Assembly: GCF_018279705.1 (NCBI RefSeq)
Contig: NZ_CP036498.1
Location: 4,915,001 to 4,979,000 of the forward strand
Length of the DNA stretch: 64,000 nt
Direction: 5' to 3'
Origin: Tardiphaga alba
GTDB taxonomy: Bacteria > Pseudomonadota > Alphaproteobacteria > Rhizobiales > Xanthobacteraceae
The notes beneath the pieces are model-generated. The model saw only the letters and a list, made by a program, of their open reading frames with translations, was not told the origin of the DNA and made no database searches. Every line of letters starts with the position of its first letter. The stretch's first letter is position 1. Below are positions 1 to 64,000 of this stretch, in pieces. The position numbers and the translations under genes are program-made.

Positions 1-1454
1 AGCGTGCCCCACAGATTGCCGACGCCGCCGAACACCACGACCATGAAACTGTCGATAATGTAGCTCTGGCCGAGATTGGGCGAGACATTGTCGATCTGCG
101 ACAGCGCCACGCCGGCAATGCCGGCGATGCCGGAGCCGAGGCCGAAAGTGAGTGCATCCACGCGCGAGGTGGCGATTCCCATGGAGGCGGCCATACGGCG
201 GTTCTGCGTGACGGCGCGCATCTCTAGGCCCATCGCGGTGTAGCGCAGCATGGCCAGCAGGATCACAAACACCGCCAGCGTGAAGCAGAGGATCCACAGC
301 CGGTTATAGGTGATGGTGATCTGGCCAAGCTCGAAGGCGCCCGACATCCAGGAGGGATTGCCGACCTCGCGATTGGTCGGGCCGAACATGGTGCGCACCG
401 CCTGCTGCAGCACCAAAGAGAGGCCCCATGTGGCGAGCAGCGTTTCCAGCGGGCGGCCGTAAAGAAAACGGATGATGGTGCGCTCGATGATGATGCCGAG
501 AATGCCGGCGACCAGGAAGGCGAGCGGCACGGCCATCAGCAGCGAATAGTCGAACAGACCGGGATACGAGGTGCGGATGATGTCCTGCACCACGAAGGTG
601 ACGTAAGCGCCGATCATCACCATCTCGCCATGGGCCATGTTGATGACGCCCATCACGCCAAAAGTGATGGCGAGGCCGATGGCGGCGAGCAGCAGCACCG
701 AGCCGAGCGAGAGGCCGTACCAGGCGTTCTGGCCGATGGACCACAGGGTCTGCCGGCTGTTGATGGCGGTGATGGCACTGGCCACCGTGCGCGACAGGCC
801 GAAGCTCATATCAGACGGCAAGCCGGTGAGCACCGCGAGCGCGTCCTGATCAGCGCGGGCCTTGATGATCGCAATCGCGGCGATCTTCTCGGCTTCGCTG
901 GCGTCTTCCTTATAAAGGATGATGGCGGCGCGGGCTTCGGTGAAGGCCTGTTTGGCGGCCTTGTTGGTCTCCTTCTCCAGCGCGGTATCGATCACCGGCA
1001 GCATGGAGGCCTCGTGGCTCTTGAACACCGACTGCGCCGACGCGATCCGCTTGGCGGGATCGGGCGACATCAGCGTCAGGCCACCGAGGGCCGTTTCGAT
1101 ATTGCGGCGGAGGCGGTTGTTGAGGCGCACGGCAGGCGCGCTGGCGGGGACTTCAGCAACGGCGGCGCCACTGGCGGCATCGATGCTCTTGCCATCGGCG
1201 CCGGTCACAAAAACCTTCTTGCTGTCGGGATCTGCGAACAGCCGGCCTTCCTGCAGCGCGCTGATGATGGCGAAGGCCTGCGGATGACCCGATGTGGCGA
1301 TGAGGCCGATGGCTTCATCCGTATCGGAGAAATCGTCATTGGCGAATTTGGCGACGGCGTCCTCGAAAGGACCGGCCAAGGCCGGAATGGCGGTCGCGGC
1401 CAATAGCAGGCAGGCGAGCGCAATCGCGCGGCAGCGGTGCAAGAAGTCAGTCAC
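1..1454 (-). CDS. urtB: Urea ABC transporter permease UrtB (3' end outside window)
   Basis: Inner-membrane permease of the high-affinity urea ABC importer (UrtABCDE). Translating from a GTG at 1454 gives an N-terminal signal-like segment (MTDFLHRC then a leucine/alanine-rich stretch ending PALAG). A periplasmic-type region of about 200 residues follows, then a LivH-like permease domain with GVMGVINMAHGEMVMIGAYV and several hydrophobic helices. The long extra N-terminal region is typical of UrtB and separates it from LivH. The reading frame is open to base 1, so about 484 residues are visible and the C-terminus is missing. It lies 107 bases behind urtA on the same strand and is very probably cotranscribed with it. 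The GTG start is chosen because it opens directly into the signal peptide. Confidence 0.92.
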   Translation of the reverse strand, partial: MTDFLHRCRAIALACLLLAATAIPALAGPFEDAVAKFANDDFSDTDEAIGLIATSGHPQAFAIISALQEGRLFADPDSKKVFVTGADGKSIDAASGAAVAEVPASAPAVRLNNRLRRNIETALGGLTLMSPDPAKRIASAQSVFKSHEASMLPVIDTALEKETNKAAKQAFTEARAAIILYKEDASEAEKIAAIAIIKARADQDALAVLTGLPSDMSFGLSRTVASAITAINSRQTLWSIGQNAWYGLSLGSVLLLAAIGLAITFGVMGVINMAHGEMVMIGAYVTFVVQDIIRTSYPGLFDYSLLMAVPLAFLVAGILGIIIERTIIRFLYGRPLETLLATWGLSLVLQQAVRTMFGPTNREVGNPSWMSGAFELGQITITYNRLWILCFTLAVFVILLAMLRYTAMGLEMRAVTQNRRMAASMGIATSRVDALTFGLGSGIAGIAGVALSQIDNVSPNLGQSYIIDSFMVVVFGGVGNLWGT

Positions 1455-1561
1455 AAGAAGAACCCCGGCAGAGGAAAAGGAGGAGAAGGCGGCGGTAACC
1501 GCCTTCTCCAAGTCTCGGGAGGAAAACGTGTCGTCATTGCGAGGCAATGACGACTACAAAC

Positions 1562-2884
1562 TTACGAACCCTGACCGCCGCACTTGTTGGTCTTGGTGTT
1601 GTAGTTGCCGCACTTCTTGCCGACCCAGTCGCCGATCAGGTCCTTGGAGCCATCGAGCTCCTTCGACCAGGCATCGCCGGCCACCAGCGCCGGGGTCTTC
1701 CAGACCACGTCGAACTGACCATTGCCCTTGATCTCGCCGATGAAGACCGGCTTGGTGATGTGGTGGTTCGGCAGCATCTTCGAGGTACCACCGGTGAGGT
1801 TCTTGGCCTCGATGCCCGGCAGCGCGTCGATCACCTTGTCGGCTTCGATGGACTTGGCCTTCTCGACCGCCTTCACCCACATGTTGAAGCCGATCACGGT
1901 GGCTTCCATCGGGTCGTTGGTCACGCGCTTCGGATTCTTGGTGAAGGCCTGCCAGGCCTTGATGAACTTCTCGTTCTCCGGATCCTTGATGGACTGGAAG
2001 TAGTTCCAGGCAGCGAGATGGCCGAGCAGCGGCTTGGTGTCGATGCCGGCGAGTTCTTCTTCACCCACCGAGAACGCGACCACCGGGATGTCGGTCGCCT
2101 TGATGCCCTGATTGCCGAGCTCCTTGTAGAACGGGACGTTGGCGTCGCCATTGATGGTGGAGACCACGGCGGTCTTCTTGCCGGCCGAACCGAACTTCTT
2201 GATGTCGGCCACGATCGTCTGCCAGTCACTATGACCGAACGGCGTGTAGTTGATCATGATGTCTTCCTGCTTGACGCCCTTCGACTTCAAGTAGGCTTCC
2301 AGGATCTTGTTGGTGGTGCGCGGATAGACATAGTCGGTGCCGGCCAGCACCCAGCGCTTCACCTTCTCGTCTTTCATCAGATAGTCGACCGCCGGGATCG
2401 CCTGCTGGTTCGGCGCGGCGCCGGTGTAGAACACGTTGCGCTCGGACTCTTCGCCCTCATATTGCACGGGGTAGAACAGGATGCTGTTCAGCTCCTTGAA
2501 CACCGGCAACACCGACTTGCGCGACACCGAGGTCCAGCAGCCGAACACCACGGCGACCTTTTCCTTCGTGATCAGCTCGCGCGCCTTTTCGGCAAACAGC
2601 GGCCAGTTCGAGGCGGGATCGACAACGACGGCTTCGAGCTTCTTGCCGTTGATGCCGCCCTTCTTGTTCTGCTCATCGATCATGAACAGGACAGTGTCCT
2701 TCAGCGTGGTCTCGGAAATCGCCATGGTGCCGGACAGCGAATGCAGCACACCGACCTTGATGGTGTCGTCGGCGGCGCGGGCGCCGGAGACAGCCGACAG
2801 GCCGAGCGCCAGACCGGTGGCGGCCGCCATCAGGCTGCGCCGGGATAGCGGCTTCGAAAATTGATTGGTGAAGTGGCGGATCAT
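1562..2884 (-). CDS. urtA: Urea ABC transporter substrate-binding protein UrtA
   Basis: Periplasmic receptor of the urea ABC importer, about 440 residues, family of type 1 periplasmic binding proteins (Peripla_BP_5). The N-terminus has a twin-arginine-like signal (LSRRSLMAAATGLALG, cleavage near ARA-AD). The mature protein starts DDTIKVGVLHSLSGTMAISE, which is the family's opening. Conserved UrtA segments such as YPVQYEGEE and the tyrosine-rich GTDYVYPRTTNK region are present. The ATG at 2884 is preferred over an in-frame ATG at 2971 because a GGGAGAG ribosome site precedes it and the signal peptide begins there. The sigma-54-like promoter at 2953-2967 also fits this start. It is the first gene of the operon, followed by urtB. 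Confidence 0.95.
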   Translation of the reverse strand: MIRHFTNQFSKPLSRRSLMAAATGLALGLSAVSGARAADDTIKVGVLHSLSGTMAISETTLKDTVLFMIDEQNKKGGINGKKLEAVVVDPASNWPLFAEKARELITKEKVAVVFGCWTSVSRKSVLPVFKELNSILFYPVQYEGEESERNVFYTGAAPNQQAIPAVDYLMKDEKVKRWVLAGTDYVYPRTTNKILEAYLKSKGVKQEDIMINYTPFGHSDWQTIVADIKKFGSAGKKTAVVSTINGDANVPFYKELGNQGIKATDIPVVAFSVGEEELAGIDTKPLLGHLAAWNYFQSIKDPENEKFIKAWQAFTKNPKRVTNDPMEATVIGFNMWVKAVEKAKSIEADKVIDALPGIEAKNLTGGTSKMLPNHHITKPVFIGEIKGNGQFDVVWKTPALVAGDAWSKELDGSKDLIGDWVGKKCGNYNTKTNKCGGQGS

Positions 2885-3426
2885 ATGCGGTCTCTCCCTG
2901 GACGCAGACGAATTCACTGCGAACGGCCCCACGGCCGGACACCCAAGGAATCGCAAGAAGTGTGCCAGCACCCCTTTGCTCGTTAAGTTATTGGTAAGTC
3001 TGCATCATTTTAGATCGCTGTCATGACCACAAAATCATCTCGCTTATTTCGTGTGCAATATTTTTGACCACGGCCACGGCAATCAGCCTAAATCGAGTGC
3101 AAAATTGATGCCTGTCTAAATTTCTCGCAGCGGCAATTGAGCACACGGCTCGGCTGCGAAGGTTTCATCTTGAATCCGCCCCGATCGTGTTCCATATGAT
3201 CCAGCACGACCTTGAGAATCATCGGGTCCTTGCGAGCCGCGTGTTCTGATCCCGCCTTCCTCTGATTGATTTCCAGAGCACCAGCGGTTTCTGGCTTGCC
3301 TCTTCAGCTAACCAGAATGACGCCCCAAACACGCGGGTGTCCCCAAGACACACTCGTGTGCGCCTCTGATATCCCACCTGGGCATATCGGCCGGGCGCGA
3401 TACGCCTTTATGGAAAGACCACTCTT
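2885..3426. other. Intergenic region between urtA and the helicase gene
   Basis: About 540 bases between divergent genes. It holds the sigma-54 promoter of urtA (2953-2967) and an AT-rich stretch at about 2985-3120. A 44-codon minus-strand frame lies at 3088-3222; it is unsupported and not called as a gene. Bases 3345-3426 form the 5' leader of the helicase gene. No RNA gene or repeat was recognised. Confidence 0.5.
2953..2967 (-). promoter_or_regulatory. Sigma-54 (RpoN) promoter for urtA
   Basis: On the minus strand the bases read TGGCAC-N5-TTGC, a match to the sigma-54 -24/-12 consensus with the required GG-N10-GC spacing. Transcription would start near 2941, giving a leader of about 57 bases before the urtA ATG at 2884. 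Urea transporters are commonly under NtrC/RpoN nitrogen control in proteobacteria, which fits. No clear NtrC inverted repeat was found upstream, so the activator is inferred. Confidence 0.75.
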
Positions 3427-4947
<1,521 letters not shown>

Positions 4948-4972
4948 CCGCTGACCGATCTGGAGCTAATGA

Positions 4973-5254
4973 ATGGCAAAAGAAGAGCTGATCCAGTTCG
5001 AAGGACTGGTGACCGAAATCCTTCCTGATGCACGCTATCGCGTGCAGCTCGACGCCGGACACGAAATCATTGCCTACACTGCAGGCAAGATGAAGAAGAA
5101 CCGCATCAAAACCCTCGCGGGCGACCGCGTGACGATCGAGATGTCGCCTTATGATCTGGAAAAGGGCCGACTGATCTTCCGTCACAAGGACGAACGTCCG
5201 GGTGGCGGCCCGCCCCGGTCGGGCCCGCCGCGCGGCAACTTCCGTCGCCGCTAA
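4973..5254 (+). CDS. infA: Translation initiation factor IF-1 with basic Gly/Arg tail
   Basis: Small OB-fold protein that binds the A site of the 30S subunit during initiation. Residues about 1-72 match IF-1: [11 protein letters not shown], the [17 protein letters not shown] segment, and a closing [15 protein letters not shown] stretch. The protein is 93 residues instead of the usual 72 or so. The extra 20 residues are a Pro/Gly/Arg tail ([17 protein letters not shown]) resembling RNA-binding RG tails. TGGAGC precedes the ATG. It lies close behind the rhlE-type gene and is probably cotranscribed with it. It may be a second IF-1 paralogue rather than the housekeeping copy; that cannot be settled from this window. 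Confidence 0.88.
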
Positions 5255-5558
5255 GCGAACGGCTTCATTTCTGTCGACAGTTTACGATGCGACATCGTCT
5301 CAATTCGCGCAGGACCCCACCCGTCCTGCGCGGGATGAGCGTCGATTTCGCTCATTCGTATACTATCAAAAAATCGTGCGCGTCCGGATTGTCATAGGGA
5401 ATAGCTTCCCTTAATGTAACGCAATCGATTTTCGGCCGGACGACATTATCTATACCCCGGTGCAGCCGGTCTAGACTGACGACCCTTCCAAAAATTCGAT
5501 GCCACCAACCTGCGTTCAGTACGTGGGTTACTACTACTATGTTGAGAAGGGACTACTC
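5255..5558. other. Leader and intergenic region ahead of cspA
   Basis: About 300 bases without a gene between infA and the cold-shock gene. It contains a promoter candidate at 5389-5417 and, downstream of it, an untranslated leader of about 135 bases. Long leaders are typical of cold-shock mRNAs. No terminator was seen directly after infA. Confidence 0.5.
5389..5417 (+). promoter_or_regulatory. cspA: Candidate promoter of the cold-shock gene
   Basis: TTGTCA at 5389-5394 and TAATGT at 5412-5417 are 17 bases apart, the optimal spacing for a sigma-70-type promoter. The spacer contains an inverted repeat (AGGGAA and TTCCCT). The predicted start near 5424 would give a leader of about 135 bases. 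The -10 match is imperfect, so this is tentative. Confidence 0.35.
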
Positions 5559-5771
5559 GTGAGCATGGGAACCGTGAAGTGGTTTAACGCCACCAAGGGT
5601 TATGGATTCATTCAGCCGGACGACGGTGGCAACGATGTGTTCGTGCACATCAGCGCCGTCGAGCGCGCTGGCCTCGGCACTCTGCGCGAAGGCCAGAAGA
5701 TCAGCTACGAAATCGTTGCTGATCGTCGCTCGGGCAAGTCGTCGGCTGACAATCTTCGCGCCGCTGGCTAA
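5559..5771 (+). CDS. cspA: Cold-shock protein, CspA family
   Basis: Single cold-shock domain protein of 70 residues that binds single-stranded nucleic acid as an RNA chaperone. RNP-1 (KGYGFI) and RNP-2 (VFVHIS) are both present, with the opening GTVKWFN. The GTG at 5559 is chosen because AGAAGGG lies 8 bases upstream; the ATG at 5565 would sit 14 bases from that site. A strong intrinsic terminator follows at 5819-5852. It follows the RhlE-type helicase and IF-1 genes, which suggests an RNA-folding or cold-adaptation neighbourhood. Confidence 0.95.
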
Positions 5772-5818
5772 GCGACAATCCGCCAGCATCACGCTGCGGA
5801 ATTGATCGTCCAAAATTG

Positions 5819-5852
5819 AAAGGCCGCATCCTCGGATGCGGCCTTTCTTTTT
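5819..5852 (+). terminator. Rho-independent terminator of cspA
   Basis: A hairpin with arms AAAGGCCGCATC and GATGCGGCCTTT and a 4-base loop is followed by CTTTTT. It lies 47 bases after the cspA stop. Confidence 0.92.
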
Positions 5853-5884
5853 AGGAGCAGATCGGCGTGAAGCTGAGCTGATCG

Positions 5885-6508
5885 CTAGCCGCCGCTCGGC
5901 GCGCAATCCGTACCCATCATGACGCAAGTCATTTGCCGTGGCTTCGTGAAGGAACGCTCGTTGAGCGTCACGCCGGCCTTCGGCACGACCCAACCAATGG
6001 TGGGCTGATAGTTGTAATTCACCTCACCGAGAATGAGATACTGGTTCGACACCCAGTTGCCGTTCGAATCTTTTGTAACGAGATCGGCCGGCACCGAGAC
6101 AACCGCATTTTTTGCCTTTTTCTCGTCCCCGCGACTCCACACGACCTTGGCCGTCTTGCTGGATGGATCGAGATAGATCTGGCTAATTGTGGCTTTCAGC
6201 TGCGTCTTGTCGTACGGCGTCAACATCGCGTCGCCGATCGTGAAGAAGTTCGTGATGTCGGCCTCCAGCACCGCGGTATAGCGCGACGTCAGATCCGACA
6301 TCGACTGCGCGATCTGACTGACCTTGCGATCCACCGCAAAGCCGTTGGAGAGATCGAGCATGCCGAAGAACATGAGCAGCATCAGCGGCGCGATCATCGC
6401 GAATTCGATGGCCGCAATCCCGCTATTGTCGCGGCGGAAACCGGCTATGCGCCGGGCCAGAATGCCGACTGCAGCTTTGCGGTGAGCGTTCATGACATGC
6501 GCCATCAT
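5885..6508 (-). CDS. TadE/TadG-like pseudopilin protein
   Basis: Membrane-anchored minor pilin-like protein of the tad pilus system, about 207 residues. The N-terminal part has the TadE signature: a short basic segment with RRDNSGIAAIEFAMIAPLM, followed by a hydrophobic helix, then a hydrophilic domain ending in a Cys-containing tail (MTCVMMGTDCAPSGG). The ATG at 6508 overlaps the stop of the upstream tadE gene (ATGA), so the two are translationally coupled. A start at 6493 is also possible. The AIEFAM site resembles prepilin-peptidase substrates, and the cpaA peptidase gene lies at 9479-10003. The exact function is inferred from family. Confidence 0.85.
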   Translation of the reverse strand: MMAHVMNAHRKAAVGILARRIAGFRRDNSGIAAIEFAMIAPLMLLMFFGMLDLSNGFAVDRKVSQIAQSMSDLTSRYTAVLEADITNFFTIGDAMLTPYDKTQLKATISQIYLDPSSKTAKVVWSRGDEKKAKNAVVSVPADLVTKDSNGNWVSNQYLILGEVNYNYQPTIGWVVPKAGVTLNERSFTKPRQMTCVMMGTDCAPSGG

Positions 6509-7056
6509 TGAGGACCAACCGCAGCGGTCGCTGCCAGCAGCCGTTTGCTGTTCGACGTTCCGCGGCTCACATTCGCAATATTGTAGCCGAGGCCGGTCAC
6601 ATAAAGCGGCCACTGATAGAAGCCACGCACGACAACCGTCTTGCTGCTCGGATAAGACGGCGGCTGATAGACGAGGCCGCCAGGGACATAGTTGCCACCG
6701 GCATCGATCGGATCGGAGATCGTGATCGTCGTCCCCGCATCGTAGGACCGGACGTCGATATCCAGTTTGTTGCAATCCATCAGCGAGGAGACACGCCCAC
6801 AGATCGCCGACTTGAAGTCGGCGGCGCTCGCGCTTTGGCTCGTATAAACAAGCCGCGCGCCATCTTGAACGCCGGTCTCCAGCACCTGCCCCGCCAGGAA
6901 GACCATGCCCGTCTCCATGATCGCGAAAATCAGAGCAAAGAACATCGGAGCGATCATCGCGAATTCGACGGCAGCAGAACCGTCCTGGCTTCGACGGAAA
7001 CGTCGAAGCCGCTTGGTGAACACAGCCAAAGAGATGATCGGTAACAGCATCAGCAA
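6505..7056 (-). CDS. tadE: TadE family pilus assembly protein
   Basis: Pseudopilin-like component of the tad pilus machine, 183 residues. The N-terminus carries FRRSQDGSAAVEFAMIAPMFF, the TadE motif at the start of a single hydrophobic helix. The remainder is a periplasmic domain with two cysteines (SAICGRVSSLMDCNK). It is translated ahead of the second TadE-like gene with a 4-base ATGA overlap. A full-match CtrA box (7150-7164) lies about 95 bases upstream of the ATG. The pair is transcribed opposite to cpaABCDEF-tadBC. Confidence 0.88.
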   Translation of the reverse strand: MLMLLPIISLAVFTKRLRRFRRSQDGSAAVEFAMIAPMFFALIFAIMETGMVFLAGQVLETGVQDGARLVYTSQSASAADFKSAICGRVSSLMDCNKLDIDVRSYDAGTTITISDPIDAGGNYVPGGLVYQPPSYPSSKTVVVRGFYQWPLYVTGLGYNIANVSRGTSNSKRLLAATAAVGPQ

Positions 7057-7149
7057 AACCTGAGCGGCAGAGAAATATCTACCGTCAGGGTGTACCTGAA
7101 ACAGATTGTCGAAGTGTTTCGTCGAATTCAGACAAAACGGGGCGAACCG

Positions 7150-7164
7150 TTAACCGATCATTAA
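7150..7164 (-). promoter_or_regulatory. CtrA-type box upstream of tadE
   Basis: TTAA-N7-TTAA with perfect spacing, and TTAACC on the plus strand at both halves. This matches the CtrA consensus of Alphaproteobacteria. It sits about 95-108 bases before the tadE start at 7056. In Caulobacter CtrA controls pilus genes, so the box is functionally sensible here. Confidence 0.65.
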
Positions 7165-7214
7165 CCGTCCAGACGCGCACGCGCGATCAGTGACGATCGC
7201 GCGCCGATCGACGA

Positions 7215-7721
7215 CTAGTTGTTGGACTTGCCGATGGTGCTGGCGGTGAGCGCCTGCTGGCCGATCGCGCCCGTCTGCTCCATTGTATTCTTGAAGAACG
7301 CATCGGCATCGCCGAGCGTGACACGACGTTCGCACGTCGGGGCACAGCTATAAGATTCACGGCTCATGCCGCGATAGACCGTAACCACCTTTCCGATCGG
7401 TCCTTCGACCTGGATCATGCGGTCCATCAGCACGCCGCCAGCTCGATCCAGCGCAACGACATTGGTGGCGCCATAGCCCTTGCCGGTGACGACGACCATG
7501 CCGCCAGGCTGAAGCGAGACGTCCGCGATCAGCGGATTGCCGACGACGATGGTGGCGATCTTTTCGGGAAATTTGACGAGCTTTGCCTGATCGACGTTGA
7601 CCGCGATCATGTCACTCGCAATGGCGGGAAGCCCAACCACCGGACAAAGAACAATACCGGCCGCAAGCGCCCGAACCATCAGAACCGCGGATATGCGGCT
7701 ACGCAACGACTGAAATGACAT
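7215..7721 (-). CDS. Pilus assembly protein with secretin N-terminal (RcpA/CpaC N-like) domain
   Basis: A 168-residue exported protein. After a signal peptide (cleavage near AIAS) comes a domain like the N-terminal part of CpaC/RcpA secretins: VNVDQAKLVKFPEKIATIVVGNPLIADVS, then GGMVVVTGKGYGATNVVALD. It lacks the secretin channel domain. A C-terminal part with a Cys pair (YSCAPTCERR) follows. The ATG at 7721 has CGGAG upstream. It lies upstream of the tadE pair on the same strand, and such short stand-alone proteins are commonly found beside tad loci. A role in outer-membrane secretin assembly is inferred. Confidence 0.82.
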   Translation of the reverse strand: MSFQSLRSRISAVLMVRALAAGIVLCPVVGLPAIASDMIAVNVDQAKLVKFPEKIATIVVGNPLIADVSLQPGGMVVVTGKGYGATNVVALDRAGGVLMDRMIQVEGPIGKVVTVYRGMSRESYSCAPTCERRVTLGDADAFFKNTMEQTGAIGQQALTASTIGKSNN

Positions 7722-7842
7722 CCTGTACTCCGGGGCGATACAAGCCGGCCTAAGCAGATACGCAGCGGTGCCGGCGCCCGACATGGCGAATCTGCCGTTA
7801 ATTGGTGAAGGAACAGCAAACACCGGTATCGATCGATGCCAC

Positions 7843-7872
7843 AAAAAAAGCCCGGCGCAGGCGCCGGGCTTG
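7843..7872 (-). terminator. Rho-independent terminator of the hydroxylase gene
   Basis: On the minus strand the arms AGCCCGGCGC and GCGCCGGGCT are followed by a run of seven T. It lies just past the stop of the fatty acid hydroxylase gene (7879-8724) and separates it from the pilus gene at 7215-7721. Confidence 0.9.
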
Positions 7873-7878
7873 TTGTCT

Positions 7879-8724
7879 CTATTCGGCTGCAGAGCGCATT
7901 TGCCGGAAAGGATAGGCCAGCTGACCGCCAAATTCCTTGGGAAGCGGCTCGCCGTCCACCCCATAATTATCCGGCAACTGCCCCTCCGGCATCCGGAACG
8001 TGCCGAACATGATGTCCCAGATAGGAAAGGTGCCCGCAAAGTTGGTGTTGCCGCCCTGCTCCAGCGAGGTGTGATGCCAGCGATGGAAGACCGGGGTCGC
8101 AATGACATATTTGAACGGACCGAGCGTCCAGTTCAGGTTGGCGTGCACGAAGGCTGAATGGAAGGTCGTGAACGGGCCGACCCACAGCATGATGTTCGGC
8201 GAGATGCCGGCCATCAGCAAGACGACATCCACGGCGACCGTACCAAGGAAAAGATTGACCGGATGGAAGCGCGCTGCGGAGATCCACTCCACCTCTTCGG
8301 AAGAGTGATGGATGGCATGATACTTCCAGAAGCCGCCGCCGTGATACATGCGGTGGAACCAGTAGAGCAGGAAGTCGGACACGACCAGGAACAGGATGCC
8401 CTGTACCCACAGCGGCAATTGCGCCAGCGGGCCATGACCATTTTCGTAAAAGGCAATCAGCTCGTCGGCGTCATGGATGTTGAACACGACGGCAGCGCCG
8501 AGAACGAGCAAGCCGATCCGCACCACGCGCGTGATCAGCGGCACGAAAAACCAATAGCAGATATCGGTAACGATCTCCGACTTACGCCACCACGGCTTGC
8601 CGGGATTGCAGGCCCAGAAATGGGTGAGGACCGTAAAGACGACGGCAAGCACGATCGTGATCGGTACCACCTTCATGATGGTCTCGCCGAACATCGTCAG
8701 CACTTCCAAAGGCAATGTAGACAT
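7879..8724 (-). CDS. Fatty acid hydroxylase / sterol desaturase family membrane protein
   Basis: Integral membrane di-iron oxygenase, 281 residues, with several hydrophobic helices in the first 130 residues. The three histidine clusters of the superfamily are visible: HRMYH, HAIHH and FHRWHH. These bind a di-iron centre that hydroxylates or desaturates lipid substrates; the substrate cannot be told from sequence. It sits between pilus genes but has its own terminator and faces away from the pilin gene, so it is probably not part of the pilus system. The ATG at 8724 opens directly into MSTLPLEVLTMF. Confidence 0.88.
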   Translation of the reverse strand: MSTLPLEVLTMFGETIMKVVPITIVLAVVFTVLTHFWACNPGKPWWRKSEIVTDICYWFFVPLITRVVRIGLLVLGAAVVFNIHDADELIAFYENGHGPLAQLPLWVQGILFLVVSDFLLYWFHRMYHGGGFWKYHAIHHSSEEVEWISAARFHPVNLFLGTVAVDVVLLMAGISPNIMLWVGPFTTFHSAFVHANLNWTLGPFKYVIATPVFHRWHHTSLEQGGNTNFAGTFPIWDIMFGTFRMPEGQLPDNYGVDGEPLPKEFGGQLAYPFRQMRSAAE

Positions 8725-8835
8725 CGCGCACCTCGACGTGTTTGTGCGCTAAGGGTTACCGCCCCATGCTTAAGGACCCATAAAGCAAAACCGACAACCG
8801 CGGTGTGATGACACCTAAGTCATTCTGAATGGGCC

Positions 8836-8850
8836 TTAAGTAGGTATTTA
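8836..8850 (+). promoter_or_regulatory. CtrA-like box upstream of the pilin gene
   Basis: TTAA-N7-TTTA, one mismatch from the CtrA consensus, about 160 bases before the pilin ATG at 9012. A second degenerate copy (TTAA-N7-TAAA) is at 8770-8784. Both are in the divergent region with the hydroxylase gene, which otherwise contains no gene (8725-9011). Confidence 0.4.
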
Positions 8851-9011
8851 CCGTGCACAAGAAGAGACAAATGCAATCGACTTTCATCAATCGAATTAAC
8901 CGCACTGCAATCCGAAACTCCTAGGGTTCATGCATGGTCACGGTGCTGAGAACGCCGGGGAGACCAGGCATCTACGATCGACAGCCACGTGCACTTATGG
9001 AGTTTTGCATT

Positions 9012-9176
9012 ATGAAAAACCTTGTTTCGCGTTTCATCAAAGACGAGTCTGGCGCCACCGCAATCGAATACGGCCTGATCGCCGCCGGCATCTCGCTGGC
9101 CATCATCGCCGTCGTCAACGGTCTCGGCACCACCCTGAACACCAAGTTCGGCAACATCAACACCTCGCTCAAGTAA
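9012..9176 (+). CDS. pilA: Flp/Fap-type pilin, major tad pilus subunit
   Basis: A 54-residue type IVb prepilin. The short leader MKNLVSRFIKDESGATAIEYGLIA contains the G/A-T-A-I-E-Y processing site, cleaved before ATAIEYG by the prepilin peptidase CpaA. A single hydrophobic helix follows, then a short hydrophilic end (NTKFGNINTSLK). GGAG lies about 10 bases upstream of the ATG. An in-frame ATG at 8934 is rejected because the leader would be too long. A strong terminator follows at 9195-9225, so the pilin can be made as a separate abundant transcript. Confidence 0.95.
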   Translation: MKNLVSRFIKDESGATAIEYGLIAAGISLAIIAVVNGLGTTLNTKFGNINTSLK

Positions 9177-9194
9177 GCGACGTATTGATTGCAA

Positions 9195-9225
9195 GGAAGG
9201 CTCCGGATCTCCGGAGCCTTTTTTG
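9195..9225 (+). terminator. Rho-independent terminator of the pilin gene
   Basis: The arms AAGGCTCCGG and CCGGAGCCTT are followed by a T-run. It lies 19 bases after the pilin stop. Confidence 0.93.
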
Positions 9226-9270
9226 TTTCTGACGGTTTCGAACACCCAGTATGAGTATCGGTGCTTCCTG

Positions 9271-9405
9271 ATGAGACAACCCAACGCTCAACGCTCGTTC
9301 ACCGACGAGCTCCGGATCTCGCTTCGCGAACCGGCCGGGATCGTCTGCGCTGCGCTCAGCCTCGCTCTCATCACCGTCATCGCCCGTATCGCGACGGTAT
9401 GGTAA
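9271..9405 (+). CDS. Possible 44-residue membrane protein between pilA and cpaA
   Basis: The frame from ATG 9271 encodes MRQPNAQRSFTDELRISLRE, followed by a hydrophobic stretch (AGIVCAALSLALITVIARIA) and a short end. The basic N-terminus followed by one membrane helix is reminiscent of small membrane proteins. There is no convincing ribosome site. The position between the pilin terminator and cpaA, co-oriented with both, is the main reason for listing it. If it is not a gene, bases 9226-9478 hold nothing else that I recognise. Confidence 0.35.
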   Translation: MRQPNAQRSFTDELRISLREPAGIVCAALSLALITVIARIATVW

Positions 9406-9478
9406 ATTCTTTCTTGTTTTCCGATTATTCATTTCTCCCGGCTAGCGTCGATCATCCTCAGTACGGGCCGTTGACCCC

Positions 9479-10003
9479 ATGATCCTCGATTTGACCCGTC
9501 TCCTGCTGTTTCCCGGGCTGATGGCCTATGCGGCAGTCAGCGACATCTTCACCATGACGATCTCCAACCGGATTTCGTTGCTGCTGATCGCGGGTTTCGG
9601 GTTTCTTGCATTCTTCAGCGGCATGACCCCGCATCAGGCACTCCTGCATCTCGGAGCCGGCGGAATCGTGCTGGTCGTCGCATTTGCCTGTTTCTCATTC
9701 GGCTGGATCGGCGGCGGCGACGCCAAACTGGCTGCCGTCGCGGGCCTCTGGTTCGGCTTCGATCATCTGTTGCAATATCTGGTCTATGCCTCGCTGTTCG
9801 GCGGCGCCCTGACGCTACTCCTTCTCCAGTTCCGGCAGTGGCCCCTGCCCTATGCGCTCGGCCGGCAGGATTGGTTGATGCGCCTGCATCACAAGGACAC
9901 CGGAATTCCCTATGGTGTCGCGCTCGCACTCGGTGCCTTGATCGTCTATCCGGAGACGGAATGGATGAAAGCGGTCGATCTCGCACGCTTTGCGATGAAC
10001 TGA
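9479..10003 (+). CDS. cpaA: Prepilin peptidase CpaA/TadV
   Basis: Inner-membrane aspartic protease (family A24) that cleaves the leader of Flp pilin and TadE-like proteins. It has 174 residues with about six hydrophobic segments. Two catalytic Asp regions are visible: AVSDIFTMTISN near the N-terminus and GGGDAKL near residue 80. The length fits the short TadV/CpaA class, which lacks the methyltransferase domain. It is the first gene of the plus-strand cpa run but is separated from cpaB by 121 bases carrying CtrA-like sites. Confidence 0.93.
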   Translation: MILDLTRLLLFPGLMAYAAVSDIFTMTISNRISLLLIAGFGFLAFFSGMTPHQALLHLGAGGIVLVVAFACFSFGWIGGGDAKLAAVAGLWFGFDHLLQYLVYASLFGGALTLLLLQFRQWPLPYALGRQDWLMRLHHKDTGIPYGVALALGALIVYPETEWMKAVDLARFAMN

Positions 10004-10018
10004 CTTGGTACGAAATCG

Positions 10019-10050
10019 TTAACGCGATTTAGATACCGGCCATTAACCAT
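10019..10050 (+). promoter_or_regulatory. CtrA-like half sites upstream of cpaB
   Basis: TTAA-N7-TAGA at 10019-10033 and a TTAACCAT half site at 10043-10050 lie 75-105 bases before the cpaB start. Neither is a full consensus box, but TTAACCAT is the canonical CtrA half. Tentative. Confidence 0.4.
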
Positions 10051-10124
10051 GCTTTGACGAATAACTGCTCAACTCCACACTACAGCGACGGCTGCGTCGC
10101 GGCGTAATGTGGAAAGTGAAGCGT

Positions 10125-10919
10125 ATGAATACCGCACGCATTGTGGTCCTCGCCATTGCACTCGGCGCTGGCAGTGTGGCGCTGTATCTCGCGAGCTCGT
10201 CCGACGGCCCGCCTCCACCGCCTCAGGTCGCTGAACTCCCGACGACAGATGTTCTGGTCGCCAAGGGCGACATTGCGCTCGGTCAGGCGATCGGCGCCGA
10301 CGACATGCAGTGGCAGTCCTGGCCGACCAGCGCTGCAAGCACCAATGTGATTGCGCGCAACGCCCGGCCGGAAGCGATGACGCAGATGGCCGGTGCGATT
10401 GCGCGTTCACCTTTCATTGCAGGAGAGCCGATCCGCGAAGCCAAACTTGTGCGCGCGAACGGCGCCGGCTTCATGGCCGCCGTGCTGCCATCGGGCATGC
10501 GCGCAGTCTCCACCGAAATCTCGCCGGAAACCGGCGCAGGCGGCTTCATCCTGCCGAATGACCGCGTCGATGTGATCCTCTCGAAGCGCGACAAGGGCCC
10601 CGACAGCAACACGCCCGATGGCGTCATGTCCGAGATCATTCTCAGCAATATCCGTGTTCTGGCCATCGACCAGGCACCGAAGGAAAAGGACGGCCAGAAT
10701 ACGGTCGTCGGCAAGACCGCAACGCTCGAACTGAAGCCGGAGCAAGCCGAACTACTCGCCCGCGCACGCCAGAGCGGAACGCTGTCGCTGGCACTGCGCG
10801 CGCTGGCCGACGCCAACGCGCCAGAGACTCCGAGCGAAGACACCGACACCCGCAAGCGGGGTAGCACCGTCAATATCGTTCGTTACGGCATTCCGTCGAC
10901 CGCAACGATCACGAAGTGA
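10125..10919 (+). CDS. cpaB: Tad pilus assembly protein CpaB/RcpC
   Basis: Periplasmic tad component thought to help position the secretin, 264 residues. It has an N-terminal membrane anchor (ARIVVLAIALGAGSVALYLA), a proline-rich linker (PPPPPQ), then a SAF-like domain (TTDVLVAKGDIALGQAIGADDM) and the RcpC/CpaB domain with AVSTEISPETGAGGFILPNDRVDVI. The ATG at 10125 has GGAAAGTGAAG just upstream; an upstream in-frame ATG at 10107 is less likely. The stop is 14 bases before cpaC. Confidence 0.92.
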   Translation: MNTARIVVLAIALGAGSVALYLASSSDGPPPPPQVAELPTTDVLVAKGDIALGQAIGADDMQWQSWPTSAASTNVIARNARPEAMTQMAGAIARSPFIAGEPIREAKLVRANGAGFMAAVLPSGMRAVSTEISPETGAGGFILPNDRVDVILSKRDKGPDSNTPDGVMSEIILSNIRVLAIDQAPKEKDGQNTVVGKTATLELKPEQAELLARARQSGTLSLALRALADANAPETPSEDTDTRKRGSTVNIVRYGIPSTATITK

Positions 10920-10933
10920 CAAGGACGCAGACG

Positions 10934-12385
10934 ATGAAGCGCATGACCACGAGCGGATCGATGCAGAGCTTTCTGGCTCGCGTCCTATCGGTGACGGCAG
11001 TCGCCGCGCTGTCGTTCGGCACCGCTACCCCATCCGTGCTTGCGGCCGACTACGCCGCCAATCAGATGGGAAGCTCCGGCCGATTGAACGCGCAGTTCCT
11101 GCCACTCGGCATCGGCAAGTCCACGGTGATCGACCTGCCGCGTGACATCAAGGATGTGCTGGTCGCCGATCCCAAGATCGCCAATGCTGTTATCCGTTCC
11201 GCACAGCGCGCTTACATCATCGGCGCGACGGTGGGACAGACCAACATCATCTTCTTCGACAGCGCCGGGCAGCAAATCGCAGCCTATGACATTGCGGTCA
11301 CCCGTGATCTGAACGGCATCCGCGCTGCCCTGCGGCAGAATCTGCCGACAGCCGACATTCGCGTCGAAGGTCTGGGCGATGGCATCATGCTGTCCGGTTC
11401 GGCAGCGAGCCAGGAGGAAGCGCAGCAGGCCGTGAACCTTGCCGCGCGCCTCGCAGGCAGCACCGACAAGGTGGTCAACAGCATCGCCGTACGCGGACGC
11501 GATCAGGTGATGCTGAAGGTCACGGTCGCCGAAGTTCAGCGCAACATCGTCAAGCAGCTCGGCGTCGATCTGTCGGGCCGATTGAGCTACGGGACGGCGG
11601 TTGTCAATTTCAACAATGTGAACCCATTCACTGCGAACGGACGGACCCTGGTGGATGGCAACGCCATCTCCGCCGCGTTCGGCGGCGCCGTCCCGTCCGT
11701 CACGGCGACGTTGAAGGCGATGGAGAATGCGGGCGTGATCCGCACGCTGGCCGAGCCGAGCCTGACGGCGATCTCCGGAGAAACCGCCAACTTCCTGGCC
11801 GGCGGCGAATTCCCGGTTCCCGGCGGCAACACCTGCGACCCGACCACGCGGATTTGTACGACGCAAATCAACTTCAAGAAGTTCGGTATCTCGCTTGGCT
11901 TCACGCCGGTCGTCCTGAGCGAAGGCCGCATCAGCCTGCGCGTTGCGACGGAAGTCTCCGAACTGTCGCAGGAAAATTCGGTGACGATCAGCGGCACATC
12001 GATTCCCGCCATCAAGACCAATCGCGCCGACACCACGCTCGAGATTCCGTCGGGCGGCTCGATGGCCATGGCCGGATTGATCAAGCAGCAGACGAAGCAG
12101 GCGATGAGCGGCCTTCCCGGCATGTCGCAGGTGCCGGTGCTCGGCGCGCTGTTCAAGAGCCGCGACTATGTGAACAACAACACCGAGCTGATGGTCATCG
12201 TGACGCCCTATATCGTGCGCGCCGTGGCCCAGAAGGACCTGTCGCGCCCCGACGACGGTTTCGTGGATGCATCGGATCCGCAGGCTGATCTCCTCGGCAG
12301 CGTCAATCGCATCTACGGCGCCCCCGGTCGCCGTGCCGAGCCCGCACGCGGCTATCGCGGCGCTTTTGGTTTCATCACGGATTGA
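10934..12385 (+). CDS. cpaC: Outer-membrane secretin CpaC/RcpA
   Basis: Forms the outer-membrane channel of the tad pilus, 483 residues. Signal peptide (cleavage near VLA-AD), then the pilus-assembly N-terminal domain (STVIDLPRDIKDVLVADPKIANAVI), a BON-like segment (DIRVEGLGDGIMLSGSAASQ), and the secretin domain from about residue 190. The C-terminal secretin signature is visible (VPVLGALFKSRDYVNNNTELMVIVTPYIV). The ATG at 10934 is preferred over a GTG at 10916 because AAGGA lies 9 bases upstream. The related short protein at 7215-7721 carries only the N-terminal domain. Confidence 0.95.
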   Translation: MKRMTTSGSMQSFLARVLSVTAVAALSFGTATPSVLAADYAANQMGSSGRLNAQFLPLGIGKSTVIDLPRDIKDVLVADPKIANAVIRSAQRAYIIGATVGQTNIIFFDSAGQQIAAYDIAVTRDLNGIRAALRQNLPTADIRVEGLGDGIMLSGSAASQEEAQQAVNLAARLAGSTDKVVNSIAVRGRDQVMLKVTVAEVQRNIVKQLGVDLSGRLSYGTAVVNFNNVNPFTANGRTLVDGNAISAAFGGAVPSVTATLKAMENAGVIRTLAEPSLTAISGETANFLAGGEFPVPGGNTCDPTTRICTTQINFKKFGISLGFTPVVLSEGRISLRVATEVSELSQENSVTISGTSIPAIKTNRADTTLEIPSGGSMAMAGLIKQQTKQAMSGLPGMSQVPVLGALFKSRDYVNNNTELMVIVTPYIVRAVAQKDLSRPDDGFVDASDPQADLLGSVNRIYGAPGRRAEPARGYRGAFGFITD

Positions 12386-12398
12386 GGCGGGACATCTC

Positions 12399-13142
12399 AT
12401 GACAACGACCAGCAAGAATCTGACCCGTCTGCAACGCAACGTCGCTTTCGTCAGCGCTGTGCTCGGCGCAACAATCGCACTCGGCGGCTGCAAGACTGTC
12501 GCTCAGGAGCGCGGCCTCGCGGCGCCGGAAGATTATCGCTTGCGGCATCCTATCGTGGTCGAAGAGCGGCTGCGCAACACCGAGGTGTTTGTGGGGAGTG
12601 CGCGCGGTGGATTGACCGCGACACAGCGCGCTGACGTCATCGCGGTCGGCCAGAACTGGCTGCGCGAAGGCACCGGCGTCATCACCATCGAGGTCCCGGC
12701 CAATACGCCGAATGCGCGTGCCGCGAAGGACTCCAATCGCGAGATCCACGCGCTTCTGGCCGCCACGGGCGTCCCGGCCCAGGGCGTCGCCACACGCAAT
12801 TACACGCCGAAAGATCCGGCGTTGTTTGCCACCATTCGCGTCAGCTATCCCTTGATCGGCGCGACCGCGGGTCCGTGCGGCACCTGGCCGGACGACCTCG
12901 GTGCGTCCATCAAGAACAGGGCCTATTTCGCCAATAAGCCCTACTACAATCTCGGCTGTGCCTCGCAGCGCAATCTCGCAGCGATGGTCGCCAATCCGTC
13001 GGATCTCGTGCAGCCACGTCCGGAAGGACCGGTCTACGCCGCGCGCCGCACCTTCGGGCTTGAGAAGTATCGCCAAGGCCAAACGACAACCACCTCTTAT
13101 CCGGATGCGGATAAGAACAAGATCAGCACTGTGGGCCAATGA
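12399..13142 (+). CDS. cpaD: Pilus assembly lipoprotein CpaD
   Basis: Outer-membrane lipoprotein of the tad system, 247 residues. The N-terminus ends in a lipobox (IALGGCKTV), so the mature protein begins with a lipid-modified Cys. The CpaD family core follows, including YRLRHPIVVEE and the CGTWPDDLGA and NLGCASQRNLAAMVANPSDL motifs. The ATG at 12399 follows the cpaC stop by 13 bases. Its stop overlaps the cpaE start (ATGA), indicating translational coupling. Confidence 0.93.
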   Translation: MTTTSKNLTRLQRNVAFVSAVLGATIALGGCKTVAQERGLAAPEDYRLRHPIVVEERLRNTEVFVGSARGGLTATQRADVIAVGQNWLREGTGVITIEVPANTPNARAAKDSNREIHALLAATGVPAQGVATRNYTPKDPALFATIRVSYPLIGATAGPCGTWPDDLGASIKNRAYFANKPYYNLGCASQRNLAAMVANPSDLVQPRPEGPVYAARRTFGLEKYRQGQTTTTSYPDADKNKISTVGQ

Positions 13143-14410
13143 TCAATTACGCGCAAAAAGCACCCGACGAGCAGTCTGCCGCCGCGCCGCCGCAGGCCGT
13201 GGAGGAGCACATCGCCCCCGCGCCGCGGGTGTCGATCCAGGCCTTCTGCGAGACCGTCGAAACCGCCTCTGCCGTTCAGGCCGCAGGTGAGGACCGGCGC
13301 CTGACCAAGGCTCATCTGAAAATTCAGATGGGCGGCATGGCAGCGGCCATCGAAGCCTATCGCTCGGCGCCGACGCCGAATGTGATTGTGCTCGAAACCG
13401 AGCCACGCACCGATATTCTGGCCGGCCTCGACCAGCTCGCGACCGTCTGCGATGCCGGAACCCGTGTGGTCGTCATCGGCAAGGTCAACGATGTCACGCT
13501 CTATCGCGAACTCGTGCGACGCGGCGTCAGCGACTATGTGATTGCGCCCGTCGTCACGATTGACGTCGTTCGTGCGATCTGCGGCCTGTTTTCTGCGCCC
13601 GAAGCCAAGGCGGTCGGCCGCATCATTGCTGTCGTCGGCGCCAAGGGTGGTGTCGGTGCGTCCACCATCGCCCATAATGTCGCCTGGGCGATCGCGCGCG
13701 ATCTTGCCCTCGACTCGGTCGTCGCAGACCTGGACCTCGCTTTCGGGACCGCCGGGCTCGACTACAATCAGGATCCGCCGCAGGGGATCGCCGACGCTGT
13801 TTTCTCACCAGATCGCGTCGATACCGCCTTCATCGACCGCCTGTTGTCGAAGTGCACCGATCACCTCAGCCTGCTCGCGGCGCCAGCGACGCTGGAACGT
13901 GTCTACGACTTCGGCACCGAAGCCTTCGACTCGATCTTCGACACGCTCCGCTCGACCATGCCGTGCATCGTGCTCGACGTTCCGCATCAGTGGTCGGGAT
14001 GGACCAAGCGTGCACTCGTTGGTGCCGACGACATCCTCATTGTTGCATCACCGGACCTGGCGAACCTGCGCAACACCAAGAACATGTACGACCTGATCAA
14101 GGCGTCGCGGCCGAATGATCGGCCACCGCTCTACTGCCTCAATCAGGTCGGCGTGCCGAAACGGCCGGAAATCAGCGCTTCGGAGTTTGCGAAGGCCATC
14201 GAAACACCGCCGATCGCAACGATCCCGTTCGATCCGCAGATGTTCGGCGCGGCAGCCAATAATGGCCAGATGATCGCGGAAGTGTCTCCGGGTCATCGCA
14301 CCACGGATATCTTTCTGCAGATTGCCCAGCGGCTCACGGGCCGCGGCGAAACGAAGAAACCGAAGGGGTCGTTCCTGGCTCCCTTCCTGGAAAAGTTGCG
14401 GTCGAAGTAA
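13139..14410 (+). CDS. cpaE: Pilus assembly ATPase CpaE (ParA/MinD-like)
   Basis: Cytoplasmic ATPase that localises the tad machine, 423 residues. Residues about 45-155 form a degenerate receiver-like domain (NVIVLETEPRTDILAG). A ParA/MinD-type ATPase domain follows, with deviant Walker A AKGGVGAS near residue 167 and a Walker B-like VVADLDLAFGTAGLD. CpaE proteins mark the pole for pilus assembly in Caulobacter; the same role is inferred. It overlaps cpaD by 4 bases and precedes cpaF by 21. Confidence 0.94.
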   Translation: MINYAQKAPDEQSAAAPPQAVEEHIAPAPRVSIQAFCETVETASAVQAAGEDRRLTKAHLKIQMGGMAAAIEAYRSAPTPNVIVLETEPRTDILAGLDQLATVCDAGTRVVVIGKVNDVTLYRELVRRGVSDYVIAPVVTIDVVRAICGLFSAPEAKAVGRIIAVVGAKGGVGASTIAHNVAWAIARDLALDSVVADLDLAFGTAGLDYNQDPPQGIADAVFSPDRVDTAFIDRLLSKCTDHLSLLAAPATLERVYDFGTEAFDSIFDTLRSTMPCIVLDVPHQWSGWTKRALVGADDILIVASPDLANLRNTKNMYDLIKASRPNDRPPLYCLNQVGVPKRPEISASEFAKAIETPPIATIPFDPQMFGAAANNGQMIAEVSPGHRTTDIFLQIAQRLTGRGETKKPKGSFLAPFLEKLRSK

Positions 14411-14431
14411 TCAGCCGCAAGGAGTTGTGTG

Positions 14432-15883
14432 GTGTTTGGTAAGCGTAGCGGAACAGAGACGGACAATCGTGCCCCCCGACCGGCCCATGCGCCGGCGGCC
14501 GCCTCGAGCGCGCCGCCTATGGCTGCACCTGCCGTCTCGTCGCCACCGCTGTCGCCGGCCCGCGCCCCTGCCGCGCCGCCCGTCGCCGAGCGTCGTTCGG
14601 ACAACTACTATCAGGTCAAGGCTACGATCTTCGGCGCCCTGATCGAAGCGATCGACCTCGCCCAGCTCGCCAAACTCGACAGCGAGTCCGCGCGCGAGGA
14701 AATCCGCGACATCGTCAACGAAATCATCGCGATCAAGAACATCGTGATGTCGATCGCCGAGCAGGAAGAGTTGCTCGACGATATCTGCAACGACGTGCTC
14801 GGCTATGGACCGCTTGAGCCGCTGCTGGCGCGTGACGACATCGCCGACATCATGGTCAACGGTGCCGGCACGGTGTTCATCGAAGTCGCCGGCCGCATCC
14901 AGAAGACCGGCATTCGTTTCCGCGACAATCAGCAGCTTCTGAACATCTGCCAGCGCATCGTCAGCCAGGTCGGCCGCCGCGTCGATGAGTCCTCGCCGAT
15001 CTGCGACGCCCGCCTCGCCGACGGTTCGCGCGTCAATGCCATCGTGCCGCCACTCGCCATCGACGGCCCCGCACTGACCATTCGTAAGTTCAAGAAGGAC
15101 AAGCTGACGCTCGACCAGCTTGTGAAGTTCGGCGCGATCTCCCCCGAAGGCGCGGAGATCCTGCAGGTCATCGGCCGTTGCCGCGCCAATGTGCTGATTT
15201 CCGGCGGCACCGGCTCCGGCAAAACGACGCTCTTGAATTGCCTGACCAACTATATCGACGAAGACGAACGTGTCATCACCTGCGAAGACGCCGCGGAACT
15301 GCAATTGCAGCAGCCTCATGTGGTCCGCCTGGAAACCCGCCCTCCGAATATCGAAGGCGAAGGCCAGGTCACCATGCGCGAGCTCGTCCGCAACTGCCTG
15401 CGTATGCGCCCCGAACGCATCATCGTCGGCGAAGTCCGCGGCCCCGAGGCATTCGATCTGTTGCAGGCGATGAATACGGGCCATGACGGCTCGATGGGTA
15501 CGCTGCACGCCAATAATCCGCGCGAAGCCCTGTCGCGTTGCGAATCCATGATCACCATGGGCGGGTTCTCGCTGCCATCGCGCACGATTCGCGAAATGAT
15601 CTGCGCATCCATCGACGTCATCGTGCAAGCTGCCCGTCTGCGCGACGGTTCGCGCCGCATCACCCACATCACCGAGGTGATGGGCATGGAAGGCGAGACG
15701 ATCATCACCCAGGATCTATTCCTCTACGATATCGTCGGTGAGGACGCCAACGGCAACATCATCGGGCGACATCGGTCGACCGGCATTGGCCGCCCGAAAT
15801 TCTGGGAACGCGCGCGATATTACGGTGAAGAGAAGCGACTTGCTGCAGCGCTGGACGCTGCAGAAGTCGCACCGATGGCATAG
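14432..15883 (+). CDS. cpaF: Tad secretion ATPase CpaF/TadA
   Basis: Hexameric type II/IV secretion ATPase that powers pilus extension and retraction, 483 residues. A variable Pro/Ala-rich N-terminus is followed by the conserved core: Walker [15 protein letters not shown] (about residues 249-262), the Asp box region ([14 protein letters not shown]), and Walker B with [20 protein letters not shown]. The His box is [15 protein letters not shown]. Two adjacent GTG codons could start it; the second (14432) is favoured because AAGGAG ends 7 bases before it, against 4 for 14429. Confidence 0.95.
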
Positions 15884-15894
15884 AGGAGCAGCCG

Positions 15895-16869
15895 ATGAAC
15901 TTGCAGGCGCTCGCATTGGCTTTCATGGCCACCGTCGCGGTCGGTGGATTGGCCTGGGTCTTCCTGTACCCGCAATTGTCCGGAGAGAAAAAGGCGGAGG
16001 CGCGTCGCGCATCCGTCGCTCGCGCAGAGCCCGTTGCCCGCCAGGCTGATCGGGCGCAGCGGTCCAAGCGCGATCAGGTGGAAAGCTCGCTGAAAGAAGT
16101 CGAAGCGCGCAACAAGGAGCAGAAGCGCGTTCCGCTTGCGATCCGGATCCAGCAGGCTGGCCTGGCCTGGACCGACCAGAAATTCCTGGTGATCTCCGCT
16201 GTGCTCGGCGGCTTCGCATTCCTGATGACGATCCTGTTCGGTGGCGGCCTGCTGGCGGCTGGTGGCCTCGCTTTCGCTGCGGGCTTCGGCCTGCCGCGCT
16301 GGATGCTCGGCTTTCTCAAGAAGCGGCGCGAGGCGGCCTTCCTGAAGGCCTTGCCGGACGCGGTCGATGTCATCGTGCGCGGCATCAAGGCCGGACTTCC
16401 GTTGTTCGATTCGATCAAGGTCGTGGCCGCGGACACACCGGAGCCGCTGCGCAGCGAATTCAACGCCATCATCGAAACCCAGACCATCGGCATGCCGCTG
16501 GGTGAAGCCTGTGCGCGCTTGTATGAGCGCATGCCGTTGCCGGAAGCCAACTTCTTCGGCATCGTCATCGCCATCCAGCAGAAATCGGGCGGCAATCTCT
16601 CGGAAGCGCTGGGCAACCTCTCCAAGGTGCTGCGCGACCGCAAGAAGATGGCCGAGAAGATCCAGGCGATGTCGATGGAAGCCAAAGCCTCCGCCGGCAT
16701 CATCGGCTCGTTGCCGCCCATCGTGATGCTGCTCGTCTATCTCAGCACGCCCGATTACATTTCGATCTTGTGGACTCATCCGACAGGTCGGCTGATGCTG
16801 GCCGGCTGCGTGGTGTGGATGTCGTGCGGCATCTTCGTCATGAAGAAGATGATCAACTTCGACTTCTGA
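15895..16869 (+). CDS. tadB: Tad inner-membrane platform protein TadB
   Basis: Polytopic type II secretion F-domain protein, 324 residues, one half of the tad membrane platform. It has an N-terminal membrane helix, a charged coiled-coil-like stretch (QVESSLKEVEARNKEQKR), two central helices, then the GspF/T2SSF domain from FLKALPDAVDVIVRGIKAGLPLFDSI. Two C-terminal membrane helices close it. It follows cpaF by 11 bases and precedes tadC by 9, so the three form one operon. Confidence 0.94.
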   Translation: MNLQALALAFMATVAVGGLAWVFLYPQLSGEKKAEARRASVARAEPVARQADRAQRSKRDQVESSLKEVEARNKEQKRVPLAIRIQQAGLAWTDQKFLVISAVLGGFAFLMTILFGGGLLAAGGLAFAAGFGLPRWMLGFLKKRREAAFLKALPDAVDVIVRGIKAGLPLFDSIKVVAADTPEPLRSEFNAIIETQTIGMPLGEACARLYERMPLPEANFFGIVIAIQQKSGGNLSEALGNLSKVLRDRKKMAEKIQAMSMEAKASAGIIGSLPPIVMLLVYLSTPDYISILWTHPTGRLMLAGCVVWMSCGIFVMKKMINFDF

Positions 16870-16878
16870 TGGTGAAGC

Positions 16879-17853
16879 ATGGTTGATATCCTGATCGCGA
16901 AAATTCACGATACCCGCTTCATGATGATGATCATGGCGGCTATCGCAGTGACAGCGACCGCCTATACGCTGCTGACGCCCTTCTTTGCCGGCGACGGGCT
17001 TGCCAAGCGCATGAAGGCGGTGGCCAGCGAGCGCGAGCGCATCCGCCAGCGTGAGCGCGATCGCATGAGCGCCAACGGCAAAGTGTCGTTGCGCCAGTCA
17101 CCGAAGCAGTTGGTCTCCAAGGTCGTCACCGACTTCAACCTCGGAAAATGGCTGGCGCAGGAAGCGGCGCTCGACAAGCTTGTCATGGCTGGCTATCGCG
17201 GCCAGGCGCCTTACGTCACCTTCCTGTTCTTCCGCGCCGTGACGCCGCTGCTGTTTCTCGCTTTCGCGATTCTCTATGTGTTCGTCATTTCACACATGGA
17301 ACAGTCCACACCGATCAAGATCGGCATGTGTCTGGGCGCTGCCTGGCTCGGCATGCAGGCTCCGATGATTTTCCTGAAAAATGCGATTTCGAAGCGCCAG
17401 CTTTCGATCCGCCGTGCCTTTCCCGATGCACTCGATCTGCTGCTGATCTGTATCGAGTCCGGCATGTCGATCGAGGTTGCGTTCCGGCGCGTCTCCGTCG
17501 AAATCGCTTCGCAGTCGGTCGCATTGGCCGAGGAATTCACGCTCACGACCGCTGAGCTGTCCTATCTGCAGGACCGCAAGATCGCCTATGAGAATCTAGC
17601 GAAGCGTACCGGCCTGGAAGGCGTCAAGTCGGTCTGTCTCGCACTGATGCAGTCGGAGCGCTACGGCACGCCGCTGGGCCAGAGCCTGCGCGTGATGGCG
17701 CAGGAAAATCGCGACATGCGCATGAACGAGGCGGAAAAGAAGGCCGCGGCGCTGCCTCCGAAGCTCACCGTGCCAATGATCCTGTTCTTCCTGCCGGTGC
17801 TGTTCGTCGTCATTCTCGGACCGACCGGCATCAAGGTCGCAGCGATGCAATAG
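16879..17853 (+). CDS. tadC: Tad inner-membrane platform protein TadC
   Basis: Second T2SSF-domain platform protein, 324 residues and the same length as TadB. Two N-terminal hydrophobic segments are followed by the F domain (RRAFPDALDLLLICIESGMSIEVAFRRV) and a pair of C-terminal helices ending in PTGIKVAAMQ. It is the last gene of the cpaB-tadC run. TadD follows on the opposite strand and the two are convergent. Confidence 0.94.
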   Translation: MVDILIAKIHDTRFMMMIMAAIAVTATAYTLLTPFFAGDGLAKRMKAVASERERIRQRERDRMSANGKVSLRQSPKQLVSKVVTDFNLGKWLAQEAALDKLVMAGYRGQAPYVTFLFFRAVTPLLFLAFAILYVFVISHMEQSTPIKIGMCLGAAWLGMQAPMIFLKNAISKRQLSIRRAFPDALDLLLICIESGMSIEVAFRRVSVEIASQSVALAEEFTLTTAELSYLQDRKIAYENLAKRTGLEGVKSVCLALMQSERYGTPLGQSLRVMAQENRDMRMNEAEKKAAALPPKLTVPMILFFLPVLFVVILGPTGIKVAAMQ

Positions 17854-17890
17854 GCGTCAGGCGCCTTGAGCGCCTGAATTGTGCTTGCGA

Positions 17891-18700
17891 TCAGGACCTC
17901 TGTGGACCGTCGCCACGCGCACCGGCCTGCGGCGCGCCCTTGTTGTTCAGCATCTGCTTGAGATACGCGACATTGGCTGCGGCCTCGTCCGGCGGCAGGT
18001 CCGCACGCACGATCGTCTCTGCTTCACCGAAGCGCCCCTGCAGGCCGACCACGAGGCCGAGATTCTGCCGGACCCGGGGATCCACGCCGCCGCGGCCATA
18101 GGCACGGCGCAGTGTGGCCTCGGCTTGCTGCAGATCTTTTGACAGCATGTAGGACAGGCCGAGATTCGACAGCACGGACGGCTCGTCCGGCCGGATGTTC
18201 AGTGCACTCGTATAATAGCGGCGCGCCTCGTCGTGGCGCCCCATTTGATCGAGCGCGGCGCCTTGCGCGGACAGAATCCGCCAGTCCGGATTGGTCGGCG
18301 TATGCGCCGTAGCGAGCACGTCGAATGCGCGCTGGAAGTTTCCGTTATCGGCAAGCGCGCGGCCATAGCCGGCGAGCAGTGTCTTGTTGCTCGGATTGGT
18401 CAGCGTCGCCTGCTCAAACACGGCAACGGCCTGTGCGCGCTGCCCCGACGCGCGCAGCGCCTGGCCATATTGCATGGCGGCATCGGCGTCCCGTGGATTG
18501 GCGCGATAGCGTTCGCCATAGGCTTCGACACGTGACGGATCAGCGGCTGCTGCTGCCACCGGAGGCGCTTCTGCACGAGGGGTGACCGATCCCGTCACGT
18601 CCGACATACCTGCGGTCTTGCACCCGGCAAGACCTGCGGCCAAAATCGTCGTCATGGCTGCCGTAGTGAGAAACCGTGCAAGACAGAAGGGCTGACGCAT
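17891..18700 (-). CDS. tadD: Tad pilus TPR lipoprotein TadD
   Basis: Lipoprotein with tetratricopeptide repeats, about 269 residues. The N-terminus has a signal with lipobox LAGC at residues 24-27. TPR-like units start near residue 75 (DADAAMQYGQALRASGQ) and continue through ALNIRPDEPSVLSNLGLSYM. The C-terminus (RSDLPPDEAAANVAYLKQML-like) matches TadD proteins, which act as pilotins or scaffolds for the secretin. The ATG at 18700 is preferred; a TTG at 18751 would add 17 residues before the signal. It is transcribed toward tadC. Confidence 0.88.
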   Translation of the reverse strand: MRQPFCLARFLTTAAMTTILAAGLAGCKTAGMSDVTGSVTPRAEAPPVAAAAADPSRVEAYGERYRANPRDADAAMQYGQALRASGQRAQAVAVFEQATLTNPSNKTLLAGYGRALADNGNFQRAFDVLATAHTPTNPDWRILSAQGAALDQMGRHDEARRYYTSALNIRPDEPSVLSNLGLSYMLSKDLQQAEATLRRAYGRGGVDPRVRQNLGLVVGLQGRFGEAETIVRADLPPDEAAANVAYLKQMLNNKGAPQAGARGDGPQRS

Positions 18701-18764
18701 GGCACTTTGACTCAACAATGGATCGACGGAACGGGAAGAATGGGTCAGCAATAGAGTGTTAACC

Positions 18765-18779
18765 CTAATGGCTGGTTAA
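18765..18779 (-). promoter_or_regulatory. CtrA-like box upstream of tadD
   Basis: On the minus strand TTAACCAGCCATTAG is TTAA-N7-TTAG, one mismatch from the CtrA consensus. It is about 65 bases before the tadD ATG and about 90 bases before the divergent aminopeptidase gene. Confidence 0.45.
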
Positions 18780-18865
18780 TCCGCACCTGTCTCGCCCATC
18801 CTGCCTAACCCGCGCCATCGATACTGCCGACCAGCCTGCCATCTTCACGCCTGTGAGACCTGCCG

Positions 18866-20248
18866 ATGCATTCCGCCTTTGTCGTCGCCCCTACGACCGC
18901 CGTCACCCCCATCACCTTTGCAACCCGGACCACCTGGCCGGAACTCGCAGCGAAGCTCCCACCGATGGCACAGGCTTTCGCGACGGCCAACGGCCTCACC
19001 GCAAAGGCTGGCAGCTGGCTGGCCTTGCCAGATACCGATGGCGGAATTGCACAGGTCGTCTTCGGGCTGGAAGACGATACCGCCAAACATCGCGATCTGT
19101 TTCGGGCCGGCCAATTGCCGGGGCTTCTGCCGCCCGGCACCTACCGGTTTGCGAACGCGCCACATGACGCGCGGCTGGCCGTGCTCGCTTTCGCGCTGGG
19201 CAGCTATCGGTTCGGCCGCTATCGCAAGAATGAAACGCCGGATGTGCGGCTGGTGCCGCCGGACGGCATCGATATCGCCGAGATCAGCCGCATGGCCGAG
19301 GCCGCGACGCTGGCACGCGACCTGATCAATACGCCGTCGAACGATATGGGGCCGGAAGAACTGGCGCAGGCTGCGAAAGATCTCGCGGCACGTTTCGGCG
19401 CGGATTTCAGCTGCATCGTCGGCGACGACCTCGTGCAGCAGAACTTTCCGCTGATCCACGCCGTCGGCATGGCCTCGAGCCGGGCGCCGCGATTGATCGA
19501 TTTTTCCTGGGGTGATCCATCGCATGCCAAAGTGACACTGGTCGGCAAAGGCGTGTGCTTCGACACCGGCGGTCTCGACCTGAAACCATCATCGGGCATG
19601 CTGATCATGAAGAAGGACATGGGCGGCGCCGCCAACGTCCTCGCACTGGCGCTGATGATCATGGATGCCAAGCTTAAAGTGCGGCTGCGCGTGCTGATCC
19701 CCGCGGTGGAGAATGCGGTCGCCGGCAATGCCTTTCGCCCGCTCGACATCTTCAAATCGCGCAAAGGGCCGACGGTGGAGATCGGCAATACCGATGCGGA
19801 AGGTCGCCTCGTGCTTGCTGACGCGCTGGCACTTGCAGATGAGGACAAGCCTGACCTGCTGGTCGATCTCGGCACGTTGACAGGTGCAGCACGCGTCGCA
19901 TTGGGGCCGGAACTGCCGCCATTCTACACCAATGACGAAGACCTCGCGCTGGATGTCGCGCGCTGCGCCAAGGAGCAGAACGATCCGCTGTGGCGGCTTC
20001 CGCTATGGGCGCCTTACGATGCCTGGCTCGATTCGAAGGTCGCCAATATCAACAACGCACCATCGGGCGGATTCGCCGGCTCCATTACTTGTGCGCTGTT
20101 CCTGCAGCGCTTTGTCGAGGAGGCAAAGAGCTGGCTGCATGTCGACATCTATGGCTGGACGCCATCGGCCAAGCCGGCGCGCCCCGAAGGCGGCGAATGC
20201 CAGGCTGCCCGCGCCATCTATGCTTTGCTGAGCCAGCGCTATGGATAA
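18866..20248 (+). CDS. Leucyl aminopeptidase, M17 family
   Basis: Cytoplasmic di-zinc aminopeptidase, 460 residues. The M17 signature NTDAEGRL is present near residues 311-318, and the metal/active-site segment VGKGVCFDTGGLDLKPSSGM lies upstream. The N-terminal third is a variable domain. Length and motifs fit the PepA/PepB superfamily; the name PepA is avoided because several paralogues usually occur. It overlaps the following NlpC/P60 gene by 8 bases, so the two are coupled. This suggests joint turnover of peptides, perhaps from the cell wall (inference). Confidence 0.92.
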   Translation: MHSAFVVAPTTAVTPITFATRTTWPELAAKLPPMAQAFATANGLTAKAGSWLALPDTDGGIAQVVFGLEDDTAKHRDLFRAGQLPGLLPPGTYRFANAPHDARLAVLAFALGSYRFGRYRKNETPDVRLVPPDGIDIAEISRMAEAATLARDLINTPSNDMGPEELAQAAKDLAARFGADFSCIVGDDLVQQNFPLIHAVGMASSRAPRLIDFSWGDPSHAKVTLVGKGVCFDTGGLDLKPSSGMLIMKKDMGGAANVLALALMIMDAKLKVRLRVLIPAVENAVAGNAFRPLDIFKSRKGPTVEIGNTDAEGRLVLADALALADEDKPDLLVDLGTLTGAARVALGPELPPFYTNDEDLALDVARCAKEQNDPLWRLPLWAPYDAWLDSKVANINNAPSGGFAGSITCALFLQRFVEEAKSWLHVDIYGWTPSAKPARPEGGECQAARAIYALLSQRYG

Positions 20249-21083
20249 GCGCCTCACCCCTGCCCGGCCCGACGTGGCTGCAAAATATCTCGAAGGCAAG
20301 GTCGAGGCGGATCGCTTCGTCGCCGGCGAGGAATTTGAAATCAGCGATGGCGTCACGTCGGTGCGGCGCGATCCGTTCGGCGGCGCCATGCTGGATACAC
20401 AGGCGCTGCGCGGTGAACGCGTGACGATCTATGACCGCAATGAGGAAGGCTGGGCCTGGGGCCAGCTCAATGGCGACGGCTATGTCGGCTGGCTATCCGA
20501 TCTCGCGCTCTATCCGCCGGGCCCGACACCGACACATAAGGTGACGGCGCTTCGTACCTTCCTGTTTCCCGGCCCGTCCATCAAACTGCCGCCGATCGAC
20601 ACGCTGCCACTCGGTGCACGCATCGCCGCAACGAACATAACCGATGCATTCCTTGTGACGCATTCCGGTCACTATATCCCACGGCAGCATGTCGCTGAGC
20701 TCGGCGTGACCGAACCCGACTTCGTGGCCGTCGCCGAACGTTTTGTCGGCACGCCCTATCTCTGGGGCGGCAAGAGCAGCCTGGGGATTGACTGCTCCGG
20801 CCTCGTCCAGGTCGCATTGACAGCAGCCGGGATCGGTGCGCCCCGCGACAGCGACATGCAGGAAAGCGGCCTTGGCCGCACACTGTCGGAAGCGGAGCAG
20901 CGGCAGCTGAAGCGTGGCGACCTGATCTTCTGGAAGGGGCATGTGGCCATCGTGCGTGACGGCAACACCATGGTGCATGCCAACGCCCATCACATGGCGA
21001 CGGCTATCGAAAACACCCAAGATGCCATCGCACGGATCAAGGCAGCTGGGAGCGATGTCACCAGCATCAAGCGGCTGGATTAG
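20241..21083 (+). CDS. NlpC/P60 cysteine peptidase with SH3-like domains
   Basis: Predicted peptidoglycan or dipeptide hydrolase, 280 residues. Residues about 40-155 form SH3b-like domains (LRGERVTIYDRNEEGWAWGQL). The C-terminal NlpC/P60 domain has catalytic Cys185 (GIDCSGLVQ), His234 (KGHVAIV) and a polar third residue near His246. No signal peptide is visible, so it likely acts in the cytoplasm on recycled muropeptide-type substrates, like other SH3-NlpC proteins coupled to M17 peptidases. It overlaps the aminopeptidase gene by 8 bases and converges on the Nudix gene, overlapping it by 4. Confidence 0.9.
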   Translation: MDKRLTPARPDVAAKYLEGKVEADRFVAGEEFEISDGVTSVRRDPFGGAMLDTQALRGERVTIYDRNEEGWAWGQLNGDGYVGWLSDLALYPPGPTPTHKVTALRTFLFPGPSIKLPPIDTLPLGARIAATNITDAFLVTHSGHYIPRQHVAELGVTEPDFVAVAERFVGTPYLWGGKSSLGIDCSGLVQVALTAAGIGAPRDSDMQESGLGRTLSEAEQRQLKRGDLIFWKGHVAIVRDGNTMVHANAHHMATAIENTQDAIARIKAAGSDVTSIKRLD

Positions 21084-21721
21084 CCCGCGCGGTCATACCA
21101 GTCCTGCAGATGTCCCCGATGCAACGCCAGCCATTGCAGCGCGCTGACCATCAGGCCGTTGAACACCTGACCTTGATCGAGACCCGCGATGGCCTCGTCG
21201 ATGGAGACGACGAAGGGCCGCGTGTCCTCGTGCTCGTCAGCAAGACCGCCACGGAGCGGGACTTGGCTGCTATCGATGAAGCCGAGAAAGAACGTGACGT
21301 GCTCGTCGGTGATCCCCGGCGTCGTCAGAACACGATAGAGCGCGATCAATCGCTCAGGCGTCACACCGATCTCTTCCCGACATTCGCGCGCAGCGGCGCC
21401 CATCGCGCTTTCATCGCCGTCGATACGGCCAGCCACGATCTCCACCATGTCGCCCTGGCCGGTGGCCAGATGGGCCGGCAAACGGAACTGACGCAGCAAC
21501 ACGATCGTCCCGCGCGCCAGATCGACTGGCAACACGGCCGCAACAGGTTTTGCGCGCAGCACGTCGCGTCGCTGTCGCAGCGTCTCGTCGCCGCGAATGA
21601 TTGCAACGTCATAGCGCTCGTAAGGCAAATAGCCCTGGGCGATCGTCACCGGCGGCGAGACCGCGACGTCGATGGCCTGATCGGCGATCTCGGCCGGCTT
21701 CATCCCGTGCGCATCGCTCAT
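21080..21721 (-). CDS. Nudix hydrolase (ADP-ribose pyrophosphatase-like)
   Basis: Nucleoside diphosphate-linked hydrolase, 213 residues. The Nudix box is complete: G-x5-E-x7-REUxEExGU reads as GRIDGDE, then SAMGAAA, then RECREEIGV. The surrounding sequence (YLPYERYDVAIIRGDETLRQRRDVL and LLRQFRLPAHL) resembles ADP-ribose/ADP-sugar pyrophosphatases; the substrate is inferred. Its start overlaps the yejF-type gene stop (ATGA), so it is the last gene of the yej operon. Confidence 0.9.
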   Translation of the reverse strand: MSDAHGMKPAEIADQAIDVAVSPPVTIAQGYLPYERYDVAIIRGDETLRQRRDVLRAKPVAAVLPVDLARGTIVLLRQFRLPAHLATGQGDMVEIVAGRIDGDESAMGAAARECREEIGVTPERLIALYRVLTTPGITDEHVTFFLGFIDSSQVPLRGGLADEHEDTRPFVVSIDEAIAGLDQGQVFNGLMVSALQWLALHRGHLQDWYDRAG

Positions 21722-23355
21722 GGGGCCGCTACGTCGCCGGGCGTCGTCTCGATGCGGAAAGCTGCGGCGAACAATGCGCGCGTGTAATCCGACTTCGGAT
21801 TTTTGAACAGCTCGGCAGCCGGGCCTTCCTCGACCACCTTGCCGTGACGCATCACGATCAGATGGCTGGCCAGCGACGCGACGACGCGAAGGTCATGCGA
21901 GATGAACATGTAAGTCAGATCGCGCTTGCGCTGCAATTCGCGCAGGAGATCGACCATCTGAGCCTGGAACAGCATGTCCAGCGCACTGGTCGGCTCGTCC
22001 AGCACCACGAAGCTCGGCTCCAGCACCACGGCGCGGGCGATCGAGATACGCTGACGCTGACCACCGGAGAACTCGTGCGGATAGCGGAAGCGCATTTCGG
22101 GATCGAGGCCTACCTCCTGCAGCGCTTTGACCACGCGGGCTTCGCGCGCGTCCTCGGAAAGCGAGGGTTGATGCACACTCAAACCCTCGGCAATGATATC
22201 GCCGACCGACATGCGCGGCGACAGCGCGCCGAAGGGATCCTGGAAGACGATCTGCATATCGCGACGGATCGGGCGCATGTCCTTGAACTGCAGCCCCTGA
22301 ATGTCCTTGCCGAGAAACACGATCGGTCCCTGCGACGAGATCAGGCGCAGCAGCGCGAGGCCAAGCGTGGTTTTGCCGGAACCGGATTCGCCGACCACGC
22401 CAAGCGTCTCGCCTTCGCGCACCTTGACGCTGACGCCATCGACCGCTTTTACGTGGCCGACCGTCTTGCGCAGAAGGCCACGCTTGATCGGAAACCAGAC
22501 TTTGAGATCATCGGCGGACATTACCACGGGCGCATCCGGCCGCGGCGGCGCAGGATCAGGCTTCGGCTCGGCGGCGAGCAAAGCCTTGGTGTAGGCATGC
22601 TGGGGCGCCGTAAAGACCTGCTCGACCGGGCCCTGCTCGACAATCTCGCCATTCTTCATGACGCAGACCCGTTCAGCGATGCGGCGGACAATGCCGAGAT
22701 CGTGGGTGATGAACAGAAGACTCATGCCAAGCCGCTGACGAATGTCCGCAAGCAATGCGAGAATTTGCGCCTGAACGGTGACATCAAGCGCTGTCGTCGG
22801 CTCATCGGCGATGAGCAGGTCCGGCTCATTCGCCAGTGCCATGGCGATCATGACGCGCTGGCGCTGGCCGCCCGAGAGCTGATGCGGATAGCTGGCAAGC
22901 CGGGTTTCCGGATCGGGAATGCCGACCTGGGTCAGCAATTCGATCACCCGCGTCCGCGCCTTGCTGCCACGCAATCCGTTGTGGAGCTGCAGGATCTCGC
23001 CGATCTGCGCACCGATGGTATGCAGCGGATTGAGCGAGGTCATCGGCTCCTGGAAGATGATCGAGATATCGTTGCCGCGGATATCCCGAATGTCGTTTTC
23101 CGACATGCCGAGCAACTCATGCCCCTTGAAGCGAATGGCTCCCGACGGATGCGAGGCCATCGGATAGGGCAACAGCTTCAAAATCGACAGCGCGCTCACG
23201 GATTTGCCGGAGCCGGACTCTCCGACCAGCGCGACGCATTCGCCGCGCTTGATGTCGAACGAGACCTTGTTTACGGCAACCGACGCCTTGCCGCCTTGGT
23301 GAAAGGCAACCGACAGATCGCGGACGTCGAGAAGGGGCTGATTGATGGCGTCCAT
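21718..23355 (-). CDS. yejF: Oligopeptide/microcin C ABC transporter ATPase, fused double NBD (YejF type)
   Basis: Cytoplasmic ATPase of the YejABEF-type peptide importer, 545 residues with two complete nucleotide-binding domains. Domain 1 has Walker A GESGSGKS, signature LSGGQRQRV and Walker [13 protein letters not shown]. Domain 2 has [24 protein letters not shown] and [11 protein letters not shown]. The OppD/F-type C-terminal extension is visible in both halves. The ATG at 23355 overlaps the stop of the PIN toxin gene (ATGA), so its translation depends on the inserted toxin-antitoxin unit. Its stop overlaps the Nudix start. Confidence 0.93.
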
Positions 23356-23807
23356 CAGGAGAACTCTTTGATCAAGGCGTGGAGGCTGTGCGGATCAGTA
23401 TCGATCAATTTGAGGCCGGTTGGGATTCTCATGCGACGATCTGCCGACAAGAGGATTGAACATCCATATTGCAGCGCTGTAACGGCGTGAATCGCATCCG
23501 CAAGCTTGGTAGCTCCCATCACTCGCCGGTATGCGGCGGTCTCTATAAGAATGTCGCGATTGACCGGGCAAAGTTCGATCGCGCCACTCTCTACGATGAG
23601 ATCCAGATAATCGCGTCGCTGTAGCCGATCAGCCTTAGCGAGAATTTCCGCCAATGTGAGTTCGCTTGTGATCGCGAGCCCCGGCTTGCGAGCGAACAGC
23701 TCAAGCAATTCTGCAAGAGCGTCCGCAAGATCGCCGTTGCCCTCGACAGCATAAATAAAGACGTTCGAATCGACGTAGATCCGGGCTGTGAAGCCAGATC
23801 CGGTCAT
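23355..23807 (-). CDS. vapC: PIN-domain ribonuclease toxin (VapC type)
   Basis: Toxin of a type II system, 150 residues, a Mg-dependent ribonuclease. The four PIN acidic residues are visible: Asp13 (YVDSNVFIYA), Glu54 (TLAEILAKA), Asp104 (KLADAIHAVTA) and Asp123 (LLSADRRM). The ATG at 23807 overlaps the antitoxin stop by 4 bases (ATGA); a longer in-frame start at 23834 would overlap the antitoxin by 31. The stop overlaps the yejF ATG by 3 bases. VapC enzymes usually cleave tRNA or rRNA; the target here is unknown. Confidence 0.9.
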   Translation of the reverse strand: MTGSGFTARIYVDSNVFIYAVEGNGDLADALAELLELFARKPGLAITSELTLAEILAKADRLQRRDYLDLIVESGAIELCPVNRDILIETAAYRRVMGATKLADAIHAVTALQYGCSILLSADRRMRIPTGLKLIDTDPHSLHALIKEFS

Positions 23808-24025
23808 TCGGATTCGTCCCTCTGACGCCGCCACTCGGCGTCGATCTCTTCTTTGCTTTTGAATGGAGGTCGACGGCGGGCGAAAATCTCGGCTATGGTC
23901 GGCCGCGCCCCGCGTAGTCCATTCCCTTCTTCGATCGTCACCGTGACGACGGACGACTCGACGCCTTCCCGGAGATCTTCAGGAAGTTTTGAGACCGGAT
24001 AGTTTTCCTTAATGATCTTGTTCAT
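23804..24025 (-). CDS. vapB: VapB-type antitoxin of the PIN toxin
   Basis: Antitoxin of 73 residues, with an N-terminal region (MNKIIKENYPVSKLPEDLRE) and a C-terminal charged tail (KSKEEIDAEWRRQRDESE) that would wrap the toxin. Such antitoxins usually bind DNA and repress their own operon. The ATG at 24025 is chosen over 24037 because GGAGGT lies 4 bases upstream of it. It begins 36 bases after the yejE stop and overlaps vapC by 4. Confidence 0.85.
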   Translation of the reverse strand: MNKIIKENYPVSKLPEDLREGVESSVVTVTIEEGNGLRGARPTIAEIFARRRPPFKSKEEIDAEWRRQRDESE

Positions 24026-24061
24026 CGAAACCTCCATCCGCAGGCAGATTTTATCACAACC

Positions 24062-25240
24062 TCACCTGAACGTCTTGCGCGGATCGAAGGCGTCGCGGAC
24101 GGCTTCGCCGATAAAAATAAGCAGCGACAGCATGATCGCCACCGCGAAGAAACCGGTGAAGCCGAGCCACGGCGCCTGCACATTGGCCTTGCCCTGCGAC
24201 AGCAACTCACCCAGCGACGGCGAGCCGGGCGGCAGACCGAAGCCGAGGAAATCCAGCGCCGTCAGCGTCATCACCGACGAAGAGACGATGAAGGGCAGGA
24301 ACGTCATGGTGGCCACCATCGCGTTCGGCAGGAGATGCCGAACCATGATGCTGCGATTGGAAACGCCAAGCGCACGCGCTGCGGTGACATACTCGAAATT
24401 TCGCCCGCGCAAAAACTCTGCACGCACGAGACCGACCAGCGAGACCCATGAGAACAGCAAGAGGATGCCGAGCAGAACAAAGAAGCCAGGCACCAGCACC
24501 GCCGACAGGATGAGCAGAAGATAGAGCGACGGGATCGAACTCCAGATCTCGATGAAACGCTGGAAGGCGAGATCGACCCAGCCGCCGAAATAGCCCTGCA
24601 CGCCGCCGGCGGCGATGCCGATGATCGACGACAGGATCGTCAGCGTGAGACCGAACAGCACCGAGATACGGAATCCATAGATCAGGCGCGCGACCACATC
24701 ACGCCCCTGATCGTCGGTGCCGAGCCAGTTATATTCGAGATCCCGACAGCCCTTCAGGCCCTTCTTCTCGACCACCGGCTTGCACTGTTCCTCGGTGAGC
24801 ATCCATGTCGGCTTCGACGGTGCAGGCGTTGGAAGATCGAGGTTGTGCGTGTCGTAGGAATAACGGATCGGCGGCCAGTAGATGCTGCCGTTCTTCTCGG
24901 CGATCAGCTTTTGCAGGAACGGATCGCGATAGTCCGCCGCCGTTTCGAAATCGCCCCCGAAGGTGGTTTCCGAATAGGTCACGACCGCGGGGAAATACAG
25001 TTTGCCGTCGAACTTGATCAGGAACGGTCGATCGTTCGCAATCAGTTCGGCAAACAGTGACACGACGAACAGGATCGAGAAGATCCAGAGCGACCAGTAG
25101 CCGCGCTTGTTCGCCTTGAAATTCTGCCAGCGGCGTTTGTTGAGCGGCGACAGGCCGAGCGGCCGGCGCGAGGGCGGCACGGCTTCGCCAAGCGGCGTTT
25201 GCGTGGTGGCTTCGACGGGCATCGGTGCTGACACAGCCAT
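24062..25240 (-). CDS. yejE: Peptide ABC transporter permease YejE type
   Basis: Inner-membrane permease of the YejABEF importer, 392 residues. It is of the OppC class with a long N-terminal extension: an N-terminal helix (SLWIFSILFVVSLFAELIAN), a periplasmic loop of about 150 residues, then five helices with the binding-protein-dependent transport motif (ARALGVSNRSIMVRHLLPN). The ATG overlaps the yejB stop (ATGA). An in-frame ATG at 25282 would lie inside yejB and is rejected. Confidence 0.93.
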   Translation of the reverse strand: MAVSAPMPVEATTQTPLGEAVPPSRRPLGLSPLNKRRWQNFKANKRGYWSLWIFSILFVVSLFAELIANDRPFLIKFDGKLYFPAVVTYSETTFGGDFETAADYRDPFLQKLIAEKNGSIYWPPIRYSYDTHNLDLPTPAPSKPTWMLTEEQCKPVVEKKGLKGCRDLEYNWLGTDDQGRDVVARLIYGFRISVLFGLTLTILSSIIGIAAGGVQGYFGGWVDLAFQRFIEIWSSIPSLYLLLILSAVLVPGFFVLLGILLLFSWVSLVGLVRAEFLRGRNFEYVTAARALGVSNRSIMVRHLLPNAMVATMTFLPFIVSSSVMTLTALDFLGFGLPPGSPSLGELLSQGKANVQAPWLGFTGFFAVAIMLSLLIFIGEAVRDAFDPRKTFR

Positions 25241-26349
25241 CAGACGTCCCTCGCCTCGAAGTCGATCCGCGGATCGACCCACATATAAGCGAGATCCGAG
25301 ATCAACCCCACGATCAGCCCCATCAGCGAAAAGATGAACAACGTGCCGAACACCACCGGATAGTCGCGGTTCAGCACACTCTCGAAGCCGAGCAGACCGA
25401 GGCCGTCGAGCGAAAAGATGGTTTCGATCAAGAGCGCGCCGGAGAAGAATGCGCCGATGAAGGCGCCGGGGAAGCCGGCGATCACGATCAGCATGGCATT
25501 GCGGAACACATGGCCGTAAAGCACCTGACGCTCATTGCAGCCTTTCGCCCGCGCAGTCATCACATATTGCTTGCGGATCTCGTCCAGGAACGAGTTCTTG
25601 GTGAGCAACGTCGTCGTCGCAAAAGCGCTCAGCGCCATGGCGAGCAATGGCAGTGTGATGTGCCAGAAGTAATCGATGATCTTCCAGTACCACGGAAACT
25701 GGCTCCAGCCGTCCGAGGTGAGCCCGCGCAGCGGGAAGATGCTCCAGAACGAGCCGCCGGCAAAAAGGATGATCAGCAGGATCGCGAACAGAAATCCGGG
25801 GATCGCGAAACCGATGATGATGATCGCCGATGTCCAGGTATCAAATTTGGATCCGTCCCGCACCGCCTTGCGGATTCCCAGCGGAATCGAAATGAGATAG
25901 CTCAGCAGCATCATCCAGATGCCCAATGACATCGAGACCGGCAGCTTTTCCTTGATCAGTTGCACCACGGATGTGTCGCGGAAATAGCTCTTGCCGAAAT
26001 CGAACCGGATGTAGTTCCAGACCATCAGCAGAAAGCGCTCGGGCGCCGGCTTGTCGAAGCCGAACTGCTTTTCCAGATTCTTGATGAAGTCTGGATCGAG
26101 CCCCTGCGCGCCGCGATATTTCGAATTGACGGCATCGGCCGCGCCGCCCGGCTGGGCGCGATTGCCGAAATCGCCGCCCGATGACGAACCGGACACCCGC
26201 GAGGCACCGGTGTCGGCGCCACTCAGTTGCGCAATGACGCGCTCGACAGGACCGCCGGGCGCAAACTGCACCACGACGAAAGACACCAGCAGGATTCCCA
26301 GCAATGTGGGAAACATCAGCAGCACGCGGCGTGCGATATATGCGGTCAT
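25240..26349 (-). CDS. yejB: Peptide ABC transporter permease YejB type
   Basis: Inner-membrane permease of the OppB class, 369 residues. It opens MTAYIARRVLLMFPTLLGIL and carries the long insert characteristic of YejB (periplasmic segment with GDFGNRAQPGGAADAVNSKY). The EAA-type loop is visible (TARAKGCNERQVLYGHVFRN). The ATG lies 1 base after the yejA-type stop. Longer in-frame starts run into yejA and are rejected. Confidence 0.93.
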   Translation of the reverse strand: MTAYIARRVLLMFPTLLGILLVSFVVVQFAPGGPVERVIAQLSGADTGASRVSGSSSGGDFGNRAQPGGAADAVNSKYRGAQGLDPDFIKNLEKQFGFDKPAPERFLLMVWNYIRFDFGKSYFRDTSVVQLIKEKLPVSMSLGIWMMLLSYLISIPLGIRKAVRDGSKFDTWTSAIIIIGFAIPGFLFAILLIILFAGGSFWSIFPLRGLTSDGWSQFPWYWKIIDYFWHITLPLLAMALSAFATTTLLTKNSFLDEIRKQYVMTARAKGCNERQVLYGHVFRNAMLIVIAGFPGAFIGAFFSGALLIETIFSLDGLGLLGFESVLNRDYPVVFGTLFIFSLMGLIVGLISDLAYMWVDPRIDFEARDV

Positions 26350-26350
26350 G

Positions 26351-28237
26351 CTATTTTGCCTGCTCGGTCGCAGCGTTGCTGGCCATGGCCCACCACAGTT
26401 CGGGGGCGCCGGCGCCAGTATATTTCGGCAGATCGGCGGGGTGGCCGAACACGTCCCAATAGGCCAATCGATGCTTGTTCGAATACCATTGCGGCACCCA
26501 GTAGCGACCGGCGCGAATGACGCGATCGAGAGCCCGCGCAGCGAAGACCAGCTTCGGCCGCGTATCTGCGGCAATCACCGTCTCGACCAGCGCATCGATC
26601 ACCGGATCGGACATTCCGGAGAGATTCTTCGAGCCTTTTGTCGCTGCCGATTGCGACGTGAAGAATGGGCGCAAGGAATCGCCAGGCACCGTCGAGAAGC
26701 CGAAGCGCTCCATCGTGATGTCGAAGTCGAAATCATTGCGGCGCGCCTGGGACTGGACGGGATCGACGAGGCGCGGCGTGGCCTCGATGCCGAGGGTGCC
26801 GAGATTCTTGATGAACGGTGCGTGATGGGCCTGCAGAGCCGGCTCGTCATAGAGAAATTCGATCCGGAACGGCTCGCCTTGCGCCGTCATCCGCTTGCCG
26901 TCCTTCATCACGCAGCCGGCATCGCTGAGAAGCTGGATAGCACGACGCAACAGCGAGCGATCCTGCCCCGATCCGTCGGAGACCGGCGGAACATAGGGAT
27001 TGCCGAACACTTCCGCCGGCACCTTGCTACGGAACGGTTCGAGCAATGCCAGCTCTTCCGGCGACGGCGGACCACTCGCCATCAGGTCCGAATTCTGGAA
27101 TGGCGATACCGTGCGCACATAGGCGCCATACATGATGGTCTTGTTGGTCCACTCGAAGTCGAACGCATTGCCGAGTGCCTCGCGCACGCGCGGGTCCTGA
27201 AACTTGGCGCGGCGCGTGTTCAGGAACCAGCCCTGCGCTCCGGACGGCGTATCGTCCGGCAAGGTCTCCTGCTTGACGCGACCGTCCTTGATGGCCGGAA
27301 AATCGTAGCGCGTATTCCAGATGCGCGACGTGAACTCTTCACGGTAGAGATAGTTGCGGCCGGTAAAACCTTCGAAGGCAACGTCACGGTCGCGATAGAA
27401 ATCGAAGCGCACCGTATCGAAATTGTTGCTGCCGCGGTTCACCGGCAGATCGGTGCCCCACCAATCCTTGACGCGATCGAACTCGATGAAGCGGCCGGGC
27501 TCGAAGCGACCGACCTTGTATGGTCCGCTGCCCAGCGGGATGTCGAGGGACGATTCATCGAAGGCACGCTTGTCGTAATAGGCCTGCGAGAAGATCGGCA
27601 TCGCCGCAACGAATAGCGGCACGTCACGCCCGCGCTTCTCAGCAAAGGTGACGACGAGCGTGGCGTCATCGACCGCTTCGGCTTTGACGACATCGCGCAT
27701 CTGGGTGACGATGATCGGATGCCCTTTGGTCTTCAGTGTCGTCAGCGACCAAGCGGCATCTTTGGCCGTAAGCTTGCTGCCGTCATGGAAGCGCGCTTCG
27801 GGCCGGATGGTGAAACGGTAGATCAGCCCATCGGCCGAAATGCGGACCGACTTTGCGGCCAGTCCATACATCGCATCGGGCTCGTCGCCGGCGCGGGCCA
27901 TCAGGGTCGTGAAGGTCATCCCCATGCCCTGTGCACCATCTCCTTTGAGGATGAAGGCGTTCAGCGAATTGAAAGTCTGGAATGACTGATTGAACGCGCG
28001 CGTTGACGGCACCGTCGAGAACGTGCCGCCCTTCGGCGCCTTGACGTTCACATAGTCGAAGTTCGGAAAATCTGCGGGGTATTTCAGATCACCGAACGCC
28101 GACATGCCATGCGCATCGACATCGGCGGGCTTCGTCTCGCTCTGCGCCAGAGCGGGACTGAACTGCGACGCGGCGATGGCGCCGAGGCCAAGACCAACGC
28201 CAAGACCGAGCACGTGCCGACGATCGAGTTGCGCCAT
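26351..28237 (-). CDS. yejA: Peptide/microcin C ABC transporter binding protein, YejA type (copy 1)
   Basis: Periplasmic family 5 solute-binding protein, 628 residues. The signal region (RRHVLGLGVGLGLGAIAASQF, cleavage near ALA-QS) is twin-arginine-like. The mature domain starts DVDAHGMSAFGDLKYPADFPNFDYVNVKAPKGGTF, which is typical of YejA/MppA-like peptide receptors. The ATG at 28237 is chosen because the signal begins there; the in-frame extension to 28363 lies in the upstream gene. It follows copy 2 by 14 bases. Homologues bind oligopeptides, including antimicrobial peptides and microcin C; the ligand here is unknown. Confidence 0.9.
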   Translation of the reverse strand: MAQLDRRHVLGLGVGLGLGAIAASQFSPALAQSETKPADVDAHGMSAFGDLKYPADFPNFDYVNVKAPKGGTFSTVPSTRAFNQSFQTFNSLNAFILKGDGAQGMGMTFTTLMARAGDEPDAMYGLAAKSVRISADGLIYRFTIRPEARFHDGSKLTAKDAAWSLTTLKTKGHPIIVTQMRDVVKAEAVDDATLVVTFAEKRGRDVPLFVAAMPIFSQAYYDKRAFDESSLDIPLGSGPYKVGRFEPGRFIEFDRVKDWWGTDLPVNRGSNNFDTVRFDFYRDRDVAFEGFTGRNYLYREEFTSRIWNTRYDFPAIKDGRVKQETLPDDTPSGAQGWFLNTRRAKFQDPRVREALGNAFDFEWTNKTIMYGAYVRTVSPFQNSDLMASGPPSPEELALLEPFRSKVPAEVFGNPYVPPVSDGSGQDRSLLRRAIQLLSDAGCVMKDGKRMTAQGEPFRIEFLYDEPALQAHHAPFIKNLGTLGIEATPRLVDPVQSQARRNDFDFDITMERFGFSTVPGDSLRPFFTSQSAATKGSKNLSGMSDPVIDALVETVIAADTRPKLVFAARALDRVIRAGRYWVPQWYSNKHRLAYWDVFGHPADLPKYTGAGAPELWWAMASNAATEQAK

Positions 28238-28251
28238 GCGCGATTGCCGGC

Positions 28252-30159
28252 TCAAGAGCGGCCGCCCGTCTTGGCAGCCTTCTCGGCGTCCCACCACCAG
28301 ATGGAGGGGAAGCCGGACTGGCCATATTTCGGTGGCTCGGGCGGACGGCCGAAACGATCCCACCGCGCTGTGCGGACCTTGTTATAGGTCCATTGCGGGA
28401 CGACGTAATTGTGCCAGAGTAGCACGCGGTCGAGCGCCTTGGTGGCGGCAACGAGATCGTCGCGGTCCTTGGTGAAGATCACGCGGTCGATCAGTTTGTC
28501 GATCGCCGGATTCTTGATGCCGATGAGATTGCGGGAGCCGGCCTGATCAGCAGCCTGAGAGCCCCAATATTCGCGCTGCTCATTGCCGGGCGACAGCGAT
28601 TCCGGCCATGACGACACCACGATGTCGAAATCCCAGCTGCGCAGCCGGTTCTCGTATTGCGTGGCGTCGATGGTGCGGACGGAGACATTGATGCCGAGAC
28701 GCTCGAGCGACGGCTTGAAGAACAGCATCACGCGCTCGAAACTCGGATCCTCGCCGAGCAGTTCGATCTCGAACGGAGCGCCCGTCTTGGCATCGACGAG
28801 CTTGCGCTCGCGGATTTCGTAGCCGGCCTCTTTCAGCAGCTGCATCGCCTCGCGCAGATTGCTGCGCACATTCTCCGCACTGCCGCCGACCGGATTCGTA
28901 TAGGTCTTGGTGAAGATCTCCGGCGGCACATCGGCGCGCACGGTTTCAAGGATCTCCAGCTCCTTGCCTTGCGGCAAGCCGCTCGAAGCGAGTTCCGTGC
29001 CTTCGAAATAACTCGCGATCCGCTTGTATTGACCGAAGAAGATCTGCTTGTTCATTTCCTCGAAATCAAAGGCGAAGTTCAGCGCGCGACGCACGCGCGC
29101 ATCCTTGAACTTGTCGCGACGGAGATTCATCGCGAAGGCCTGCATGATCCCGGAGGAGCGATTGGTGAATTCCTCGAGGATCACGCGCTTTTCGGCGACC
29201 GCCGGGAAATCATAGGCCGTCGCCCAGTTCTTGGCGCTGTTCTCGGTGCGCCAATCGACCTGATCGCCCTTGAACGCTTCGAGCGCGACGGTGCCATCGC
29301 GGAAATATTCGTAGCGGATCTCATCGAAATTGTTCCGGCCGACATTCACGGCGAGCTTGGCGCCCCAATGATCCCTGACGCGCTCGACGACCACATTGCG
29401 GCCTGCCGAAAAATCCTTGATGCGATATCCCGCGCTGCCAAGCGGCAATTCCAGCGTGGTGCTGCCGATATCGCGCTTCTGGCCGGACGCGTTGGTGCCC
29501 TCCCACCAGTGCTTGGGCAGAACCGTGAGCTGGCCGACAATCTGTGGCAATTCGCGATTGCCGGGTCCATCAAAGGTGAATTTGACCTCGCGATCGCCGA
29601 CCTTCTCGGCCTTCACGACGTGACGATAATAGGCCGAATATTGCGGCGAGTATTTCTTGAAGGAGTCGAGCGAGAAGATGACGTCTTCAGGCGTCACCGG
29701 CTTGCCGTCGTGCCACTTCGCCTCGGCACGCAGGCGATAGCTCACCCAGGAATAATCCTCGGGATGGCTGACGGCTTCGGCCAGCAAACCATACTCGGTC
29801 GAGACCTCATCCAGCGACGCCGTGGTCAGCGATTCATAGATCAGCCCGACGGCGCCGGCGATGTTGCCCTTCACGCCGGCCACCGCGATGTTGAAATTGT
29901 CGAACGTGCCGAGTGCGATCTGGCGCACGGTGCCACCCTTCGGGGCGTCCGGATTGACGTAATCGAAGCGCTTGAAGCCTGCCGGATACTTGATCTCGCC
30001 GAACAGCGACAGCGCGTGACGCCATTCGGCGCTGCCGGCCGCGGCGGCAGGTTGCGCCTGGGCCGCCTCGCTCAGCGGGAGACTACCGATCCCCCCGAGC
30101 ACCGGCGTGAGAGCAGCAAATGCGGTGGTCTTCAGAAGGCGGCGTCGGGAGATCGTCAA
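28252..30159 (-). CDS. yejA: Peptide ABC transporter binding protein, YejA type (copy 2)
   Basis: Second family 5 receptor of the same operon, about 635 residues. A Tat-like signal (SRRRLLKTTAFAALTPVLG) precedes the mature part, which begins WRHALSLFGEIKYPAGFKRFDYVNPDAPKGGT. Alignment by eye with copy 1 shows clear homology but much divergence. The start is probably a TTG at 30159 with AGGA upstream; an in-frame ATG at 30270 would put 37 extra residues before the signal. It is the first gene of the yej operon. Two receptors for one permease suggest two ligands. Confidence 0.86.
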   Translation of the reverse strand: MTISRRRLLKTTAFAALTPVLGGIGSLPLSEAAQAQPAAAAGSAEWRHALSLFGEIKYPAGFKRFDYVNPDAPKGGTVRQIALGTFDNFNIAVAGVKGNIAGAVGLIYESLTTASLDEVSTEYGLLAEAVSHPEDYSWVSYRLRAEAKWHDGKPVTPEDVIFSLDSFKKYSPQYSAYYRHVVKAEKVGDREVKFTFDGPGNRELPQIVGQLTVLPKHWWEGTNASGQKRDIGSTTLELPLGSAGYRIKDFSAGRNVVVERVRDHWGAKLAVNVGRNNFDEIRYEYFRDGTVALEAFKGDQVDWRTENSAKNWATAYDFPAVAEKRVILEEFTNRSSGIMQAFAMNLRRDKFKDARVRRALNFAFDFEEMNKQIFFGQYKRIASYFEGTELASSGLPQGKELEILETVRADVPPEIFTKTYTNPVGGSAENVRSNLREAMQLLKEAGYEIRERKLVDAKTGAPFEIELLGEDPSFERVMLFFKPSLERLGINVSVRTIDATQYENRLRSWDFDIVVSSWPESLSPGNEQREYWGSQAADQAGSRNLIGIKNPAIDKLIDRVIFTKDRDDLVAATKALDRVLLWHNYVVPQWTYNKVRTARWDRFGRPPEPPKYGQSGFPSIWWWDAEKAAKTGGRS

Positions 30160-30324
30160 TGTGCTGAATCCTGTGAACCGAAGCAGTCGAGTAGAACCGC
30201 GATATAAGGCGAGGGTTCGACCGATTATGCCGGCTTTTCCGCAAGATACCACCCGACGCCTTGCTTGCATCCTAACGCGTTGCGGCCAAACGTCCCGCTT
30301 AAGCTTTGGTAATGCGCAAACGAC

Positions 30325-30350
30325 AACGGCCGGGCTGCTGGCCCGGCCGT
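30325..30350 (-). terminator. GC-rich hairpin downstream of cycM
   Basis: The arms ACGGCCGGGC and GCCCGGCCGT around a 6-base loop lie 38 bases past the cycM stop, followed on the minus strand by TTGTCGTTT. It could end cycM transcription, but the T-run is weak. Confidence 0.5.
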
Positions 30351-30387
30351 AGGGATGCGTGAATGTGACGAAATCGCGTTGTGCGGC

Positions 30388-30939
30388 TTACTTGGCCGCC
30401 GTCGGCAGCGGGACCGGCGTGTCGGCCAGCGTTGCCAGATAGGCGATCAGGTCGGCGCGCTCGCTGTCCTTGGAAATGCCGGCGAAGCCCATCGCGGTGC
30501 CGGGCACGGCGGCCTTCGGGCTGGCGATGAACTTGTTGAGCTCCTCAAAGCCCCAGTTGCCGCCCTTGGCCTTCATGGCGGCGGAGAAGTTGAAGCCGTT
30601 GCGGCCCTGGCCGACGTGATCATTGATGACGCCATAAAGGTTCGGACCGACGCGGTTCGGGCCGCCCTTTTCGAAGGTGTGGCACGAGGCGCACTTCTTC
30701 GCCGCGGTCGCGCCCTTTTCGACGGACGCCGTCTGCAGTAGCTTCTCGATCGGTTCGGAGGGCGCAGCAGCAGCCTTGGTGCCGCCGGCAGCCGCATCTT
30801 CCTTCACGGCAATATCGTAGCCGGGCTTTTCCAGATGCTTCGGTGCGAACACGGCCTGGGCGGTAAAGTTCGTCGCCATCAGGACGAGGCACGTGCCGAG
30901 AATGGCACCCATGATCTTATTGAGTTCGAAAGAGTCCAT
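30388..30939 (-). CDS. cycM: Membrane-anchored cytochrome c, CycM type
   Basis: Inner-membrane anchored c-type cytochrome, 183 residues. An uncleaved N-terminal helix (IMGAILGTCLVLMATNFTAQAVF) is followed by a linker rich in Ala and a class I cytochrome domain: CASCH haem site at residues 83-87 and an axial Met near 150 (GTAMGFAG). Length and layout match CycM of Bradyrhizobium, which carries electrons from the bc1 complex to the aa3-type oxidase. The ATG at 30939 opens MDSFELNK. It is divergent from kdsB. Confidence 0.92.
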   Translation of the reverse strand: MDSFELNKIMGAILGTCLVLMATNFTAQAVFAPKHLEKPGYDIAVKEDAAAGGTKAAAAPSEPIEKLLQTASVEKGATAAKKCASCHTFEKGGPNRVGPNLYGVINDHVGQGRNGFNFSAAMKAKGGNWGFEELNKFIASPKAAVPGTAMGFAGISKDSERADLIAYLATLADTPVPLPTAAK

Positions 30940-31187
30940 ATTCCGTAAGCCCCACGCCCGTTTCAGGTCATTGGAAAGCCGCTCCCACGGCCTCGACGCG
31001 CCCATGAATCACGTCTGCAGGCCTGTTTAGAGCCTGTCCAATCGAGATAACGGTTTGCCCTAGTTCTGGCAACCCGTATAAACGCCGCGCTCCAGGGTTT
31101 GCCCTTGATCTGCATCATGGTTTTCCCCGCCCGACAGACGGAATTCGAGCCGATTTTGCCGAACTTAACTGACCAAGCCCTGAAGCC

Positions 31188-31927
31188 ATGACCGATCCCC
31201 GTACCCTCGTGCTCATTCCCGCCCGGATGGCCGCAACCCGCCTGCCCGGCAAGCCGCTGCTGGATATCGGGGCCTACCGATGATCGTGCATGTCGCCCGG
31301 CGTGCCAGCGAAGCCGATATCGGCCGGGTGGCCGTGGCCACCGACACCGCCGAGATCGCCGATGCGGTGACCGCCCATGGCTTCGAGGCGGTGATGACCT
31401 CGCCGGACCATCCGTCGGGCTCGGACCGGATTTTCGAGGCGCTGGGCAGACTGGATCCGGCCGGCACGGTCCAGACCATCGTCAATGTCCAGGGCGATCT
31501 GCCGACCATTCCGCCTGGCGACATTGCCGCCGCCGTCCGGGTTCTGGACGATCCAAAGGTCGATATCGCCACCCTGGCAGCCGAAATCCGCAAGGATGAA
31601 GAGCACACCAACCCCAATGTGGTGAAGCTGATCGGCTCGCCGGCTGGCCTGAACCGCCTGCGCGCGCTCTACTTTACCCGGGCGACAGCGCCCTATGGTG
31701 ACGGCCCGCGCTATCATCACATCGGGCTCTACGCCTATCGCCGCGCTGCACTCGAGAGCTTCGTCAAACTAGCCCCCTCGACGCTGGAGCAGCGCGAAAA
31801 GCTTGAACAGCTGCGCGCACTGGAAGCCGGCATGCGGATCGACGGCGCCATCGTGGACTCCGTCCCGCTCGGCGTAGATACCCCGCACGACCTCGAAACT
31901 GCCCGCCATCTGCTGGCAAAAACCTGA
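31188..31927 (+). CDS. kdsB: 3-deoxy-manno-octulosonate cytidylyltransferase KdsB (one-base frameshift)
   Basis: Makes CMP-Kdo for lipopolysaccharide inner core. The N-terminal frame from ATG 31188 reads [21 protein letters not shown] then KPLLDIG, and breaks at a run of four G (31269-31272). With one more G it would continue as [18 protein letters not shown], which is the frame open from about 31274 to 31927. The joined protein of about 246 residues is the normal KdsB length, with conserved blocks such as [22 protein letters not shown] and GLYAYRR. KdsB is normally essential, so a sequencing undercall is more likely than gene loss. Followed 21 bases later by pheA. Confidence 0.88.
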
Positions 31928-31948
31928 TCGACTGATACAAGGCCCGCC

Positions 31949-32809
31949 ATGACAATCCCGATGAAGATCGCCTTTCAGGGCGAGCCAGGCGCCAATTCCC
32001 ATAATGCGATCGCCGAGGCGTTTCCGCAGGCCGAGCCGCTCCCCTGCGCCACTTTCGAGGATGCGCTGGCGGCGATCTCATCCGGTGAGGCCGATCTCGG
32101 CATGATCCCAATCGAGAACTCGATCGCCGGCCGCGTCGCCGACATCCACCATCTTCTGCCGGCATCCGGCCTGCACATCATCGGCGAGTGGTTCATCCCG
32201 ATCCATCACCAGCTGATGGCGCCGCGCGGCGCGAAAATCGAGGATCTCAAGACCATCGAGAGCCATGTTCACGCGCTCGGCCAGTGCCGTCGCCTGATCC
32301 GCAAGCTCGGCGTCCGCTCCATCGTCGCCGCCGACACCGCCGGCTCGGCCCGCATCGTTGCCGAGCGCGGCGACAAGAGCTGCGGCTCACTGGCGCCGCG
32401 CCTCGCCGCCGAGATCTATGGCCTGGATATCCTGGCCGAGGACGTCGAGGACGAGAGCCACAACACCACGCGCTTCGTCATCCTGTCGAAGGATGCCAAG
32501 TGGGCCCCGCAAGGCAAGGAGCCGCTGGTCACCAGTTTTGTATTTCGGGTGCGCAACATTCCCGCCGCGCTCTACAAAGCGCTCGGCGGCTTTGCGACCA
32601 ATGGCGTCAACATGACCAAGCTGGAAAGCTACATGGTCGATGGCGAGTTCTTCGCCACGCAGTTCTATGCGGATGTCGATGGCCATCCGGATGACCGCAA
32701 TCTGGCTTTCGCGCTGGAAGAGCTGAAATTCTTCTCGCGCGAATTCAGGATCGTGGGCGTCTATCCCGCCCATCCGTTCCGCCAGACATTTGGCGAGCAG
32801 CAGGGCTGA
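31949..32809 (+). CDS. pheA: Prephenate dehydratase with ACT domain
   Basis: Converts prephenate to phenylpyruvate in phenylalanine synthesis; 286 residues. The dehydratase domain (about 1-180) has KIAFQGEPGANSHNAI, EADLGMIPIENSIAGRV and the catalytic T-R-F of NTTRFVIL. A C-terminal ACT regulatory domain (about 195-280) begins SFVFRVRNIPAALYKALGG and has the KLESYM segment, where the enterobacterial type has ESRP. No chorismate mutase domain is fused, as is usual in Alphaproteobacteria. A second ATG 12 bases downstream is also possible. Confidence 0.94.
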   Translation: MTIPMKIAFQGEPGANSHNAIAEAFPQAEPLPCATFEDALAAISSGEADLGMIPIENSIAGRVADIHHLLPASGLHIIGEWFIPIHHQLMAPRGAKIEDLKTIESHVHALGQCRRLIRKLGVRSIVAADTAGSARIVAERGDKSCGSLAPRLAAEIYGLDILAEDVEDESHNTTRFVILSKDAKWAPQGKEPLVTSFVFRVRNIPAALYKALGGFATNGVNMTKLESYMVDGEFFATQFYADVDGHPDDRNLAFALEELKFFSREFRIVGVYPAHPFRQTFGEQQG

Positions 32810-32827
32810 GCTCTATCGTTCCTGCTC

Positions 32828-32909
32828 CGTCATGGCCGGGCTTGTCCCGGCCATCCACGACTCACTCTGGTAAAGACGTGGATGCCCGGCACAAGGCCGG
32901 GCATGACGA
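32828..32909. repeat. Palindromic intergenic repeat family A, copy 1
   Basis: An 82-base imperfect inverted repeat: the left part CGTCATGGCCGGGCTTGTCC and right part ending GGCCGGGCATGACG fold back on each other. Related copies lie at 45968-46050 and 59771-59857. It occupies the gap between pheA and the YCII gene. Confidence 0.9.
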
Positions 32910-32912
32910 GCT

Positions 32913-33320
32913 TCAAGACGCGCCTCTGACGTAGTCCGATAGAGCATGCGTCGCCTCTTTCGGCGAGCCGGGCAGAAACAGCTGCACCGGCCGAATCTCA
33001 TACGCCGCCGACGGGTTCACTTTCCGTAAATCGCGCGCGACGGCGATCACCTCATCCCGCGTTTCGCAATCCACGACATAGAAGCCGAGCAGCTGCTCCT
33101 TGGTCTCGGCGAATGGACCGTCGATCACCACGCCCGCGCCGGGCCCGCGCAAGGTAAACGCGCCCTTGGTGCCGCCAAGCCGCGCAGCCGGGCCCATCTG
33201 GCCATCGGCGGTGAGCCGCTCGTGGATCTCGTGAAGATTGGCCATCACGGTCGTATCCTGATCGGCGGTCCAGGACACGACGACATCTTCGACGTGATAG
33301 GCCAGAAGTGCATAGAGCAT
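32913..33320 (-). CDS. YCII-related (DGPF domain) protein
   Basis: Small cytoplasmic protein of 135 residues. It opens MLYALLAYHVEDVVVSWTADQD and contains GPGAGVVIDGPFAETKEQLLGFYVVDCET, the DGPF motif of the YCII superfamily, then EIRPVQLF. The biochemical role of the family is largely unknown; some members occur with ECF sigma factors, but none is present here. The ATG at 33320 follows AAGGGAACACCC. An in-frame ATG at 33425 would read through the palindrome at 33391-33470 and is rejected. Confidence 0.85.
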   Translation of the reverse strand: MLYALLAYHVEDVVVSWTADQDTTVMANLHEIHERLTADGQMGPAARLGGTKGAFTLRGPGAGVVIDGPFAETKEQLLGFYVVDCETRDEVIAVARDLRKVNPSAAYEIRPVQLFLPGSPKEATHALSDYVRGAS

Positions 33321-33390
33321 GGGTGTTCCCTTGATTTTGGTGGCGCCGCCTCCAGGACGTTTGCGGCAGGCGGATTCCGACATGCATTTG

Positions 33391-33470
33391 TAGGATGGGT
33401 AGAGCGCAGCGAAACCCATCACCACCGGCGCGAGAGGTGATGGGTTTCGCTACGCTCTACCCATCCTACG
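33391..33470. repeat. Long hairpin repeat (family C), 34-bp arms
   Basis: Arms at 33391-33424 and 33437-33470 are complementary over 34 bases with one mismatch, around a 12-base loop. The element begins GTAGGATGGGTAGAGCG. It lies between the YCII gene and the luciferase-like gene, whose restored reading frame ends inside the right arm. Confidence 0.95.
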
Positions 33471-34468
33471 ATCCGAGCGCCTCTTTCAGCAGCGTATATG
33501 ACTGCTTCCGCGTCTCATGATCATACATCGCCGTGACCAACCATCAGTTCGTCCGGCTGGCATTGCGAGATCAAGGGCTGCAGCTTCTCCCGCACCGTTG
33601 CCGGGCTGCCCGCGAACAGCCGCGAGCGGTTGCGCGCCATCTTCATCCTCTCGGCATCGCTAAACGGATAGGCCAGCGCTTCCTCGACACTCGGCAGCGG
33701 CGCATATTCGCCGCGGTCGCGGCGCAGGCGGTTGAGATCGAACGGAGCCGCCAATCGCTCGGCTTCTTCATCCGTCTCGGCGCAGATCACCGCCACTGCA
33801 AGAATCGCCTGCGGCGCCTGCAGCCAGGTCGAGCTCTTGAAGCGCGCCCGGTAATGCACCATCGCGTCCGCCGCATCGTGGGACGCAAAATGATGGGCGA
33901 AGGCAAAGCCCATTCCGACCTGGGCTGCGAGATCGGACGAGAAATCGCTGGAGCCGAGCAGCCAGATCGGCGGCAGCGGCACGTCGTTCGGCATGGCGAC
34001 GACATTGTTATAGGGATGGTTGTCTGGGAAGCGCCGCGTCTCCCACAGCAGCAATTCGCTCAGCCGTTCGAGGAAATCATCGCCCTCGCGGCCGGCCATC
34101 CGGTTGCGCAGCGCATAGGCCGTGGCGCCATCGGTGCCGGGCGCACGGCCGAGGCCGAGATCGATGCGGCCTGGAAACAGCGCCTCCAGCATCTTGAAGC
34201 GCTCGGCCACCATCAACGGCGCATGATTCGGCAGCATCACGCCGCCGGAGCCGACGCGGATCCGCGACGTCGCCGCAGCGATCTGACCGATCATGATTTC
34301 AGGCGCGGGACTGGCGACAGATGCGAGATTGTGATGCTCGGCCAGCCAGTAGCGGACATAGCCAAGGCCATCCGCATGTTTGGCAAGGTCGATGCTGTTG
34401 CGCAGCGCCTTTGAAGGCGGCGTACCGGTGGTGACGACCGACAGGTCGAGAACGGAAAGCGGGATCAT
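33467..34468 (-). CDS. Luciferase-like (LLM class) flavin-dependent monooxygenase (C-terminal frameshift)
   Basis: Bacterial-luciferase-fold oxidoreductase using FMNH2 or F420. It opens MIPLSVLDLSVVTTGTPPSKAL and has the family blocks YWLAEHHN, GSGGVMLPNHAPL and RIDLGLGRAPGTD. As read, the frame ends at 33521 (315 residues, ending ELMVGHGDV). Removing one base near 33537-33538 restores ELMVVTAMYDHETRKQSY TLLKEALGS, the usual family C-terminus, ending at 33467. The substrate is unknown. This is the only case in the window where an extra base, not a missing one, fits. The ATG at 34468 is divergent from metF. Confidence 0.82.
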
Positions 34469-34879
34469 ACCGGCAGGCTAATGCGTCCGGACGGGACGGC
34501 AAGCGTGGTGGATCCAAAGGGAGAATTGAGGCAATCGTATCGGCGAAATGGGCCATATTTGAAGACGATAAATTTATCTAGCAACCTGCCCACAACCAGA
34601 GCAAGCGAGACACCCGATTCTGAAGCGATTTTGTTATAACAATTTCAATATCCTAAATAAGAATCACTACAGGCGAAGCTGCATTTTCCGCCTGCCCATT
34701 CATCTTCATCTCTTCATGCCATTCCAGCCATCAGGCGACGTAATGGGCCATTTCCCACCCTACATCTCTTCCCAATGGGCTATTTTTGCCCGGCACATCA
34801 GTCTATTTTGTGCAGTGCAGCCAAACAGCTAGCCACGACCCAACAACCGGTGCCGCCTGATGCGGCGGTGGAGTTCGAG
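34469..34879. promoter_or_regulatory. Region upstream of metF with three ATGGGCCAT-type palindromes
   Basis: About 410 bases without a gene, AT-rich compared with its surroundings. It contains ATGGGCCAT at 34548-34556, the same at 34743-34751, and ATGGGCTAT at 34775-34783. Each is an ATGG-N-CCAT type inverted repeat. The last two are 32 bases apart, close to three helical turns, and lie about 100-135 bases before metF. They may be operator sites for a methionine-related regulator. I do not recognise a SAM riboswitch. Confidence 0.4.
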
Positions 34880-35776
34880 ATGACCGAGACGACCCCGGCC
34901 ACCCCCAACCTTCCCAACATCTCCTTCGAGTTCTTCCCGCCGAAGACCGAGGAGATGGACCGCACCTTGTGGGACACCATCGAGCGACTGGCCCCCCTCT
35001 CCCCATCCTTCGTCTCGGTAACCTATGGCGCCGGCGGCTCCACCCGCGAGCGAACCCACGCCACCATCGTCCGCCTGCTGAAGGAAACCAACCTGACGCC
35101 GGCCGCGCATCTGACCTGCGTGGGAGCGCCGAAAAGCGAAATCGACGATGTCGTGTCCCGCTATCACGAGGCCGGCGTGCGCCACATCGTGGCCCTGCGC
35201 GGCGACCCGACCACGGGCATCGGCACCCCCTATGTCGCGCATGAGGACGGCTACCAAACCTGCGCCGATCTCGTCGCCTCGATCCGTAAGCGCTATTCCG
35301 ATATCGACGTCACCGTCTCCGCCTATCCCGAAAAGCATCCGGAAAGCGCCGATTTCTCCGCTGACATCGACACCCTGAAAGCCAAGGTGGACGCCGGCGC
35401 GACGCGCGCCATCACCCAGGTGTTCTTCGATAACGATCTGTACTTCCGCTACCTCGACAAGGTGCGCGCGCGCGGCATCGACATCCCGGTGCTGCCCGGC
35501 ATCATGCCGATGCATAATTTCAAGCAGGCGCGCAATTTCGTCACCCGCGCCGGCACCACCGTGCCGGACTGGCTGGCCGAAAAATTCGACGGCCTCGATG
35601 ACGATGCCGAGACCCGCAAGCTGGTCGCCGCCACCGTGGCCGCCGGCCAGGTGCAGAAGCTCGCCAAGGCCGGCGTCAACGACTTCCATTTCTACACCAT
35701 GAACCGCGCCGATCTGGTCTTCGCGATCAGTCATTTGCTGGGTTTCCGCCCCAACGGCGCGCGCAAGGCAGCCTAA
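34880..35776 (+). CDS. metF: 5,10-methylenetetrahydrofolate reductase MetF
   Basis: FAD-dependent reductase making 5-methyl-tetrahydrofolate for methionine synthesis, 298 residues. It opens with NISFEFFPPKTEEMD, the folate/FAD TIM-barrel start, and has LTCVGAPKSEID, HIVALRGDP, the active-site-side SAYPEKHPES, and ITQVFFDNDLYF. The ATG at 34880 has GGAG about 6 bases upstream; an in-frame ATG at 34775 gives an unsupported 35-residue extension. It is followed after 3 bases by metH, so methyl-folate production and use are coupled. Confidence 0.95.
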   Translation: MTETTPATPNLPNISFEFFPPKTEEMDRTLWDTIERLAPLSPSFVSVTYGAGGSTRERTHATIVRLLKETNLTPAAHLTCVGAPKSEIDDVVSRYHEAGVRHIVALRGDPTTGIGTPYVAHEDGYQTCADLVASIRKRYSDIDVTVSAYPEKHPESADFSADIDTLKAKVDAGATRAITQVFFDNDLYFRYLDKVRARGIDIPVLPGIMPMHNFKQARNFVTRAGTTVPDWLAEKFDGLDDDAETRKLVAATVAAGQVQKLAKAGVNDFHFYTMNRADLVFAISHLLGFRPNGARKAA

Positions 35777-35779
35777 ATC

Positions 35780-39657
<3,878 letters not shown>

Positions 39658-39669
39658 GCGCCGTCTTAT

Positions 39670-39827
39670 CCCTCCCCCAAGCGGCGCAGCCGCGCAGCGG
39701 GGAGGGTGGATCGAACGCGCAGCGTTCGAGACGGGTGGGGTCTATCCCTCCCGCTCCGATGTCGTGTTGGGAAAGACCCCACCCGGCCTATCGGCCACCC
39801 TCCCCATTCGCTGCGCTCCGGGGAGGG
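39670..39827. repeat. Palindromic intergenic repeat family B, copy 1
   Basis: A 158-base fold-back element, with CCCTCCCC and GGGGAGGG ends and internal complementary segments (GGTGGGGTCT against AGACCCCACC). It follows metH. Similar CCTCCCC/GGGGAGG elements lie at 47270-47417 and 51557-51674. Confidence 0.8.
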
Positions 39828-39921
39828 AAACCATAAGCTTCAGCGCGCCTGCGGTCATAGGCTTGTGAAGCGGGACAGACTAGACTGGGCAAGCAATGCC
39901 CTGTTCCGAAAGTCTCGCTTC

Positions 39922-40334
39922 ATGAAATCACCGCTCCTCGCCGCTGCGCTTGTCATGGCTCCGCTGCCTGTCCTCGCGCAGACCTCGCCCACCGGCTTCC
40001 TGTCGCCATCGAAAAACATCGCTTGCCAGTATTTCCCGGACGGCAAGAACAGCGTCATCCGCTGCGACATCATGCAGGCCACCGTGAGCGTGCCGAAGCC
40101 GAGGGATTGCGAACTCGAATGGGCCGGGCCTTCGAGATCGGCGTCGGCAGCAAGAGCGGCATCCGCATCTGCCATGGCGACACCATCATGGACCCCAAAC
40201 TGCGTGTGTTGAATTACGACGCGACGTTCCAGCACGGTGGCTTCACCTGCAAATCGGAACCATCCGGCGTAACCTGCTTTAATGCCGGCCGGCATGGGTT
40301 CTCGATTGCGCGCGGCCGGCAGGAGGTGTTCTAG
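39922..40334 (+). CDS. Small secreted protein, resembles DUF6636 family (one-base frameshift)
   Basis: Predicted exported protein of about 137 residues. Frame 1 begins with a signal peptide (MKSPLLAAALVMAPLPVLAQ) and continues GFLSPSKNIACQYFPDGKNSVIRCDIM. It breaks at a run of three G (40121-40123). With one G added it continues WGRAFEIGVGSKSGIRICHGDT in the frame open to 40334. Four or more cysteines lie in C-x(n)-RCDI / ICHGD / FTCKSE / VTCFN patterns typical of disulfide-bonded small domains. The function of this family is not known to me. It precedes the membrane sulfatase-fold gene by 69 bases. Confidence 0.7.
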
Positions 40335-40403
40335 CCCGGCCGGCATTCCGGGGACGGGCCAGCACTGCTGGCGGCTGTTCTTACCTGTCACAATAGTGTA
40401 GCA

Positions 40404-42095
40404 ATGGCTGCACCATCGTTGACGGGCCGCTTCATCCGCATGATCCTGATCCCGATCCTGGCGACGACCATCGCGGTCATCTGGTTTGCCGAGCGCAGCA
40501 TCGCGCAGCTCGGTCTTGCGCTGGCCGCCTATGGCGTCTTCACGACGTTGCTGCTGATCGTTACGGCGGATATCGAACGCGCGCTTCTTCTCGCATCGCT
40601 GTTGGTGATCGCCACCACTCTGGCGTCGCTGGTCAAATACAGCCATAGCGGGCTCAAGCTGATCGTGACGGACCTGCCGCTGCTGTTCGCGGGGACGACA
40701 CCGTTCTTCTTCACACAATATCCGCTTGCCGTTGCAGGCGTTGCGGCGGGCACTGTTGTTCTGTTTGCGGCTGCAACAGCTACGGTTCTCGGCATCGACG
40801 GCGAGGCTCTTCCGCTGGCCGCCCGGCTCACGCTGCTCTGCGCCGCATCGATTTGCCTGATGGTTGCCTGGGCGGCCGGCGGAGGCAATGCGCCATTCCA
40901 GCTGATAGCAGCGGAGCGCCGCTGTTTTTTCTCCGCATTCATCGCGTCGCTGCTCGATGCGCGCTCATGGGTGAAATTCGGTGGACTGGATTTCAGCGAT
41001 ATCGCGCATGAGCCGCTGCCCCTGATGGATGCCGTGCCGGGGCGCATCGCCGACTTTCCGGACATAATCGTCATCCAGCACGAATCCATTTTCGATCCGC
41101 GCCTTTATGGCTTACCCGTCGATCCCGCTATTGACGCCTTCCTCTCGCCACCAGACGGCTGGCACGGTCGCCTCAATGTCGATATTTTTGGTGGCGGGTC
41201 CTGGCAATCGGAATTCAGTGTGCTGACCGGACTATCCAGTGCCAGCTTCGGTTCAAGCGCCTACTACCTGTTCAAGCGCGGCGTCGGCCGCTTCCGCAAC
41301 AGCCTGCCCGACGCGCTCACGGCACTCGGTTACAAAACCGCATTGGCGTCCAGCTGCCGGCGCAGCTTCCTGAATTACGATCAGTTTTATGCCGCCGTCG
41401 GCATGAGCGAACGGATTTTCACTGACGATCTTCCGCCACCATTCGATCTCGCGCGTTTCGAGACCACGCATTCCGATGCGCAGTTCTTGCCGGCGGCCAT
41501 CGCCACTCATATGGCGGGAATCTCCGATGGAGCCGCGCCACGCTTTCTCTATGCGCTGACCAACTTCAACCATGGTCCGCACAACCGGCGGCTCACCTCG
41601 CCCGGCCAGTCTGACGATGCGCGCGCTTTCGCCCATGCGAGCCTGGCCGTTCCGCACTATGCCGAATATTACGCGCGGCTCGAGGAAACCGCAGCGACCT
41701 GGAAGCAAGTGCGGCATGAGCTTTCAGCCCATCAGCGCCCGACGCTGATCGTTCACTACGGCGACCATCAGCCTGTGATGATCAGACGGATCGAGGCGAA
41801 GCTGAAATTGCCGCCTGATCCCCGGCGCCAATTCCGGACTTTCTATGCTGTCGAAGCCCTGAATTTCGAACCCGGCCGCTTCCGCGCAGGGCGCGGCGCA
41901 GATCTCGATATCGCTTTTCTTGGCACCGTCGCCTTGCAACTGGCAGGCCTGCCGCTCGACCGCATCTTCGCGACCCGTGCGAGCCTAATCGACCAATGCG
42001 GCGATGGCTATTTCGCTTCCGTCTCGGAACGCAAACGTCGCTTTCACCGGACCCTTGTCGACCTCGGGGCGATCAATCTCGCTGAGCCATCGTGA
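40404..42095 (+). CDS. Membrane sulfatase/alkaline-phosphatase-fold transferase (LTA synthase or pEtN transferase-like)
   Basis: Inner-membrane protein of 563 residues. About five hydrophobic helices occupy residues 1-165, followed by a periplasmic alkaline-phosphatase-fold domain. That domain has the nucleophile region (DIIVIQHESIFDPRLYG), the segment GGSWQSEFSVLTGL, and a late metal-binding motif YGDHQPV. This layout fits enzymes that move phosphoglycerol or phosphoethanolamine onto envelope glycans or lipids. In the first motif the usual catalytic Thr appears as Ser (HESIF). The exact donor and acceptor cannot be told from sequence. Confidence 0.82.
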   Translation: MAAPSLTGRFIRMILIPILATTIAVIWFAERSIAQLGLALAAYGVFTTLLLIVTADIERALLLASLLVIATTLASLVKYSHSGLKLIVTDLPLLFAGTTPFFFTQYPLAVAGVAAGTVVLFAAATATVLGIDGEALPLAARLTLLCAASICLMVAWAAGGGNAPFQLIAAERRCFFSAFIASLLDARSWVKFGGLDFSDIAHEPLPLMDAVPGRIADFPDIIVIQHESIFDPRLYGLPVDPAIDAFLSPPDGWHGRLNVDIFGGGSWQSEFSVLTGLSSASFGSSAYYLFKRGVGRFRNSLPDALTALGYKTALASSCRRSFLNYDQFYAAVGMSERIFTDDLPPPFDLARFETTHSDAQFLPAAIATHMAGISDGAAPRFLYALTNFNHGPHNRRLTSPGQSDDARAFAHASLAVPHYAEYYARLEETAATWKQVRHELSAHQRPTLIVHYGDHQPVMIRRIEAKLKLPPDPRRQFRTFYAVEALNFEPGRFRAGRGADLDIAFLGTVALQLAGLPLDRIFATRASLIDQCGDGYFASVSERKRRFHRTLVDLGAINLAEPS

Positions 42096-42131
42096 TCGAA
42101 ATGCGCGTTGCATGCGCGCAATGTCGGGAGA

Positions 42132-43628
42132 TCACTGCCCCGGGTCGCTCGCCAGCACGCCCTTCACCGCCTGCGCCCAACCCTTCAGTTTTCGCGATCG
42201 TGTCGCTTCGCTCATGGCCGGCTTGAAGCGGCGTTCGAGACGCCAGTTGTCCGCAAATTTCGTGGGCTCGGGAAAGACGCCGGCCTTCAGCCCGGCGAGA
42301 TAGGCAGCGCCGAGCGCCGTCGTCTCCTGGATCATCGGGCGATCCACGGGCGCATCGAGCAGATCCGCGAGGCGCTGCATGGTCCAGTCCGACGCAGTCA
42401 TGCCGCCATCGACACGCAGCACAACGGTCGCCGCGCTGACATCCGGCCAGTCGGCGCGCATCGCCGCATAGAGATCGCGGGTCTGGTAGCAGACGCTTTC
42501 CAGCGCGGCATGCGCAAGTTCGGCAGGGCCGGTGTTGCGCGTGAGGCCGAACAGCGCGCCGCGCACATCAGGATTCCAGTATGGCGCACCGAGACCGACA
42601 AAGGCCGGGACCAGATAGACCGATTGCGAGGAGTCGTTCTTGTCCGCGAGCGGGCCGCTCTCGGCCGCATTCTTGATGATGCCGAGACCATCGCGCAGCC
42701 ATTGCACCGCCGATCCCGCCACGAAGATCGAGCCTTCCAGTGCATAGGTGCGCACGCCGTTCAACTGATAGGCCACGGTGGTGAGCAGCTTGTGCTTCGA
42801 GACCACCGGCGTGGTGCCGGTGTTGAGCAATGCGAAGCAGCCGGTGCCGTAAGTGGACTTGATCATGCCCGGCGCAAAACACGCCTGCCCGATGGTCGCC
42901 GCCTGCTGGTCGCCGGCGATGCCGCCGATGATGATGCTGCCACCGAACAGCGACGTGCTGCCAAAATCCGACGACGAATCCTGCACCTTCGGCAGCATCG
43001 CCCGCGGCACGCGCAGCAGCTTCAGCAGCTCGTCATCCCATGCCCCGGTGTGGATGTTGAACAGCAGCGTGCGCGACGCATTGGTGGCGTCGGTGGCATG
43101 CACCTGCCCGCCGGTAAGACGCCACAGGAGATAGCAATCCACGGTGCCGAACATCAGTTCGCCGCGCTCGGCACGGGCGCGTGCACCCGGCACGTGATCG
43201 AGAATCCAGGCAACCTTGGTGCCGGAAAAATACGGATCGATGATCAGGCCGGTGCGCTCGGTGATGAACGGCTCCTGGCCGTCCGCTTTCATCTTCGCGC
43301 AAATCTCCGCGGTGCGACGATCCTGCCAGACGATGGCGCGGTGAACCGCCTGGCCGGTGACGCGGTCCCACACCACCACGGTCTCGCGCTGATTGGTGAT
43401 GCCGATGGCGGCGATGTCCTTTGCGCTGACCTTGGCCTTGGCCATGGCATCGCGGCAGACCGACAATGTCGACGACCAGATATCTTCCGGCTCATGCTCG
43501 ACCCAGCCCGAGGCCGGAAAATGCTGCGGGAATTCCTGCTGCGCGATGGCCGCGATCGAGAGGTCCGCGGCAAAAATCATCGCGCGCGACGAGGTGGTGC
43601 CCTGATCGATGGCCATCACGAATGACAT
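42132..43628 (-). CDS. glpK: Glycerol kinase GlpK
   Basis: Phosphorylates glycerol to glycerol 3-phosphate, 498 residues, FGGY/ASKHA fold. It opens [19 protein letters not shown] (phosphate 1 motif) and has [12 protein letters not shown], the [13 protein letters not shown] block, [14 protein letters not shown], the GIAGDQQAA segment and [14 protein letters not shown]. Length and order are normal. It stands alone, without glpD or glpF nearby, and is convergent with the sulfatase-fold gene. Confidence 0.96.
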
Positions 43629-43703
43629 GGAGGTTTCTTCCCGGATCGTTGCTTATGCGTGCAGGCAACCGGATCGACGGGAGAAGGTCAAGACGGCAAA
43701 GGT

Positions 43704-43793
43704 GTAGCCTGCATGGAGCGAAGCGTAATGCAGGGCCCGGCGAGCCAGCGGAAACGCCGGTCCCCGGATTGCGCTGCGCTCCATCCGGGCTAC
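43704..43793. repeat. Palindromic intergenic repeat family D
   Basis: A 90-base inverted repeat: GTAGCCTGCATGGAGCGAAG on the left pairs imperfectly with the right part ending GCGCTCCATCCGGGCTAC. It lies between the starts and stops of two minus-strand genes, glpK and the FAD oxidoreductase. Confidence 0.85.
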
Positions 43794-43802
43794 GAACGAC
43801 GG

Positions 43803-45004
43803 CTACAGCGCCGGCGCGATCGTCACGATCAATGCGCTGCCGACCATCGCAAGCTCGCGCGGGAGGGTCTCGCTGGCGCGGCGTGCAAATCCCTGCCCGA
43901 GTCGGCCGAGGAAGCGGCTCCAGCGCTGCATGCGCCAATACAGCGAATTCTCCAGCGTCACCGCGCGCAGGGTAAAGGCCTTGTCCTTTGCCCAGGCGTC
44001 GCATTCCTGCTTGAGCGGATCGGCATAATATTGCGCGATCTTGTCGGCAGCCATGCCGGGCGTTGCGAGCCAGTTCGGGATGTGCACGCCGCAGAGCTGC
44101 GCGACATCGACGAACACCTTGTCGGTGCCGCAGCCGCTGCCGGGGCAAGGCGACGCAAAGGCATCGCCGACCAGCACCACGCCGGGCTGCACCACATTGT
44201 CGCTCTCATAGAGATCGACGGGACGGATCTTGATGTCGCCGGAAATCGTGTAGTCGCCGATCAACGCACGCAGCTTCGGCAGGCAACTGTCGAGTGCTGC
44301 CTCCGGCGTGCGGCGCATGGCACGCACCCATGGATCACTTGCTTCGCGATAGACGAACAGATTGCCGCGCATGGTATCGCCGATCGGGAACAGCGTGACA
44401 TAGGCGGTGCGATGGCGCGTTGATTCAGCAAAATAGGTCAGCGCCGGAAACGCGAAGCGCGCACGCGCTGTCGGCGCGATGTCGAAGCCCACCGAGATCG
44501 AATGGCAGGCCGAAATGACGGGGCGGCCGATCTTGAGCTGGTCGCGCAGGCTGACGCTGCCGCCATTGGCGAGCACGATCAGCCGCGCCGAAATCTCCTC
44601 ACCATTGGCGAGGCCGATGATCTGGCGATCATCCGAGGTACGGACCGCGACCGCCTTGGCATGAATGGTGGTCACGATCGGCGGGATTTCGCCGCGCACG
44701 GTGTTGACCAAGGTGTCGTAGAGAAAGCCGTGCTGCTGGCTCGGGCGCCGGTCGATCACGCGGCCGAACCGCGCCAGCCAGATCTCGCTGTCATGGGTCG
44801 CTGCATTGAACACGGCATCGCGCAGGCCGGTCCTGTCGAGGCGGTCGATCTGCTGTTGGCCGGAGATCTTCTCGCAGCGGAGTTCGGGGGATGTTCGTGA
44901 TGCGGCTCGACCAGAATCGTGGCGATACCGGCGCGGCCGAGCATCGCTGCCGCAGCCGAACCCGCCAGACCGCCACCAATGATCGCAATATCCGTTTGCC
45001 GCAC
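43803..45004 (-). CDS. FAD-dependent oxidoreductase (one-base frameshift)
   Basis: Flavoprotein of about 400 residues. It begins at a GTG (45004, with GGAGAG 6 bases upstream) and has the FAD Rossmann motif DIAIIGGGLAGSAAAAMLGRAG, then VEPHHEHPP. The frame breaks at a run of five C on the coding strand (plus 44886-44890). With six C it continues ELRCEKISGQQ and joins the frame DAVFNAATHDSEIWLARFG, open to 43803. A later GD-type FAD motif (PGVVLVGDAFASPCPGSGCGTDKVF) marks the geranylgeranyl-reductase/hydroxylase class. The substrate is unknown. It lies 150 bases downstream of the SDR gene on the same strand. Confidence 0.78.
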
Positions 45005-45153
45005 GGGAACTCTCCGTCCAGCGGATATCCGTGCGCCCGAAATGTTAAAAATCGGGAAAGGATTGCGGCAGTGGTGAAAGGCTACCGGGGGAGATTTGTT
45101 TCGGGAGATTTCATTGCGTTCGAACACCCTCCCCTGCAGGGCAAGGTGAAGGA

Positions 45154-45924
45154 TTACACCGACGCCGTGGTGACGCCACCGTCGATGACGATGGTCTGGC
45201 CGGTCATGAAAGTCGAGGCATCGGAGCCGAGATAGGCGACGGCGCCGGCGATTTCATGCGGCTCGCCGATCCGGCGCAGCGGCGTGGTCGATGTGCGGCG
45301 CTTGAGATTGGCTTCGTCTTCCCACAGCGCCTTGGCGAAATCGGTCTTCACGAGGCCCGGAGCAATGCAATTGACGCGCACGCCCTTTGGGCCCCATTCG
45401 CCGGCCAGCGAACGGCACAACGCGAAGTCGGCGGCCTTGGAGATGCCGTAGGCGCCGATCACCGTGGAGCCGCGCAGGCCGCCAATGGAGGAGATGATGA
45501 CGACGGAGCCGCGGCCGCGCTCGGCCATGGCCGGGATCGCCTTGGCGCACAGCCAGATATTGCTCTTCACATTCGAGCCCATGATCTTGTCGAAGGCCGC
45601 ATCCGCGATGTCGAGCAGCGGGCCGTAATAGGGATTCACCGCAGCGTTGCAGACCAGGATATCAATCGGGCCGTAATGCTTCACAGTACCGTCGATCAGC
45701 GCCTCGACCTCGGGTTTGCGCGAGATGTTGCAGGCAATGACATGGGCATCGCCGCCGGCCTTGCGGATCCCTGCAGCGACCTCCTCGCAGGCATCGGCCT
45801 TGCGGCTGGAGACGACAACCTTGGCGCCGAGCTGCGCCAGCAGTTCCGCCGATGCCTTGCCGATGCCGCGGCTGGAGCCGGTGACGACGGCGACCTTGCC
45901 GGTGAGATCGAAGGGATGGGTCAT
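45154..45924 (-). CDS. SDR family oxidoreductase
   Basis: NAD(P)-dependent short-chain dehydrogenase, 256 residues. It has the cofactor motif VVTGSSRGIGKA, the NNAG-like motif as CNAAVNPYYG, the catalytic Ser (SSIGG) and YxxxK as YGISKAAD. The C-terminus IVIDGGVTTASV is typical. It follows pimD in the operon after the repeat at 45968-46050. It occupies the position where pimE (enoyl-CoA hydratase) is found in Rhodopseudomonas palustris, so it may serve the same pathway; that is inference. Confidence 0.92.
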   Translation of the reverse strand: MTHPFDLTGKVAVVTGSSRGIGKASAELLAQLGAKVVVSSRKADACEEVAAGIRKAGGDAHVIACNISRKPEVEALIDGTVKHYGPIDILVCNAAVNPYYGPLLDIADAAFDKIMGSNVKSNIWLCAKAIPAMAERGRGSVVIISSIGGLRGSTVIGAYGISKAADFALCRSLAGEWGPKGVRVNCIAPGLVKTDFAKALWEDEANLKRRTSTTPLRRIGEPHEIAGAVAYLGSDASTFMTGQTIVIDGGVTTASV

Positions 45925-45967
45925 CGGGGACGCTTCCTTGTTATTGACTAGCTCCAGACCTCTCCCT

Positions 45968-46050
45968 CGTCATGGCCGGGCTTGTCCCGGCCATCCACGC
46001 CTTCGCTTCGGGCACAGACGTGGATGCCCGGCACGAGGCCTGGCATGACG
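45968..46050. repeat. Palindromic intergenic repeat family A, copy 2
   Basis: Nearly the same sequence as 32828-32909 in its left half (CGTCATGGCCGGGCTTGTCC), with a diverged centre. It sits inside the pim-like operon, between pimD and the SDR gene. Confidence 0.9.
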
Positions 46051-46065
46051 AGAGATAGGCGTTTG

Positions 46066-47208
46066 TTACTCCGTGATCCCGCCGGCCGCCGCGACGCGAC
46101 GGAGGTGGAAATCGGCATCGCCGAACTGCTGCTCGATCATGGTGAGCCGCTTGAAGTAGTGGCCGATGCGATACTCCATGGTCACGCCGACGCCGCCATG
46201 CAGCTGCACGCCGCCCTGGCCAACGAAGCGCGCGGATCGGCCGATCTGCACCTTGGCAGCAGCGACCGTCTTGGCGCGTTCGTCGAGATCGGTGAAGCTC
46301 GAGGCCATCGAGGCGAGATAGGACATGCTGCGCGCGGTCTCCAGCGCGGTGAACATGTCGGCAGCGCGGTGCTGCAGCGCCTGGAACGAGCCGATGGCGA
46401 CGCCGAACTGCTTGCGCTCCTTGATATACTCGACCGAGACCTTGAGCGCCTCTTCCATCGCGCCCACCGCTTCGGCGCAGAGCGCGATGCGGGCATCATC
46501 GACTACCTGATCGATGATCGACAGGCCGTTCTCGGCATCGCCGATCACGGCATCTGCGCCGACCTCGACATTGTCGAACTTGATGTCGGCGGCACGGCTG
46601 CCGTCCTGGGTCTCGTAGCCGCGGATATCGACGCCCTTGGCGTTAGCCGGCACCAAGAATACGCCGACGCCCTTGGCATCGCGCTGGCCGCCGGCCGTGC
46701 GTGCGGTGACGACCAGCGTATCAGCGGTGTCGCCGTGGCCGACGACGAACTTCTCGCCGGACAGGGTGTAGCCCGCACCGCTTTTCTTGGCGGCGGTTTT
46801 GACGTTGCCGAGCTCGAAGCGCGAGTCGCGCTCGACCTGGGCGAAGGCCAAGGTCTTCGAGCCGTCGATGATCCCCGGCAGATGCGCGGCGCGCTGTTCG
46901 GCCGAGCCGCGGCGCAGGAAGCCGCCACCGAGCACCACCGTGTCGAGATAGGGCTCGACCACGAGGTTACGGCCGAGCGCTTCCATCACCAGCATGGTTT
47001 CGATCGGGCCGGCGCCGAAGCCGCCATCCTCTTCGCTGAACGGCAGGCCGAGCAGGCCCTGCTCCGCGAACTTGCCCCAGATCGCCTTGCTGTAACCACC
47101 CTTTTCAGCGCGATACTTCTTGCGGTTCTCGAAGTCGTAGGATGCCTTCAGCAGGCCATCCACGCTGTCCTTGAGAAGCCGTTGCTCCTCGGAAAGATCA
47201 AAATCCAT
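46066..47208 (-). CDS. pimD: Acyl-CoA dehydrogenase, PimD-like
   Basis: FAD flavoprotein that oxidises acyl-CoA to enoyl-CoA, 380 residues. It opens MDFDLSEEQRLLKDSVDGLL, with the FAD/substrate region (TLAFAQVERDSRFEL, YTLSGEKFVVGHGDTAD) and C-terminal QLHGGVGVTMEYRIGHYFKR. It is the shorter of two adjacent acyl-CoA dehydrogenases; gene order pimF-A-B-C-D suggests it is PimD, partner of PimC. In the R. palustris pim operon these act on dicarboxyl-CoA such as pimeloyl-CoA. Assignment rests on order and class, not on a tested substrate. Confidence 0.88.
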   Translation of the reverse strand: MDFDLSEEQRLLKDSVDGLLKASYDFENRKKYRAEKGGYSKAIWGKFAEQGLLGLPFSEEDGGFGAGPIETMLVMEALGRNLVVEPYLDTVVLGGGFLRRGSAEQRAAHLPGIIDGSKTLAFAQVERDSRFELGNVKTAAKKSGAGYTLSGEKFVVGHGDTADTLVVTARTAGGQRDAKGVGVFLVPANAKGVDIRGYETQDGSRAADIKFDNVEVGADAVIGDAENGLSIIDQVVDDARIALCAEAVGAMEEALKVSVEYIKERKQFGVAIGSFQALQHRAADMFTALETARSMSYLASMASSFTDLDERAKTVAAAKVQIGRSARFVGQGGVQLHGGVGVTMEYRIGHYFKRLTMIEQQFGDADFHLRRVAAAGGITE

Positions 47209-47269
47209 TTTCTTTTCTCTCGGATCGCGCGCAACGCGCGTGTGTTGAATTTGGCTCGGGCTTTCCGAA

Positions 47270-47417
47270 CCTCTCCCCGCTCTGCGCGGGGAGAGGTCGA
47301 AATGCGAGCGCAGCGAGTATTTCGGGTGAGGGGCAGGCCACTGCAGGAGCCGCAATGACGGCGCCTGCGGATACACCCCTCACCCCGCCCTCTCCCCGCA
47401 AGAGCGGGGCGAGGGAG
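47270..47417. repeat. Palindromic intergenic repeat family B, copy 2
   Basis: A 148-base fold-back element with two outer hairpins (CTCTCCCCGC/GCGGGGAGAG and CTCTCCCCGC/GCGGGGCGAG) and inner complementarity (GGGTGAGGGG with CCCCTCACCC). It lies between pimC and pimD. Confidence 0.82.
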
Positions 47418-47423
47418 AAGACA

Positions 47424-48611
47424 TCAAAGCCCCAGCACCGCTTTCGCGATGATGTTGCGCTGGATCTCGTTGGAGCCGCCATAGATCGACACCTTGCGGT
47501 AGTTGAAATAGGTCGGCGCGATGGGCGAGGCCCAGTCGCCCTCTTCGTTCTTGCCATCGCCTTCCGGCGCGAAAGGCAGCGCGAACGGGCCGGTAACCTC
47601 GAGCAGCAGTTCGGTGAGCGTCTGCTGGATTTCCGAGCCCTTGATCTTCAGGATCGAGGAGGCCGGATCCGGCTTGCCCTTGCCGTGCTTGCCCTCGGCG
47701 GCGACGACGCGCATCTGCGTCAGTTCGAGCGCCTTCAGCTCGATCTCCGTGGCCGCGAGCTTCTGGCGGAACTGCGGGTCCTCGATCAGCGGCCTGTCAC
47801 CCGACATCACGCTGGAGGCCAGCTCCTTGATGCGGCGGATGCGCTCCTTCGACATGCCGACGCGGGCGATGTTGACGCGCTCATTGCCGAGCAGGAATTT
47901 GGCGTAATCCCAGCCCTTGTTCTCCTCGCCGACGAGATTCTCGGCGGGCACCACGACCTCATCGAAGAACACTTCGTTGACTTCGACCCCGCCATCGATG
48001 GTCTGGATCGGACGGACGGTGATGCCCTTCGACTTCATGTCGATGAGGATGAAGGAGATACCCGACTGCTTCTTCGCATCGGGGTCGGTGCGGCAGAGGC
48101 AGAAGATCCAGTCGGCGTGCTGCGCCAGCGTGGTCCAGGTCTTCTGGCCGTTGACGATCCAGGTATCGCCCTTCTTCTTCGCGGTCGTCTTCAGCGAGGC
48201 AAGGTCCGACCCCGAGCCGGGCTCGGAGAAGCCCTGGCACCACCAGTCGTCCATATTGGCGATGCGCGGCAGGAAGTGCTTCTTCTGCTGCTCGTTGCCG
48301 AAGGTGTAGATGACCGGGCCGACCATGTTGACGCCGAACGGCAGCGGCGGCGGCGCCGGGGTCTTCTGCAGCTCCTCCAAGAAAATATACTGCTTGGCGG
48401 CGCTCCAGCCGGTGCCACCATATTCCTTCGGCCAATGCGGGACGGCCCAGCCCTTCTTGTTGAGGGTGCGCTGCCAATTCACCAGGTCTTCCTTACTGGT
48501 GTGGTGACCTTCCTGCAGCTTCTTGCGCACGACCGGGTCGAGATTTTCCCGGAAGAACTTGCGCACTTCCTCGCGAAACGCGACTTCTTCTGGATTGAAA
48601 CTCAGATCCAT
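47424..48611 (-). CDS. pimC: Acyl-CoA dehydrogenase, PimC-like
   Basis: Acyl-CoA dehydrogenase of 395 residues. It opens MDLSFNPEEVAFREEVRKFF and has WCQGFSEPGSGSDLASLKT (FAD-binding) and TWIVNGQKTWTT. The C-terminus includes YGGSNEIQRNIIAKAVLGL, the usual family ending. AAGGAGG precedes the ATG at 48611. It is paired with the adjacent pimD, and the two may form a heteromeric enzyme as proposed for PimCD. The in-frame extension to 48845 overlaps the thiolase gene and is rejected. Confidence 0.9.
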   Translation of the reverse strand: MDLSFNPEEVAFREEVRKFFRENLDPVVRKKLQEGHHTSKEDLVNWQRTLNKKGWAVPHWPKEYGGTGWSAAKQYIFLEELQKTPAPPPLPFGVNMVGPVIYTFGNEQQKKHFLPRIANMDDWWCQGFSEPGSGSDLASLKTTAKKKGDTWIVNGQKTWTTLAQHADWIFCLCRTDPDAKKQSGISFILIDMKSKGITVRPIQTIDGGVEVNEVFFDEVVVPAENLVGEENKGWDYAKFLLGNERVNIARVGMSKERIRRIKELASSVMSGDRPLIEDPQFRQKLAATEIELKALELTQMRVVAAEGKHGKGKPDPASSILKIKGSEIQQTLTELLLEVTGPFALPFAPEGDGKNEEGDWASPIAPTYFNYRKVSIYGGSNEIQRNIIAKAVLGL

Positions 48612-48637
48612 CGGATCCTCCTTGATAGCAGTTTTGA

Positions 48638-49825
48638 TTACTGAACGATTTCGAGCAGGCCGGCGGAGCCCATGCCGCCACCGACGCACATGGTGACGAC
48701 GGCATACTTCGCCTTGCGGCGGCGGCCTTCGATCAATGCGTGGCCGGCGAGACGTGCGCCCGACATGCCATAGGGATGGCCCACCGAGATGGCGCCGCCA
48801 TTGACGTTGAGCTTCTCCGGATCGATGCCGAGCTTGTCGCGGCAATAGATCACCTGCACGGCGAAGGCTTCGTTGAGCTCCCAGAGATCGATGTCATCGA
48901 CGGTGAGACCATGGCGCTTCAGGAGACGCGGCACAGCGAACACGGGGCCGATGCCCATTTCATCCGGCTCGCAGCCGGCCGACACGAAGCCGCGGAAAAT
49001 ACCGAGCGGCTTGAGACCCTTCGACGCCGCGAGCTTGTCGCTCATGATCACGGTCGCGCTGGCGCCGTCCGAGAGCTGCGAGGCATTGCCGGCGGTAATG
49101 GTGAAGCCATCGCCGCGCACGGCCTTGAGGCCAGCGAGACCTTCGGCAGTGGTTTCCGGACGCGGACCTTCATCCTGCGACAGGGTGATCTGCTTCATGG
49201 AGACGGCGCCGGTCGCCTTGTCGGTCACGGCCATCTGCGTGGTGATCGGCGCCAGCTCGTCGTTGAACTTGCCACCCTGCTGCGCGGCCGCGGTGCGGCG
49301 CTGGCTTTCGAGGCCGTATTCGTCCTGCTTCTCGCGCGAGATGCCGTAACGCTTCGCCACCGTCTCGGCGGTGTCGAGCATCGGCATATAGACGTCGGCC
49401 TTGATCTTCAGCAATTCGGGATCGACGGTGTGAAACTTGTTGGCGTGATCGTTCTGCACCAGCGAGATCGACTCGCCACCGCCGCCAACCGCGATCTCGA
49501 CGCCGTCGAAGATCACCGAGCGGGCTGCGAGCGCGATGGCCTGCAGGCCCGAGGCGCACTGGCGATCGATGGTGGTGCCGGCGACAGTCACCGGCAGGCC
49601 GGCGCGCAGCAGCGCCTTGCGCGCGATATTGCCGCCGGTGGCGCCCTGCTGAAGGGCTGCGCCCATCACCACATCCTCGACTTCCTTGGGGTCGATGCCT
49701 GCGCGCTTCACGGCATGCTCGATGGCATGGCCGAGCAGCGTCGCGCCTTCGGTGGCATTGAGTGCGCCACGATAGGCCTTGCCGATGGGGGTACGGGCAG
49801 TTGAAACGATGACGGCGTCGGTCAT
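48638..49825 (-). CDS. pimB: Acyl-CoA thiolase (acetyl-CoA acyltransferase), PimB-like
   Basis: Thiolytic cleavage of 3-ketoacyl-CoA at the end of a beta-oxidation cycle, 395 residues. Active-site Cys90 (TIDRQCASGLQAI), the His motif VNGGAISVGHPYGMSGAR and the second Cys motif VTMCVGGGMGSAGL are all present. It sits between the ligase and PimC genes, 17 bases after the ligase stop and 27 before pimC. Order and class match PimB. Confidence 0.93.
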   Translation of the reverse strand: MTDAVIVSTARTPIGKAYRGALNATEGATLLGHAIEHAVKRAGIDPKEVEDVVMGAALQQGATGGNIARKALLRAGLPVTVAGTTIDRQCASGLQAIALAARSVIFDGVEIAVGGGGESISLVQNDHANKFHTVDPELLKIKADVYMPMLDTAETVAKRYGISREKQDEYGLESQRRTAAAQQGGKFNDELAPITTQMAVTDKATGAVSMKQITLSQDEGPRPETTAEGLAGLKAVRGDGFTITAGNASQLSDGASATVIMSDKLAASKGLKPLGIFRGFVSAGCEPDEMGIGPVFAVPRLLKRHGLTVDDIDLWELNEAFAVQVIYCRDKLGIDPEKLNVNGGAISVGHPYGMSGARLAGHALIEGRRRKAKYAVVTMCVGGGMGSAGLLEIVQ

Positions 49826-49842
49826 GTGTATCCTCCAGGTCT

Positions 49843-51510
49843 TTATTGTTGGCTGAGTGTGGGCGTGGCGATCAAGTCGCGCAAGGCGTGGCGCGAGAGT
49901 TTTCCGACCGTGGTGCGCGGCAAATCGGTCATGAATTCGACGGCGGCCGGCAATTCGTGCTTGCCGAGCTTGCTGGTGAGAAATGTGCGCAGATCGTCGG
50001 CCGTGAACGGCTCTGCACCATTGCGTAGCGAGATAAAGGCCTTCGCCGCCTCGCCGCGATAATCGTCCTTCACGCCGATGACGATGACTTCCTGCACGGA
50101 TGGATGGGTGTAGATCGCCTGCTCGATCATCTGCGGATAGACGTTGAACCCGCCGGAGATGATCATGTCCTTCTTGCGATCGACCAGATAGTAGTAGCCG
50201 TCTTCGTCCATATAGCCGATGTCGCCGGTGAGGAAGCGATCGCCGACAAAGGCTTCCGCAGTTTCCTGCGGGCGATTCCAGTAGCCCTTGGTCACGTTCG
50301 GCCCTTTGATGCGGATCTCGCCGGTCTCACCGATGCCGAGCACCTTTGACGGATCTTCGAGCGACACCACATCGAGCTCGATGCCGGGCAAAGCGAGGCC
50401 GATCGAACCGGGCTTGTCGAGGCCTTCGGCGGAATGCGCCGTGCCGGGCGAGCAGGTCTCGGTCATGCCCCAGCCGCTCTTCAGCTTGAGGCCGGTCTTA
50501 TTCTCGAACAGTCGCGCGACTTCCACCGGCAGCGGCGCGCCGCCGGAGCTGGCGACGGCAAGCGAGGACAGATCGCGAGTTTCCAGCGACGAATCGGCAG
50601 CGATGGCGATCCACATGGTGGGGACGCCGGGGAACACGGTGGCTTTCTTCTTCTCGATATCATCGAGAACGCCGGTGACATCGAAGCGCTGATGCAGCGA
50701 GATCGTGTCGCCGACACTGATGCGACCGAGCAGAATCACCGTCAGCGCATAGATGTGGAACAGCGGCAGCGTACAGATCACGCGCTCGACACGGTTGCGC
50801 TCGGCACGCGACGGCGCGCCCCAGACATTGTAGATCGACACCGCCGAGGTGAGATTGCTGTGGCTCAGCATCGCGCCTTTCGGCAAGCCGGTGGTGCCGC
50901 CGGTATATTGCAGTAGCGCGATATCGTCGGGCGAGATGTTCGGCCATTCCGCAGGCGGCGTGGCGCCTGCGGCGAAATTACGGAAGGTGACGATCCTGGG
51001 ATCGCTCGGAAGCGACAGCTGCGGCGTGCCAATGGCGCCCCAGTCATCGTCCTCGCAGACGATCAATTGGTCGAGCAGGCCCTTGTCGAGAAACTTGAGC
51101 GCCATCGGCAGGAGTGCGGCGAGATTGCTGGTGACCAGCACGCGCGCACCGGAGTCGCTCAGCTTGTGCGACAGCGCGATCTCGCCATCGAGCGGCGACA
51201 GATGCACGAGGCGAGCGCCCGCCTTCAGCGCCCCGAAGAAATTGACGGGATGGTCCGGCGTGTTGCCGAGAAACAGCGCGATGGTGGCGCCGGGGCCAAG
51301 ACCGACGCGGATGAAACTGGCGGCGGCGAGATCGGCGCGGGATTGCAGATCGGTGAAGGAGATCGGCTTGCTGCGGAACTCGATGGCGGTGCGTGTGGTG
51401 TAGTCGCGTGCAGCGTCGGCCAGCAGGCCCGGCAAGGTGCCGCGCGCAATCGGCGCGTCCCAACGCACGCCTTTGGGATAATATTTATCGCCGGGGTAGG
51501 AAGACGTCAT
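49843..51510 (-). CDS. pimA: Acyl-CoA synthetase (AMP-forming), PimA-like
   Basis: Activates a carboxylic acid to its CoA thioester, 555 residues, ANL superfamily. The AMP-binding P-loop is YTGGTTGLPKGAMLSH, the GWGMTE motif is present (SGWGMTETCSPG), and the hinge region reads DRKKDMIISGGFNVYPQ. Near the C-terminus the catalytic Lys lies in TTVGKLSRHALRD. It fits a medium- or long-chain acid or dicarboxylic acid ligase; PimA by position. The ATG at 51510 (MTSSYPGDKYYPKG) is preferred over an in-frame start in the repeat upstream. Confidence 0.9.
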   Translation of the reverse strand: MTSSYPGDKYYPKGVRWDAPIARGTLPGLLADAARDYTTRTAIEFRSKPISFTDLQSRADLAAASFIRVGLGPGATIALFLGNTPDHPVNFFGALKAGARLVHLSPLDGEIALSHKLSDSGARVLVTSNLAALLPMALKFLDKGLLDQLIVCEDDDWGAIGTPQLSLPSDPRIVTFRNFAAGATPPAEWPNISPDDIALLQYTGGTTGLPKGAMLSHSNLTSAVSIYNVWGAPSRAERNRVERVICTLPLFHIYALTVILLGRISVGDTISLHQRFDVTGVLDDIEKKKATVFPGVPTMWIAIAADSSLETRDLSSLAVASSGGAPLPVEVARLFENKTGLKLKSGWGMTETCSPGTAHSAEGLDKPGSIGLALPGIELDVVSLEDPSKVLGIGETGEIRIKGPNVTKGYWNRPQETAEAFVGDRFLTGDIGYMDEDGYYYLVDRKKDMIISGGFNVYPQMIEQAIYTHPSVQEVIVIGVKDDYRGEAAKAFISLRNGAEPFTADDLRTFLTSKLGKHELPAAVEFMTDLPRTTVGKLSRHALRDLIATPTLSQQ

Positions 51511-51556
51511 GCGCGCTTGTCCGCATGTTGAAGTAATCGGGACTGGACAGAAGTGT

Positions 51557-51674
51557 CCCCTCCCCCTTGCGGGGAGGGTCAGGGTGGGGGTAGCCACAAA
51601 CGCCGTCGTCCGTGGCCACCCCCACCTCCGGCTCCTCCCCGCCTAGCGAAGCTTCGCTTCGCACGGGGGAGGAG
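51557..51674. repeat. Palindromic intergenic repeat family B, copy 3
   Basis: A 118-base fold-back element beginning CCCCTCCCCC and ending GGGGGAGGAG, with inner complementary segments (GGGTGGGGGTAGCCAC with GTGGCCACCCCCACC). It separates pimF and pimA in the operon. Confidence 0.82.
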
Positions 51675-51711
51675 AGCAGGCAGAGCCTGCGTCATCTAAG
51701 TCGTCTCGACC

Positions 51712-53793
<2,082 letters not shown>

Positions 53794-53833
53794 GGCATTC
53801 TCCTTGGGTCGAAATCAGGACTGATTTTTGTTG

Positions 53834-53848
53834 TTTCGCAGTGCGAAA
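53834..53848. promoter_or_regulatory. Candidate IclR-family operator in front of pimF
   Basis: TTTCGCA-G-TGCGAAA is a perfect 15-base palindrome, 41-55 bases upstream of the pimF start. It lies in the 207-base divergent region shared with the IclR gene. IclR regulators commonly bind 12-15-base palindromes of this kind. The direct target is inferred from position. Confidence 0.6.
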
Positions 53849-54000
53849 TTTAATTCCACATCTTGACAGGCAGGGTTATTTTGAAGAGCGTCCGTTGTCA
53901 ACGAGGGCGCCCGACAGAAAAACCAATCTGGGCGCAAGCTCTCGCGAAAACAAATAGACGTCATCGAACAAGTTGACGTGAGACACATCATCGGGGAAGC

Positions 54001-54870
54001 GTGAAGCGTTCAGTAAAATCAGCGGCGACCGATCGCAATTTCGTCGTCGCACTGGCGCGTGGCCTCGATGTGCTGCGTGCGTTCCGTCCGAATGACGGAA
54101 TGCTCGGCAATCAGGAAATCGCGGCGCGCACCAATCTTCCAAAGCCGACGATCTCACGTCTCACCTATACGCTGACAAAGCTCGGCTACCTTACGCCTGT
54201 TCCGCGCTTCGAGAAGTACCAACTCGCGCCAGCAGCCATGGCCCTGGGGTATGCCGCACTTGCGAACCTCGGCATTCGCTCGCTGTCCGAGCCATTTCGT
54301 GACGAATTGATGCGACAGACCGGCGGCGCCTGCGCGATCGGCGCACGCGATCGTCTCAGCATGATTTATTTCGGGCAGTCGCGCTCGTCCATGACCGTCG
54401 GCGTTCAGCTCGATGTCGGCTCCCGCATCCCGATCGCGACGACCGCAATGGGCCGCGCTTATTTCTGGGCATTGCCTGCAGAAGAGCGCGCCCAATTGCT
54501 GCGCGAGTTTCGCGAACATTACGGCAGCCGCTGGGCAAAGATGCGTGACGGCCTCGAACAAGCCGGCGAGATGGTTGCCAAATATGGATTCGTGATTTCC
54601 GCCGGTGAATGGCAGGACGATGTACACGCGGCCGGCGTCGCACTCACTTTGAACGATGGCACAGGCCCTTACGCATTCAATTGCGGCGCACCTGCATTTC
54701 GTTTCACGGAAGAGCGACTACGCAACGACATTGGACCTCGCTTACTCGCGATGGTAAGAAACATCGAGGCGGCGCTTGGGGGACTCGCGGCGCCGCAACC
54801 AAAAAAAACAGAACCAAAGAAAAACAAATCAGGAGGGAAAGTTGCTCGTATTGTTGAAGGGCTCGGATAG
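54001..54870 (+). CDS. IclR family transcriptional regulator
   Basis: DNA-binding regulator of 289 residues. An N-terminal winged helix-turn-helix (LARGLDVLRAFRPNDGMLGNQEIAARTNLPKPTISRLTYTL) is followed by the IclR effector domain (about 85-255), with FRDELMRQTGGACAIGARD and RIPIATTAMGRAYFW. A long basic tail (PQPKKTEPKKNKSGGK) follows. It starts at a GTG at 54001 with GGGGAAGC upstream. It is divergent from the pim-like operon and 42 bases ahead of livG, so it may control both. A pimR-like role is suggested by context only. Confidence 0.92.
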   Translation: MKRSVKSAATDRNFVVALARGLDVLRAFRPNDGMLGNQEIAARTNLPKPTISRLTYTLTKLGYLTPVPRFEKYQLAPAAMALGYAALANLGIRSLSEPFRDELMRQTGGACAIGARDRLSMIYFGQSRSSMTVGVQLDVGSRIPIATTAMGRAYFWALPAEERAQLLREFREHYGSRWAKMRDGLEQAGEMVAKYGFVISAGEWQDDVHAAGVALTLNDGTGPYAFNCGAPAFRFTEERLRNDIGPRLLAMVRNIEAALGGLAAPQPKKTEPKKNKSGGKVARIVEGLG

Positions 54871-54912
54871 CCTTCACTGCGATGGCCTTCGTCATAGCGA
54901 AGGACATCGCAC

Positions 54913-55740
54913 ATGACGCAGGCACAAGTCGCACAAACCCACTCGGCGCCGCGCGCGCCTGCTGCATCGGGAGCACCGCTGCTGCAGGTCAACGACGTCA
55001 GCGTCGTGTTCGGCGGCATCATTGCATTGAACGGCGTCTCGTTCGATATGCAAAAGGGCCACATCCTCGGCCTTATCGGACCGAACGGCGCCGGCAAGAC
55101 GACGCTGTTCAACTGCCTCAGCCGGCTCTATCAGCCGAGCAAGGGCGACATCCTGATGGAAGGCCAGTCGATCCTGACACGGCCCGCCCACAAGATTTCC
55201 GAAATCGGCATCGGCCGCACCTTCCAGAACGTCGCGCTGTTTCCGAACCTCACGGTTCGCGACAATGTCCGCGTCGGCAAGCATGCGCGCACCAATAGCG
55301 ACATCGTCAGTGATGCGCTGAAGCTGCCATGGGTGCGCCGCGGCGAAACGGCGATCAACAAGGACGTCAACGACATCCTTGATTATCTCAACCTGCAGGA
55401 CGTTGCCGACACCGTGGTGTCAGGCCTGCCGTTCGGCACCCAGAAGCGCGTCGAGCTCGCCCGCGCGCTTGCGGCCGAGCCGAAGATCCTGCTGCTGGAC
55501 GAGCCTGCCGGCGGCCTCAATCACGAGGAGGTCTATGTCCTCGGCGATCTCATTCGCCGCATCCGCGACGAACGCGATGTCACCGTGCTGCTCGTCGAGC
55601 ATCACATGGGCCTCGTGATGTCGATCGCCGACCATGTGGTCGCGCTCAACTTCGGCAAGAAACTCGCGGAAGGCACCCCGGCTGCCGTCCAGAAAGACCC
55701 GGCTGTCATCAAGGCCTATCTGGGGGACAAGGATTCATGA
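54913..55740 (+). CDS. livG: Branched-chain amino acid-type ABC transporter ATPase LivG
   Basis: ATPase of a HAAT-family importer, 275 residues. It has Walker A GPNGAGKTTLFN, the signature region LPFGTQKRVELARALA and Walker B ILLLDEPAGGLNHEE. The N-terminal 20 residues are a variable extension. Its stop overlaps the livF start (ATGA). Substrates of this family in Rhodopseudomonas-type bacteria include branched-chain amino acids, aromatic acids and dicarboxylates; the actual ligand is not visible. Confidence 0.93.
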   Translation: MTQAQVAQTHSAPRAPAASGAPLLQVNDVSVVFGGIIALNGVSFDMQKGHILGLIGPNGAGKTTLFNCLSRLYQPSKGDILMEGQSILTRPAHKISEIGIGRTFQNVALFPNLTVRDNVRVGKHARTNSDIVSDALKLPWVRRGETAINKDVNDILDYLNLQDVADTVVSGLPFGTQKRVELARALAAEPKILLLDEPAGGLNHEEVYVLGDLIRRIRDERDVTVLLVEHHMGLVMSIADHVVALNFGKKLAEGTPAAVQKDPAVIKAYLGDKDS

Positions 55741-56450
55741 GCACGATGCTCCATGTGAAAGACCTGCGCGCCTATTACGGCCAGGTCCAGGCGCTGCACG
55801 GCCTCGAATTCGACCTCAAGGAAGGCAGCCTCACCACACTGCTCGGCGCCAATGGTGCCGGCAAGACCACCACGCTGCGGGCGATCTGCAACATGGTGCG
55901 CTCCACCGGCTCGATCGAGTTCGAGGGCAAGAAGCTCGACAACAAGTCGACCGAGAGCATCGTGCGCCTGGGCATCGCCCATGTGCCGCAGGGCCGCGGC
56001 ACCTTCACCACCATGACGGTGGAAGAGAACCTGCAGCTCGGCGCCATCAGCCGCAAGGACACCAAGGCGATCGATGACGATATCGAGCGCATGTATGACC
56101 ACTTCCCGGTGCTCAAGCAGCGCCACACCCAGCAGGCCGGCACGCTGTCCGGCGGCGAACAGCAGATGCTCGCGGTCGCCCGCGCACTGATGCTGCGGCC
56201 CCGCCTGATGCTGCTGGACGAGCCCTCCTTCGGCCTGGCGCCGCTGATCGTGCGGGATCTGTTCAAGATCCTCGGCAAGATCAACCGCGAGGACAAGGTT
56301 TCGATCCTGGTCGTCGAACAGAACGCACAGCTCGCGCTCGAACTCGCCGACAAGGCCTATGTGATCGAAACAGGACGCATCGTGATGTCCGGCACCGCCG
56401 ACGAGATCGCGAACAACGAAGACGTCCGTAAATCCTATCTGGGATATTGA
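55737..56450 (+). CDS. livF: Branched-chain amino acid-type ABC transporter ATPase LivF
   Basis: Second ATPase of the HAAT importer, 237 residues. Walker A is GANGAGKTTTLR, the signature LSGGEQQMLAVARALM and Walker B LMLLDEPSFGLAPLI. It overlaps livG by 4 bases and precedes livH by 10. The short length and missing N-terminal extension distinguish LivF from LivG. Confidence 0.94.
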   Translation: MSTMLHVKDLRAYYGQVQALHGLEFDLKEGSLTTLLGANGAGKTTTLRAICNMVRSTGSIEFEGKKLDNKSTESIVRLGIAHVPQGRGTFTTMTVEENLQLGAISRKDTKAIDDDIERMYDHFPVLKQRHTQQAGTLSGGEQQMLAVARALMLRPRLMLLDEPSFGLAPLIVRDLFKILGKINREDKVSILVVEQNAQLALELADKAYVIETGRIVMSGTADEIANNEDVRKSYLGY

Positions 56451-56460
56451 GGGGGAAGCC

Positions 56461-57339
56461 ATGGAGCTGTTTACCAACCAAGTCCTGGCTGGCATTGCCA
56501 CGGGCGCGATCTATGCCTGTATGGCGCTCGCGGTCGTGATGATCTACCAGGCCATCGACCATCTGAACTTCGCCCAGGGCGAAATGGCGATGTTCTCGAC
56601 CTTCGTCGCCTGGCAATTGATGCAATGGGGCACGCCCTACTGGGTCGCTTTCATCCTGGTGCTGGTGTTCTCGTTCATCGGCGGTGTCGTGATCGAGCGC
56701 GCTTTGTTCAAGCCGCTCGCCAAGGCGCCGGTGCTGACCCATGTCGCCGGCTTCATCGCGCTGTTCGCCATCGTGAACAGCGTCGCCGGCCTGACCTGGG
56801 ACTTCACCATCAAGCAGTTCCCGTCGCCCTTCGGCTCTGCCCCGTTCCTGGGCAGCCAGCTGATCTCGACCCATCAGGCCGGCATGATCGGCGTCACCTT
56901 GATGCTGCTGATCCTGCTGTTCCTGTTCTTCCGCTTCACCCGCGTGGGTCTGGCGATGCGTGCTGCGGCAGTGATGCCGGAATCGGCCCGCCTCGTCGGC
57001 ATCAACACCTCGTGGATGATTGCACTCGGCTGGGGCATGGCGGCCGCGATCGGTTCGATCGCCGGCATGCTGATCGCTCCCGTCGTGTTCCTGGAGCCCA
57101 ACATGATGGGCGGCGTGCTGATCTACGGCTTCGCGGCCGCCGTCGTCGGCGGCTTGTCGAGCCCGCTCGGCGCCGTGATCGGTGGCTTCCTGGTCGGCAT
57201 CTTCGAGAACCTTGTCGGCACCTATATTCCGGGTGTCGGTAACGAGCTCAAGCTGCCCATCGCGCTGGCGCTGATCATCACCGTACTGGTCGTCAAACCC
57301 CATGGCCTGTTCGGCCGCACCATCGTGAAGCGAGTGTGA
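56461..57339 (+). CDS. livH: Branched-chain amino acid-type ABC transporter permease LivH
   Basis: Inner-membrane permease of 292 residues with about eight hydrophobic segments. It has the N-terminal GIATGAIYACMALAVVMIYQ and the central FTRVGLAMRAAAVMPESARLVGI loop, which faces the ATPases. It is followed immediately by livM and is cotranscribed with livGF. Confidence 0.94.
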   Translation: MELFTNQVLAGIATGAIYACMALAVVMIYQAIDHLNFAQGEMAMFSTFVAWQLMQWGTPYWVAFILVLVFSFIGGVVIERALFKPLAKAPVLTHVAGFIALFAIVNSVAGLTWDFTIKQFPSPFGSAPFLGSQLISTHQAGMIGVTLMLLILLFLFFRFTRVGLAMRAAAVMPESARLVGINTSWMIALGWGMAAAIGSIAGMLIAPVVFLEPNMMGGVLIYGFAAAVVGGLSSPLGAVIGGFLVGIFENLVGTYIPGVGNELKLPIALALIITVLVVKPHGLFGRTIVKRV

Positions 57340-57341
57340 TC

Positions 57342-58366
57342 ATGAGCACCGTGCAAGAAGTCTCCTCTGCTCCGGTCGTCGCCGCTGTCCCCAAAAAGGC
57401 AATGTCGCTCGGTCCGGGTGCCTCGCTGGTGTTGCTCGCCCTCCTCGCGATCACGCCGTTCTTCGTGAAGAACTTCATCATCTTCCAGATGACGATGGTT
57501 CTGATCTACGCGATCGCGGTGCTGGCGCTGAACATCCTCACGGGTGCCAGCGGCCAGTTCTCGCTCGGCCAGAGCGCGTTCTACGCGCTCGGCGCCTATA
57601 CGTCGGCGATCCTGATCGAACATGCCGGCATGAACTATGCGCTCACGCTTCCGTTTGCCGGCATCGTCTGCTTCATCGCCGGCTTCCTGTTCGGCCTGCC
57701 CGCGCTGCGGCTGTCCGGCATCTATCTCGCGCTGGCGACCTTCGCGCTGGCCGTGGCGATGCCGCAACTGCTGAAGCTCGGCGTGTTCGAACACTGGACC
57801 GGCGGCGTGCAGGGCCTCGTCGTCACCAAGCCGGATGCACCGGAGATCTTCGCCTCCATGGGCTGAAGGTGTCGCAGGACATGTGGCTTTATTTCTTCAC
57901 CCTCGTCGTCGCGATCGTCATCTATATCGTGTCGGTCAATCTGCTGAAGTCGCGCTCAGGCCGCGCGATGATGTCGATCCGCGACAATGAAATCGCGGCC
58001 TCCGCGATGGGTGTCGATATGGCGCTCTACAAGACCCTCGCCTTCGGCGTCTCCGCCGGCATCACCGGCATCGCCGGCGGTCTCGGCGCCATCGCCGTGC
58101 AGTTCGTGGCGCCGGATGGCTACACCATTCAGCTCGCCATCGCGCTGTTCCTCGGAATGGTCGTGGGCGGCGTCGGCTGGTTGCCGGGCTCGCTCGCCGG
58201 TGCGCTGTTCATCGTGTTCGTCCCGAACATCGCTGAGCACGTCTCGAAGGGTCTGTCCGGCGCCGTGTTCGGCGTCATCCTGATCTTCATCATCTTCCTG
58301 CTGCCGAACGGTGCGCGTCAGCTCGCTTACGGTGCGCAGGCGATGTTCAGCAAGATGCGGCGCTGA
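57342..58366 (+). CDS. livM: Branched-chain amino acid-type ABC transporter permease LivM (one-base frameshift)
   Basis: Inner-membrane permease of about 341 residues. The first part has ITPFFVKNFIIFQMTMVLIYAIAVLALNIL and GQSAFYALGAYTSA. The frame breaks at 57861-57863 (ATG GGC TGA); one more C would give SMGLKVSQDMWLYFFTLVVA, continuing the frame open to 58366. The second part has SRSGRAMMSIRDNEIAASAMGVD, the EAA-type loop of LivM. The gap contains no deletion beyond one base, so the protein is probably intact. A terminator follows. Confidence 0.86.
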
Positions 58367-58398
58367 TCGATCCGTTCATCATTAACTTTAAGACAGAT

Positions 58399-58434
58399 AA
58401 GCCCCTGCGACGAAAGTTGTGGGGGCTTTTTCTT
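58399..58434 (+). terminator. Rho-independent terminator of the livGFHM operon
   Basis: The arms AAGCCCC and GGGGCTT flank a loop region and are followed by TTTTCTT. It separates livM from the first livK gene. Confidence 0.88.
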
Positions 58435-58533
58435 GCCAGCTACAAGCGAACCGTATTCAATCGCCGCCGACCAATGTGGTCCAATGAAAAGACAAAAAGA
58501 ACTTCACTCACAAAGATCTAGGGAGATCCCGGA

Positions 58534-59763
58534 ATGCCTTTGCTTGGTACGCGCGCGACGTCCTTTTTGCTCGCCGCATCTGTCTCCGTCGCACTCACCG
58601 GCAGCGCGCTCGCGCAGAAGAAATACGATACCGGCGCCACCGATAAGGAAATCAAGATCGGCAACATCATGCCCTATAGCGGACCCGCATCCGCCTATGG
58701 CGTAATCGGCACGATCGAGGCCGCCTATTTCAAAATGATCAACGACCAGGGCGGCATCAATGGCCGCAAGATCAACTTCATCACCTATGACGACGGCTAC
58801 TCGCCGCCCAAGGCGGTGGAGCAGGCACGCAAACTCGTCGAATCCGATGAAGTCCTGTTCCTCGCTTCGCCGCTCGGCACGCCGTCGAATTCGGCCATTC
58901 AGAAATACATGAATGCCAAGAAGGTGCCGCAGCTGTTCGTCTCGACCGGCGCCACCAAGTTCGGCGAGTACAAGGACTTCCCATGGACGATGGGCTGGCA
59001 GCCGGCCTATCAGAGCGAAGGCCGCATCTATGCCGCCTATCTGCTGAAGGAAAAGCCGGACGCCAAGATAGGCGTCATGTATCAGAACGACGACTTCGGC
59101 AAGGATTTGCTGAAGGGCCTGAAGGATGGTCTCGGCAGCAAGGCTGCATCGATGATCATTTCCGAAGCCAGCTATGAAGTGTCCGAGCCGACCATCGACT
59201 CGCACATCGTCAAGCTGAAGGCCGCCGGCGCGGATACATTCGTCTCGATCACCACGCCGAAATTCGCTGCCCAGGCGATCAAGCGTGTCGCCGAGCTCGG
59301 CTGGAAGCCGATGTACTTCCAGAGCAATGTCGGCGCTTCGGTCGGCGCAGTGCTGAAGCCGGCAGGTTTCGAGAATGCACAGGGCATCCTGTCTGCGGCC
59401 TATGCCAAGGACGGCGCCGATGCGCAATGGGACAATGACGAGGGTATGAAGAAATTCTACGCCTTCCTCGCCAAATATGCGCCGGACGCCAACAAGACCG
59501 ACGGTTCGGTCGTGTTCGGCTATGGCCATGCCCAGACCATCGTGCAGACGCTGAAGCAGGCCGGCGACGACCTGACCCGCGCCAACATCATGAAGCAGGC
59601 GGCGAGCCTCAAGGACTTCTCACCCGACACGCTGCTGCCGGGCATCACCATCAACACCTCGGCCACCGACTTCTACCCGATCGAACAGCTGCAGATGCAG
59701 CGCTTCAAGGGCGAGAAGTGGGAGCTGTTCGGCCCGATCATCGCCGGCAAGATCGACGGCTAG
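58534..59763 (+). CDS. livK: HAAT-type solute-binding protein LivK, copy 1
   Basis: Periplasmic receptor of 409 residues, Peripla_BP_6 class. A signal peptide ends ALA-QKKYDTG, followed by the shared block EIKIGNIMPYSGPASAYG. The binding fold is complete with ITYDDGYSPPKAVEQARKLVES and PWTMGWQPAYQSEG. It is the first of four tandem paralogues. The ATG at 58534 has GGGAGA about 8 bases upstream. The ligand is unknown. Confidence 0.94.
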   Translation: MPLLGTRATSFLLAASVSVALTGSALAQKKYDTGATDKEIKIGNIMPYSGPASAYGVIGTIEAAYFKMINDQGGINGRKINFITYDDGYSPPKAVEQARKLVESDEVLFLASPLGTPSNSAIQKYMNAKKVPQLFVSTGATKFGEYKDFPWTMGWQPAYQSEGRIYAAYLLKEKPDAKIGVMYQNDDFGKDLLKGLKDGLGSKAASMIISEASYEVSEPTIDSHIVKLKAAGADTFVSITTPKFAAQAIKRVAELGWKPMYFQSNVGASVGAVLKPAGFENAQGILSAAYAKDGADAQWDNDEGMKKFYAFLAKYAPDANKTDGSVVFGYGHAQTIVQTLKQAGDDLTRANIMKQAASLKDFSPDTLLPGITINTSATDFYPIEQLQMQRFKGEKWELFGPIIAGKIDG

Positions 59764-59770
59764 TTTTCGC

Positions 59771-59857
59771 CGTCATGCGCGGGCTTGTCCCGCGTATCCA
59801 CGTCTTCGCAGCAAGGTAGAAAGGACGTGGATGACCGGGACAAGCCCGGCCATGACG
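59771..59857. repeat. Palindromic intergenic repeat family A, copy 3
   Basis: An 87-base inverted repeat, CGTCATGCGCGGGCTTGTCC at the left against the right part ending CAAGCCCGGCCATGACG. It follows livK copy 1 directly. Confidence 0.9.
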
Positions 59858-59904
59858 AAGAGATGAGAAGGGTCCACCACCATCTTTCTGCCACATCGAC
59901 AGTG

Positions 59905-59938
59905 CCCCTCGCGATCGCATCGCGAGGGGTTTTTCTTT
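59905..59938 (+). terminator. Rho-independent terminator of livK copy 1
   Basis: The arms CCCCTCGCGAT and ATCGCGAGGGG are followed by TTTTTCTTTT. It ends transcription between the first and second livK genes. Confidence 0.93.
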
Positions 59939-59986
59939 TGGCGCCGGTACCCGCGCCCCCTCGCCGCGCCGAGGATCTTTCTGGTT

Positions 59987-61213
59987 ATGCCGACCCGCCT
60001 TCGCTCGCCTGCCTCTTTCACCTTGATCGCGGCGCTGACTGTCGCAGTCGCTTCCCCCGTAATCGCGCAGAAGACCTACGATACCGGTGCGTCCGATACC
60101 GAGATCAGGATCGGCAATATCATGCCCTATAGCGGACCGGCCTCGGCCTATGGCACCGCGGGCATCATCGAGGCCGCCTATTTCAGGATGATCAACGATC
60201 AGGGCGGCATCAACGGCCGCAAGATCAATTTCATCAGCTATGACGACGCCTATAATCCATCCAAGGCCGTCGAGCAGGCGCGCAAGCTGGTGGAATCGGA
60301 TGAAGTCCTCGTAGTGTTCAACCCGCTGGGCACCCCCTCGAACACGGCCATCCTGAAATATTTGAACAGCAAGAAGGTGCCGCAACTCTTCGTCGGCGCC
60401 GGCAGCACGTCGTTCGGCGATCACAAGGCCTGGCCATGGACCATGGCGTGGCAGCCGCCCTATCAGAGCGAAGGCCGGATCTATGCCGCCTATATCCTGA
60501 AAGAAAAGCCCGATGCGAAGATCGCGGTGCTCTACCAGAACGACGACTTCGGCAAGGATGTGCTGAAGGGCCTGAAGGACGGGCTCGGCGACAAGGCATT
60601 GATGATCGTTGCCGCCGAAGGCTATGAGCTGAGCGAGCCGACCATCGACAGCCGCATCATCAATCTCAAGGCGTCCGGCGCCGATGTGTTCATCAGTGTC
60701 ACCACGCCAAAATCGGCGGTGCAGGCGATCCGCAAAGTCGCAGCGCTGAACTGGAAGCCGCTTTATATCCAGGGCTATGCCAGCGCCTCGGTGGGCTCGG
60801 TGCTGAAGCCTGCCGGCCTTGACATCTCGCAGGGCATCCTGTCCGCCTATTACGCCAAGGATGGTTCCGATGCGCAGTGGGACAATGACGAGGGCATGAA
60901 GCGCTTCACGGCATTCCTTGCGAAATATGCACCCGACTACAGCCGCAACGACATCTCCACCGTTTATGGCTATGGCGTGGCCCAGGCCATGGTGCAGGTG
61001 CTGAAACAAGCCGGCGACGACCTCACCCGCGCCAATGTGATGAAGCAGGCCGCATCGTTGCGCGACTTCGTGCCGGACATCGTGTTGCCGGGCGTGAAGC
61101 TGAACACGTCGGCGAATGATCATTACCCGATCGAGCAGCTGCAGATGATGCGTTTTACCGGCGAGAAATGGGAGCCGTTCGGTCCGGTGATGTCCGGCGA
61201 AATCAATCGTTGA
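59987..61213 (+). CDS. livK: HAAT-type solute-binding protein LivK, copy 2
   Basis: Periplasmic receptor of 408 residues. The signal ends VIA-QKTYDTG and is followed by EIRIGNIMPYSGPASAYG. Differences from copies 1, 3 and 4 cluster in the ligand-side loops, for example ISYDDAYNPSKAVEQ and AGSTSFGDHKAWPWTMAW. It lies 223 bases after copy 1, with the repeat and a terminator between. The ATG at 59987 is the only start near the signal peptide; no strong ribosome site was seen. Confidence 0.92.
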   Translation: MPTRLRSPASFTLIAALTVAVASPVIAQKTYDTGASDTEIRIGNIMPYSGPASAYGTAGIIEAAYFRMINDQGGINGRKINFISYDDAYNPSKAVEQARKLVESDEVLVVFNPLGTPSNTAILKYLNSKKVPQLFVGAGSTSFGDHKAWPWTMAWQPPYQSEGRIYAAYILKEKPDAKIAVLYQNDDFGKDVLKGLKDGLGDKALMIVAAEGYELSEPTIDSRIINLKASGADVFISVTTPKSAVQAIRKVAALNWKPLYIQGYASASVGSVLKPAGLDISQGILSAYYAKDGSDAQWDNDEGMKRFTAFLAKYAPDYSRNDISTVYGYGVAQAMVQVLKQAGDDLTRANVMKQAASLRDFVPDIVLPGVKLNTSANDHYPIEQLQMMRFTGEKWEPFGPVMSGEINR

Positions 61214-61251
61214 GATTTACCGCCGCACGGCATTCACCTGCACATTAAATC

Positions 61252-61284
61252 AGCCCTTCGTGAGACTCTCGCGGAGGGCTTTTC
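61252..61284 (+). terminator. Rho-independent terminator of livK copy 2
   Basis: A stem of AGCCCT and AGGGCT encloses a 17-base loop region and is followed by TTTT. It is weaker than the others in the array. Confidence 0.7.
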
Positions 61285-61366
61285 ATTGCGGCGCACAGGC
61301 GAAGGGTGTTCAATCCCCGACGGAGCCACAAAGGCCCGCAAGAACAACAATCATCGGGAGTTTGAA

Positions 61367-62602
61367 ATGCCTTCGATTCGCGCGCATGCGCTAGCACTGT
61401 CAGTCGCAACGAGCTTGAGCATCGCCGCATCCGGCCAAGCGCTTGCCCAGAAGAAATACGACACCGGCGCCACCGATACCGAGATCAAGATCGGCAACAT
61501 CATGCCGTATAGCGGCCCTGCCTCATCCTACGGACTGATCGGCAAGACCGAGGCCGCTTACTTCAAGATGGTCAATGACAATGGCGGCGTGAACGGCCGC
61601 AAGATCAACTTCATCACCTATGACGACGCCTATTCGCCGCCGAAGGCCGTGGAGCAGGCGCGCAAGCTGGTGGAGTCCGACGAGGCGCTGCTGATCTTTA
61701 ACTCGCTCGGCACGCCGTCCAACACCGCGTTCCAGAAATACATGAACGCCAAGAAGGTGCCGCAGCTGTTCGTCGCCACCGGCGCCAGCAAGTGGAACGA
61801 TCCAAAGCACTTCCCATGGACCATGGGATGGCAGCCGAGCTACGCCGTCGAAGCGCAGATCTATGCCAAATATCTGATGAAGGAAAAGCGCGGCGCCAAG
61901 ATCGCCGTGCTCTATCAGAACGACGACTTCGGCAAGGACTATCAGAAGGCGTTCAAGGAAGCGCTCGGCGCCAAGGCCGCGTCGCAGCTGGTGATCGAGG
62001 AGAGCTATGAAATCTCCGAGCCGAGCATCGACAGCCATATCGTCAAGGTGAAGTCGCTGAACCCCGATGTGGTCGTGCATTTCGTGACGCCGAAATTCGC
62101 CGCCCAGGGCATCCGTAAGATCGGCGAGCTCGGCTGGAAGCCGCTGCAGCTCGTCACCAATGTCAGCGTCTCCGTCGGCGCTGTGATGCAGCCCGCCGGC
62201 TTCGACAATGCGCAGGGCGTGCTGTCGGCGGACTATCGCAAGGACGGCGCGGACTCACAGTGGAACAACGACCCCGGCATGAAGAAGTGGTCGGCCTTCG
62301 TCGATAAATACATGCCGGGCGCCGACCGCACCGACAACAGTCTGGTCTATGGTTATGGCGCTGCGCAGACCATGGTGAAGGTGCTGGAAATGGCTGGCGA
62401 CAACCTCACCCGTGAGAATGTGATGAAGCAGGCGGCCAGTCTGAAGGACTTTGCGCCGGACACGCTGCTGCCGGGCATCACGATCTCCACTTCGGCCACC
62501 GACTATGCGCCGATCGCGCAGCTCCGCATGATGCGCTTCAAGGGCGACAAGTGGGAGCTGTTCGGCGACGTCATCAATGCCGACACGCCAGCGCCGGAGT
62601 AA
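61367..62602 (+). CDS. livK: HAAT-type solute-binding protein LivK, copy 3
   Basis: Periplasmic receptor of 411 residues. It has a signal ending ALA-QKKYDTG and the mature start EIKIGNIMPYSGPASSYG. The ligand-side segment reads VATGASKWNDPKHFPWTMG, closer to copy 4 than to copies 1 and 2. The ATG at 61367 follows GGGAG at a normal distance; an in-frame ATG at 61286 adds 27 unsupported residues. A strong terminator follows at 62648-62680. Confidence 0.93.
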   Translation: MPSIRAHALALSVATSLSIAASGQALAQKKYDTGATDTEIKIGNIMPYSGPASSYGLIGKTEAAYFKMVNDNGGVNGRKINFITYDDAYSPPKAVEQARKLVESDEALLIFNSLGTPSNTAFQKYMNAKKVPQLFVATGASKWNDPKHFPWTMGWQPSYAVEAQIYAKYLMKEKRGAKIAVLYQNDDFGKDYQKAFKEALGAKAASQLVIEESYEISEPSIDSHIVKVKSLNPDVVVHFVTPKFAAQGIRKIGELGWKPLQLVTNVSVSVGAVMQPAGFDNAQGVLSADYRKDGADSQWNNDPGMKKWSAFVDKYMPGADRTDNSLVYGYGAAQTMVKVLEMAGDNLTRENVMKQAASLKDFAPDTLLPGITISTSATDYAPIAQLRMMRFKGDKWELFGDVINADTPAPE

Positions 62603-62647
62603 GCGCAACGCACTCGCTGCATCGCACGCAGTTTATAGCAATTCCTG

Positions 62648-62680
62648 GCCCCTGCGATTTTGTCGCAGGGGCTTTTTCTT
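62648..62680 (+). terminator. Rho-independent terminator of livK copy 3
   Basis: The arms GCCCCTGCGA and TCGCAGGGGC, with a 5-base loop, are followed by TTTTTCTT. Confidence 0.93.
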
Positions 62681-62772
62681 GTGACGCGACAGAGACGGGC
62701 GTTCAATATGTCGCAGGAGCCGCAGAGCTCCGCAAAAACTGTTGGGACGAAACGACTACGGGAGACTTTTGG

Positions 62773-64000
62773 ATGCTCGCACGATCTTTGCGTCTGGCAG
62801 CGACCTCCGCTGCACTGACCTTGCTGCTCTCCACCACCGGCGCATTTGCGCAGAAGAAATACGACACCGGCGCCACCGACACCGAAATCAAGATCGGCAA
62901 CATCATTCCCTATAGCGGCCCCGCCTCCGCTTACGGCGTGATCGGCAAGACCGAGGCCGCCTATTTCAACATGGTCAACGCCAATGGCGGCGTGAACGGG
63001 CGCAAGATCAACTTCATCAGCTATGACGATGCCTATTCGCCGCCGAAGGCCGTGGAGCAGGTCCGCAAGCTGGTGGAGAGCGACGAGGTACTGGTCGTGT
63101 TCAATCCGCTCGGAACGCCGTCGAACACCGCGATCCAGAAATATCTGAACGGCAAGAAAGTGCCGCAGCTGTTCGTGGCCACCGGCGCCACCAAGTGGAA
63201 CGATCCGAAGAATTTTCCCTGGACCATCGGCTGGCAGCCCTCCTATCAGAGCGAGGCCGTGATCTATGCGAAATATCTGCTGAAGGAGAAGCCGAACGCG
63301 AAAATCGGAATCATCTATCAGAACGACGACTTCGGTAAGGACTACCTGAAAGGGTTCCGCGACGGCCTCGGCGCCAAGGCAGCCTCGATGATCACCGTCG
63401 AGGATAGCTACGAAGTTGCCGAGCCCACGATGGATACCCATGTGGTGAAGGTCAAATCCGCCAATCCCGATGTGCTGATGATCTTTGCGTCGCCGAAATT
63501 CGCCGCGCAGATCATCCGCAAGACCGGCGAACTCGGCTGGAAGCCACTGCAAATCATGACCAATGTCAGCATCTCCGTCGGTGCGGTGATGCAGCCAGCA
63601 GGCTTCGAGAATGCGCAAGGCGTGCTGTCGGCCTCCTACAGCAAGGACGGCACAGACCAGCAGTGGAAAGACGATCCCGGCATCAAGAAGTGGTCGGCTT
63701 TTCTCGACAAGTACTATCCCGAGGCCAACAAGGCCGACTCCGGAACGATCTATGGCTATGGCGCCGCACAGACGCTGGTGAAGGTGCTGGAAATGTGCGG
63801 TGACGATCTCACCCGTGCCAATGTCATGAAACAGGCCGCTAGTCTGAAGGACTATGTGCCGGACACGATGCTACCCGGTGTGAAGATCAACACCTCGCCG
63901 ACTGACTTCGCACCGATCTCGCAACTGCAGATGCAGCGCTTCAAGGGCCAGGCCTGGGAGCGCTTCGGTGAGATCTTCAGCGGCGACGTGGCGGCAACGC
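62773..64000 (+). CDS. livK: HAAT-type solute-binding protein LivK, copy 4 (3' end outside window)
   Basis: Periplasmic receptor with about 409 residues visible; the stop lies beyond the right edge. The signal ends AFA-QKKYDTG and the mature start is EIKIGNIIPYSGPASAYG. It resembles copy 3 most (VATGATKWNDPKNFPWTIG). GGAGA lies close to the ATG at 62773. The gene has its own leader after the terminator of copy 3. Confidence 0.94.
   Translation, partial: MLARSLRLAATSAALTLLLSTTGAFAQKKYDTGATDTEIKIGNIIPYSGPASAYGVIGKTEAAYFNMVNANGGVNGRKINFISYDDAYSPPKAVEQVRKLVESDEVLVVFNPLGTPSNTAIQKYLNGKKVPQLFVATGATKWNDPKNFPWTIGWQPSYQSEAVIYAKYLLKEKPNAKIGIIYQNDDFGKDYLKGFRDGLGAKAASMITVEDSYEVAEPTMDTHVVKVKSANPDVLMIFASPKFAAQIIRKTGELGWKPLQIMTNVSISVGAVMQPAGFENAQGVLSASYSKDGTDQQWKDDPGIKKWSAFLDKYYPEANKADSGTIYGYGAAQTLVKVLEMCGDDLTRANVMKQAASLKDYVPDTMLPGVKINTSPTDFAPISQLQMQRFKGQAWERFGEIFSGDVAAT

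Follow-up and report, generated by a model that had tools for sequence, protein, structure and literature searches.

Gene layout at the yej locus

The window, meaning the whole stretch of DNA analyzed here, comprises 64,000 nucleotides from Tardiphaga alba (contig NZ_CP036498.1, positions 4,915,001 to 4,979,000) and contains the yejB-yejE-yejF gene order of the YejABEF operon. Between yejE and yejF, on the same strand, lies a vapB-vapC toxin-antitoxin pair (Table 1), as had been proposed in an earlier annotation made from the letters of the window, here called the sequence-only reading. The 36-nt gap between yejE and vapB and the 4-nt ATGA overlap of vapB and vapC given in that reading are correct, but its 3-base overlap of the vapC stop codon with the yejF ATG is not. 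The vapC stop TGA occupies positions 23357–23355 and the yejF ATG positions 23355–23353, and the two codons share a single base. An additional in-frame ATG for vapB is located at 24037.

Table 1. Features of the yej locus and its surroundings (window coordinates)
Feature	Position	Strand	Remarks
SBP_bac_5 solute-binding-protein gene	28252-30270	−	upstream of yejB
SBP_bac_5 solute-binding-protein gene	26351-28363	−	upstream of yejB; frames of the two genes overlap as listed
yejE	24062..25240	−	permease gene upstream of the cassette
Terminator-like consensus site	24120..24145	−	within the yejE 3' end, before vapB; consensus match only, in three overlapping calls
AAGACG	24071..24076	−	candidate −35 hexamer, weak, 17 nt upstream of the −10-like hexamer
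TGATAAAAT	24048..24056	−	extended −10-like element preceding vapB
GGAGG	24031..24035	−	putative vapB ribosome-binding site
vapB	23804..24025	−	antitoxin gene, 73 aa, ATG start at 24025
vapC	23355..23807	−	PIN-domain RNase toxin gene, 150 aa, ATG start; 4-nt overlap with vapB
TGATG	23353..23357	−	vapC stop/yejF start junction, one base common to both
yejF	21718..23355	−	ATPase gene, ATG start
NUDIX-domain gene	21080..21721	−	4-nt overlap with the end of yejF
M17 aminopeptidase and NlpC/P60 peptidase genes	18866-21083	+	mutual 8-nt overlap; directed toward the yej operon

YejE and YejB score above the NCBIfam cut-offs for microcin C permeases, while the best NCBIfam match of YejF is YejF itself, yet under the cut-off (751.6 of 834 bits). 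VapC is a Pfam PIN match (E 2.7e-16) that falls below the cut-off of the NCBIfam VapC subfamily TIGR00028 (16.7 vs 73.6 bits), and VapB matches no Pfam or NCBIfam family above cut-off. Because the NUDIX-domain gene overlaps the end of yejF, the yej operon probably extends beyond yejF, and this gene is the probable last gene of the yej transcript. The two peptidase genes, of which the NlpC/P60 gene encodes a dipeptidyl-peptidase SH3 domain, likely form a neighborhood for cell-wall-peptide processing. Together with the two solute-binding-protein genes, they fit a role in the processing of peptides and wall fragments.

This arrangement resembles those of YejABEF and YejBEF-YepA, for which the available text of the importer papers places yejB, yejE, yejF and a substrate-binding-protein gene in one operon (PMC9790009, PMC8406287, PMC10128002). 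In Agrobacterium tumefaciens, yejA, yejB, yejE and yejF are Atu0187 to Atu0190 in the same sources, and since these tags are consecutive, no gene should lie between yejE and yejF there, unlike in the window. As the available text describes it, YejBEF together with YepA imports muropeptides in Agrobacterium and affects β-lactam resistance (PMC9790009), while YejABEF admits the peptide antibiotic phazolicin in Sinorhizobium meliloti (PMC10128002) and matters for NCR peptide resistance (PMC8406287). Neither PMC9790009 nor PMC10128002 uses the word 'toxin' in its main text. The sequence-only reading had placed the locus in the context of microcin C-type uptake. Because muropeptides are imported by the Agrobacterium system, such uptake is one part of the context only.

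Distribution of the cassette at the yejE–yejF junction

With the window VapC as a single query, 59 matches were found in 58 of the 248 genomes of the window's family. Most of these (53 of 59) are located at the yejE–yejF junction, one of them (L179) with yejF as the only flank, and six are elsewhere (L173, L175–L178, L180). In all 30 of the best family loci, VapC lies between yejE and yejF; the fixed location is beyond chance. As a control, another VapBC of the window's genome (137-aa VapC), present in 53 of the 248 genomes, was examined in the same way. Its 30 best loci (L424-L453) have a flanking protein in common in 167 of 435 pairs, against 435 of 435 for the yej loci, and 18 of the 30 adjoin what appears, by eye, to be an aminotransferase gene. 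Conserved neighbors are therefore not unique to the yej module, although their degree is higher there. A second control VapC had matches in just seven genomes.

The family census begins with yejE, which was located in 240 of the 248 genomes, and covers the 231 genomes with a readable junction, the 17 genomes with no resolved junction being left out. Intact vapBC is present at 49 junctions, broken vapC at three and a vapB remnant at four; 173 are empty, including two (L149 and L291) in which masked bases had misplaced the yejF start, and two are unclear (L145, L327). VapBC occurs in 20 of the 43 family genera with a resolved junction, and both states are found in 14 genera. Empty junctions mostly measure −4 to 14 nt among all loci fetched, and those of the nearest relatives of the window (L032–L035, YejE 94–97% identical) are 8–9 nt long. 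The idea that the importer needs its toxin thus gains no support, because 173 of 231 junctions are bare, those of the closest relatives included.

An order-wide survey used a profile of 49 yej VapCs on 397 genomes (E ≤ 1e-10), a profile that by its construction favors yej matches. All 67 matches were examined, and 58 are at the junction (57 with both flanks, and L186 with yejF only), spanning 21 family codes of the order, the window's own included. The other nine are located elsewhere (L188, L226, L244, L257–L262). The empty junctions of L032–L035 are what would be expected if the window's cassette were a chance, strain-specific insertion with no particular meaning. However, the filled junctions of the 20 family genera and of the 21 family codes refute this explanation, which we regard as practically untenable.

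The antitoxin was surveyed separately, with 10 yej VapBs of the family as queries against 84,980 named genomes. Of 206 matched stretches, at least 80 loci were confirmed. Among the matches listed, yejE precedes vapB in 80 of 80 loci, a VapC match is present in 78 and yejF in 76. Three of the four listed loci that lack yejF run off the contig; the fourth, L378, is a complete locus with yejE and VapBC and no yejF in 3 kb of downstream DNA. The genera represented include Ancylobacter, Xanthobacter, Rhizobium, Neorhizobium, Devosia, Bosea, Microvirga, Methylocystis, Methylosinus and Pannonibacter, all of which we take to be Hyphomicrobiales. Two metagenome records are labelled differently or more broadly, as Rhodospirillum (L375) and Alphaproteobacteria (L391). 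Outside the order, a search of 385 genomes of the class gave 15 VapC matches in 14 genomes, none of them beside yejE; one (L213) has only a stretch that is 32% identical to part of YejF.

Anatomy of the cassette and the element before vapB

The loci yielded 168 distinct inserts, and after removal of seven with a broken or short VapC, 161 with a stop-free VapC of normal length were compared. This set includes the frameshifted L091, counted as broken in the junction census, and four copies in which D13 or E54 is missing or changed (L210, L251, L367; L232). The acidic PIN positions D13, E54, D104 and D123 are kept in 158, 160, 160 and 158 copies, respectively. The vapC stop and yejF start overlap by at least 1 nt in 143 copies (4 nt in 110, 1 nt in 17), and the vapB/vapC overlap is 4 nt in 62 of the 161. 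The comparison of yej operons that the sequence-only reading had called for thus returned a conserved insertion with the same overlaps in 21 family codes. Median dN/dS, calculated over independent close pairs, is 0.13 for vapC (29 pairs), 0.15 for vapB (24), 0.11 for yejF (28) and 0.05 for yejE (29). By these measures, VapC is under purifying selection and retains its catalytic residues. In the PDB, the yej VapC profile matches the sequence of one protein only, 'Ribonuclease VapC' 7by2/7by3 (E 4.2e-8), which is distant by sequence.

The antitoxin is less easily classified. A VapB profile detects vapB in 152 of the 161 intact copies, and six of the remaining nine have no room for one. The start of VapB is conserved (consensus MNKIVRExYPVxKLPEDLREG), and its middle varies. 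Among 39 yej VapBs there is no consistent Pfam family match and none to SpoVT-AbrB/MazE; by profile, the N-terminal part is weakly similar to AbrB-type antitoxins (a single hhalign comparison, probability 68.5, E 4.6e-5), with 1 of 100 column shuffles scoring as high or higher. A weak predicted model (pLDDT 70) found no PDB fold match in a structure search. The profile match suggests an AbrB-like N-terminus in the usual VapB, which the structure search did not confirm.

Some yej loci encode an antitoxin of 130–149 aa instead. In four of these (L163, L023, L020, L022), an N-terminal stretch is YdaS-like, below the Pfam cut-off, and the C-terminus resembles that of some short VapBs, as if the DNA-binding part had been exchanged. 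Other arrangements were also observed. At L188:295-1016 (−), a VapC near the yej profile yet outside a yej operon is accompanied by a clear MazE/AbrB antitoxin (E 4.7e-14). L195 has a 1,425-nt junction in which, by eye, vapBC is preceded by another pair of small genes with a PIN-like product. In L059, L066 and L084, junctions of 203 nt retain the N-terminal part of the antitoxin alone and a promoter-like motif. The remnant of L059 and L066 reads as a 54-aa ORF ending directly before the yejF start; this pair differs by five synonymous and nine non-synonymous changes (pN/pS 0.55), too few to judge whether it is a mini-repressor.

Across loci, a motif near TGTGGTAGGAT, presumably of the extended −10 type, occurs between yejE and vapB. 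In a count that took in 139 of the 161 loci, the strict form TGNTANNNT occurs in 73 of the 130 spacers that are 17 nt or longer, against a mean of 2.8 and a maximum of 9 in 500 mononucleotide shuffles. It is missing from the nine shorter spacers and from all 164 distinct empty junctions, and four control stretches have it in 0, 0, 0 and 1 of 130 cases. The remaining 57 spacers include 31 above a 5% shuffle threshold, against an expectation of 2.85. Matches to a −35 element are poor across the aligned loci, mostly two to three of six positions. At ten loci, 6 nt separate the end of the motif from vapB, which would give a leaderless message. Because the element precedes vapB and is missing from the 164 empty junctions, yejF may gain a second promoter where the cassette is present.

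A scan with a general promoter consensus did not call the site on the − strand of the window. The same scan found four terminator-like sites in the region, against a shuffle mean of 1.1, and if those at the end of yejE are real, they argue against read-through and for the element before vapB. The sequence-only reading had contrasted this pair with VapBC modules that have their own promoter; since a match to the extended −10 consensus directly precedes vapB, that contrast finds no support as worded. At L175:1693-2420, in the window's genus, a yej-type VapBC lies between unrelated genes, while the yej junction of the same genome is empty (L039). Its VapC falls within a supported group of yej VapCs in the tree, and TGATAGATT is kept before vapB. 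The promoter-like element therefore travels with the module.

Allele exchange, antitoxin-free toxins and the possible role of the cassette

A VapC tree was built from 119 of the 161 yej VapCs and 16 of 30 non-yej VapCs; its deep branches are weak. Holding all yej VapCs and L175 together gives a log-likelihood 16.65 above that of the free quick tree (p-AU 0.70), and a single yej clade, with one origin instead of many captures, is not rejected by this test. VapC and YejF distances correlate weakly, both over 154 loci, seven of the 161 having been dropped (r 0.22, 0 of 199 permutations as high), and over the 48 family loci (r 0.16, 1 of 999 as high). Of the roughly 128 pairs of loci whose yejF is more than 90% identical, 28 have VapCs less than 40% identical. 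On a YejE+F tree with 228 labelled genomes from the family, of which 55 are filled and 173 empty, the junction state changes at least 30 times. As these trees and distances show, the junction behaves as a slot in which the cassette has been gained, lost and replaced by divergent alleles many times at one site. Recombination in the flanking yej genes would most simply be the route of exchange.

These features bear directly on the main rival to a role in the operon, in which VapBC is a selfish hitchhiker that gains a safe, well-transcribed address. Its position in a coupled junction, its own promoter and the start/stop overlap would spare yejF, and it would persist by addiction and flanking recombination with no role in import. 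The scattered occurrence of the cassette, with 173 of 231 junctions in the family empty and a minimum of 30 changes of state, the replacement of alleles in those 28 pairs, and the existence of broken and remnant copies all speak for such a hitchhiker, which accounts for the patchiness equally well. However, there is no sign of plasmid or phage traffic, as a search of 72,556 plasmid records gave one distant match and a search of phage records none, and L175 is the only relocated copy found. The hitchhiker also fails on the six genomes described below, in which a catalytically complete VapC has no antitoxin, a state that plain addiction does not predict. We consider it a real possibility, if on balance an improbable one. 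Cargo of a mobile element was rejected by the genome, plasmid and phage surveys. The cassette is found in many genomes and not in one strain with mobility traces, and the repeats around or inside it are all short (11–17 nt) and imperfect.

It may also be that the VapC alleles cut different tRNAs, as a defence or bet-hedging measure against phages or against translation-blocking peptides that enter through YejABEF, with allele exchange reflecting an arms race. Alleles less than 40% identical between species with yejF more than 90% identical would fit this, as would the entry of phazolicin into S. meliloti via YejABEF described in the available text of PMC10128002. However, VapC and VapB matched none of 5,027 PADLOC defence models at E values up to 0.1, and selection within alleles is purifying, with a median dN/dS of 0.13. 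Defence has the least support as a role for the cassette, and we think it quite improbable.

In six genomes from two family codes (L207 and L230; L245, L249, L252 and L253), the insert measures 435–450 nt and encodes VapC alone. All four acidic residues are kept in all six, and in L207 and L230, vapC overlaps yejE and yejF alike by ATGA. A VapB-profile search that detected the antitoxin in three known carriers found no clear antitoxin elsewhere in these six genomes; one weak 42-aa match was seen (G288, E 0.02). This absence covers the yej VapB family, and an unrelated antitoxin is possible. The two groups are separate in the VapC tree, where deep branches are weak, and the sole close antitoxin-free vapC pair has a dN/dS of 0.07. 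An antitoxin-free toxin in the yej operon may thus have a job of its own there. Taken further, VapC could itself work for the operon, as a PIN RNase through which translation or yej mRNA is matched to the uptake of peptides and wall fragments. The antitoxin would then be an optional governor, and the antitoxin-free forms the end point of a path from toxin to transporter-linked regulator. This extension is tentative, and we hold it to be rather unlikely.

To the reading that we prefer, we give about as much credence as doubt: the cassette would be a type II VapBC that has long belonged to the yej operon, at one fixed position, in many Hyphomicrobiales, as judged by named records, and that is active and co-expressed with YejF, with a presumed effect on import. 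By comparison across loci, junction occupancy, a predicted PIN RNase with its catalytic residues, the usual overlap with yejF and the usual promoter-like element before vapB are shown. A vapB-vapC-yejF(-NUDIX) message would arise by transcription from the vapB element, whether or not read-through from upstream contributes. Ribosomes finishing vapC would re-start at yejF, so that YejF would be made in step with the toxin. If VapBC represses its own promoter, like other VapBCs, the balance of antitoxin and toxin would tune YejF supply, and freed VapC would slow translation under stress. Alleles would spread through homologous recombination in the flanking yej genes.

Several results count against such an operon-integrated module. 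These are the lack of the cassette in 173 of 231 family genomes, the number of state changes and the weak agreement of VapC and YejF distances; the missing motif in all nine short spacers, the poor −35 matches and the uncalled window site; and the partly conserved neighbors of the control VapBC (18 of 30 loci), together with the lack of a yejF in the downstream DNA of L378. The sequence-only interpretation, that peptide uptake could be tied to toxin expression, is partly supported, and the link to uptake is one that we infer.

The best-described comparison is vapBC10 of S. meliloti, which, in the available text of PMC10945364, forms its own operon, has an HTH antitoxin similar to VapB30 of Mycobacterium tuberculosis, and has a demonstrated tRNA-Ser target. 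Like vapBC10, the yej module is chromosomal and has a small antitoxin gene followed by one for a PIN-domain RNase, although the ends of the two genes overlap by 1 nt in vapBC10 vs 4 nt in the yej module (PMC10945364). Unlike vapBC10 as presented there, the yej module is embedded in a transporter operon and overlaps the gene that follows, and its antitoxin belongs to no family above cut-off. Targeted searches of the open-access literature, a scope outside which most subscription papers and preprints fall, found no paper linking yejF to VapC, yejE to a PIN domain, or microcin C transport to VapC. VapBC itself is of a known kind; what appears to be new here, from the comparison of loci, is an order-wide, operon-embedded VapBC with toxin-only derivatives.

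The role of chromosomal toxin-antitoxin modules has long been disputed, partly because most of them wander. The yej VapBC holds a fixed address across an order, beside the ATPase gene of an importer that, for Agrobacterium, the available text of PMC9790009 connects with the recycling of the cell wall and with resistance to β-lactams. Since junctions occur in filled, empty, toxin-only and antitoxin-remnant form, they provide a natural set of test strains, in which the antitoxin-free VapC makes the domestication of a toxin directly testable.
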